Shown here in pieces: positions 1-26,864 of a DNA stretch of 26,864 nucleotides. Under the pieces are notes generated by a model. The model made no database searches. It worked only from the letters and a program-made list of their open reading frames with translations, and was not told where the DNA came from. The stretch spans positions 1 to 26,864 of the IMG/VR virus record IMGVR_UViG_3300009181_003535. One strand, written 5' to 3'. The number at the start of each line of letters is the position of its first letter. The first letter of the stretch is position 1. The DNA comes from a virus. The position numbers and the translations under genes were made by a program.

Positions 1-122
1 ATCACGCGCCGCGAAGCCTCAATCATACGGGGAACACCGTTTCGACCGCGTACGAGGCTCTTGCTGCCCTGCGCGGCGGGTGCGCCGTACGCAATGAAGG
101 AATGCGCGTTTGGGCCGCTCAT
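1..122 (-). CDS. RusA-like Holliday junction resolvase, partial
   Basis: The gene starts at ATG 122-120 and runs leftward out of the window, so only the N-terminal 40 codons are visible. The start overlaps the queE stop by one base (TAATG), so translation is probably coupled. The protein opens with MSGPNAHSFIAYGAPAAQGS, then K-S-L-V-R-G-R. A beta strand followed by G-x-P-x-x-Q-G-S-K is the usual N-terminus of phage RusA-family crossover junction endonucleases, which cut branched DNA during replication and packaging. The catalytic aspartates of that family lie further downstream and cannot be checked here. The family call rests on this short motif and on the location at the end of a DNA-metabolism operon. 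Confidence 0.6.
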   Translation of the reverse strand, partial: MSGPNAHSFIAYGAPAAQGSKSLVRGRNGVPRMIEASRRV

Positions 123-760
123 TAGCGAACTTTCCACGCCTTATGCATTTGTACGCTCAATCGCCATTCAGGGTTTTCTTTGATCAATTGCAGACACCAC
201 TCAAGCGTGCGACGATCAATGCCAAGCCCATCGAATGCGGGGCTGATCAATTGATGCTGCGCAATGCATTGTGGTTTCGGAATGGCTTGCCCATGCCCTC
301 GCACATATTTGACTTCATCCGCCGAGCGTTGGCGCACGCAATGCTCTGCGACCTTCGGACTGACTGTGATCCAATCAAGCCCAAGGCCATCGACGCATAG
401 CGAGCCGTTTGTTTCGATGGCACACAGGAAGCCTGTGGCGTGCATTGCATCGACGAGTGCTGCGTCAAGTTGCAACGCTGGTTCGCCGCCAGTAAACACA
501 ATCCATGCCTTGTTGCTGCTCCACCATTCAGCAGTCACAGGAACGAGCAAGCGTGCCTCTGCCACAATCTCTTCAAGCGTCATGCGCCGACCTGAAGCGA
601 ACTCTGTGTCGCAATCAAATCCGCCGATAGATTTCGCGCCAGTCTCTTTCGAGCATTGCAGATTGCAGCCTGTGAAACGCACAAAGACAGACATTTGCCC
701 TGCCCTTATGCCTTCGCCTTGTGGGCTGTAAAAAATCTCGTTGATGAAATATTGATTCAC
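122..760 (-). CDS. queE: 7-carboxy-7-deazaguanine synthase (QueE), radical SAM
   Basis: QueE converts 6-carboxytetrahydropterin to 7-carboxy-7-deazaguanine (CDG) with a 4Fe-4S cluster and SAM. Visible landmarks in the 212-aa protein are the N-terminal FINEIFYSPQGEG substrate/SAM segment, cluster cysteines C32, C36 and C50, TGGEP at 90-94, ETNG at 116-119, SPK at 134-136 and the C-terminal QMHKAWKVR typical of the family. The cysteine spacing is CX3CX13C, with an insertion between the second and third cysteines relative to the usual CX3CX2C; the third is still followed by D-T. I chose the GTG start at 760 because it overlaps the queD stop as GTGA and has GGAGG seven bases upstream. A start further upstream at 781 would place that site inside the gene. 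Confidence 0.9.
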   Translation of the reverse strand: MNQYFINEIFYSPQGEGIRAGQMSVFVRFTGCNLQCSKETGAKSIGGFDCDTEFASGRRMTLEEIVAEARLLVPVTAEWWSSNKAWIVFTGGEPALQLDAALVDAMHATGFLCAIETNGSLCVDGLGLDWITVSPKVAEHCVRQRSADEVKYVRGHGQAIPKPQCIAQHQLISPAFDGLGIDRRTLEWCLQLIKENPEWRLSVQMHKAWKVR

Positions 761-1179
761 AGGCTTGCCTCCGCTGAACAATTCTCAGTTTCGCCAATGA
801 CAACGCGAGTAATGCAAACGCCTGTACCGTCCATGAGACTGGGCGCGATGACAGTCAACAGATATTGCGCCATGTTTTCAACGGTTGGATTCGACGGCAT
901 CAAGTACACCTTCTGTTGTGCCACACATGAAATTGCAGCGAGGGCTTCGGTGTCTTGGTCAAACAAGACAAAGCCATGATCCCATTCGGTTTCGAGCCAA
1001 CCGCCCATTCGCGCTTTTAACACGCTGAAATCAATGATGCGCCCGATGCCGTCAAGATCGGTTGCTTGTGCGGTGATCCACACGGTGTAGTTGTGGCCGT
1101 GCAGATTGCTGCATTTGTTCTCATGCCCAAGCACACGATGCCCCGCGCAGAAAGTCAAACGGCGCGTGCAGTTAATCAT
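757..1179 (-). CDS. queD: 6-carboxy-5,6,7,8-tetrahydropterin synthase (QueD)
   Basis: QueD turns dihydroneopterin triphosphate into 6-carboxytetrahydropterin, the substrate of QueE. The 140-aa product has the family layout: H14 in FCAGHR, C23 followed by LHGHNY (H27 and H29), giving the three zinc histidines and the catalytic cysteine, then IIDFSVLK at 48-55, WDHGF at 66-70, and PTVEN near 98-102. The ATG at 1179 overlaps the stop of the upstream dpdA-like gene as ATGA and has GGGAG five bases upstream, so it is preferred over an in-frame GTG at 1191. The gene sits between dpdA and queE, so three steps of one pathway are translated in series. Confidence 0.93.
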   Translation of the reverse strand: MINCTRRLTFCAGHRVLGHENKCSNLHGHNYTVWITAQATDLDGIGRIIDFSVLKARMGGWLETEWDHGFVLFDQDTEALAAISCVAQQKVYLMPSNPTVENMAQYLLTVIAPSLMDGTGVCITRVVIGETENCSAEASL

Positions 1180-1793
1180 TGTGTCTCCCACAAATTCTTT
1201 TCTTTGTTCGCTTGCATCGCTTGTTGGATTTCCCCCAACTTTTGATCAGAATAAATTGCTACGCCAGATCCGTCGCAGGTATCCGCTCCGATCTCTGCGA
1301 ACCGATCAAATCGTTTAAATGTGTTTACGCGCCCAACATGAACAAATTTGCCAAGCGTTTTCGCCGTTCGGACAATGTCTAGAGAAGATTTGCTGTCCTT
1401 CCACGGATCGCAGCCGCCAATGAAGATCGCTTCAATTTCCGACCAAGGAATCTCTAGATCCTCCATGCCGTCCTGCGCCACTAGAGCCAACGGCCAGTTG
1501 CGAACAATCGTATGCCGATGCCTGAAAATCTCCAAAGTCCTTCGACCATCGCCGACAACATCGGGAACCGCTACGAACAGGCATCGCGCTTTGTTTGGTT
1601 CTTCGCGAGCGAGCAACGCGGAGAAATTCTTGTGTCGGAATCCGCTAAACGCTCCATTGTCAATTGCAAAATCCCCCTCCTCTGCGTTCGTGAATCGCGT
1701 TAGGGGAGTCAACAATTGTCCGCGCACCAAATTGGGGTACTGGAGCATGAGTTCCGACACACGATTTCGATTCGCGTCAATAAGAAATTTCAC
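1176..1793 (-). CDS. dpdA: DpdA-like DNA transglycosylase (7-deazaguanine insertion)
   Basis: Phage DpdA proteins are short relatives of tRNA-guanine transglycosylase that exchange guanine in DNA for a 7-deazaguanine base. This 205-aa protein shows the pattern expected of the phage group: IDNGAFSG at 44-51 (D45 a possible active-site Asp), VPDVVGDG at 76-83, VAQDG at 106-110, FIGG at 124-127 (base-binding loop), HVGRVNT at 152-158 and ADTCDGSG at 170-177 (D171 and D174 candidates for the nucleophile). No zinc-binding Cys cluster of the tRNA enzymes is visible. The GTG at 1793 overlaps the upstream stop as GTGA and has AGAGG seven bases upstream; a TTG at 1829 is the less likely alternative. 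Next to queD and queE the DNA-modification role is strong, but the DpdA subtype and exact base cannot be told from sequence alone. Confidence 0.85.
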   Translation of the reverse strand: MKFLIDANRNRVSELMLQYPNLVRGQLLTPLTRFTNAEEGDFAIDNGAFSGFRHKNFSALLAREEPNKARCLFVAVPDVVGDGRRTLEIFRHRHTIVRNWPLALVAQDGMEDLEIPWSEIEAIFIGGCDPWKDSKSSLDIVRTAKTLGKFVHVGRVNTFKRFDRFAEIGADTCDGSGVAIYSDQKLGEIQQAMQANKEKNLWETQ

Positions 1794-2089
1794 GCGCCAA
1801 CCTCTGTCTTCTCCTCGAAACAGTCCCAACCGCGCTCAAGCGCAATCTCGTCGGCGGTGAGTGCGCACGGCCCTCCTATAAATTGTGCGGCGTGGTAGGT
1901 TTCCAAAGCCAGTCCCCTACACGCAAGTTGCCGCGCCTCGTCGCGCTCGCACCGCACTCTCACGATTTCAACGAGGCAGCGAGTGTCATGTTCGCAGCCG
2001 CCGCAACATCGTGTAGCGGGTAATGCTCCTAAGCATCGACATTGATCAATGCGTTGACGGAGGATCGTCACGATGTCAGGATTCGTCAT
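1790..2089 (-). CDS. Cys-rich hypothetical protein
   Basis: Not recognised. The 99-aa product has a dense cysteine block at about residues 17-38, reading CRCLG, then RCCGGCEHDTRCL, then RVRC, which could bind zinc or another metal. A second, looser set of cysteines lies near residues 48, 65 and 81. The ATG at 2089 has a very good site, GAGGAGG six bases upstream; a TTG at 2122 is in frame but unsupported. It overlaps the 40-aa gene upstream by 14 bases and the dpdA-like gene downstream by four (GTGA), so it is coexpressed with the modification enzymes. An accessory role in that pathway is possible but only by association. Confidence 0.75.
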   Translation of the reverse strand: MTNPDIVTILRQRIDQCRCLGALPATRCCGGCEHDTRCLVEIVRVRCERDEARQLACRGLALETYHAAQFIGGPCALTADEIALERGWDCFEEKTEVGA

Positions 2090-2198
2090 GCTCGTCCTCC
2101 TCAATGGTAACGATGGGTGCAAGCACTCTGTACAGCGCGTACAGACACGCGCCGAGCGTACACGCCGAAGCGATTGCGCTGATGATGTCGATGGTCAT
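2076..2198 (-). CDS. 40-aa predicted membrane microprotein
   Basis: This short reading frame encodes MTIDIISAIASACTLGACLY followed by ALYRVLAPIV and an acidic tail T-I-E-E-D-E-H-D-E-S. One hydrophobic span, about residues 5-30, fits a single transmembrane helix with a charged C-terminus. The ATG at 2198 overlaps the stop of the 78-aa gene as ATGA and has GGAG seven bases upstream. Its end overlaps the start of the Cys-rich gene, so it fills an otherwise unexplained gap in the operon. The position among early genes argues against a classical holin, but no function is recognised. Confidence 0.65.
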   Translation of the reverse strand: MTIDIISAIASACTLGACLYALYRVLAPIVTIEEDEHDES

Positions 2199-2431
2199 TC
2201 TGCGTCTCCATCAAATTCGTTGTCGTTGTGGTGAGCATTGCGCCGCCTTGCAGAGTCTCGTTGAAGTCGCGTCTGAATCATCTCCGCGACTACGGCGGAT
2301 AGCAGACTTACGGGGACGATCATCTCGTGAGCCGCGCCGAACCGTCGAGGCTCCTGAGCGGCGGCGATGATGCCGCGCAACGATGCGCAGGGGTCTTCCC
2401 ACGGCGCGTTGTCTGTAGGTTTGCCAGTCAT
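2195..2431 (-). CDS. hypothetical protein, 78 aa
   Basis: Not recognised. The protein has a helical middle (CASLRGIIAAAQE, then MIVPVSLLSAVVAEMIQTRLQ) and a polar tail ending in DNEFDGDAE. The ATG at 2431 overlaps the upstream stop as ATGA and has GGAG six bases upstream. The in-frame TTG at 2443 would swallow that site. It sits between two tightly coupled genes, which supports it being real; there is no cysteine cluster or membrane span to hint at function. Confidence 0.65.
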   Translation of the reverse strand: MTGKPTDNAPWEDPCASLRGIIAAAQEPRRFGAAHEMIVPVSLLSAVVAEMIQTRLQRDSARRRNAHHNDNEFDGDAE

Positions 2432-2736
2432 TTCATTCTCCAAACTCGGATCATCCGAGCGTGCGTCGATACCCGAGCAGAGCGAACAACCTCACCAGTC
2501 CATTGCATTCCGCGAAACACGCTGCCCGCCGCGTTACCGAGGCAGGAGTAGGTAAGACCGTCAACCTCCATTGCGCGTGCGACATCGTCGGCCGTTGCCG
2601 TTCCCGATGCGACCGCGATTTTCTTGGCGTAACTCTGCGCGATGCGCAGGAGCAGTTTGTTTTTCTCCGCCTCGGCGGCGCGGGTCATACCCTCGTCGCG
2701 AGCGCGTTCGGCGGCGGCGGAATCAAACAGGTTCAC
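2428..2736 (-). CDS. conserved phage protein, possible winged-helix type
   Basis: The 102-aa product begins MNLFDSAAAERARDEGMTRA and has a helical core with a T-A-D-D-V-A-R-A-M turn near residues 47-55. It ends in a strand-rich part (GNAAGSVFRGMQW, then RVSTHARMIRVWRMK). Small phage and prophage proteins of this layout, with N/G-A-x-G-x-x-F-R near the middle and R-I-R-V-W at the end, are common in early regions and look like winged-helix DNA-binding folds. The match is from memory, so the fold is an inference. GTG at 2736 overlaps the upstream stop as GTGA; the AAGG upstream is nine bases away. Confidence 0.65.
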   Translation of the reverse strand: MNLFDSAAAERARDEGMTRAAEAEKNKLLLRIAQSYAKKIAVASGTATADDVARAMEVDGLTYSCLGNAAGSVFRGMQWTGEVVRSARVSTHARMIRVWRMK

Positions 2737-3224
2737 GCCGCACCGCCTTTCACAATTTCAAGTCGCGCATTGATGCGCTTGACCTCACACGCAACCTCAG
2801 CAAGGCGCGCAGCCCGTTCCGCACACGCTTGAGCATCGCGGCGCAACGCTGAAGCGTCTGGGTTGCCGCATTCTTCAGCGTCGTTTGCGCGCTGTTCAGC
2901 GCACTCCGCAGCGTCGTCTGCCGCAAGCGCGGCCTCGTCCGCCACAAGCGCGGCCGCGACTAGATTGGCGGGTGCAAGAACCGCACGCATCGTCCACAAA
3001 TTGCGAAGGTGATCGGAGTTGTAATCCATCTCAATTGACACGAGATACAAACCGTGCGCGGAGGCGGCATTCGCAAGCATCGTTGTGGCTTCATTTCTAG
3101 CGCGATCACAACTAGTGCGACCGCTGCCGCCGAGCGTCACGAGTTTTCCGTTGACGCGCAACCGCAGGTTTTCGCTGTTGCGGGTGCGGACATAAGCGAC
3201 GGACATGGTGATTGGCTTTGACAT
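2733..3224 (-). CDS. hypothetical protein with Ala/Glu-rich coiled C-terminus
   Basis: First gene of the leftward modification operon, 163 aa, not recognised. The N-terminal half (residues 1-80) looks beta-rich (MSVAYVRTRN, LRLRVNGKLVTLGG). Residues 87-155 are almost all Ala, Glu, Asp, Arg and Cys in a helical pattern, likely a coiled coil. The ATG at 3224 has GGAG seven bases upstream within a leader that is repeated in front of the 186-aa gene. Longer in-frame starts would translate this leader (a D-x-N-P-N-W-S-R stretch that also appears in the other leader), so they are rejected as artefacts of the repeat. Confidence 0.65.
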   Translation of the reverse strand: MSKPITMSVAYVRTRNSENLRLRVNGKLVTLGGSGRTSCDRARNEATTMLANAASAHGLYLVSIEMDYNSDHLRNLWTMRAVLAPANLVAAALVADEAALAADDAAECAEQRANDAEECGNPDASALRRDAQACAERAARLAEVACEVKRINARLEIVKGGAA

Positions 3225-3306
3225 TGTTCTGCTCCAGTTGGGGTTTCCGTCTCGATCAACATGATCTCGACTCAAGTAAGTTACTCCCGATTCTCGCAGG
3301 GTGCAA
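3225..3306 (-). promoter_or_regulatory. leftward promoter/leader block, copy 1
   Basis: This 82-bp stretch is nearly the same as 3917-3999, and both lie directly before a start codon. Reading leftward it has a 25-bp core (3306-3282) TTGCACCCTGC-GAG-AATCGGG-AGTA, the inverted repeat GATCA-TGT-TGATC in its middle, and GGAG before the ATG. TGCGAGAAT can be read as a weak extended -10. Alternatively TTGCAC, 17 bases, TAACTT makes a -35/-10 pair. The dyad is a candidate operator. Confidence 0.6.
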
Positions 3307-3314
3307 CCCGTCTA

Positions 3315-3348
3315 GGGGAGAATCTTGGAATTTCCCAAGATTCTCCCC
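3315..3348. terminator. perfect 14-bp hairpin, terminator-like without T-tract
   Basis: GGGGAGAATCTTGG pairs exactly with CCAAGATTCTCCCC across a 6-base loop. It lies just past the stop of the leftward 186-aa gene and just before promoter copy 1. Neither strand has a run of T after it, so it may be a stability, processing or rho-assisted element rather than a standard intrinsic terminator. Its GAGAATC arm also resembles part of the neighbouring promoter core. Confidence 0.5.
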
Positions 3349-3355
3349 GACGAGG

Positions 3356-3916
3356 TCAGGCGCAGAACCGAGCCTTGAAGACGGCTTCGGGGGTGAACTT
3401 GGTTCCGACATAGATGCGGGCGGGAAACTGTGCGAACCAAGTTCCGCGAGTCGAAGTCTTCCAGACGATTTGCTGAAGGATCTGAATGTTTTCAGCGACT
3501 CCCGCCTTGGTCACGGTCATCGAATACTGCGCGCCGCCGACATGATGCAGGACACAGGTTTCGACCGCGCCCAACTTGCCGACCAACTTGCGATGCCAAG
3601 CAAGGCAGATTGCTTCCGCTTCGATCTGCGCAGCGGCCGAAGCCTTCTCCATGCTAATTTCGTTGCTGTAAACGATGCTGTAAAGTCCGTTGGTGCGATC
3701 ATTGCTTTTCTGAGACATCGCAAACTTCGACAATTCGCTGTACGCGCCGCAGTAACGGTTGGTGCGGGTGAATCCCCAACCACCCTCAACCGCGTAATGC
3801 GCAGCGAGCGCGTTGTAATCCTTCACGATGCGGGCGACGATGAATTCCTTGATCGTGTCAAGACGGGCAAGGAGGGCGGTTGCGATTGCGTCGGATGGGA
3901 GAGTGTTGCTGTTCAT
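3356..3916 (-). CDS. hypothetical protein, 186 aa
   Basis: Not recognised. It is the only gene of the first leftward unit. The product starts MNSNTLPSDAIATALLARL and appears to be a mixed alpha/beta soluble protein, with a long helix around residues 88-110 (ISMEKASAAAQIEAEAICLAWH) and a strand-rich C-terminus (QYSMTVTKAG, FPARIYVGTKF). No membrane span is seen and the few cysteines are scattered. ATG 3916 has GGAG seven bases upstream in the shared leader; the longer start would translate the leader. Its own strong leader and first place after the divergent region suggest an early, abundantly made product. Confidence 0.6.
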   Translation of the reverse strand: MNSNTLPSDAIATALLARLDTIKEFIVARIVKDYNALAAHYAVEGGWGFTRTNRYCGAYSELSKFAMSQKSNDRTNGLYSIVYSNEISMEKASAAAQIEAEAICLAWHRKLVGKLGAVETCVLHHVGGAQYSMTVTKAGVAENIQILQQIVWKTSTRGTWFAQFPARIYVGTKFTPEAVFKARFCA

Positions 3917-3999
3917 TTGTCTGCTCCAGTTCGGGGTTCCTGTCTCGATCAACATGATCTCGACAGAGATACATTACCCCCGATTGTCGCAGGGTGCAA
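3917..3999 (-). promoter_or_regulatory. leftward promoter/leader block, copy 2
   Basis: Counterpart of the block at 3225-3306, with the same order of parts: 25-bp core from 3999 to 3975 (TTGCACCCTGC-GAC-AATCGGG-GGTA), the GATCA-TGT-TGATC dyad, and GGAG before ATG 3916. TGCGACAAT is an extended -10 candidate. Just upstream in the leftward sense lies a T-rich tract (complement of 4011-4026) that could act as an UP element. Confidence 0.6.
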
Positions 4000-4566
4000 G
4001 TCGATTGCACAACAAATAAAAAAAATCTACCGCCAACGGTCCCCGTGTAGAGTCGTGAGCGGTAGAGTATGGCGCGGTCGGTGCGAGTGAAAACAAACCG
4101 ACCGCGATAAACCTAGCGTGAGCAGCATACCACGCACTCGGGGAAAATCACGCCGTACGACGAGCAACCGCTGCACCACCGCGATGGGTCCGCAATCGCT
4201 GTAGATGGGTACAGGAACAGTCCTGTTTAGCGGGGGGGTCTAACCCTACCTCCTCCCGTGCGATCCTCCAGAGGCCGCACGCGCTCTTGCGCAGCAGCAG
4301 CGGTCAGCCCGACGAAATGGTTCAAGTTGCGCCGTGGGAAACCTCGTTTTGGCTCCGTGTGGCTCAATTCGCTCCTCCCTATGACCTCATCCGCATGGGG
4401 TCATAGTGTTCCTGATTCTCACCATGTAACTGCTTCACAGCGGCTTTAGCCGCCGCCAATGAACCCTCTGGTCGAATTCAATAGTCGTTATCCCTCAATC
4501 CCGCGCCACTCCCCAAAATGGCGAGCGGGATTTGAGGAAGAAAACCATGAGATTCAGACGCAAGCC
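4000..4566. other. divergent intergenic region rich in inverted repeats
   Basis: About 560 bases between the leftward and rightward arms hold no gene I can support. Inverted repeats seen are: CGCGGTCGGT/ACCGACCGCG (10 bp, 4073-4106), ACAGGA-ACAG-TCCTGT (4211-4226), CGTGCG/CGCACG with an inner CCT/AGG (4257-4281), CTATGACC/GGTCATAG (4379-4406), GCGGC-TTTA-GCCGC (4440-4453), and a long imperfect stem CCTCAATCCCGC/GCGGGATTTGAGG with inner GCCA/TGGC (4493-4537). A run of seven G lies at 4232-4238. The layout suits a replication origin, a packaging site or operators, but the sequence does not tell which. Confidence 0.5.
4018..4065 (-). terminator. possible leftward intrinsic terminator
   Basis: Read leftward, CTACCGC (4065-4059) pairs with GCGGTAG (4033-4027) over a 25-base loop. 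One A follows, then eight T at 4025-4018. A smaller nested stem, ACCG-TTGG-CGGT, lies just before the same T run. This is the terminator pattern, but no leftward gene is seen before it, so it would end an RNA made within 4066-4530, or insulate the early promoter. The long loop lowers confidence. Confidence 0.4.
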
Positions 4567-4591
4567 TTGCACCCTGCTACAATCGGGAGTA
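4567..4591 (+). promoter_or_regulatory. rightward promoter, third copy of the shared 25-bp core
   Basis: TTGCACCCTGC-TAC-AATCGGG-AGTA matches the cores at 3306-3282 and 3999-3975 on the other strand. Here TGCTACAAT is a near-perfect extended -10, which would put the RNA start near 4590, about 20 bases before the ATG at 4610. Using the later TAGACT (4590-4595) as -10 would leave almost no leader, so the TACAAT reading is favoured. Confidence 0.6.
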
Positions 4592-4609
4592 GACTCGCGT
4601 AGGAACCAA

Positions 4610-4876
4610 ATGGAAAAAATCTACACGATCAAAACCACTTTAGACTGGAAAACCGCAATGAAAAAGCGGCTTGCCGATCACGGCGTTTCGCATTATTCGT
4701 TTGCAAGACGAGCCGTCGCGGATAACCTATGCACGCTGCACACGGCCGAGTGTCTGCTCGCAGCCGAAGGAACCGTGACTGGCGACCGCTCGCCGTCGTT
4801 CGGAGCAGCCATATCTCTCGCTGCGCTCGCAGGTTATGACCTTGTCCTCGTTCCGAAAAGGGAGCCAAAAAATTGA
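4610..4876 (+). CDS. small HTH-like phage protein, 88 aa
   Basis: First gene of the rightward arm. The sequence contains WKTAMKKRLADHGVSHYSFA, then RRAVADNLCTLHTAECLLAA, and SPSFGAAISLAALAGYDLVL. The helical pattern and the closing A-x-x-A-G-Y-D-L-V-L-V-P resemble the compact helix-turn-helix fold of Cro/CI-type regulators, so it may bind an operator nearby; this is inferred from pattern, not from a named match. ATG 4610 is chosen because AGGA lies five bases upstream and the shared promoter core lies just before it. An ATG at 4547 would lie upstream of the promoter. The stop overlaps the next start as TTGA. Confidence 0.6.
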   Translation: MEKIYTIKTTLDWKTAMKKRLADHGVSHYSFARRAVADNLCTLHTAECLLAAEGTVTGDRSPSFGAAISLAALAGYDLVLVPKREPKN

Positions 4877-5253
4877 AGACCAAGCACGAATCGTGGATTG
4901 CGGAAAACTGCTCCGAATCAATCATGTGGTCAGGTCTTGAGCGAGCGATCATTGGAACGGTTTCCCGCAGCGGGGAACACGCGCCCATCGTGGTCTACGA
5001 CCGCTCGCTGATGCTCAACGAACTGTCGAAAAATATGCCGTTTGACGAGGCGATTGAATGGCTGTCCTACAACATCGAAGGCGCGTACCTTGGGCCGCTC
5101 ACCCCGTTTATTTTTGAGTCTGCGCCGCGTGTTAAGCGCAAGCCTCGGGGAGGGGTCGCGAGTCTGCGCACCGCGCTTGAAAAAATCGCAGAGAACAACG
5201 ATGAGCCGTATGCGCGAGATTTTGCGCTCGATGTGTTGAGGCTCACGCGATGA
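4873..5253 (+). CDS. conserved phage hypothetical protein
   Basis: A 126-aa protein with the pattern of a common small phage family of unknown role: an N-terminal helix ending in G-L-E-R-A-I-I-G-T-V, a strand APIVVYDRSLML, then MPFDEAIEWLSYNIEGAYLG and P-L-T-P-F-I-F. The D-E-A-I-E...N-x-x-G-A-Y-x-G-x-x-T-P signature is what I recognise; no biochemical function is known to me. The TTG start at 4873 overlaps the previous stop and has GGGAG eight bases upstream. The C-terminal 40 residues are basic, then helical. Confidence 0.65.
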   Translation: MKTKHESWIAENCSESIMWSGLERAIIGTVSRSGEHAPIVVYDRSLMLNELSKNMPFDEAIEWLSYNIEGAYLGPLTPFIFESAPRVKRKPRGGVASLRTALEKIAENNDEPYARDFALDVLRLTR

Positions 5254-5268
5254 GGTTACAATAACCCC

Positions 5269-5673
5269 GTGAAACACAAACCCGAACCATCCGATGGGGG
5301 GGACAGGGGGGATGCCGTCCGCAAAACCCGTTGGCAACGGCGCGAGCATCTGCGGACGCTTGAAGCAATTGTCTACGACGGGTGGGATGTTCCGACCGAA
5401 GCGTTCACCGCGCTGCCTTCCGACCTGATGGAAATCGCCCGCGACCCGATGCAATCGACCCGCGACCGAATCCGCGCCGCCGAGGCCCTGTCGCATCTGG
5501 TGACCTCGCGCATCGACTCCGCCGTGCAACTCGACCGCATTATGCGTTTGGACGAGGGAACCGCTACCGACCGCGTCGAATTGCTGTCAAGCCTGACCGA
5601 TGCTCAGATGTCCGCAATCTCCCTTGCCGTCGCCGCGCCTGTCCTAGCCCCGCGAAAGCGGAAGCCAACATGA
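5269..5673 (+). CDS. probable terminase small subunit
   Basis: The 134-aa product lies directly before the large terminase and overlaps it as ATGA, the usual place for TerS, which recognises phage DNA for packaging. It has a basic N-terminal stretch (VRKTRWQRREHLRTLEAIVY) and a helical middle with ARDPMQSTRDRIRAAEAL, which matches the start of many small terminase-like or DUF-type packaging proteins, followed by a helix LDRIMRLDE and a basic C-terminus APRKRKPT. The start is GTG at 5269; GGTTA-CAA-TAACC, a small inverted repeat, lies just before it and could be an operator or hide the start. The call rests mainly on position and helix content. Confidence 0.55.
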   Translation: MKHKPEPSDGGDRGDAVRKTRWQRREHLRTLEAIVYDGWDVPTEAFTALPSDLMEIARDPMQSTRDRIRAAEALSHLVTSRIDSAVQLDRIMRLDEGTATDRVELLSSLTDAQMSAISLAVAAPVLAPRKRKPT

Positions 5674-7106
5674 CACCCCTAGAGGCAGCGGAGGCGGCAC
5701 GGGCAAACCCTGCCGCGTTTCTCGCTCTTGCGCTCGGACGACCGATTTCCCCACTACAGCGGGATCTGATTTCGCACGCTTTGCAACATCATTCGTGGTA
5801 CGCCGAACTGCCTCGCGGTCACGCGAAAACCTCGACCCTGTCTTACCTCATCGCGTGGTGGCTCGGCGTGCGCCCCGAGACGCGGGTGAAGGTAGTGAGT
5901 CAGAATGACGAAGCGGCGGCAAGCACGACCCGATTCCTCCGCGACATCATCCGCAGCCCGACATTCCGAGCGGTGTTTCCTGATGTGTCTCTGAAGACAA
6001 GCGAAGACACGGTCACGGCATGGAGTGTCTCGGCGGCGGGCGTGCCTAGTCGGCGCGATGCCTCGGTGCAGGGGTCAGGCGTGTTCGGTCGCACGGGCGG
6101 CCGCGCCGACCTAATTTGGTTTGACGACATCTGCGACCTCCGAAATTCGGTGCTTCAGCCCGCCCTGCGAGCGCAGGTCAAGGAGGCGGTTGCCAACATT
6201 TGGATGCCCATGCTCGACCCGTCGTCGGCGCACACGCCGCGAGTGTGGCGAAGCGCGACCCCGTTTCATACCGACGACATCACCGCAGACTGGCGACGGC
6301 GACATGAGTCGGACGGCTCACTCTTGCGCCGCCCCTGCCTCGGCGCGAAGTCCCCGTGGAGCGAGGTATTCACGGCGGCGGTCCTAGATGAGAAAAAAGC
6401 GGAAATGGGAGCGATGGCGTACGCCCGCGCATATGAACTGATTCCGCTCTCGTCCGACCTGTTGGTGTTCCGACCCGAGTGGCTCGGCTATTACCGATCC
6501 GACGCGCTACCCATCAACACCCGCACTATCGCGGCGATTGACTGGGGGTACGGCAAACGAGCGCAGGAGCGCGAAGACCCTGATTTCTCCGTGTGCATCA
6601 TCGGCGAGATCGACGCGGAGCGACGATTGTTCCTCACCGACATCCTCCGCGTACGAGAGTCGTTCCCGACATTTGCGCGGCTCGCGGCTGATCTGCTCAG
6701 TCGGCGGTCGGTGTCGGTCGTGTGCGCCGAAGCCAACGGACCGCAAAAAGGCATTTTTGACCAGTTCGCCGCGATGACCTCACAACCCATGCTCTCCGTA
6801 GAGCGCGTGAATGACAAATACATTCGGTCCGTCGCGGCACAGCCTTTCGTGCAAGCGGGAAAACTAATGTTTCCCACAAGCGCGGACGGGCGCGTGATTT
6901 CTTCGTTTCAGCCCGTGGTCGATGAAATGCTATCATTCCCTGCGGGGTCGCATGATGATACGGTTGATGTGATTGTCGATCTCTGCGGAGAGGCGATTCG
7001 CGGCTCATTGTCGAGCGGAGACAGGCGCGTGCGCAGGTTTGAAAAGCCCGATGCAATCAGCGCGATGTTCGGCTCCTCCAAGAGCAAACGACCCTTCTTT
7101 GCCTAA
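5670..7106 (+). CDS. terL: terminase large subunit (TerL)
   Basis: This ATPase-nuclease pumps DNA into the procapsid and cuts the concatemer. The 478-aa product has Walker A RGHAKTS at 49-55, a Walker B LIWFDD at 148-153 (D152/D153), and the RNase H-like nuclease set: AIDWGYGK with D291, CAEANGPQKG with E354, and GSHDDTVD with D429/D430. These are the order and spacing expected of TerL and no key residue is missing. I chose ATG 5670, which overlaps the small-subunit stop as ATGA. The frame stays open upstream to 5382, but that part reads across the preceding gene and has no packaging motif. The 1267-aa gene starts three bases after its stop. Confidence 0.92.
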   Translation: MTPLEAAEAARANPAAFLALALGRPISPLQRDLISHALQHHSWYAELPRGHAKTSTLSYLIAWWLGVRPETRVKVVSQNDEAAASTTRFLRDIIRSPTFRAVFPDVSLKTSEDTVTAWSVSAAGVPSRRDASVQGSGVFGRTGGRADLIWFDDICDLRNSVLQPALRAQVKEAVANIWMPMLDPSSAHTPRVWRSATPFHTDDITADWRRRHESDGSLLRRPCLGAKSPWSEVFTAAVLDEKKAEMGAMAYARAYELIPLSSDLLVFRPEWLGYYRSDALPINTRTIAAIDWGYGKRAQEREDPDFSVCIIGEIDAERRLFLTDILRVRESFPTFARLAADLLSRRSVSVVCAEANGPQKGIFDQFAAMTSQPMLSVERVNDKYIRSVAAQPFVQAGKLMFPTSADGRVISSFQPVVDEMLSFPAGSHDDTVDVIVDLCGEAIRGSLSSGDRRVRRFEKPDAISAMFGSSKSKRPFFA

Positions 7107-7109
7107 CCC

Positions 7110-10100
7110 ATGTGTACGAACAAAAACAACTTCGCAGCGCGTGAAACGCAATACTACGCGGGCGATGCCTTGCTAGGAAAAACGACGGCTGACATTGTCA
7201 CCGTCTCGGCTGAAAAATACAAGACAATTTTCCCCGACGCGGTCAGCGGTTGGTCGTACGACTTCAACAAGACAACCGCACTTCGGGACGGAAAAACCTA
7301 TCGGTACGGGGTAGTCAACGGATCTGCTCGCGAAATCACGCGCATGGTTCTGTTTGCGCAGACTATCAACCCGACAAAATGCGATGCGCGCTGCCGCAAC
7401 GCTCGCGGCCCTATGTGCGACTGCTCATGCCGTGGGAACAATCATGGAAAGGGCGCAGGGTCATTCGCCCGCGCCCACAACATCTCGTTGCCATCAACGA
7501 AGCGAAAACTCAACATCGACGAGGCGACATCCGCGCTCAGTTCGATGGGGTATCGCATGGGTAATGTCCGACACTCGCTCGCGGACAAGACCTCGTACTG
7601 GTCGGTGACGACACCTACGGGTTCCGTTGTCGAGGTGGCCGCGAACAAACTGACGGACTTCGTCTACGGCAAGATCAAGAATCTGAACGCGCAGAGGTAC
7701 ACCGAGACGACCTACGAGGTGCTGTTCCCTGACGAAGATGAGGACACGCAATTTATCGACTCGAAGGAAGCCGCGATCAAGGTCGCACGCCAGTACGCCG
7801 CGAAGGGTTGCGCCGTAGAACTTTCGCAAGTCATCAAAACTTGGCGCAGCAAGGCGGAAGCCGATGCGGCTCAGATTCCCACGAACACAAAGGAAACGCC
7901 AATGCGTTTTGTCAAGAATCTGAACGCGAAGGGGACGACAATGAAGTCGATCAACAAGCGACTTTCTAGCATGGTCATCAACGAATTGAACCATGCGCTT
8001 GAAATGGCGGAAATGGACGGGGAACAAGGAATCGCTCGGGAGGTGCGAGCGGTGCTTGCTAGCCCAACCGTCGAAACTCTTAAGGCGCATCCTCTTGCGA
8101 TCAAAGAGATCAAATACAAACTTGAAATTGCTCAGGACAACGAAGAGCGAAGTCGCGTCCGAGCGTACGAAAACCTTCTTAAATCGGTGAGCAACCGAAA
8201 GGCGCAGAACATGAACAGCACAGGCGCAAGGGCGAAGTTTGGCTCCGACACGATTTCGGTCAACATGAATGCGAAAAGGTATTTGACGATCCTCAATCGC
8301 GTCAAGCCTGATGAGGGTCAGGAGCAATTTCTTGCGCGTGTTAAGGCGCGACTGCAAGAGGTTGTCAACGACACGGGAAAAATGATCCGCAACCCTGATT
8401 TGGAATCAGAATTGGGTGGTTGGCAGGGTTCCGAGTTGTCGGAAATTCTGTCCGAACTTGCAGGAAGCAGCAGCGGTTTGATTCGCACCTTGCGCCTATG
8501 GCTTGGCAATTTCTCCCGCACGGGCGCGAAGTCTCGTTTTGCAATGCTCAATAAAGCCGAAGTATTGAAGGATCATAAAGAGCGCGTAGTGTGGTTGAAG
8601 CAACACGCAGGGCAGTCAAACCAACTGCGACTGGCTGACATTTACCTTGAGGCAGGTCAAGGAGATCTAAATCAATTAGTGTCGCAAAAGCAGATGGATA
8701 AGACAGAGTGGAAAACTCTGATGCATGAATTGGAAACTGCTTACCTTCGCGTAAAGCATGGAGCAGATGCGCAAACGCATACTTCTTACTCCCGCGTCGG
8801 CGCGAAGGCAAGGTTTGATCGTCGAATTGAACTCGACAAATGGACAAGTCCAAAGGGAACGCGATACACCGCAGGATTTCATATTGAAGGTGGCGGAACC
8901 TCGTTTGCCCCGTTTGTTTCGGCGACCTACTCGGACGGCGGCGAGCAAATGATGAGTACGAGCGCGCCTTCGTTTAAGTCAGAAAAGGGCGCACGGAAAT
9001 GGCTTGCCAATTTCATGGAACGAATGTATTCGCGCACGGGGACTTTCTCCCGCGTCGGCGCAAAGTCCACGCACGCGGTCAACCCGTTTGACCTCCCCGC
9101 GAAGCCCGAGGACTGGAACGGCAAAACCATCACGCTGAACGGCAAGCAAATCAAGGTAAAGCGCACCACAGGCGCGTACAGCAGTTGGCTTGATTACGAC
9201 CTGTTCGATCTCTCTTCTGGCAAGCGAGTCAACAGCGTCGTCAAGGCTCAACTCGACGACGCTTGGAGACGAGGAAAGATCCGCGACATCTTCTCCCGCA
9301 CAGGAAAAACATCAATGGCACAATCAGATTTCAAGGTAGGTGATCAGGTCCATCTCGGATTTGCTCAAAAGGGCGGAACGGGATTTGACGGGATTATCAC
9401 GAAAATTGAGGGAGAAACGGTTTACATCAAAAGTCCCGAAGAAGGTCGATATGGCGCAAGAACTTATAAGGGATTAGTAAGTTCGCTTACGCATGGGTAC
9501 GCGGGATATCACGCAGACCAACATTCCCGCACGGGCGCGAAGTCCTTGCACGCGACGACGGATCAGGTTGCCGATCTGTTTAAAACGCTGTCCGATGTCG
9601 AGCGCGCAAGCATGAACGGTGATACCGCTAAAATGCAGACGCTGTTGAAGTCGCTTGCTCCAATGGTGGACCGTGATCGCGCCAAACTTCCAAAAGATGC
9701 GGTTGCGTATTACGACGAGATGCGCCGCAAGGCAGGTATGTCCCGAATTGGCTCAAAAGCAAACATGAACAAACTCACCAACCATCTCCAGAAGATTTCC
9801 GCATCGCTCGGTTTCAAGCCTTCATCCATCACGATGGAGGACGGCGTAGCCAAGATCAATTTCGCGCAGCGCGATGGCTCCTCGGGTCGTCTCGGCGTGA
9901 GCCTTCGCAAGCCCCTGCTCGACGCGGGCGTGACCTCGGACGCGATCACCGCGACCGCTGATCAGGTAAGCATCAACTTCTCGCAGGGCGCGAAGGCGGC
10001 GTTTGGCTCGGGCGACAGTTTTATGGTCGAGGGCTATGTCGGAAACGCGCTCACGGGGGGACGCTCCGCTCGCACGATTGAAGAAGCGGAGCATTACGCG

Positions 10101-10913
10101 AAGGCGATGCTTGCAAGCATTAAGAGTGGAAAAACAGACGGAAAGCCCGTTAAGGTTGAGATTCAAGAAATTAAGGATTACCAGCCACAAGGAGTCATCA
10201 AAACCCTTCATTCCCGCACGGGCGGCAAGGCGGCGTTCGGTCTTGGCTCGCAGAATCGCGCCTTTCTCGGCAAGGTTGACGCACGCACGCGAAGCGAAAT
10301 CCTCGCGAACATCGCTGCCCATTACGGAATCAGCGCATCCGAAGCGATGGCTGAAGTCAGTTCAGACGAGTCCGAGCATCTGCTTGAGTATGTGACTGGC
10401 GCAATGCGTTCCGCTGTGTCTATCCTCGTGCAGAAGTACGGATTCTCTCGCACAGGCGCGAAGGCGGCGTTTGCTGCCGAAATCATTCAGAAGTTGTCGG
10501 GAGGATGGGTAATCGAACGCGAGGGAGGGATTCTGTATCTCGCAAAGGGAAACGAAGCGATTCCTGTCCCTAGCGTTGAACGGGCGTTGGAACTGCACAA
10601 GTCATCTGTCGAAGGGCGATTGGCGCGGAGAACTGGTGGTTTCATGTCCCGCACGGGCGCGAAGGCGGCGTTTGCTCACGCGAATCAACAGATTGCGGAC
10701 GGCGTAGCGCAACTCCTTTCGGTGCTTGGCTTCGCGGCAATGGCAGAAGAAGCAAAGACCACGACCGACGCGGACACGCTCAAGCGCATGATCAATGTTG
10801 CCCGAAGGCGTGCCAAGGGAAGCGAACAAGCCGACCGTTTTAACACCTTGGCGGACAAACTGGAGCGGATGCTGATGTCTCGCAGCGGCGGTAAGGCGGA
10901 GAGTGGGCGATGA
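7110..10913 (+). CDS. modular repeat-linked protein, candidate polyprotein
   Basis: A 1267-aa protein of unknown function between terminase and portal. Residues 91-112 form a cysteine cluster, CX3CX7CXCXCX4H, of zinc-knuckle type. From residue 368 a short motif recurs, with consensus F/M/H/Y-S-R-T-G-A-K-A/S-x-F/H. It starts near residues 368, 468, 560, 640/646 (double), 728, 805, 877, 957, 1034, 1112, 1179 and 1256. Spacing is mostly 67-82 residues, up to 100. The segments between are unlike each other: mostly helical (468-559), beta-rich with an SH3/KOW-like VGDQVHLGF part (737-804), and helical again (1190-1255). The last motif is only a few residues from the stop. Several internal ATGs have good SD sites (7902, 7941, 8211, 9738). 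It may be a cleaved polyprotein, a packaged cargo protein or a fusion of small genes. ATG 7110 has no clear SD. Confidence 0.8.
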   Translation: MCTNKNNFAARETQYYAGDALLGKTTADIVTVSAEKYKTIFPDAVSGWSYDFNKTTALRDGKTYRYGVVNGSAREITRMVLFAQTINPTKCDARCRNARGPMCDCSCRGNNHGKGAGSFARAHNISLPSTKRKLNIDEATSALSSMGYRMGNVRHSLADKTSYWSVTTPTGSVVEVAANKLTDFVYGKIKNLNAQRYTETTYEVLFPDEDEDTQFIDSKEAAIKVARQYAAKGCAVELSQVIKTWRSKAEADAAQIPTNTKETPMRFVKNLNAKGTTMKSINKRLSSMVINELNHALEMAEMDGEQGIAREVRAVLASPTVETLKAHPLAIKEIKYKLEIAQDNEERSRVRAYENLLKSVSNRKAQNMNSTGARAKFGSDTISVNMNAKRYLTILNRVKPDEGQEQFLARVKARLQEVVNDTGKMIRNPDLESELGGWQGSELSEILSELAGSSSGLIRTLRLWLGNFSRTGAKSRFAMLNKAEVLKDHKERVVWLKQHAGQSNQLRLADIYLEAGQGDLNQLVSQKQMDKTEWKTLMHELETAYLRVKHGADAQTHTSYSRVGAKARFDRRIELDKWTSPKGTRYTAGFHIEGGGTSFAPFVSATYSDGGEQMMSTSAPSFKSEKGARKWLANFMERMYSRTGTFSRVGAKSTHAVNPFDLPAKPEDWNGKTITLNGKQIKVKRTTGAYSSWLDYDLFDLSSGKRVNSVVKAQLDDAWRRGKIRDIFSRTGKTSMAQSDFKVGDQVHLGFAQKGGTGFDGIITKIEGETVYIKSPEEGRYGARTYKGLVSSLTHGYAGYHADQHSRTGAKSLHATTDQVADLFKTLSDVERASMNGDTAKMQTLLKSLAPMVDRDRAKLPKDAVAYYDEMRRKAGMSRIGSKANMNKLTNHLQKISASLGFKPSSITMEDGVAKINFAQRDGSSGRLGVSLRKPLLDAGVTSDAITATADQVSINFSQGAKAAFGSGDSFMVEGYVGNALTGGRSARTIEEAEHYAKAMLASIKSGKTDGKPVKVEIQEIKDYQPQGVIKTLHSRTGGKAAFGLGSQNRAFLGKVDARTRSEILANIAAHYGISASEAMAEVSSDESEHLLEYVTGAMRSAVSILVQKYGFSRTGAKAAFAAEIIQKLSGGWVIEREGGILYLAKGNEAIPVPSVERALELHKSSVEGRLARRTGGFMSRTGAKAAFAHANQQIADGVAQLLSVLGFAAMAEEAKTTTDADTLKRMINVARRRAKGSEQADRFNTLADKLERMLMSRSGGKAESGR
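8208..10913 (+). repeat. dispersed coding repeat, about 12 copies (SRTGAK motif)
   Basis: DNA copies of the linker start near 8211, 8511, 8787, 9027/9045, 9291, 9522, 9738, 9978, 10209, 10443, 10644 and 10875. The best copies share TCCCGCACGGGCGCGAAG or differ by one to three bases, and the last four full copies continue with GCGGCGTT. Similarity at the DNA level is higher than the protein motif needs, so the copies are either recent or kept alike by recombination. Confidence 0.85.
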
Positions 10914-11086
10914 TGTTCATTCAACTCACAGAGCAAGTCTGGGTTCCAATCCATCGCATTGCCCGCGTCAGCAAGTTCGGCTCAGGCGTGAGCGTCACCT
11001 ACATTGATGGCAGCGTCGAGCATTTCGACAACGAAGACGCAGAGCGCATCGTCGCGCAGGTCAAGTACCAATTCCCTCTGCTCTGA
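10910..11086 (+). CDS. small hypothetical protein, 58 aa
   Basis: The product starts MMFIQLTEQVWVPIHRIARV, followed by a strand-turn-strand S-G-V-S-V-T-Y-I-D-G-S-V-E and a C-terminal helix DAERIVAQV. It looks like a compact all-beta plus helix fold. The ATG overlaps the stop of the 1267-aa gene (ATGATG), with GGAG eight bases upstream, and the gene ends ten bases before the portal gene. Position suggests a head-related or regulatory small protein, but I do not recognise it. Confidence 0.7.
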   Translation: MMFIQLTEQVWVPIHRIARVSKFGSGVSVTYIDGSVEHFDNEDAERIVAQVKYQFPLL

Positions 11087-11096
11087 TCGGTAAACA

Positions 11097-12599
11097 ATGG
11101 CAGATCCCACGCCGTACTCCAACCCAACGCAGAACGGGCTAACTCCCGAGAAGCGACCGCGCAAGCCTTTACCTGCGCCAGTCGAGCGCGGTCCGACTAC
11201 GCCGCTTGGGTCTGCCATTGAATTGCAGCGTTCGTTCTTCACGACCGCCGACAAACTGCTCCGCAACTCGTCGCTCGCGTATCGCTTGAACCCGCAGTAT
11301 CAGCAGATGATGCGAGCGGACGCGGATATTGAAGGAGTGCTTCGCTCGCTTCAGGTCACGCTCGCTTCGCTTGAATGGTCAATCGTTTCGAGCGATCCGA
11401 ACAACGCAAAGTCGGTTGAACTTGCGGAGAAGATCTCCAAGATCTTCGCTTCGATGCCTCGTCGGTCTGACTTCGTTCGCTCGATGCATGAGGCGGTGTG
11501 GTACGGCAGCGCGGCAACGAACCTTGTGTACGCGAAGGACAAGAGACTCGGCGTGAAGATCACCGAGTGGTATCCATTCCACCCCGACACGCTTGCGTAC
11601 GATCAACGCGGCAACCTCGCAATGCGCGTCGGCGCGGCGTACTCGGCTTCAGGCGCGAGCGAGCAGAACATCGGATTCGACTCTCGCGTCCACATTTTTG
11701 ACGAGAAGGAAAGACGCGCAATCGTCCTCCATCGCGTGTTCATCTCGCCGCCTGATTTCAACGACGCGAACTCGACCGAAGCGATTTATCGTGGCATCGG
11801 CTCCCGTGATGTCTGTTGGTTCATGTGGTTGGCGAAGCAGGAAATATTGCAGGACGCGATCACCTACGCAGAGCGTTACGCAATGGGCATCCGCGTCGGC
11901 TACTACCCGCTCGGGCAGGATGCAGGGCGCACGATGATGGAGAATGTTCTTGCGAACCTGACGAACGACAACAGCGTGCTGTTGCCGATGTCGGGGACCG
12001 AGAAGATCTACGACATCGACATCAAGGAGCCGAACGCGGGGCGCGCTCAGGTGTTCATGGAACTCGTCAACTGGTTCAGCGGCAAGATCAAAGAATCAAT
12101 CATCGGTCAGTCGCTCAGTAGCGAGGCGGGCGGAACGGGCATGGGGTCGGGCGTTGCCAACCTCCACGCCGACACGCTCTCGCGCATCATCCGCTACCAC
12201 GCCGACGCGCTCGCCGACAGTATGTCGTTCGAGTTTGTCCGCGTCGTTGCTGCGATGCTCGGCGCGTCTCCCGAGGATGCGGACTGCCTTGAATTTCAGT
12301 TTGCTCCCGAGCGTCCCGATCCAAAGGAACGCCTCGAAGCCATCGAAAAGTTCGTGGCGATGGGCGGGCGCGTTTCGCAAGCCGAGGTGCGCGATCTGCT
12401 CGGTCTGTCCGAGCCGACCGAGGACGAGCCGATTCTCGGAGTGTCCACCGCCACACCGACCGACAACGGCAACGGCGCGAAATTGGACGAGTCGTCCTAC
12501 GGCAACGGCGCGAAATTGGACAGCGACCCAACACCTCCAGAGGGTGAGCAGCCCCGAGCGGGCGCGCCCAAGGAATTCTCCCGACGCTCATGGTGGTAG
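11097..12599 (+). CDS. portal protein, DUF935 / Mu gp29-like
   Basis: The portal forms the dodecameric ring at the head vertex through which DNA passes. The 500-aa protein has the DUF935 pattern: MRADADIEGVLRSLQVTLAS near residues 71-90, LEWSIVSSD just after, AVWYGSAATNLVY near 133-145, WYPFHPDTLAYD, and FVAMGGRVSQAEVRDLLGL at about 420-440. The C-terminal tail (445-500) is low complexity and holds GNGAKLD twice (458-464 and 469-475). ATG 11097 lacks a strong SD. It is followed by the MuF gene with a 10-base overlap, the normal portal-MuF order. Confidence 0.85.
   Translation: MADPTPYSNPTQNGLTPEKRPRKPLPAPVERGPTTPLGSAIELQRSFFTTADKLLRNSSLAYRLNPQYQQMMRADADIEGVLRSLQVTLASLEWSIVSSDPNNAKSVELAEKISKIFASMPRRSDFVRSMHEAVWYGSAATNLVYAKDKRLGVKITEWYPFHPDTLAYDQRGNLAMRVGAAYSASGASEQNIGFDSRVHIFDEKERRAIVLHRVFISPPDFNDANSTEAIYRGIGSRDVCWFMWLAKQEILQDAITYAERYAMGIRVGYYPLGQDAGRTMMENVLANLTNDNSVLLPMSGTEKIYDIDIKEPNAGRAQVFMELVNWFSGKIKESIIGQSLSSEAGGTGMGSGVANLHADTLSRIIRYHADALADSMSFEFVRVVAAMLGASPEDADCLEFQFAPERPDPKERLEAIEKFVAMGGRVSQAEVRDLLGLSEPTEDEPILGVSTATPTDNGNGAKLDESSYGNGAKLDSDPTPPEGEQPRAGAPKEFSRRSWW
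12468..12521 (+). repeat. 21-bp direct repeat in the portal gene
   Basis: Two identical 21-base copies at 12468-12488 and 12501-12521, start to start 33 bases apart, each encode GNGAKLD. They lie in the unstructured C-terminal tail of the portal and look like a slippage duplication. Confidence 0.85.
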
Positions 12600-13702
12600 A
12601 CGACACGATTCCGCTCGGCGAAGTGTCGGTATTCCGACCGCTGAAGGCAGCGGCGGAGGTCGCGTACCGTCGCGCCATCGCCGCGCAGGTCGAGGGCAGG
12701 AGCGCGGAGAGCGCGTGGGACGAGTGGGAAGACGCGACCGCCGCGCTGCTACTGATCTCATGGGCAGACGGCGCGGAGACAAGCGTTGCGGCGGCGGGGA
12801 TAGATTCCGCCGAGGTCGCAGACATTCCCGTTGCTCGGTTCGCCGCGATTGAAATACCCGTATCCCTCAGATTCCGCGTCGGACCCTCGCGCCGAGCGGT
12901 CGAGCGATACACGCAGTTGCTTCCCATTACTCGCCAAAAATGGGAAGAACTCGTCGCCTACGCCTTCGCTTCAGCGCATGAGATGCGCGAGGACGAGGCA
13001 GGGAACGCCCTACAGGCGATCATGGATCGGAGTCCCCAACTAGCGGCTCTTATCCGAGGACAGCCACAGCGCGACCCTAGCGCGCCCGTGACACCTGTCG
13101 ATGTGATTCGCGACCCTGCGGTTCAGGCGGTTGTCCAAGGGACATTCTTCGTCACTTCGATGAGCCAGACGCAAATCGAGCAGACCAAAGACCTGCTTGC
13201 AAAAACCATTCGCGGCGACATTACGATGTCGGTTGCAGGGAAACGGCTTGAGCGTCTAGGGGTCGGCGATTTCGTGGAGCAAGCGATTCTGGAGACGGGG
13301 ACAGACCTGACCGCCGCTCGGCTTGAAACGATATACAGAACCAACCTCAATCGCGCTCAGACTCAAGGGCGGCTCGACATCTGCCGCGACAAGACCGTGC
13401 AAGCGTTTGTTCCGTTGATGTCGTTCAGCGCGACAAAGGACAAGAGAACCCGAGAAACGCATAAGCAAATGGACGGCTATGTCGCCACCGTTGAGCAGAT
13501 TGACAGGATGGGAATCCCCGCCCCGCTCGGATTCAATTGCCGATGCGCTTGGGTTCCGATGAGCATCGCCAAGGCAGTCAGCCGAGGATTCTGCGACGAA
13601 GACGGAAATCTCGACCTTGACGCAATTGCCAAACATAATGGAAAGCGACAGGAATTGATTGATAAACGATTGGTTCCCGATGCGGGATTTATTTCAGGAT
13701 GA
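12590..13702 (+). CDS. MuF-like head morphogenesis protein
   Basis: The 370-aa protein carries the MuF domain (Phage_Mu_F) at about residues 242-325: ARLETIYRTNLNRAQTQGRL, then MSFSATKDKRTRETHKQMDG, and GFNCRCAWVP with C317 and C319. MuF proteins are minor head components linked to the portal and procapsid assembly, sometimes fused to toxins. Here the C-terminus after the domain is only about 45 residues, so no toxin module is attached. The N-terminal 220 residues are helical. The ATG at 12590 lies within the portal end; SD is weak. The stop overlaps the protease start as ATGA. Confidence 0.88.
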   Translation: MVVDDTIPLGEVSVFRPLKAAAEVAYRRAIAAQVEGRSAESAWDEWEDATAALLLISWADGAETSVAAAGIDSAEVADIPVARFAAIEIPVSLRFRVGPSRRAVERYTQLLPITRQKWEELVAYAFASAHEMREDEAGNALQAIMDRSPQLAALIRGQPQRDPSAPVTPVDVIRDPAVQAVVQGTFFVTSMSQTQIEQTKDLLAKTIRGDITMSVAGKRLERLGVGDFVEQAILETGTDLTAARLETIYRTNLNRAQTQGRLDICRDKTVQAFVPLMSFSATKDKRTRETHKQMDGYVATVEQIDRMGIPAPLGFNCRCAWVPMSIAKAVSRGFCDEDGNLDLDAIAKHNGKRQELIDKRLVPDAGFISG

Positions 13703-14925
13703 TAGGATTCTCGCGCATGATTCCCTCTCACCGAATCTCCAACGACGGCAACAAGGTTGTTATCCACGACCTTGAGGTTTTCTGCGCGTACAGCAAGAAG
13801 ATCGACGGCGACACGGATGACGATCTGAAGAAGTTTGACAACAACCGCGTGCGGTCAATTGTCGAAAACACAAACAAGCACATGAGCATGGGCAGCGCAA
13901 CGCGCCTCGTGGTCATGCACGAGAAGGACGGCGACGAACCTAAGTCGAGCGTCGGTCGCTTCACAAAAATCTCTTATCAAGAGCGCAACGGCGTAGGATT
14001 TATTGTCGGCGATTGCGAAGTAGAGCGCACCGTGTTCGACAAGTTACTTGCGACGAATGCGTTCCCTCGCCGCAGCGCAGAGATCTGGCAGGATCAAAAT
14101 CATCTGTCGGAAGTCGCGCTGCTTGGTCGCGAGACTCCGCGACGACCATTGCCCGACACGAATTTCAATCGCTCGGGAGAGTTGGTTACATTCGCACGAC
14201 CTCTCCGATTCGACATGGGGACGGTCGGCGGCGGTCTTTCAACATTCATTCCCGACACGAAAGGCAAAACGATGGACAATGACAACGATACAGATCTGCG
14301 GTCGCAGGTAGATATGCTCCGCGCATCGCTCGACGAACTCAATGGTCAATTCAAGAAGCGTTTCGCCGAACCTGAGTCCGACGAGGACGAGGATGTTCGC
14401 GAAGGCGAGAAGGATGAAATGTCCTCCGACGACATGATTGCTGATCAGTTCGCTGAAGAGGAGGGCGATGGCGATGGCGTTCACATCGACATCGACTCAC
14501 ACGGCGACGATGACGAGGAAGATGAAGACCTCTTTCCTGCTTCGCGTCAAGGCTCTGTTGATGTGTTTGCGATGCGCCGCGAGAACTCGCGTATGCAGCG
14601 TGAACTCTCGCAGATTCGCAGCGACCTCGCCAAGGCGAAGTTCGCTCGCGAGATTGACGCGATGGAGCAGGACGGCTACCGCATCCCTGCGGCCCGTCGT
14701 GGTCGCCTCATCGCGGAACTCTCCGCATCGCGTGACCCATCCGACCTCATCGACACTTGGCGCGATCTCTTTGCTCGCGACCCAATGAACACTCGCATCG
14801 ACATGAGCCGTTCGTCGCTCCCACAGGGCGACATCGACGCGAGGCAGATTGCAGAACTCGTCCGCGAACACGCGGGAAACCCAACAGCATTCGCCAAGGC
14901 GGTTAACAGCCGCAACAAGCGTTAA
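13699..14925 (+). CDS. prohead protease-scaffold fusion (Mu gpI-like)
   Basis: The 408-aa protein has an N-terminal domain (1-180) with VVMHEKDG (H74) and FPRRSAEIW (S126) followed by HLSEVALLG. This is the His/Ser arrangement and the [S]-x-E-I...L-x-E-V-A-L-L layout of herpesvirus-like phage maturation proteases. A strongly acidic stretch lies at 224-278 and a charged coiled coil at 293-322, typical of a scaffold. This two-part build is as in Mu gpI. Start at 13699 overlaps the MuF stop as ATGA; ATG 13717 is an alternative. The protease is the natural candidate to process the capsid and perhaps the 1267-aa protein. Confidence 0.72.
   Translation: MIGFSRMIPSHRISNDGNKVVIHDLEVFCAYSKKIDGDTDDDLKKFDNNRVRSIVENTNKHMSMGSATRLVVMHEKDGDEPKSSVGRFTKISYQERNGVGFIVGDCEVERTVFDKLLATNAFPRRSAEIWQDQNHLSEVALLGRETPRRPLPDTNFNRSGELVTFARPLRFDMGTVGGGLSTFIPDTKGKTMDNDNDTDLRSQVDMLRASLDELNGQFKKRFAEPESDEDEDVREGEKDEMSSDDMIADQFAEEEGDGDGVHIDIDSHGDDDEEDEDLFPASRQGSVDVFAMRRENSRMQRELSQIRSDLAKAKFAREIDAMEQDGYRIPAARRGRLIAELSASRDPSDLIDTWRDLFARDPMNTRIDMSRSSLPQGDIDARQIAELVREHAGNPTAFAKAVNSRNKR
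14272..14925 (+). CDS. nested scaffold protein from internal start (Mu gpZ-like)
   Basis: Inside the protease gene, codon 192 is an ATG with AAAGG seven bases upstream, exactly where the protease domain ends. Starting here gives a 217-aa protein that is only the acidic and coiled scaffold part (MDNDNDTDLRSQVDMLRASL onward). Mu makes its scaffold Z from an in-frame start within I, and lambda does the same with C and Nu3, so the arrangement has precedent. The SD and its location are seen directly; actual use is inferred. Confidence 0.5.
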   Translation: MDNDNDTDLRSQVDMLRASLDELNGQFKKRFAEPESDEDEDVREGEKDEMSSDDMIADQFAEEEGDGDGVHIDIDSHGDDDEEDEDLFPASRQGSVDVFAMRRENSRMQRELSQIRSDLAKAKFAREIDAMEQDGYRIPAARRGRLIAELSASRDPSDLIDTWRDLFARDPMNTRIDMSRSSLPQGDIDARQIAELVREHAGNPTAFAKAVNSRNKR

Positions 14926-14945
14926 CCAAACCTAGGAGAAACAAA

Positions 14946-15380
14946 ATGTCAGACATGGGATTCACCCCAAATCTCGTCGCAGGTGCAGGAACCTACGGAA
15001 CCATTGCGCCATTCCGATTCGTGACTATGGATGCCGTCTCTTGGTCGGGTCTGTCGGGTGCTGCTACCGCCGCTGCCGCTTGCGCCCAGACTCCCGTGGG
15101 AGTTGCGGACGGAAGCGTTTATTCGTTCGGTCAGACTGCTCACGCTGTTCCTACTGGTCCAATCAACCTTCAGCCGAGCAACACCGTGCAGATTGAAGCG
15201 GGCGCAGCAATCACCGCAGGTGCGTTCTTGATGTCCGATGCTTCGGGTCGCGCCATTACTCACGCCTCTGTCGCAGCATCTACTGCTGTGTCGTGCTACC
15301 TCGCGTTGGAAACTGCGGGCGCGGCGGGCGACATCATCCGAGCATACAAGTTCGGAACACGCACGATCATCACCGCTTAA
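14946..15380 (+). CDS. capsid decoration-like protein (DUF2190 type)
   Basis: The 144-aa product lies between scaffold and major capsid genes, where head decoration proteins usually sit. It contains PVGVADGS near 50-57, INLQPSNTVQIEAGAAITAG at about 73-92, LMSDASGRAITHAS at 94-107 and a C-terminal AGDIIRAYKFG. This small, Gly/Ala-rich, beta-type sequence is like DUF2190 or gpD-like cementing proteins that stabilise expanded capsids. ATG 14946 has a strong AGGAG site seven bases upstream, fitting high expression. Confidence 0.72.
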   Translation: MSDMGFTPNLVAGAGTYGTIAPFRFVTMDAVSWSGLSGAATAAAACAQTPVGVADGSVYSFGQTAHAVPTGPINLQPSNTVQIEAGAAITAGAFLMSDASGRAITHASVAASTAVSCYLALETAGAAGDIIRAYKFGTRTIITA

Positions 15381-15414
15381 AAATTGACCGCGCTCACGCG
15401 CAGGAGTATTCATC

Positions 15415-16458
15415 ATGGCATTTTCTGTTGTCGGTGGCGGTCAATCCGCTTACATCCCAAGCACGAACGATCTCGCGACTGGCGCGCTGCAAGTGGAGTT
15501 CACTCGCAGCGTCAATCAGTTCGCGCTCACTCGTTACGCGCAACTCGTCCCCACTTCGAAGATGTCGGGTTACTACCTCCGACACGATGTCTCCGACAAT
15601 ATGCGTATTGTCAACGACAAGGAGTTCCTTTGGAACCTCGGAACTGATCGTCCTACGGGCAAGCAGAACGCATTTGATTTCATTGCGTACAACACGCAGC
15701 GATACGCATTTCCGTTCTACATCCCGCAGGAAACGGCTGCTCAGGCTGCATGGGACACCGTCGCGCAACACGCTCGCAGCAAGGCGCAACTTGCGATGAC
15801 TCGTCGCACGATGGGCGCAGCAACCGCTTTGGCTACGACCGCGAATTGGGGGCAGAATTTCATTGCTAATCCGAATACAACCGCGCAAGGTTTTACGGCG
15901 GTAGGCGGAGTCTGGACTTCTAGCACCACAGGGGGTGCATACATTCAGAAGTCGATTCAGCAGGTCATGCAACTCGTCGGCTTCTCAAGCGGCGGTGCGG
16001 TCAACCCATCGCAGTTGATCATGGTCATTTCGCCGAAGGTCGCTCAAGCCATCGCGCAGTCTGCTGAGGTCAAGGATTATGTCAAGGCAAACCCGCAGTC
16101 GCCAAACTTCCTGATGGGCAACGACATTTATTCGCGTTGGGGAATTCCGTCTACCCTGTTCGGACTTGGCGAGGTCGTCATTGACGACACCGTCAAGATG
16201 ACGAGCCGCAAGAACGCGACCGATGCCACCTCGTATGTCCTCGGCGACGGCGCGTATTTTGTGTCGCGTCCTGGGGGTCTTGTGGGTGTCGAGGGCTCCA
16301 ACTCGTTCGCTACCGTTCAGATTTTTGCTTACGAGGACATGACCGTCGAGCAGTTCAACGATCCTCTCAATCGTCGCGTCGAAGGTCGCGTGATTGACAA
16401 CAGCGTTGCAGCAATCGTTGCGCCTGTTTCGGGCTACTCGATCACCTCTGTCCTCTGA
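15415..16458 (+). CDS. major capsid protein
   Basis: The 347-aa product is placed directly after decoration and scaffold genes and has HK97-type capsid features: an N-terminal arm, a long helix (ETAAQAAWDTVAQHARSKAQ with LAMTRRTMGAATAL, residues about 105-138), NPSQLIMVISPKVAQAIAQS in the A-domain, and a C-terminal domain with a conserved Y-E-D-M-T-V-E-Q-F near 303-311. No protease delta domain is visible; the N-terminus is short, so scaffold comes from the separate gene. AGGAG lies eight bases before the ATG, and an intrinsic terminator follows, both typical of a very highly expressed gene. Confidence 0.85.
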   Translation: MAFSVVGGGQSAYIPSTNDLATGALQVEFTRSVNQFALTRYAQLVPTSKMSGYYLRHDVSDNMRIVNDKEFLWNLGTDRPTGKQNAFDFIAYNTQRYAFPFYIPQETAAQAAWDTVAQHARSKAQLAMTRRTMGAATALATTANWGQNFIANPNTTAQGFTAVGGVWTSSTTGGAYIQKSIQQVMQLVGFSSGGAVNPSQLIMVISPKVAQAIAQSAEVKDYVKANPQSPNFLMGNDIYSRWGIPSTLFGLGEVVIDDTVKMTSRKNATDATSYVLGDGAYFVSRPGGLVGVEGSNSFATVQIFAYEDMTVEQFNDPLNRRVEGRVIDNSVAAIVAPVSGYSITSVL

Positions 16459-16477
16459 TCCTGAATCCAGTTGATTG

Positions 16478-16513
16478 ATAGGGCGGGGCGCACTCGCCTC
16501 GCCCTATTTCTTT
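16478..16513 (+). terminator. intrinsic terminator after the major capsid gene
   Basis: ATAGGGCGGGGCG (16478-16490) pairs with CGCCTCGCCCTAT (16495-16507) through 13 pairs with one G-T wobble, around a four-base CACT loop. TTCTTT follows. It sits between the capsid and next gene, and the downstream SD (AGGAG) begins just after it. Partial termination here would raise capsid RNA over the connector and tail genes. Confidence 0.85.
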
Positions 16514-16523
16514 AGGAGTTCGC

Positions 16524-17012
16524 ATGGTTGCCTACGCCACATACTCCGATCTCGAATCCGCACTCGACGGAAACATCATCGCGCAACTCTGCGGAGACGC
16601 AGGTAGCCCGATGGTGGGGCCGAACCCAATTACCGACGCTGCTCTAGAACGCGCTACAGGCGTTGTACGCTCGTACATCCGCGTGGGGGGTATCTACTCG
16701 GAGGCGGAAATCACCGCGCTCAACGCGGCCTCTGATCCGTTGCTGATCCATCTAGTCGTTGACCTCGCGACCGAGTATCTGTTTCAGCGTCGAGGCAGCA
16801 AGATTTCCGCCGCAATCGAACAGCGCGTCAAGCAGAGTTACTCATTTTGCGAAGGCTTGCGCGACGGCAAGATGCTGTTCGGTGATGTCGCAGGTAATGC
16901 CGAAGCGGGAACGCCGCTTGTCGTTGCCGTGAGCAGCAGCAATCGAGCGTGGTACGCTCAGGCATCGAACTCGCAATTCTTTCCGAATCGTCGGAGTGGA
17001 ACCGCACATTGA
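16524..17012 (+). CDS. head-tail connector/adaptor, DUF1320-like
   Basis: The 162-aa protein begins MVAYATYSDLESALDGNIIA and continues with an aspartate-rich turn, DAALERATGVVRSYIRVGG, and LIHLVVDLATEYLFQRRGS. That is the helical pattern of DUF1320 (Mu gp36-like) and HK97 gp6-type adaptors that dock onto the portal. The place right after the capsid gene fits. ATG 16524 has AGGAG five bases upstream. The last 50 residues are less helical and rich in Ser, Asn and Ala. Confidence 0.7.
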   Translation: MVAYATYSDLESALDGNIIAQLCGDAGSPMVGPNPITDAALERATGVVRSYIRVGGIYSEAEITALNAASDPLLIHLVVDLATEYLFQRRGSKISAAIEQRVKQSYSFCEGLRDGKMLFGDVAGNAEAGTPLVVAVSSSNRAWYAQASNSQFFPNRRSGTAH

Positions 17013-17044
17013 CATGGGCGCAAACAGTTCGCAGGACGCTGAAG

Positions 17045-17653
17045 ATGCCACCCATCGCGAATGGCATTGCGCAGGTTGCTGTCGAGTGGATGTCTGAGCA
17101 CATTCAGAACAGCCAAGGGCGCGGCGCGGGTGGGAAGACCGTCGCGCATCTTCCGCTGAAGAATGTCACCTCGGTCTTCAAGACGACGACGAAACCACGC
17201 AAGGGTGTTTTTTCGACGCGCTACCAAACGGTGACGGTTGACGGCAAAACGAAGGTGCGAAAACTCTACCTCGTGCAGCAGTCGGGATACCGCAACGGCG
17301 GCCACCCTCTCCGCGACACGGGAGATCTATTCCGCTCCCTGCACGCTGACGGCATCACGGTCGGCGAAACGATCCGCATCAAGATGGGCGGAAACAAATA
17401 CGGGCTGTATCAGGATCGCGGCTTCAAAACCAAGGGTCCGAACTACATCCCGTTGACGATGAAGGGCAAGCGCGGACACGGCACGGGAAACAACCCAAAC
17501 AAAGAAAACCTGTCGCGAGGCAAGGATTTTATGATGGCGTGGAAGGGCGTAACCGTCCCCGCTCGTCCGTTCATTCTCCCGACTCGTGATGATCTGCGAA
17601 CGCTCGGCGTTTCGATCTACCTCGGTCTAAAAATACTACTCAAAGGCAAATGA
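17045..17653 (+). CDS. Mu gpG-like virion morphogenesis / neck protein
   Basis: The 202-aa product has the plan of phage virion-morphogenesis proteins (Mu gpG type, PF05069): an N-terminal helix, basic middle, HPLRDTGDLFRSLHADGITV near residues 86-105, then a Y-G-x-Y-Q-D-R-G-F motif and VPARPFILPTRDDLRTL close to the C-terminus. P-L-x-x-T-G-x-L and P-A-R-P-F are the hallmarks. These proteins complete the neck or tail. I take ATG 17045 with AGGA eight bases upstream. A TTG at 17009 would overlap the previous stop and add 12 residues but lacks a well-placed SD. Confidence 0.72.
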   Translation: MPPIANGIAQVAVEWMSEHIQNSQGRGAGGKTVAHLPLKNVTSVFKTTTKPRKGVFSTRYQTVTVDGKTKVRKLYLVQQSGYRNGGHPLRDTGDLFRSLHADGITVGETIRIKMGGNKYGLYQDRGFKTKGPNYIPLTMKGKRGHGTGNNPNKENLSRGKDFMMAWKGVTVPARPFILPTRDDLRTLGVSIYLGLKILLKGK

Positions 17654-17654
17654 C

Positions 17655-18134
17655 ATGGCTTCAACTCTTCAAATTGCAGGACCGTGCGAGATCCTTGTCG
17701 GCGGTAATCAACTCGGATACTCCGACAACGACAATCTCCCAAGCGTGTCGTTCACCGATCACATTCACGAAGTCAAAACCGTTCTCTCGGGCGCGAACCC
17801 CGAAGAGATCGTGACGCACGGAACATCCGCACGAATCAGCCTCGCGCTCGTGAAGTGGGACCAAGCCGTTCTCAATACGCTGCTCCTCGCGGCTCGCGGC
17901 GCGACTCAGGGAACTTCGATTGTCGGCCAGTTGCAAGTCGGCGGATCGTATATGCAGACGGTCGTGTTGAGGTCTGTAGGAAGTGTCCCAACAGCGCAAT
18001 ATTCGTTCCCATCCTGCTACCTGACGGGCGATGCGATCACCGATTCTCAATGGGGCAACCGCGAGCGCGTCCTTACCCTCACCTTCAACGCCATCCCAAA
18101 TGCGTCGAATGTCCTCTATACCTACACCGCGTAA
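17655..18134 (+). CDS. probable tail tube protein
   Basis: The 159-aa product starts MASTLQIAGPCEILVGGNQL and includes LPSVSFTDHIHEVKTVLSGA followed by NPEEIV, then ARISLALVKWDQAVLNTLLL. G-P-x-x-I-x-V-G...L-G-x-x-x at the N-terminus and a beta-rich sequence of this size, directly before the tail assembly chaperones, fit a tail tube subunit. I do not recognise it as a named family, so the call rests mainly on order and the repeating-strand look. ATG 17655 follows the previous stop by one base, with AAAGG eight bases upstream. Confidence 0.55.
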   Translation: MASTLQIAGPCEILVGGNQLGYSDNDNLPSVSFTDHIHEVKTVLSGANPEEIVTHGTSARISLALVKWDQAVLNTLLLAARGATQGTSIVGQLQVGGSYMQTVVLRSVGSVPTAQYSFPSCYLTGDAITDSQWGNRERVLTLTFNAIPNASNVLYTYTA

Positions 18135-18140
18135 ACAAAA

Positions 18141-18404
18141 ATGAACGACCTCAACGACGACAACGACCCAATGCTGTTCTCCATCACGCTCCCGCACGGA
18201 AAGTTGATCGTGCAGTACATGGAGGTTCTTGCCTCGCTCCAGTCCGTACTGGCTGATGGCGGGGAGCCGACTCAGGCGCAACTCGTCCAAGCGATTCGCG
18301 CAACCGCAAGGACGGTCGAAGTTGCCGTCGCGACCACCGACGCGATGCTGATTGCGGCATGGCATCGCATGACGGGAGCGATTCAAGCCTCGGGAAAAAT
18401 CTAA
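18141..18404 (+). CDS. tail assembly chaperone, short form (gpG-like)
   Basis: The 87-aa product (MNDLNDDNDPMLFSITLPHG...) lies between tail tube and tape measure. It is the zero-frame product of a two-frame pair. The C-terminal codons are TCG GGA AAA ATC TAA, so a slippery heptamer sits just before the stop. Tail assembly chaperones of lambda-like phages (G and GT) have this layout and help fold the tape measure and build the tail. No strong SD is present at ATG 18141. Confidence 0.7.
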   Translation: MNDLNDDNDPMLFSITLPHGKLIVQYMEVLASLQSVLADGGEPTQAQLVQAIRATARTVEVAVATTDAMLIAAWHRMTGAIQASGKI

Positions 18405-18655
18405 GGACAGCAGCACGGTTTCTCGCGGTGTATGGGAGACTGCCTAGCGAATTCCCGCCCGCAATGGCTCTAGGGCTGTCCGCGAATGTAAGCACGGTCG
18501 AAGCAGACAGAGTTTTGGCAATGGCAAAATCAATCGCTATCGCAATGGGCGACAGCGAACTTCTGGCAAGAACCGTATACGAGTCAACTGGCGACGAGAG
18601 ACTAGCGCGAAACATCTCAATCCAAGCGCAAATGAACCGAGGCAAAAATGGGTAG
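18141..18655 (+). CDS. tail assembly chaperone, frameshifted long form (gpGT-like)
   Basis: A -1 shift at GGGAAAA (18392-18398) would carry ribosomes from the short frame into an overlapping frame that stays open to the stop at 18653-18655. Residues 1-86 come from the zero frame, then about 85 from the new frame, starting N-L-R-T-A-A-R-F-L-A-V-Y-G-R-L-P. The new frame has only an ATG at 18359 with no SD, so separate initiation is unlikely. The new part is helical, as expected for the T domain that binds the tape measure. Confidence 0.68.
18392..18398 (+). promoter_or_regulatory. programmed -1 frameshift site GGGAAAA
   Basis: The heptamer is in register with the zero frame as G GGA AAA, the X XXY YYZ pattern used by tail chaperone genes, and the zero-frame stop is the second codon after it. 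A weak hairpin downstream (CGGTTTCTC/GGGAGACTG, 18416-18442, two or three wobble pairs) starts 17 bases later, a longer gap than usual, so its role is unclear. Confidence 0.72.
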
Positions 18656-19109
18656 CGTCTACGAAATCCTGTACTCGATCCGAGATGACCTCGCCAACTG
18701 GATGGACGCTCGGGGATACGGGCGCACCGTGTACCTCGTTGAGGCTCCCATCGACGAACTCGTCGGGCAGTTCGCAATCCAAATTGTCGCGGGACCAGAC
18801 ACCGCCGTGCATCCGAACAGCGGCGTAGGTCTGATCCGAACGCAGGTGGACATCATCGTTTGGTGGCGTGGATTCCTCGACCCGATGGGACGCGGAACGG
18901 AGCGCATCGCGGGTGACGACGGCATTCAGCAATTTGTCGATGTCTTGCGAGAACACCTGACGCAACGAAAGTACGGCGGAATGGCAATTGCGTTGCTGTT
19001 CCGCAACGGCGGGACGCTGCAAGCCGTGGATGGTTTGGACGGGTGGCTGACGCTGCGCGACTCCTACGATTTCGCGTATGAAATGACATGGAGCGTCACC
19101 AATGGCTGA
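18648..19109 (+). CDS. tail terminator-like / minor tail protein
   Basis: The 153-aa product (MGSVYEILYSIRDDLANWMD...) has a first helix followed by strands such as QFAIQIVAG and GLIRTQVDIIVWWRGF, then helix GIQQFVDVLREHL and strands at the end. Tail terminators and DUF3168-like proteins share this helix-strand-strand-helix order and size. The location after the chaperones rather than before the tube is unusual for a terminator, so minor tail protein is an equal alternative. GAGG lies five bases before ATG 18648, which overlaps the frameshift ORF end by eight bases. Confidence 0.45.
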   Translation: MGSVYEILYSIRDDLANWMDARGYGRTVYLVEAPIDELVGQFAIQIVAGPDTAVHPNSGVGLIRTQVDIIVWWRGFLDPMGRGTERIAGDDGIQQFVDVLREHLTQRKYGGMAIALLFRNGGTLQAVDGLDGWLTLRDSYDFAYEMTWSVTNG

Positions 19110-20085
19110 AGACCTCGGCAATATCAATATCAACATCCGTGACGCATCAGGATCGGGCGGTGGGGGCGCAGGAGGCGGCTCTAGCGGCGGCGGAGCGGGC
19201 GGTGGTGGTTCTAGCGGCGGCGGTCCAAGGATCGTCGTACCGCCGCCTCCGCCGCTTGTGGGGGGTCAGCAGAAGACGATGATGCAATCCATCTTCGGGA
19301 AACTGAATCTCGGAAAACTCATTTCGACGGAGATGAAGGATCTCATCACCAACCCAAGCATCGCGGGATTCGGAGAACTGCTGACGGGAACGAGTGCGGC
19401 GGGAGAGGCTCTCGCGGGACTTGGTGCTATTGCACTACCCGCAACGATTGCGCTTGCCGCTGTCGTCGCCTACGCCGCATTTTTGTACGCCGCCTTCAAA
19501 CTGCTTCAAGCCGCATCCGAAGCGGTCGCCAAGCGCATCCAAGAGGTCAACAAATACTCTGGAACATTGCTCAAGGCGGTGGCGTTGGAGCAATGGGCAG
19601 CGATTGGGCGAACGCTGAGAGAGGCAAGCGCGAACGGGAAGAACTACGCAATCGTTCAGGCTGAGATGACACGGGTCGCCAACGCTTCCCTGGAAATCTC
19701 TATTGCGTGGAACAAGGCGATGAGCGTCTACGCCTTGATCTTTAACAAGTTCATGCTTCTATTGAATCGCGCTTTTGCTCCTCTTGCGCGACTCATTGGG
19801 AAACTTTACGACGGTATTTTCAAGGTCGTTGCGAACCCCTCTTCTGCTCCTGTATGGGCGAAGGCTTGGCTCACGCTTGCGCTTGCTCCGTTCTATGGAT
19901 TGATCAATATGGTGACCTTCGTCGGAGGAATTTTTGGCTTACTTGAGAAGGTTCTAATTTACCTTGGTGTGATTTCCAAGAACACCGCGCCCGCAATCGG
20001 TAGCGATGTGAACGATTGGTTCCTTGCTGATGTGTACGCGATGCGCGGCATGAAGTTCGATCCCTCCAAAACGAGGAAATATTGA
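19102..20085 (+). CDS. probable short tape measure protein
   Basis: The gene follows the chaperones, as tape measures normally do. The 327-aa product has a Gly/Ser tract at 17-41 followed by PPPPP at 47-51, then amphipathic helix, a hydrophobic span at about 107-135 (LGAIALPATIALAAVVAYAA...) and a second near 255-300 (WLTLALAPFYGLINMVTFVG...). Tape measures are helical with hydrophobic segments that insert into the host membrane. This one is far shorter than usual, which would mean a short tail. ATG 19102 has GGAG eight bases upstream and overlaps the previous gene by eight bases. Confidence 0.6.
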   Translation: MAEDLGNININIRDASGSGGGGAGGGSSGGGAGGGGSSGGGPRIVVPPPPPLVGGQQKTMMQSIFGKLNLGKLISTEMKDLITNPSIAGFGELLTGTSAAGEALAGLGAIALPATIALAAVVAYAAFLYAAFKLLQAASEAVAKRIQEVNKYSGTLLKAVALEQWAAIGRTLREASANGKNYAIVQAEMTRVANASLEISIAWNKAMSVYALIFNKFMLLLNRAFAPLARLIGKLYDGIFKVVANPSSAPVWAKAWLTLALAPFYGLINMVTFVGGIFGLLEKVLIYLGVISKNTAPAIGSDVNDWFLADVYAMRGMKFDPSKTRKY

Positions 20086-20086
20086 A

Positions 20087-22033
20087 ATGGCAACCTCATC
20101 GCTGTACATCACGCCGTTTGCTCCAGTCCTCATAGCGCACGAATTTCCAAGGACGAACATCGAAACATATTCGTCTGAGGCGGTATTCGCTGAAGACGGC
20201 ATGACCCCAACTGGATCAAAGTTCGTAATCAGCGGAACGATCCTCATGGTCGAGGAGGACTGGTCTGCGATTTCAACTGTTCTTGGAAAGCACGCTGCTC
20301 GCTGCCAACTTGTGTCGCTCACAAATGGAGTTCAGCCTCTGATTGATTTGATTGCGAGCAACTCAAACATTGGCGGTCCGTTCGTGAAATTGAGCGGTAC
20401 GGAAGTCGTTGGCGGCGGCGGCGTGATGTTGGCTCGATTTGAAATCAACGACGAGATCAGTTGGTGTACCTCAACAGCGGTGCTATCGCACACATGGACG
20501 CAAAAGTTCACGCTCAACGAGGCGCAGATGCTCTCGCGCAGCGTGAGCGGCGCGCTGAAGATCAGGCGCGCATCGACATCAACGAGTATGACCTACGCAG
20601 TTCCCGCAGGAAATGCGTGGACGACAACGGGACCGACAGCGGATCTCTATCGCATGGCGATTGTCCCTGCCGTAATCGGATACGGATGGCGGCGGAAGTC
20701 GCAGGAGTTTGCGCTCGACAGCGCGTCTACGACTCTCTTGTACACCATTCAAGACGACCAGTATCTGCACGACTTGCCGCCAGAAGTCAGAGTCGGCGAT
20801 ATGGATTTTTCTTACGAGCGATCAGCAACCGACGCGGGTGTTGGTCATGTGTCGGTGACCGTCGAACTCGAAGCGTCTCTCGCTCTGAAGAACACCATGA
20901 ATTCGACAGGCTCCGTATCGGGCAACAGATATCTAGTTGCTACGGCGGTAGCCCTGTCGAAGGCGCGCATTGATGCGAATTTCGGCGGCACGCTCATCAC
21001 GCGAATGAAGATCACCGAGAACAGAATGCTGTCGGGATTCTCAATTCGTTTTGAACTTGACGCGATGGTGTATCCGACAGACACGGGTGGAGCAACGCCA
21101 GTTCTCTATCCGCTCGCAACGATGGTCGGAAGGTTTTTTCAGATCGTCAATGGAGCCTCGGACATCTGCCAGACATCGTTCAGAAACCCAAACCCATACG
21201 GTCCTGCCGTCAAGGCGGGATTGCCTTCGGTTTCGTCTGCTCCGCAGCGATGGAGCATGGTTCCGCACTACAAAGGGAACCTTGTTAACGGCATGAATTG
21301 CTTTGGAAATAGCGACCCATTGCCAAAGGCAAGTTTGTTCACATACAGCGACTCCGACCCTGATTGCGCTATCACCACTAGCGTCATCATCTTAGAGCAG
21401 GGCAAGGCATCAATTACCGCGATGAACACGCTGTTCAGCGGTCAGTATCAACAAGATACGCAGCAACTAGGGTCAGACCCAAACTCTTTTGTCGGCATCC
21501 TCGCAAAGTCAACCGTCATTACCCAACTGCACTACGACACGGGAATGATCCGTTTGCCGACGATGTACCTCAACAAGCCCGATGTTGTGCTGCAACTCGG
21601 TAAACCTTTTGTGACGGTCAAGGAGCGCACGGAAATCGTGCGAGCAAACATTGCGCCGAGTCGCGTCATGCGACCGCTGCACACAAATGCGTTCTTGATT
21701 GCCGAGGACTGGAACTGCAACTACGGGCAAATTGATACACAAGGCAATCGCGTGTTCACAGCCGTCTACGAGCGCACATACGGGCTGTATGACGGTGGGA
21801 CTTCTTCAGAGGCTTCTCCGCCCGTAAAGACGGTTTCGGGTTTCTACACGAGCGGTTCTTCCATCCGCGCATGGGGATCTCCGTTTGGTATTTTGCTGCC
21901 GCCTCTTACAGGTGCGGCAACGAGCGCATCGCAAGGAACAACAATTTCCGTCCTTGGAACATTCCCTGCCTCTCCAGTCATTCCCGCAGTTGATGCGTCG
22001 TACGGGACGCAAGAAATGCCGTTCAAAACATGA
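20087..22033 (+). CDS. tail structural protein, unknown subtype (648 aa)
   Basis: Not recognised as a named family. The protein is beta-rich throughout with Ser, Thr, Gly and Asn frequent, no transmembrane span and few charged clusters. Its place after the tape measure suggests distal tail or baseplate hub. GAGG lies ten bases before ATG 20087, one base past the tape measure stop. The C-terminus contains a short Pro/Thr-rich part (VSGFYTSGSSIRAWGSPFGI, then LLPPLTGAATSASQG), like linkers in tail proteins. The next start overlaps as ATGA. Confidence 0.5.
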   Translation: MATSSLYITPFAPVLIAHEFPRTNIETYSSEAVFAEDGMTPTGSKFVISGTILMVEEDWSAISTVLGKHAARCQLVSLTNGVQPLIDLIASNSNIGGPFVKLSGTEVVGGGGVMLARFEINDEISWCTSTAVLSHTWTQKFTLNEAQMLSRSVSGALKIRRASTSTSMTYAVPAGNAWTTTGPTADLYRMAIVPAVIGYGWRRKSQEFALDSASTTLLYTIQDDQYLHDLPPEVRVGDMDFSYERSATDAGVGHVSVTVELEASLALKNTMNSTGSVSGNRYLVATAVALSKARIDANFGGTLITRMKITENRMLSGFSIRFELDAMVYPTDTGGATPVLYPLATMVGRFFQIVNGASDICQTSFRNPNPYGPAVKAGLPSVSSAPQRWSMVPHYKGNLVNGMNCFGNSDPLPKASLFTYSDSDPDCAITTSVIILEQGKASITAMNTLFSGQYQQDTQQLGSDPNSFVGILAKSTVITQLHYDTGMIRLPTMYLNKPDVVLQLGKPFVTVKERTEIVRANIAPSRVMRPLHTNAFLIAEDWNCNYGQIDTQGNRVFTAVYERTYGLYDGGTSSEASPPVKTVSGFYTSGSSIRAWGSPFGILLPPLTGAATSASQGTTISVLGTFPASPVIPAVDASYGTQEMPFKT

Positions 22034-24354
22034 TTGAAGCATGGTTCCAAAGTTACGCCGAAGAGGGTGTAAAACATCCAGTCATTCTGCCGACTCCCGA
22101 GATCATCGAGTGGGCTGCGGTACTCGGCATGACCGTCAACGATTTGTTTGAGGTTCATATACCCACGGGATTCTCGCGGGTGGGAACGGTCAAATGTCTT
22201 GTGAGCAACGAGACAATGAGACTGCTGTATCCGCCGATTCCCAACCCTGATAATCCCGCAGACGGGCGACTGTTCAAGTTTTTTTGGCGCGACAACGCTG
22301 ATCCAACTCAGCAAGCCAACCCTAGCGAAATTTTTAGCATGACGGTTGCATTGCTTCCGCCTCGACCGCTGTTTGCTCGCGCATCACTTGTGTCTCCCGC
22401 GCAACCCGAAGGGTTATACCCGCCCGCGTTGTTTCTGATTACGGGTGAGGATGATCGCAGAGTAATGCGCGGAGCGCAGGTAAGTAACAGCATCTATTCT
22501 GCTTTGTTTACGGGTGGGCAAGATCAAACCATCAACATCACCAACACAACGCAGCGCGTAAAGCGGGATAGTTTATACGACGGCGAATACAAATTTTCCG
22601 AGATTGAAGCGTGGTTTCAGCGGTCGTATTCTTCAGATGGAAAGATGCCGCCGCCAACTCTTCCCGACTCAGATGTCGATACTTTGTTGACCGCAATGAT
22701 CGAGGGTGCTTGCCCTGCGGGCGGTCATTATTTCAATTATGTTGATATGCAATCGTGGGAGGATTGGCTATACGCGAATTCGCGTTTTCGCGACATGACT
22801 GCGGGTGCTGCAAGTCCGTTGCTTACAAATGCGGCGTGGGCAAAAAACAAGGCGTGTCTCAATTGGAACAATCAACCAGTTGGCATGGCTTGTGATTTGC
22901 TCGCATCAAATTGCGGAGGCTTGCTTGTACCGAAACTGAAATCGAGCATCTTTCTAAACACCTATAAGGTTGTTCAGATTCAAAACGGGTATCAGTCAAT
23001 TAATGCAGAAATGGTTTCAAGTCAACGCGCTATGGCGGGCGGTGTAGAAACGATTCGCGAGCAAGTTTATTCAACGGGGCAACTGACCGATCCGCTGTTT
23101 CTTTTCTGGCAGCGTTTTGGTGCGCCGACTGTCGCTCTTGTGTATTCGTACTGCTATCACAGGGTAGGGCAGTTTTACTCGTTCTCGTTTCCCATGCGAG
23201 GACCAGAGCAGAATCAAGCAACTAACAATGTAAGCGCGGTTGAGCAATTTACTCCGTCCGTTTGGGGATTCGGCAAGGCGTTAGAAAACCCAAATCGCTT
23301 AGACATTTTGAGGGAATTGAACTTTTCTTACCCTGTAAACGGGTCGTCTGATTTTTACGCAAACAATAATTTTGATGCCTCTGGACAAAAAAAGGGCGAC
23401 TACTCAATACCTCGTCAAGTTTTTGAGCCTCGCACAATCGCGCTTCACGAATTTGAATTCAATTCAGTTCAACTAAACTGGACGGGGCTTTCCCCGTCAG
23501 GGTCAAACAACCAAGTTCAGGCGTGGGATTTTTGGGGCTACTCAAATTGGTGCAGAGATCAAATTAGCACCCGCAACTCATTGCCATTCAACAAAACGGT
23601 GTGGGCAGGATGGGGCGGGAATTGGGACACGAACTACATGATTCGTAGTTCTTACATCCGATTCCATCTCGCAGTCATCAAGGATCAGATTGTTCCTATC
23701 TGCACTACGGAATGCGACTACGACGACTGGGTGTTGGGACCAAACGGCGAAACAGAAACAGCATCAAATCCCAAAGACATGGTGTTCTCAAACGGGAATG
23801 TCCATGCGCGCCGCGTGTTAAGCGGTGCGCTTGTCATTGATGTTCCTCCGCCAACAACACGGACATTCGCTGCTCAGATCGTTAGCGCAACGCGCATCGC
23901 TCCGTCTGGTGACTTTTACTGGCGTTGGCGTTATGAGTGGACGGAAGTCGATCCGCCTACTCCCGCTGACACCATCGCGAATCAGGTCAACAACTGGGTG
24001 AAGCAGCGCGGGACAAATCGAACGCGAGGTCGATCATCCGAAAAACCTTGGACTCGCGACCCAAGCACAATCAAAAACTACGCTTTCAATCTTGCCGAGA
24101 ACGGAAACCATTTTGTTGGCGCGGGCAACGCGGGTAATACTATCGCGACGGGTGTTCTTCAGAGCGATTACACCACCTCAACAATCGACGCGCTACCCAT
24201 CAGCGTCGGTACGATTGTCGCTATGCACGAAAATGCAATGACAATGTACAGCAAGACAAACCTCGTTCCGACAAACTCAACGATGCGTGACTCCCCGCTG
24301 AACTGCGTCTTTTGGTTTTCGATTCCGAACTCGGTCAAAGTCACCTGCATCTAG
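22030..24354 (+). CDS. tail tip / baseplate protein, unknown subtype (774 aa)
   Basis: A 774-aa protein of unknown family, overlapping the previous gene by four bases. It is rich in aromatic and Asn/Ser residues (e.g. WFQRSYSSDGKMPPPTLP, VWAGWGGNWDTNYMIRSSYI), contains W-D-F-W-G-Y-S-N-W and several cysteines (C-T-T-E-C-D-Y near residues 558-564). Such composition is common in host-contact proteins of tail tips. No catalytic motif of a peptidoglycan hydrolase was seen. A-T content looks higher than in the head genes, which is frequent in receptor-contact genes taken from other phages. Confidence 0.45.
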   Translation: MIEAWFQSYAEEGVKHPVILPTPEIIEWAAVLGMTVNDLFEVHIPTGFSRVGTVKCLVSNETMRLLYPPIPNPDNPADGRLFKFFWRDNADPTQQANPSEIFSMTVALLPPRPLFARASLVSPAQPEGLYPPALFLITGEDDRRVMRGAQVSNSIYSALFTGGQDQTINITNTTQRVKRDSLYDGEYKFSEIEAWFQRSYSSDGKMPPPTLPDSDVDTLLTAMIEGACPAGGHYFNYVDMQSWEDWLYANSRFRDMTAGAASPLLTNAAWAKNKACLNWNNQPVGMACDLLASNCGGLLVPKLKSSIFLNTYKVVQIQNGYQSINAEMVSSQRAMAGGVETIREQVYSTGQLTDPLFLFWQRFGAPTVALVYSYCYHRVGQFYSFSFPMRGPEQNQATNNVSAVEQFTPSVWGFGKALENPNRLDILRELNFSYPVNGSSDFYANNNFDASGQKKGDYSIPRQVFEPRTIALHEFEFNSVQLNWTGLSPSGSNNQVQAWDFWGYSNWCRDQISTRNSLPFNKTVWAGWGGNWDTNYMIRSSYIRFHLAVIKDQIVPICTTECDYDDWVLGPNGETETASNPKDMVFSNGNVHARRVLSGALVIDVPPPTTRTFAAQIVSATRIAPSGDFYWRWRYEWTEVDPPTPADTIANQVNNWVKQRGTNRTRGRSSEKPWTRDPSTIKNYAFNLAENGNHFVGAGNAGNTIATGVLQSDYTTSTIDALPISVGTIVAMHENAMTMYSKTNLVPTNSTMRDSPLNCVFWFSIPNSVKVTCI

Positions 24355-24362
24355 GATCACTC

Positions 24363-24677
24363 ATGGACAACTGGAACATCATCTTCAATCGCGGCGCGTC
24401 GTACTCTCAGAGCATCGCGGTGCAGGGTGTTGCAGACATTTCGTCCGCGACTCTGTGGCGCGTGACTTTCACGCTCGACAACGCGGTGATGCTGACCGCG
24501 ACTTCCGCCAATGGAATGCTTGTAGCAGGGTCAACGACCGCAGAGAAGTTTTTCGCGATCACGCCGACACAGACGGCGGCGTTCCCGTTAGGCAACGGCT
24601 CCTTCAACCTCGACATTTTGTGGGGTACAGATGTCCGTCGCTATGTCAGCAACTCACGATTTCAAGTCAACCTTTAA
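24363..24677 (+). CDS. small tail / baseplate protein, 104 aa
   Basis: The product starts MDNWNIIFNRGASYSQSIAV and continues with strands around a central S-A-T-L-W-R-V-T-F-T-L. An N-terminal F-x-R-G-x-x-x-x-x-x-I-x-V followed by a T-L-D motif is like small beta-sandwich domains at the front of baseplate upper proteins, but I cannot name a family. ATG 24363 has AGGA six bases upstream; an earlier in-frame ATG at 24312 would read through the end of the previous gene. Confidence 0.55.
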   Translation: MDNWNIIFNRGASYSQSIAVQGVADISSATLWRVTFTLDNAVMLTATSANGMLVAGSTTAEKFFAITPTQTAAFPLGNGSFNLDILWGTDVRRYVSNSRFQVNL

Positions 24678-24688
24678 GGAGCAGCAGC

Positions 24689-25105
24689 ATGGCGAATATC
24701 ATCGTTACAAGCACGGGTGTTGCGGTTCAGGCGGGCGGCTCGATGAGCGGCGTGTATCCGTCCCCTGCGGGCGCATACGCGGCTCCGAACATCACCGTCG
24801 ATTCATACGGCCGCGTCGTCACCGCCTCGAACATCTCGCCGTCCCCTGCGGGAACTTTCGCCGCCGCAAACATGACCGTTGATGCGTATGGGCGAGTGAC
24901 GAACGCCTCGAACATCTCGCCGTCCCCTGCGGGAACATTCACGGCTGCGACCATCACCGTGGATGCATACGGTCGCGTCACGAATGCCGTGACGACTCCG
25001 AACCTCGCAAATCAAACCACGCTGAATGCGATCCTCGCAAACACGGATTACCTTCAGACGCAGATCGACAATCAGGGCGCGTTTGGCGGGCTGTGGTACA
25101 TCTGA
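24689..25105 (+). CDS. short fibre protein with three 27-aa repeats
   Basis: The 138-aa product has three tandem 27-residue repeats (about residues 23-103) of the form S-P-S-P-A-G-T-F-A-A-A-N-M-T-V-D-A-Y-G-R-V-T..., the I-T-V-D-A-x-G-R-V-T unit known from many phage tail fibres, where it forms beta-structure in trimers. The N-terminal 22 residues and C-terminal 35 residues, which end in L-Q-T-Q-I-D-N-Q-G-A-F-G-G-L-W-Y-I, are probably the attachment and trimer ends. AAGGAG lies seven bases before ATG 24689. The stop TGA shares a base with the next ATG. Confidence 0.75.
   Translation: MANIIVTSTGVAVQAGGSMSGVYPSPAGAYAAPNITVDSYGRVVTASNISPSPAGTFAAANMTVDAYGRVTNASNISPSPAGTFTAATITVDAYGRVTNAVTTPNLANQTTLNAILANTDYLQTQIDNQGAFGGLWYI
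24755..24997 (+). repeat. three tandem 81-bp repeats in the fibre gene
   Basis: Units at 24755-24835, 24836-24916 and 24917-24997 match in frame. Units two and three are nearest each other; unit one differs most (A-Y for T-F, S for A). Exact in-frame tandem units like these can gain or lose copies and change fibre length. Confidence 0.85.
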
Positions 25106-26247
25106 TGCTGCAAATCGCACCATACAACCCCGTGACGCAGGATCTGTTCCTGTACGAGCCGTACACGGTGTCGTGGACAACTGGCACAGCGGGTTCGGTC
25201 GTCGTCGGTCGCGCTTACGCTTGGAATCCGAACTGCATTCTGTACGGGTATCGCGGCTCACTTGAGGGCCTGTCGATTCCGTATCGGAACTTTTCGACGG
25301 TTTTTGGTACTGCCGCTCAAGCACCCGAAGTCAATGCTGTCAATCCCCTAGCCAATCCAGTCAACAATCCCATTTGGTACAATTCTTACCCGCCTCATCA
25401 AAAGTTCTTTTCCAAGCGTCATCTCATGTGGTGCGCTCATGCGTATGGCGTAAACCTTACGGATCGCGCTACAGTCACAGGGTTAACCGCCGCTGATATG
25501 TACGCTGCGGGTGGGTATCTCGACGCAATGATTGTGTTGCGGTTCCTCGACAAGAACAACAACGCTGCCGTCGTTGCGAAAAACACGGTCGAGTACCCCT
25601 ATGCATACGACGCGGCTGCGGGTCGCACAAACTATCCGAACGAACTCCCAGTTGCTGCCCCTGCGGGAATGGTTGACATCGCGATATCGCTTGCTCAAAC
25701 GGATTTCCCTTTCACTCCGCTCACGATGACCGATTTAGGTTCTCGCGACTCAGGCGTATGCCACTACATCAACGCGGGAAACATGACGGTGCAAACGCTG
25801 TATATGCGGTCGATTGGACCAACGGTGCAAACGCTCAACACCAATCTGACGGGCGGAAATTGGGTTTGCGACGGGTATTACGACTTTGTGTACCTGCATG
25901 ATTCGGGTTCATCGTTCTGTTGGGAGATCTCTCCGCCGTCATCTCCTGCCGCAGGTGATGGAGTGATGGGAGTTCAACACGGTCACATCCGCACTTCGCC
26001 TGTGAATACGAATCAATCGGAGCGATGGAAAACATTCCCGCCACCCAAGGGCGCGCAACTTATGACAAACCCATCCGTTAGTTCTCTCGGCGATTGGACT
26101 GCCGTCCGAGCCTACTGGACTGCTCGCGGTCAACCGTTCCCGTCGTACAGTTTGGGCTGCACGACATCCGTAGGTAACATGGCAAGCGGGTCATCGACAA
26201 TCGACCTTCTTGCCGACACCGCAACGATGGCGAGTTATGTCGCCTAG
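25105..26247 (+). CDS. tail fibre / receptor-contact protein candidate (380 aa)
   Basis: Not recognised. The protein begins MLQIAPYNPVTQDLFLYEPY and is mostly beta, with many Tyr, Trp, Asn and Ser and patches such as NPLANPVNNPIWYNSYPPHQ. No repeats, coiled coil or enzyme motif is seen. ATG 25105 overlaps the previous stop (TGATG), so it is coupled to the short repeat fibre; the pair may build one appendage. A histidine-rich stretch V-Q-H-G-H-I-R near residue 294 might bind metal, but evidence is thin. Confidence 0.45.
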   Translation: MLQIAPYNPVTQDLFLYEPYTVSWTTGTAGSVVVGRAYAWNPNCILYGYRGSLEGLSIPYRNFSTVFGTAAQAPEVNAVNPLANPVNNPIWYNSYPPHQKFFSKRHLMWCAHAYGVNLTDRATVTGLTAADMYAAGGYLDAMIVLRFLDKNNNAAVVAKNTVEYPYAYDAAAGRTNYPNELPVAAPAGMVDIAISLAQTDFPFTPLTMTDLGSRDSGVCHYINAGNMTVQTLYMRSIGPTVQTLNTNLTGGNWVCDGYYDFVYLHDSGSSFCWEISPPSSPAAGDGVMGVQHGHIRTSPVNTNQSERWKTFPPPKGAQLMTNPSVSSLGDWTAVRAYWTARGQPFPSYSLGCTTSVGNMASGSSTIDLLADTATMASYVA

Positions 26248-26258
26248 GAAAAATTAAA

Positions 26259-26864
26259 ATGCCGATCAATGGCCCCATCCGCCCCTCGTACTACATCAAC
26301 TATCAGAGTCCCGCGCCAAATCCTACGACGGCTTCAGCCTCAAAAACAGGCGAGATGATCACCTGTCCGCACACGGGGAGGATTTGGATAAACGAGGCTA
26401 ACGCGGTGCAACCCGCGATGATGGTGCAATCGTTGCCGTATGTGCGTAGCGGTACATCACCGACCGCGATAGCGACGAAGACGACGAACGACACAGGCAT
26501 CCTCAAATTTGAAATGGAGTCAGGCGCGGTCGGCGGCGGCGTGAATGTCATGGATCAGATTGTGGTGACTGCGGGAAATGTCCAGATGCCAGATTTAGCG
26601 GGAGGTTTGCTCAAGGGAGACAACGCGGGAAATTTGGTCGCAGTAACGGGAGCCGCAGATTATGACACAGTTGTCTGGGACGCATTCACGGCATCGTGGG
26701 TCGTAAGTCAAACCAAGTTAGATGTTGCAAGAGTTGACAAATTGTCAGGCGACACAACGCTCGTCGCAAACACGCTGACAAATATCGTCAATGTTACTGT
26801 GAACAGTACTGGTTCTTTCCTAGTCAATGCAACCGCGAATATCTATCACAACAATGCCTACCAC
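26259..26864 (+). CDS. tail fibre-like protein, partial
   Basis: The frame from ATG 26259 is open to the window edge, 202 codons so far, so the gene is cut off. The start MPINGPIRPSYYINYQSPAP is followed by a beta-rich, Gly/Thr/Val sequence with repeated short strands (N-V-M-D-Q-I-V-V-T-A-G-N-V, L-K-G-D-N-A-G-N-L-V-A-V). Such a pattern is common in tail fibre shafts. AGGA lies about ten bases upstream of the start. The C-terminal, receptor-binding part lies outside, so specificity cannot be judged. Confidence 0.55.
   Translation, partial: MPINGPIRPSYYINYQSPAPNPTTASASKTGEMITCPHTGRIWINEANAVQPAMMVQSLPYVRSGTSPTAIATKTTNDTGILKFEMESGAVGGGVNVMDQIVVTAGNVQMPDLAGGLLKGDNAGNLVAVTGAADYDTVVWDAFTASWVVSQTKLDVARVDKLSGDTTLVANTLTNIVNVTVNSTGSFLVNATANIYHNNAYH

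Follow-up and report, generated by a model that had tools for sequence, protein, structure and literature searches.

The window analyzed here, 26,864 bases in length, is a linear and incomplete IMG/VR fragment of a freshwater phage. At its left edge, four genes and a fifth that is cut off lie on the minus strand, all pointing toward the edge. These features are listed below.

1790..2122, minus strand: orf4, directly upstream of sDpdA; GTGA overlap with sDpdA; no Pfam or PHROG match
1176..1793, minus strand: sDpdA, predicted compact DpdA-like DNA guanine transglycosylase; GTG start, 205 aa; phrog_15826 (4.9e-36)
757..1179, minus strand: queD, 6-carboxytetrahydropterin synthase; ATG start, 140 aa; PF01242 (9e-26), phrog_2389 (9e-38)
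122..760, minus strand: queE, 7-carboxy-7-deazaguanine synthase; GTG start, 212 aa; phrog_2076 (3.5e-28), TIGR04508 (2.1e-46)
1..122, minus strand: next ORF of the operon, truncated by the fragment edge; 40 aa visible; TAATG overlap with queE

The first-pass annotation had placed three coupled genes at 122–1793, and these coordinates proved to be exact. The dpdA/queD (ATGA) and queD/queE (GTGA) junctions are overlaps of 4 bp each, the orf4/dpdA junction is GTGA, and the queE/next ORF junction is TAATG, i.e., the pattern of classic translational coupling. Chance ORFs were ruled out by the presence of four consecutive coupled genes, two of which have strong family matches. The gene orf4 has a counterpart with 56% identity at the same position upstream of sDpdA in locus L002. 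Based on their family matches, we regard the identities of both QueD and QueE as secure; QueD scored 71 bits against TIGR03367, under the 89-bit equivalog cut-off, and QueE scored 158 bits against TIGR04508, under the 240-bit equivalog cut-off. By inspection, QueD contains the motifs KCSNLHGH and WDH, which hold the active-site Cys and the zinc His of the PTPS family. The radical-SAM cysteines of QueE are spaced Cx3Cx13C, a spacing common to 68 of 95 relatives; it is unlike CxxxCxxC and unlike the Cx14CxxC type, and the position of the middle cluster ligand seems to have shifted.

The truncated ORF at the edge had no Pfam or PHROG match, and a blastp comparison with the ORFs of all loci, including 82 FolE, gave no match. 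FolE as the gene directly beyond queE, its position in most QueE relatives, is not supported: none of the known FolE starts resembles the 40 residues that can be seen. The ORF is perhaps RusA-like, a suspicion formed by eye, but RusA was not accepted as its identity because Pfam and PHROG were silent and the single match in the phage collection, a RusA-like resolvase at E = 7, is too weak. Beyond this operon, the window consists mainly of a structural module that includes TerL, a Mu-like (DUF935-type) portal, head morphogenesis, and major head proteins. Between TerL and the portal, a protein of 1267 aa (7110–10913, plus strand) contains about ten spaced copies of a [FYHM]SR[TVI]G[AGS]K[AS]xFA-like motif, as if a recurring linker or processing site joined its modules.

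We then considered whether sDpdA is a DpdA. No Pfam family, including the TGT family PF01702, matched it at E ≤ 1, and its sole PHROG match, phrog_15826, is annotated as "unknown function." Its relatives occur in 24 of 50,697 annotated phage records, some under the name "DpdA-like tRNA-guanine transglycosylase." The similarity to experimentally characterized DpdA is remote and is not detected by pairwise BLAST. A family profile of 48 sequences, built without rows from the annotated phage records, was compared with a profile of 27 standard phage DpdA, including that of phage 9g, and hhalign returned 94% (E = 1.4e-7) over 136 columns. In the family alignment, D78, H152, and D174 are present in 48 of 48 rows and D45 in 47 of 48, and D45, D78, H152, and D174 align with D72, D114, H196, and D215 of 9g DpdA, respectively. 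The loss of the conserved His196 is the hallmark of DpdA2, the Vibrio phage nt-1 type (PMC6884629); since the invariant H152 occupies this column, sDpdA is not a DpdA2 by this test. A paired-Cys zinc motif (CxC or CxxC) was not found in the sDpdA of the window, L002, or L003. Searches of PDB sequences with sDpdA and with its profile gave no useful match, and the DpdA profile reached the DNA-guanine transglycosylase 7ui4 at E = 0.67 only. The gene is under purifying selection: dN was 0.055 and dS 0.239 (dN/dS ∼0.23) in comparison with the 90% identical relative in L002.

The AlphaFold2 model of sDpdA is a TIM barrel (pLDDT 95.5, pTM 0.91). Of the 35 Foldseek matches in the PDB at E ≤ 0.001, 27 were TGT/arcTGT chains, mostly repeat entries of one enzyme, and the matches in BFVD included viral DpdA-type proteins. 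The top rows of VIA-align were all pyruvate kinases, which we read as generic TIM-barrel likeness; because such barrels come first, the fold alone is insufficient to prove the family, and the motifs and the genomic context carry the argument. The DpdA identity of sDpdA is therefore based on the profile comparison, the motifs, the structure, and the gene neighborhood taken together. By sequence criteria, sDpdA belongs to a compact family that is separate from, and remotely homologous to, the 9g-type DpdA. The first-pass annotation had called it a DpdA-type enzyme coupled to QueD and QueE; this is supported, except that the protein belongs to this compact family rather than to the standard phage type. 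To our knowledge, no member of the compact family has been biochemically characterized.

To describe the neighborhood of the family, 80 viral and 72 genome loci were gathered and scanned with profiles for QueC, QueD, QueE, FolE, standard DpdA, and the Vut_1/YhhQ transporter. Linkage was counted in metagenome fragments on a non-redundant basis (near-copies removed at 75% identity), and phages that carry a complete canonical cassette were excluded. The results showed that 28 of 29 partner matches (QueC, QueD, QueE, or YhhQ) were within 2.5 kb of sDpdA, all on the same strand, where about nine were expected (p = 6.5e-14). QueD was present in 7 of 37 sDpdA loci vs. 185 of the 50,697 phage records. 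In an unsupervised clustering of the neighbors of 37 core loci, QueD, QueC, and QueE were among the commonest co-directional families, and the transporter ranked lower. The partner sets were QueC alone (many contigs, one clade), QueD alone, QueE alone, QueD with QueE (the window and L020), QueC with QueD and QueE (L103 and L106, in the order QueD–sDpdA–QueC–QueE), the transporter alone, and nothing; most sDpdA phages have no que gene. The transporter was the sole partner in 12 of 79 rows, among them those of the mycobacteriophage Majeke, of ReqiPine5 and Aoka, and of actinobacterial genome loci. On the sDpdA tree, the presence or absence of partners changed at least 14 times and the partner set at least 16 times.

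Several loci have additional neighbors. In ReqiPine5 (L009:14935–16566) and R6L (L012:14881–17386), a PAPS-reductase-like PP-loop gene adjoins or closely follows sDpdA, and it might be a stand-in for another supply or modification step. In Vibrio R29Z, Sonali, phiG7, and SHIN8, sDpdA is a second gene beside a complete canonical DpdA cassette; in these phages, it may have a second specificity or serve a different role. In phiG7 (L005:12016–12608) and SHIN8 (L013:8016–8608), both of which carry the full preQ0–DpdA cassette, sDpdA is broken into two overlapping ORFs, with the gene for the DNA polymerase clamp on one side and that for DNA polymerase on the other.

The first-pass annotation had seen neither QueC nor FolE, and we likewise found neither in the 26.9-kb record, which ends 121 bases past queE. 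A search of 26 whole sDpdA records detected QueC in seven, QueD in five, QueE in three, and FolE in none. The second sDpdA–queD–queE locus, L020, has no QueC or FolE in 13.4 kb, and other phage genes, one of them a RusA, lie beyond its queE. In L002, the locus closest to the window by sDpdA, QueC, QueD, QueE, and FolE are all absent from 41.5 kb, so the queD–queE pair is optional. L001 was discarded as independent support: it matches the window without a single difference, down to the base at which it stops, and is probably the same assembly. Nearly all relatives of the window QueE are located in cDpdA–QueD–QueE–FolE cassettes, with QueC or a Vut_1 transporter in its place, and the queD–queE pair therefore looks like an acquisition from a complete cassette that became attached to sDpdA. 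The sDpdA–queD–queE arrangement occurs in two separate clades, those of the window and L020, and the attachment apparently took place independently in each.

From the gene identities, the coupling, the conserved catalytic residues, and the recurrent linkage, we infer that the locus encodes a mini-DpdA module for DNA modification in which the host supplies the missing steps, and we assign this reading a probability of roughly 0.55. FolE, a housekeeping enzyme of the host, would make dihydroneopterin triphosphate, from which the phage QueD and QueE would raise the supply of CDG; host QueC would convert CDG into preQ0; and sDpdA would replace guanine in the phage DNA with a 7-deazaguanine base, for which preQ0 (7-cyano-7-deazaguanine) is the likeliest candidate. 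The modified base would then shield the phage DNA from host restriction. A role in 7-deazaguanine DNA modification, already proposed by the first-pass annotation, is likely in view of the catalytic residues and the linkage to genes of preQ0 supply. The same annotation had left the base open between CDG and preQ0 or a derivative made with QueC from elsewhere. PreQ0 is favored here on comparative grounds: in sister phages, the same enzyme is accompanied by QueC or by a transporter, and the substrate that these two have in common is preQ0. In E. coli, YhhQ imports preQ0 and preQ1, and the known members of the transporter family import preQ0/preQ1 or, in one case, queuine (PMC11130926). Judged by this partner pattern, preQ0 or a preQ0-derived base, with host FolE and QueC filling in, is the more likely end product and CDG the less likely one, and the pattern fits dependence on the host better than a private CDG branch. 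There are precedents for such dependence: MED16 and Salmonella phage 7-11 have DpdA alone and dADG in their DNA, the precursor presumably coming from the host, and phage Orion is unmodified in a host that is unable to make preQ0 (PMC8306585). We also searched 28 host genomes for QueC and QueD, and there was no clear correlation between the partner genes and gaps in the host pathway; where a transporter adjoins sDpdA, 3 of 7 hosts had QueC above the cut-off, compared with 12 of the 21 other hosts.

Two other explanations concern the supply of the base. The phage may encode a full preQ0 pathway, with QueC and perhaps FolE in the unsequenced remainder of its genome. This is rather unlikely, even though the fragment stops 121 bases past queE and the complete cassettes that house most relatives of its QueE have FolE directly downstream. 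A near relative, L096 (IMGVR_UViG_3300042540_001192), has QueC and QueE together at about 36.3–37.8 kb, some 10 kb from sDpdA, which is consistent with a distant QueC; QueD and FolE are absent from the 49 kb of this record. However, the ORF after queE is unlike FolE, the 26 records contain FolE in no case and QueC in only seven, and L020 lacks both. Alternatively, CDG itself could be the inserted base (dCDG), in which case a minimal two-step CDG pathway and an inserting enzyme would need no QueC step. QueD and QueE alone end at CDG, L020 repeats the arrangement independently with neither QueC nor FolE in its 13.4 kb, and CDG was raised as a candidate for phage Bipper, which has no QueC, by Hutinet 2019 (PMC6884629). 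Nevertheless, we consider insertion of CDG improbable, because close relatives of sDpdA have QueC alone or a YhhQ-type transporter, which points to preQ0, because L020 falls in the same sDpdA clade as QueC-linked members, and because preQ0 is more likely than CDG to be available in the hosts of the many sDpdA phages without que genes. Cui et al. (2023) reportedly described four further phage 7-deazaguanines, and dCDG is said to be among them.

The remaining explanations concern the activity of sDpdA itself. It could be a divergent TIM-barrel enzyme with another job on modified bases; it might, for example, remove or remodel 7-deazaguanines or defend the phage against a host system in which they are used. 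Its position beside a full canonical cassette in phiG7, SHIN8, Vibrio R29Z, and Sonali, and the annotation of an Erythrobacter relative as a DarB-like antirestriction protein, would suit such a job, but sDpdA retains all three of the DpdA Asp residues as well as the His, and a neighborhood in which one or two supply genes are the only partners suits an inserting enzyme better than a remover, so we think this very unlikely. We give even less credence to a role in tRNA, in which the phage would boost queuosine in host tRNA with sDpdA acting on tRNA or as an accessory. Such a role was proposed for 48 phages that have que genes but no DpdA (PMC6884629), whereas most sDpdA phages have no que genes at all, and 205 aa leave no room for the TGT zinc subdomain. 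Nor do the sequence features point to a place among tRNA-acting enzymes, which the first-pass annotation had named as evidence against its proposal: sDpdA has neither a Pfam TGT match nor the paired-cysteine motif, and it is homologous to phage DpdA.

Among known systems, the 9g/CAjan-type DpdA (PMC6884629) shares with sDpdA remote homology over 136 columns, the counterparts of D72, D114, H196, and D215, and linkage with preQ0 genes. It differs in its length of roughly 230–380 aa vs. about 205 aa, it is not found by BLAST, and the partners of sDpdA are partial (QueD, QueE, QueC, or a transporter), with FolE missing; sDpdA is sometimes a second gene beside a 9g-type DpdA. The singleton-DpdA phages MED16 and 7-11 resemble the window in the use of a host-made precursor, their product being dADG with traces of dPreQ0 in MED16 (PMC8306585), but they carry DpdA alone, whereas the window adds two pathway genes. 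MED16, SEN1, and 7-11 were not recovered as members of the sDpdA family: tblastn with three members gave no match to them in the phage collection, which may not include MED16 and 7-11. The Mycobacterium phage Bipper (queD, queE, folE, dpdA) also lacks queC, and CDG was suggested as its possible base, but it has FolE and a long DpdA of 357 aa. Fishburnevirus-type mycobacteriophages (Majeke and others) and Arthrobacter phages have members of the same family as sDpdA, with ∼32% identity, and the Sonali member matched phrog_15826 at 4.1e-90. In Majeke, ReqiPine5, and Aoka, the neighbor of sDpdA is the Vut_1/YhhQ transporter, whereas in the window it is QueD/QueE.

DpdA, partial pathways, DpdA-only phages, and phage YhhQ were already known (PMC6884629). 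As far as the literature searched shows, the compact family, its function-unknown PHROG, the patchwork in which supply genes occur singly, the consistent lack of FolE, and the repeated presence of a transporter next door are apparently undescribed, and prior notice is possible. A 2019 survey found that phage YhhQ homologs correlate with no phage group (PMC6884629); here, YhhQ homologs adjoin a compact DpdA, which bears on this open point. We put at about even odds the broader proposal that phrog_15826 comprises minimal DNA 7-deazaguanine transglycosylases of ∼205 aa without the zinc subdomain, a plug-in to which phages repeatedly add one or two functions of preQ0 supply (importer, QueC, QueD, or QueE) while the host provides the rest; in the queD–queE version, the inserted base could even be CDG. 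If this is true, a viral family listed as unknown would gain a function, many uncultivated phages would join those expected to carry 7-deazaguanine DNA, hypermodification would be workable with an incomplete phage-encoded pathway, and, at 205 aa, the enzyme would offer a convenient minimal system for studying DNA recognition by DpdA.

The cassettes with standard DpdA gave two further observations. In these, QueC only was present in 42, a Vut_1 (YhhQ-type) transporter only in 11 (L015, L017, L023, L024, L026, L029, L045, L054, L060, L084, and L086), both in one, and neither in eight, i.e., near mutual exclusion. The transporter cassettes keep QueD, QueE, and FolE, which would be odd if preQ0 were simply imported. 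Additionally, two standard-type dpdA genes are in tandem within one cassette at L023:669–2416 and L045:7081–8828.

Follow-up and report, generated by a model that had tools for sequence, protein, structure and literature searches.

The window, the whole 26,864-nucleotide stretch of virus record IMGVR_UViG_3300009181_003535 analysed here, encodes in a single ORF with an ATG start a chain protein, whose unlike modules are held together by one short recurring linker. Across related phages these modules are reshuffled, exchange between chains is bounded by the linkers, and the linker is conserved as DNA, synonymous sites included. The linker probably serves as an in-frame joint for recombination, and the protein is probably cargo that enters the prohead. 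The features of the window are collected in Table 1.

Table 1. Features of the window; L numbers designate related chains.
Feature	Position	Strand	Remarks
Terminase large subunit	5382..7106	+	Immediately upstream of the chain gene
Chain protein	7110..10913	+	1267 aa; N-terminal domain and about 11 modules, SRxGAK linkers between
N-terminal domain	7110..7457	+	phrog_6842; cysteine cluster C3-4C..CxCxC..HG; fixed chain head in close relatives
Region from N-terminal domain to first linker	7458..8210	+	Part (FARAHNISLPSTKRKLNIDEA..) recurs in L078 and L096
Linker 1	8211..8243	+	Degenerate, NSTGARAKFG
Linker 2	8511..8543	+	FSRTGAKSRFA
Linker 3	8787..8819	+	YSRVGAKARFD
Linker 4	9027..9077	+	Doublet YSRTGTFSRVGAKSTHA; doublet SRTGTFSR with same module also in L018
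Linker 5	9291..9323	+	FSRTGKTSMAQ
Module 5	9324..9521	+	Related to KOW/SH3-like modules in other chains (L011 70%, L037, L050)
Linker 6	9522..9554	+	HSRTGAKSLHA
Linker 7	9738..9770	+	MSRIGSKANMN
Linker 8	9975..10007	+	Degenerate, FSQGAKAAFG
Module 8 (family 9)	10008..10208	+	Modelled bb-a-bb fold; relatives in 7 other chains, positions differ
Linker 9	10209..10241	+	HSRTGGKAAFG
Module 9 (family 27)	10242..10442	+	Homologues are free-standing ~70-aa genes (Variovorax phage V45v66, Pseudomonas plasmid pPME5)
Linker 10	10443..10475	+	FSRTGAKAAFA
Linker 11	10644..10676	+	MSRTGAKAAFA
Module 11 (family 25)	10677..10874	+	Modelled helical bundle; relatives in L007, L009, L011, L089
Linker 12	10875..10907	+	Terminal, MSRSGGKAESG
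Mu-type portal protein	11097..12599	+	Immediately downstream of the chain gene
MuF-like head protein	12590..13702	+	
Probable prohead protease fused to scaffold coiled coil	13699..14925	+	
Major capsid protein	15415..16458	+	Without linker-like site

Architecture of the chain protein

The linker motif follows the consensus [F/M/H/Y]SRxGAK[A/S]x[F/H/M][A/G] and occurs in 12-13 copies between unlike segments of ~70 residues. The copies start at residues 368, 468, 560, 640/646 (a doublet), 728, 805, 877, 956, 1034, 1112, 1179, and 1256, with a spacing of 67-100 amino acids; those at 368 (NSTGARAKF) and 956 (FSQGAKAAF) are degenerate, and the last one forms the C-terminal end of the chain. The initial annotation had described this recurrence at the same residue positions, and it is borne out by a weight matrix trained on the sequences of relatives, which returns 9 strong copies (score of at least 8), whereas 500 shuffles of the chain averaged 0.012 and never exceeded 1. 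A six-frame scan of the remaining proteins of the window did not reveal the motif, save for one weak match at 22174.

The segments themselves had been described as unlike one another and as a string of separate small domains. Family clustering indeed places no two internal modules of the window chain in one family. Two of the four modules that were modelled are confident separate domains, joined by low-confidence linkers, and not parts of one continuous repeat fold; together with the existence of free-standing homologues of some modules, this supports the second description. A simple or single-fold repeat protein can be rejected, as the linker alone repeats and two modules are modelled as bb-a-bb and all-alpha folds, respectively. 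A fold search of the modelled modules against the PDB gave no match at E ≤ 0.001. Pfam yielded no match for the window chain, and PHROGs recognised only its cysteine-rich head.

Common linkers identify 78 non-redundant related chain proteins at 66 viral loci, all from uncultured phages. Searches of some 85,000 genomes of bacteria and archaea with an N-terminal profile and a motif DNA pattern returned no chain. Cut at their linkers, the chains yield 2-11 segments each, again unlike one another, which fall into 84 shared families and 121 singletons. Families were delineated by two-sided coverage, since single linkage had fused unrelated families via uncut multi-domain pieces. Most modules do not match known families; among 79 representatives, one KOW-type module matches Pfam KOW. 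Some modules have homologues that are complete free-standing genes of 68-100 amino acids in other phages and in plasmids, located among small non-structural genes.

Module shuffling and exchange boundaries

Adjacent modules form 185 distinct pairs, only 14 of which are shared by two or more chains. Positions are constant for head families 3, 5, and 12 and for tail family 1, while the inner families have nearly as many different neighbours as members. Nucleotide matches of at least 80% identity between chains have 583 internal ends, and 48% of these lie inside a linker of both chains, as compared to a random expectation of 10% for one position. Contigs with a backbone identity of 70-72% (L043/L095, L110/L057, L110/L067, L110/L086) share cassettes of 250 bp at 98.8-99.6% identity, and the homology between shared cassettes stops at the linkers. 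Conversely, phages with backbones 97-99% identical carry different arrays.

The linker as conserved DNA

The linker is ~33 bp long, about 21 bp of which form its core (TCCCGCCCCGGCGCGAAGGCG or a variant), and encodes [F/M]SRPGAKAx[F/M][A/G]. In linker codons 1-6, third positions agree with the consensus at 0.77-0.95 and drop to background level outside, a test restricted to the 275 linkers that failed to match the search pattern; conserved protease peptides of the same phages, taken for comparison, mostly use mixed codons. The repeat is essentially confined to chain genes and in frame: 357 of 358 matches with at most 3 mismatches are in frame within chains. The initial annotation had noticed neither that the motif is a DNA-level repeat marking the boundaries of module exchange nor that the modules are shuffled.

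Such a sharp, chain-confined conservation would also be expected from the target of a site-specific recombinase or homing nuclease, driving integron-like exchange. This is improbable: no tyrosine integrase (PF00589) was detected in the 17 contigs surveyed, which are incomplete, nor any resolvase above cut-off, and HNH_3 was found in just one of them. Furthermore, the linker variants, which differ between phages (T, P, A, S), exceed what a strict recombinase site would allow. Nucleotide conservation could alternatively reflect an RNA or translation signal, either a hairpin or an element for internal ribosome binding or pausing, as the F/M codon is preceded by GAAGG at a distance of 5-9 nt and is ATG in 100 of 347 strong linkers. 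Internal translation starts were rejected, since an SD-like sequence is no commoner before M (0.83) than before F (0.90), and so was a hairpin, none having been found: 60-nt linker windows display no extra structure (z of 0.06 vs -0.19 in controls). An RNA or translation signal is even harder to credit than a recombinase site.

In the preferred reading of the linker as a recombination joint, cassettes would be single domains of about 70 codons, each bounded by identical in-frame linker DNA. Given this common border, single-strand annealing proteins encoded by the phages (ERF or RecT) could recombine within linkers and swap, add, or delete cassettes while leaving the reading frame intact. This would produce a rapidly changing multi-domain protein whose head, and in many chains also the tail, stays constant. 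Annealase genes are present in 16 of the 17 contigs, ERF in 12 and RecT in 4, never both, and we infer that linker recombination proceeds through them; phage Rad52-like recombinases are described to work on short, diverged sequences (PMC3945230). Three observations count against the joint. Neither ERF nor RecT was detected in the window's own 26.9-kb fragment. Linkers are just slightly more similar within a chain (0.846) than between chains (0.805). Finally, positions 9-10 are conserved as protein with free third positions, which indicates a peptide-level constraint beside the DNA one.

Head operon and prohead protease

All chain loci with visible neighbours belong to the head operon of one phage lineage. 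The chain gene occupies the TerL/portal or the MuF/protease-scaffold interval, the gene order being TerL-chain-portal-MuF-chain-protease-MCP, that is, near virion and late genes. The capsid protein and protease of the window returned no match among 50,697 phage records. The protease-scaffold gene is located three genes downstream of the window chain gene; its protease model matches capsid maturation and prohead proteases in a viral structure library and gave no match in the PDB. In the protease-scaffold homologue of L006, a family-40 chain module is inserted (E 4e-13). A WGG domain is found on chain heads and, in about 18 contigs, fused to the N-terminus of the protease-scaffold; it is absent from the window chain, which counts against cargo. 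The virion or prohead role put forward in the initial annotation thus receives indirect support from the operon position, the WGG domain that prohead proteases also carry, and the chain module in one protease-scaffold, and its idea of cargo is plausible.

The proximity of the protease makes a processed polyprotein, the first idea of the initial annotation, worth weighing, in which the motif would chiefly be the recognition site of the prohead protease and the packaged chain would be cut into single ~70-aa proteins. Two linker-like sites occur in the protease-scaffold, FARKGAPVTFS after the protease domain and ASRPGKADTFA before the coiled coil; sites scoring at least 5 are present in 9 of 47 homologues, as compared to none among homologues of 12 other virion genes. 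The protein-level conservation of linker positions 9-10 and the fact that the linker F/M falls near the start of free-standing module homologues also fit cleavage. However, the second site has disappeared from half of the lineage although chains there retain SRPGAKA, the first could be no more than the final strand of the protease fold, and the major capsid protein has no linker-like site. The likeness is suggestive, but it was judged too weak to prove a cleavage site. Cleavage alone leaves the synonymous conservation of the linker unexplained; combined with linker-bounded exchange, this makes a pure protease tag an insufficient explanation, and the polyprotein appears somewhat unlikely.

The same operon position, the WGG domain, the module inserted in a scaffold, and the composition of the chains (very low cysteine, net positive charge) would also suit an uncut protein with a structural or scaffold-like role. 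Such a protein would fill the prohead or form its core as beads on a string; its domains would need no more than compactness, and shuffling would be neutral. Yet module sequences are conserved across distant phages and also occur as free genes, which suggests individual functions, as a neutral filler should decay. This possibility is less credible than the polyprotein.

In the favoured interpretation as cargo, the chain would be made late, together with the head proteins, probably loaded into the prohead, and then brought into the host as an assortment of small domains with effector or anti-defence roles, much like T4 internal proteins and polyvalent proteins. Packaging and delivery are inferred; the effector role is a guess, as most modules do not match any known family.

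Comparison with known systems

In the T-even gp38 adhesin, Tetart et al. (1998, cited in PMC12529663) reportedly found conserved intragenic motifs at which recombination exchanges the variable segments, short loops of one fold at the tail-fibre tip. The exchange breakpoints of the chains likewise fall in a conserved motif, but the chain belongs to the head operon and not to the tail fibre, and what it exchanges are entire, unrelated domains. In integrons, each cassette is a gene of its own, bordered by a conserved repeat and moved by IntI at attC. Chain cassettes are similarly exchangeable and repeat-flanked, while they lie in frame within a single protein, and an integrase was not found in the 17 incomplete contigs.

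Polyvalent proteins are large phage proteins that unite 2-15 disparate domains; their genes lie close to virion genes, and they are proposed to be co-delivered with DNA (Iyer et al. 2017, PMC5512222). The chains resemble them by their location, and their 2-11 segments are unlike one another and may differ in activity. Polyvalent proteins, however, mainly assemble known enzymatic and nucleic-acid domains, including a zincin protease (PMC5512222), whereas chain modules are tiny orphan domains joined by a uniform, DNA-conserved linker: none of the 78 chains has an HExxH motif, and none of the 79 module representatives matches the Pfam zincin-like MPTase, MTase-helicase, ART, or ParB families.

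The T4 internal proteins IPI-IPIII are small (76 amino acids for IPI*), highly diverse, share one short sequence, and are injected after loading into the core of the prohead; a restriction enzyme is blocked by IPI* (PMC3012670). They are encoded by separate genes, carry a targeting sequence, and undergo proteolytic maturation (PMC3012670). The chains also combine small diverse domains with one shared short sequence, but the domains are joined in one ORF with this sequence between them, and targeting is putative. As to a targeting sequence of the T4 type, families 3, 5, and 12 recur as chain heads, and the WGG domain occurs both on chain heads and on prohead proteases. Finally, domain shuffling between phages is ongoing, tail, lysis, and replication proteins being the highlighted classes in a survey whose text does not mention any linker (Smug et al. 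2023, PMC10684548). Chain domains are shuffled as well, in this case in a head-operon protein equipped with a linker.

Implications

Tentatively, and with the chances judged a little below even, the chains may constitute a protein-level cassette system, in which unrelated domains are interchangeable through a common in-frame DNA joint under selection for recombination, served by the phage's own annealase. An injected effector would thereby be rebuilt from a common stock of 200 or more orphan domains. If so, this would be a natural plug-and-play protein, with a standard in-frame joint for the exchange of whole domains between phages. The 84 shared families and 121 singletons would form a compact catalogue of small phage domains, possibly acting on host or defence proteins, that could be screened singly. 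Two questions would become testable: by what means phages assemble mosaic proteins that stay intact, and how heads are filled with cargo of several domains. Modular fusion proteins could be designed on the model of the flexible linker and its DNA rule.

The chain and its relatives

The window, 26.9 kb long, is part of the genome of an uncultured virus. In it the chain, a head-operon protein of unlike small modules joined by SRxGAK-type linkers, precedes genes for the portal (Mu-type), a MuF protein, the protease-scaffold (408 aa), a 144-aa protein and the capsid protein. The initial annotation had located SRTGAK-type motifs along this chain, and every one of them was recovered. A weight matrix built from relatives, which overlooks several linkers (linker 5 of the window, for example), identifies nine strong copies, as compared to at most one in 500 shuffles of the same composition.

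Positions of the features discussed
Feature	Location	Strand	Remark
QueE-like and QueD-like genes	window 125-1191	minus	phrog_2076, phrog_2389
Chain ORF	window 7110-10913		starts 4 bases past the end of the terminase gene
Cysteine cluster	window 7380-7450		C..CRxARGPxCDCxCxGxxHG
Protease-scaffold	window 13699-14925	plus	408 aa
Second p144-like gene	L050:3846-4136		between chain and portal
Second p144-like gene	L075:9777-10046		between chain and portal
Protease-scaffold homologue	L006:8170-9680		holds a chain module

Cysteine is absent from the window chain past residue 234, and amounts to 0.24% of all internal modules versus 0.89% in the other virion proteins of the window. The cysteine cluster is shared by L019-L029, the window and small phage proteins unrelated to them, and looks like an undescribed metal-binding motif. 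From its Que-like genes, the window phage probably makes a 7-deazaguanine precursor, which perhaps serves DNA modification.

A whole-protein scan yielded two diverged relatives (L003 and L004) with the same modules in a different order. Profiling the cysteine-rich head brought in further relatives, and the motif, written as a degenerate DNA pattern, matched 97 stretches. The set comprises 78 chain proteins in 66 loci, each with at least two linkers and with near duplicates taken out. In loci with structural genes the order is TerL, chain A, portal, MuF, chain B, protease-scaffold, p144 and capsid protein, the chains occupying one or both of the TerL-portal and MuF-protease-scaffold sites. The second p144-like copies of L050 and L075 are of scaffold or decoration type. 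The lineage is broad, as its TerL proteins share only about 42 to 74% identity with that of the window. Searches of the bacterial genome collection turned up no chain, and no tyrosine integrase was found in 17 contigs, which like the other contigs are metagenomic fragments; both results fit lytic phages.

The linker is conserved at the DNA level

The linker consensus across chains is [F/A/S/M]-S-R-P-G-A-K-A-[K/A/R/T]-[F/M]-[A/G]. The residue following SR is mostly uniform within a chain (T for the window phage; elsewhere P, A or S), with a within-chain identity of 0.756 versus 0.548 in shuffles (shuffle maximum 0.612). The linker is encoded by TCC CGC CCC GGC GCG AAG GCG with a bias far above codon usage; its proline codon is CCC in 94% of cases, versus 25% elsewhere. 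To guard against search bias, third positions were scored on 275 linkers lying outside the search pattern: their consensus reaches 0.77-0.95 at codons 1-6 and 0.59 at codon 7, and information drops to background immediately beyond the linker. By comparison, codon choice is mostly mixed in two conserved peptides of these phages' protease. Allowing up to 3 mismatches, 357 of 358 occurrences of the repeat are in frame within chains. At codons 9-10 (F/M, A/G), unlike codons 1-6, amino acids are conserved while third positions are largely free, so the linker is constrained twice, once as a DNA joint and once as a peptide. Neither an RNA hairpin nor a start-site signal at the linkers was supported.

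Position 9 over all chains is F in 144 and M in 76 of 245 linkers and falls near the start of free-standing homologues; modules may have been captured together with their own start codons.

Modules are shuffled as linker-bounded cassettes

Cutting the chains at linkers produced 446 pieces, internal ones having a median of 70 aa, which cluster into 84 families of at least two members and 121 singletons, counts that vary with cutting and clustering thresholds. The inner families change position and neighbours nearly every time: family 2 (15 members) has 14 left and 14 right neighbours, family 4 (12 members) 11 and 12, and no more than 14 of the 185 distinct neighbour pairs are seen again. Fixed positions are confined to heads (families 3, 5 and 12) and one tail (family 1). 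For window modules 1 and 3-11, other chains contain relatives at different positions.

Among 423 inter-chain nucleotide matches of 80% or more, 48% of internal ends fall inside a linker of both chains. Left ends coincide with the linker start and right ends with the linker end, so the moved unit is linker-module-linker. Single cassettes are 99% identical despite backbones of ~70% (L110 with L057, L067 and L086; L043 with L095), and arrays differ despite backbones 97-99% identical (L013/L014, L092/L102). Cassette exchange between phages is recent and delimited by linkers.

An ERF or RecT annealase would be a plausible machine for this recombination, as such annealases recombine short, diverged sequences during phage infection (PMC3945230). 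Of 17 contigs (L007, L009, L010, L011, L015, L018, L045, L047, L050, L052, L061, L067, L089, L092, L095, L103, L110), 12 encode ERF and 4 encode RecT, together 16, none having both; L089 is the sole contig with neither. In the incomplete window fragment no ERF or RecT was found.

Nature of the modules

Some modules recur elsewhere as complete small phage proteins. A 70-aa plasmid gene and an ORF of a Variovorax phage correspond to window module 9, the KEYVLWG module, present in other chains, is the 68-aa gp88 of Rhodobacter phage RcPeripeteia, and another module matches the full length of phrog_9437, a small gene lying among small genes of unknown function in Agrobacterium phage Milano. On the Pseudomonas plasmid pPME5 (among hits H2-H7), the free-standing module 9 homologue adjoins a HipA-type toxin gene. 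Only a few of 79 module representatives match PHROGs, most having no match, and one or two are KOW-like.

In an AlphaFold prediction of window chain residues 956-1267, from a small alignment, module 8 is confidently modelled as bb-a-bb (pLDDT 82-92) and module 11 as helical (pLDDT about 90). Linker confidence and pTM (0.31) are low, the picture of separate domains connected flexibly. For modules 9 and 10, with little or no alignment, this model resolves no fold.

The closest concepts are polyvalent proteins (PMC5512222), T4 internal proteins that share a targeting sequence (PMC3012670), gp38 segments swapped at conserved motifs (Tetart 1998, as cited in PMC12529663) and the general domain mosaicism of phages (PMC10684548). 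In an incomplete coverage of the literature, no precedent was found for a head-operon gene whose unrelated domains are connected by one uniform, in-frame joint conserved as DNA; each ingredient of the system has precedent.

Connection to the prohead

The protease-scaffold holds the conserved blocks VVMHE..G.EPKS.VGR, FPRRSAEI and LSEVALLGRETPRRPLPDT, and its structural model resembles viral capsid maturation and prohead proteases. The protease part is followed by a stretch that is acidic and disordered, and by a coiled coil. Linker-like sites at two of its boundaries could represent a recognition sequence shared with the chains and cut there. We consider this rather unlikely, since one site is missing in half the lineage and differs from the chain DNA repeat, and the other may belong to the protease fold.

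The WGG domain (GLELREKHGRGGTAVGVARARDIKN..WGGDAG) stands at, or just after, the head of many chains; elsewhere in the lineage it forms an N-terminal fusion with the protease-scaffold. Of 26 contigs that have all four markers (TerL, portal, MuF and protease), 10 carry it at the TerL-portal site, 3 in the protease, none at both and 13 at neither; the window has it at neither. Limnohabitans phage DC31 carries it fused to a protein whose sequence we read as that of an XkdF-like protease, and the annotated capsid protein of Roseobacter phage CRP-406, read as a protease-capsid fusion, starts with it. The L006 protease-scaffold homologue contains a family 40 chain module (43% identity, E 4e-13) immediately past its FPASRP site. 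While falling short of proving packaging, these observations place chain parts in the prohead environment.
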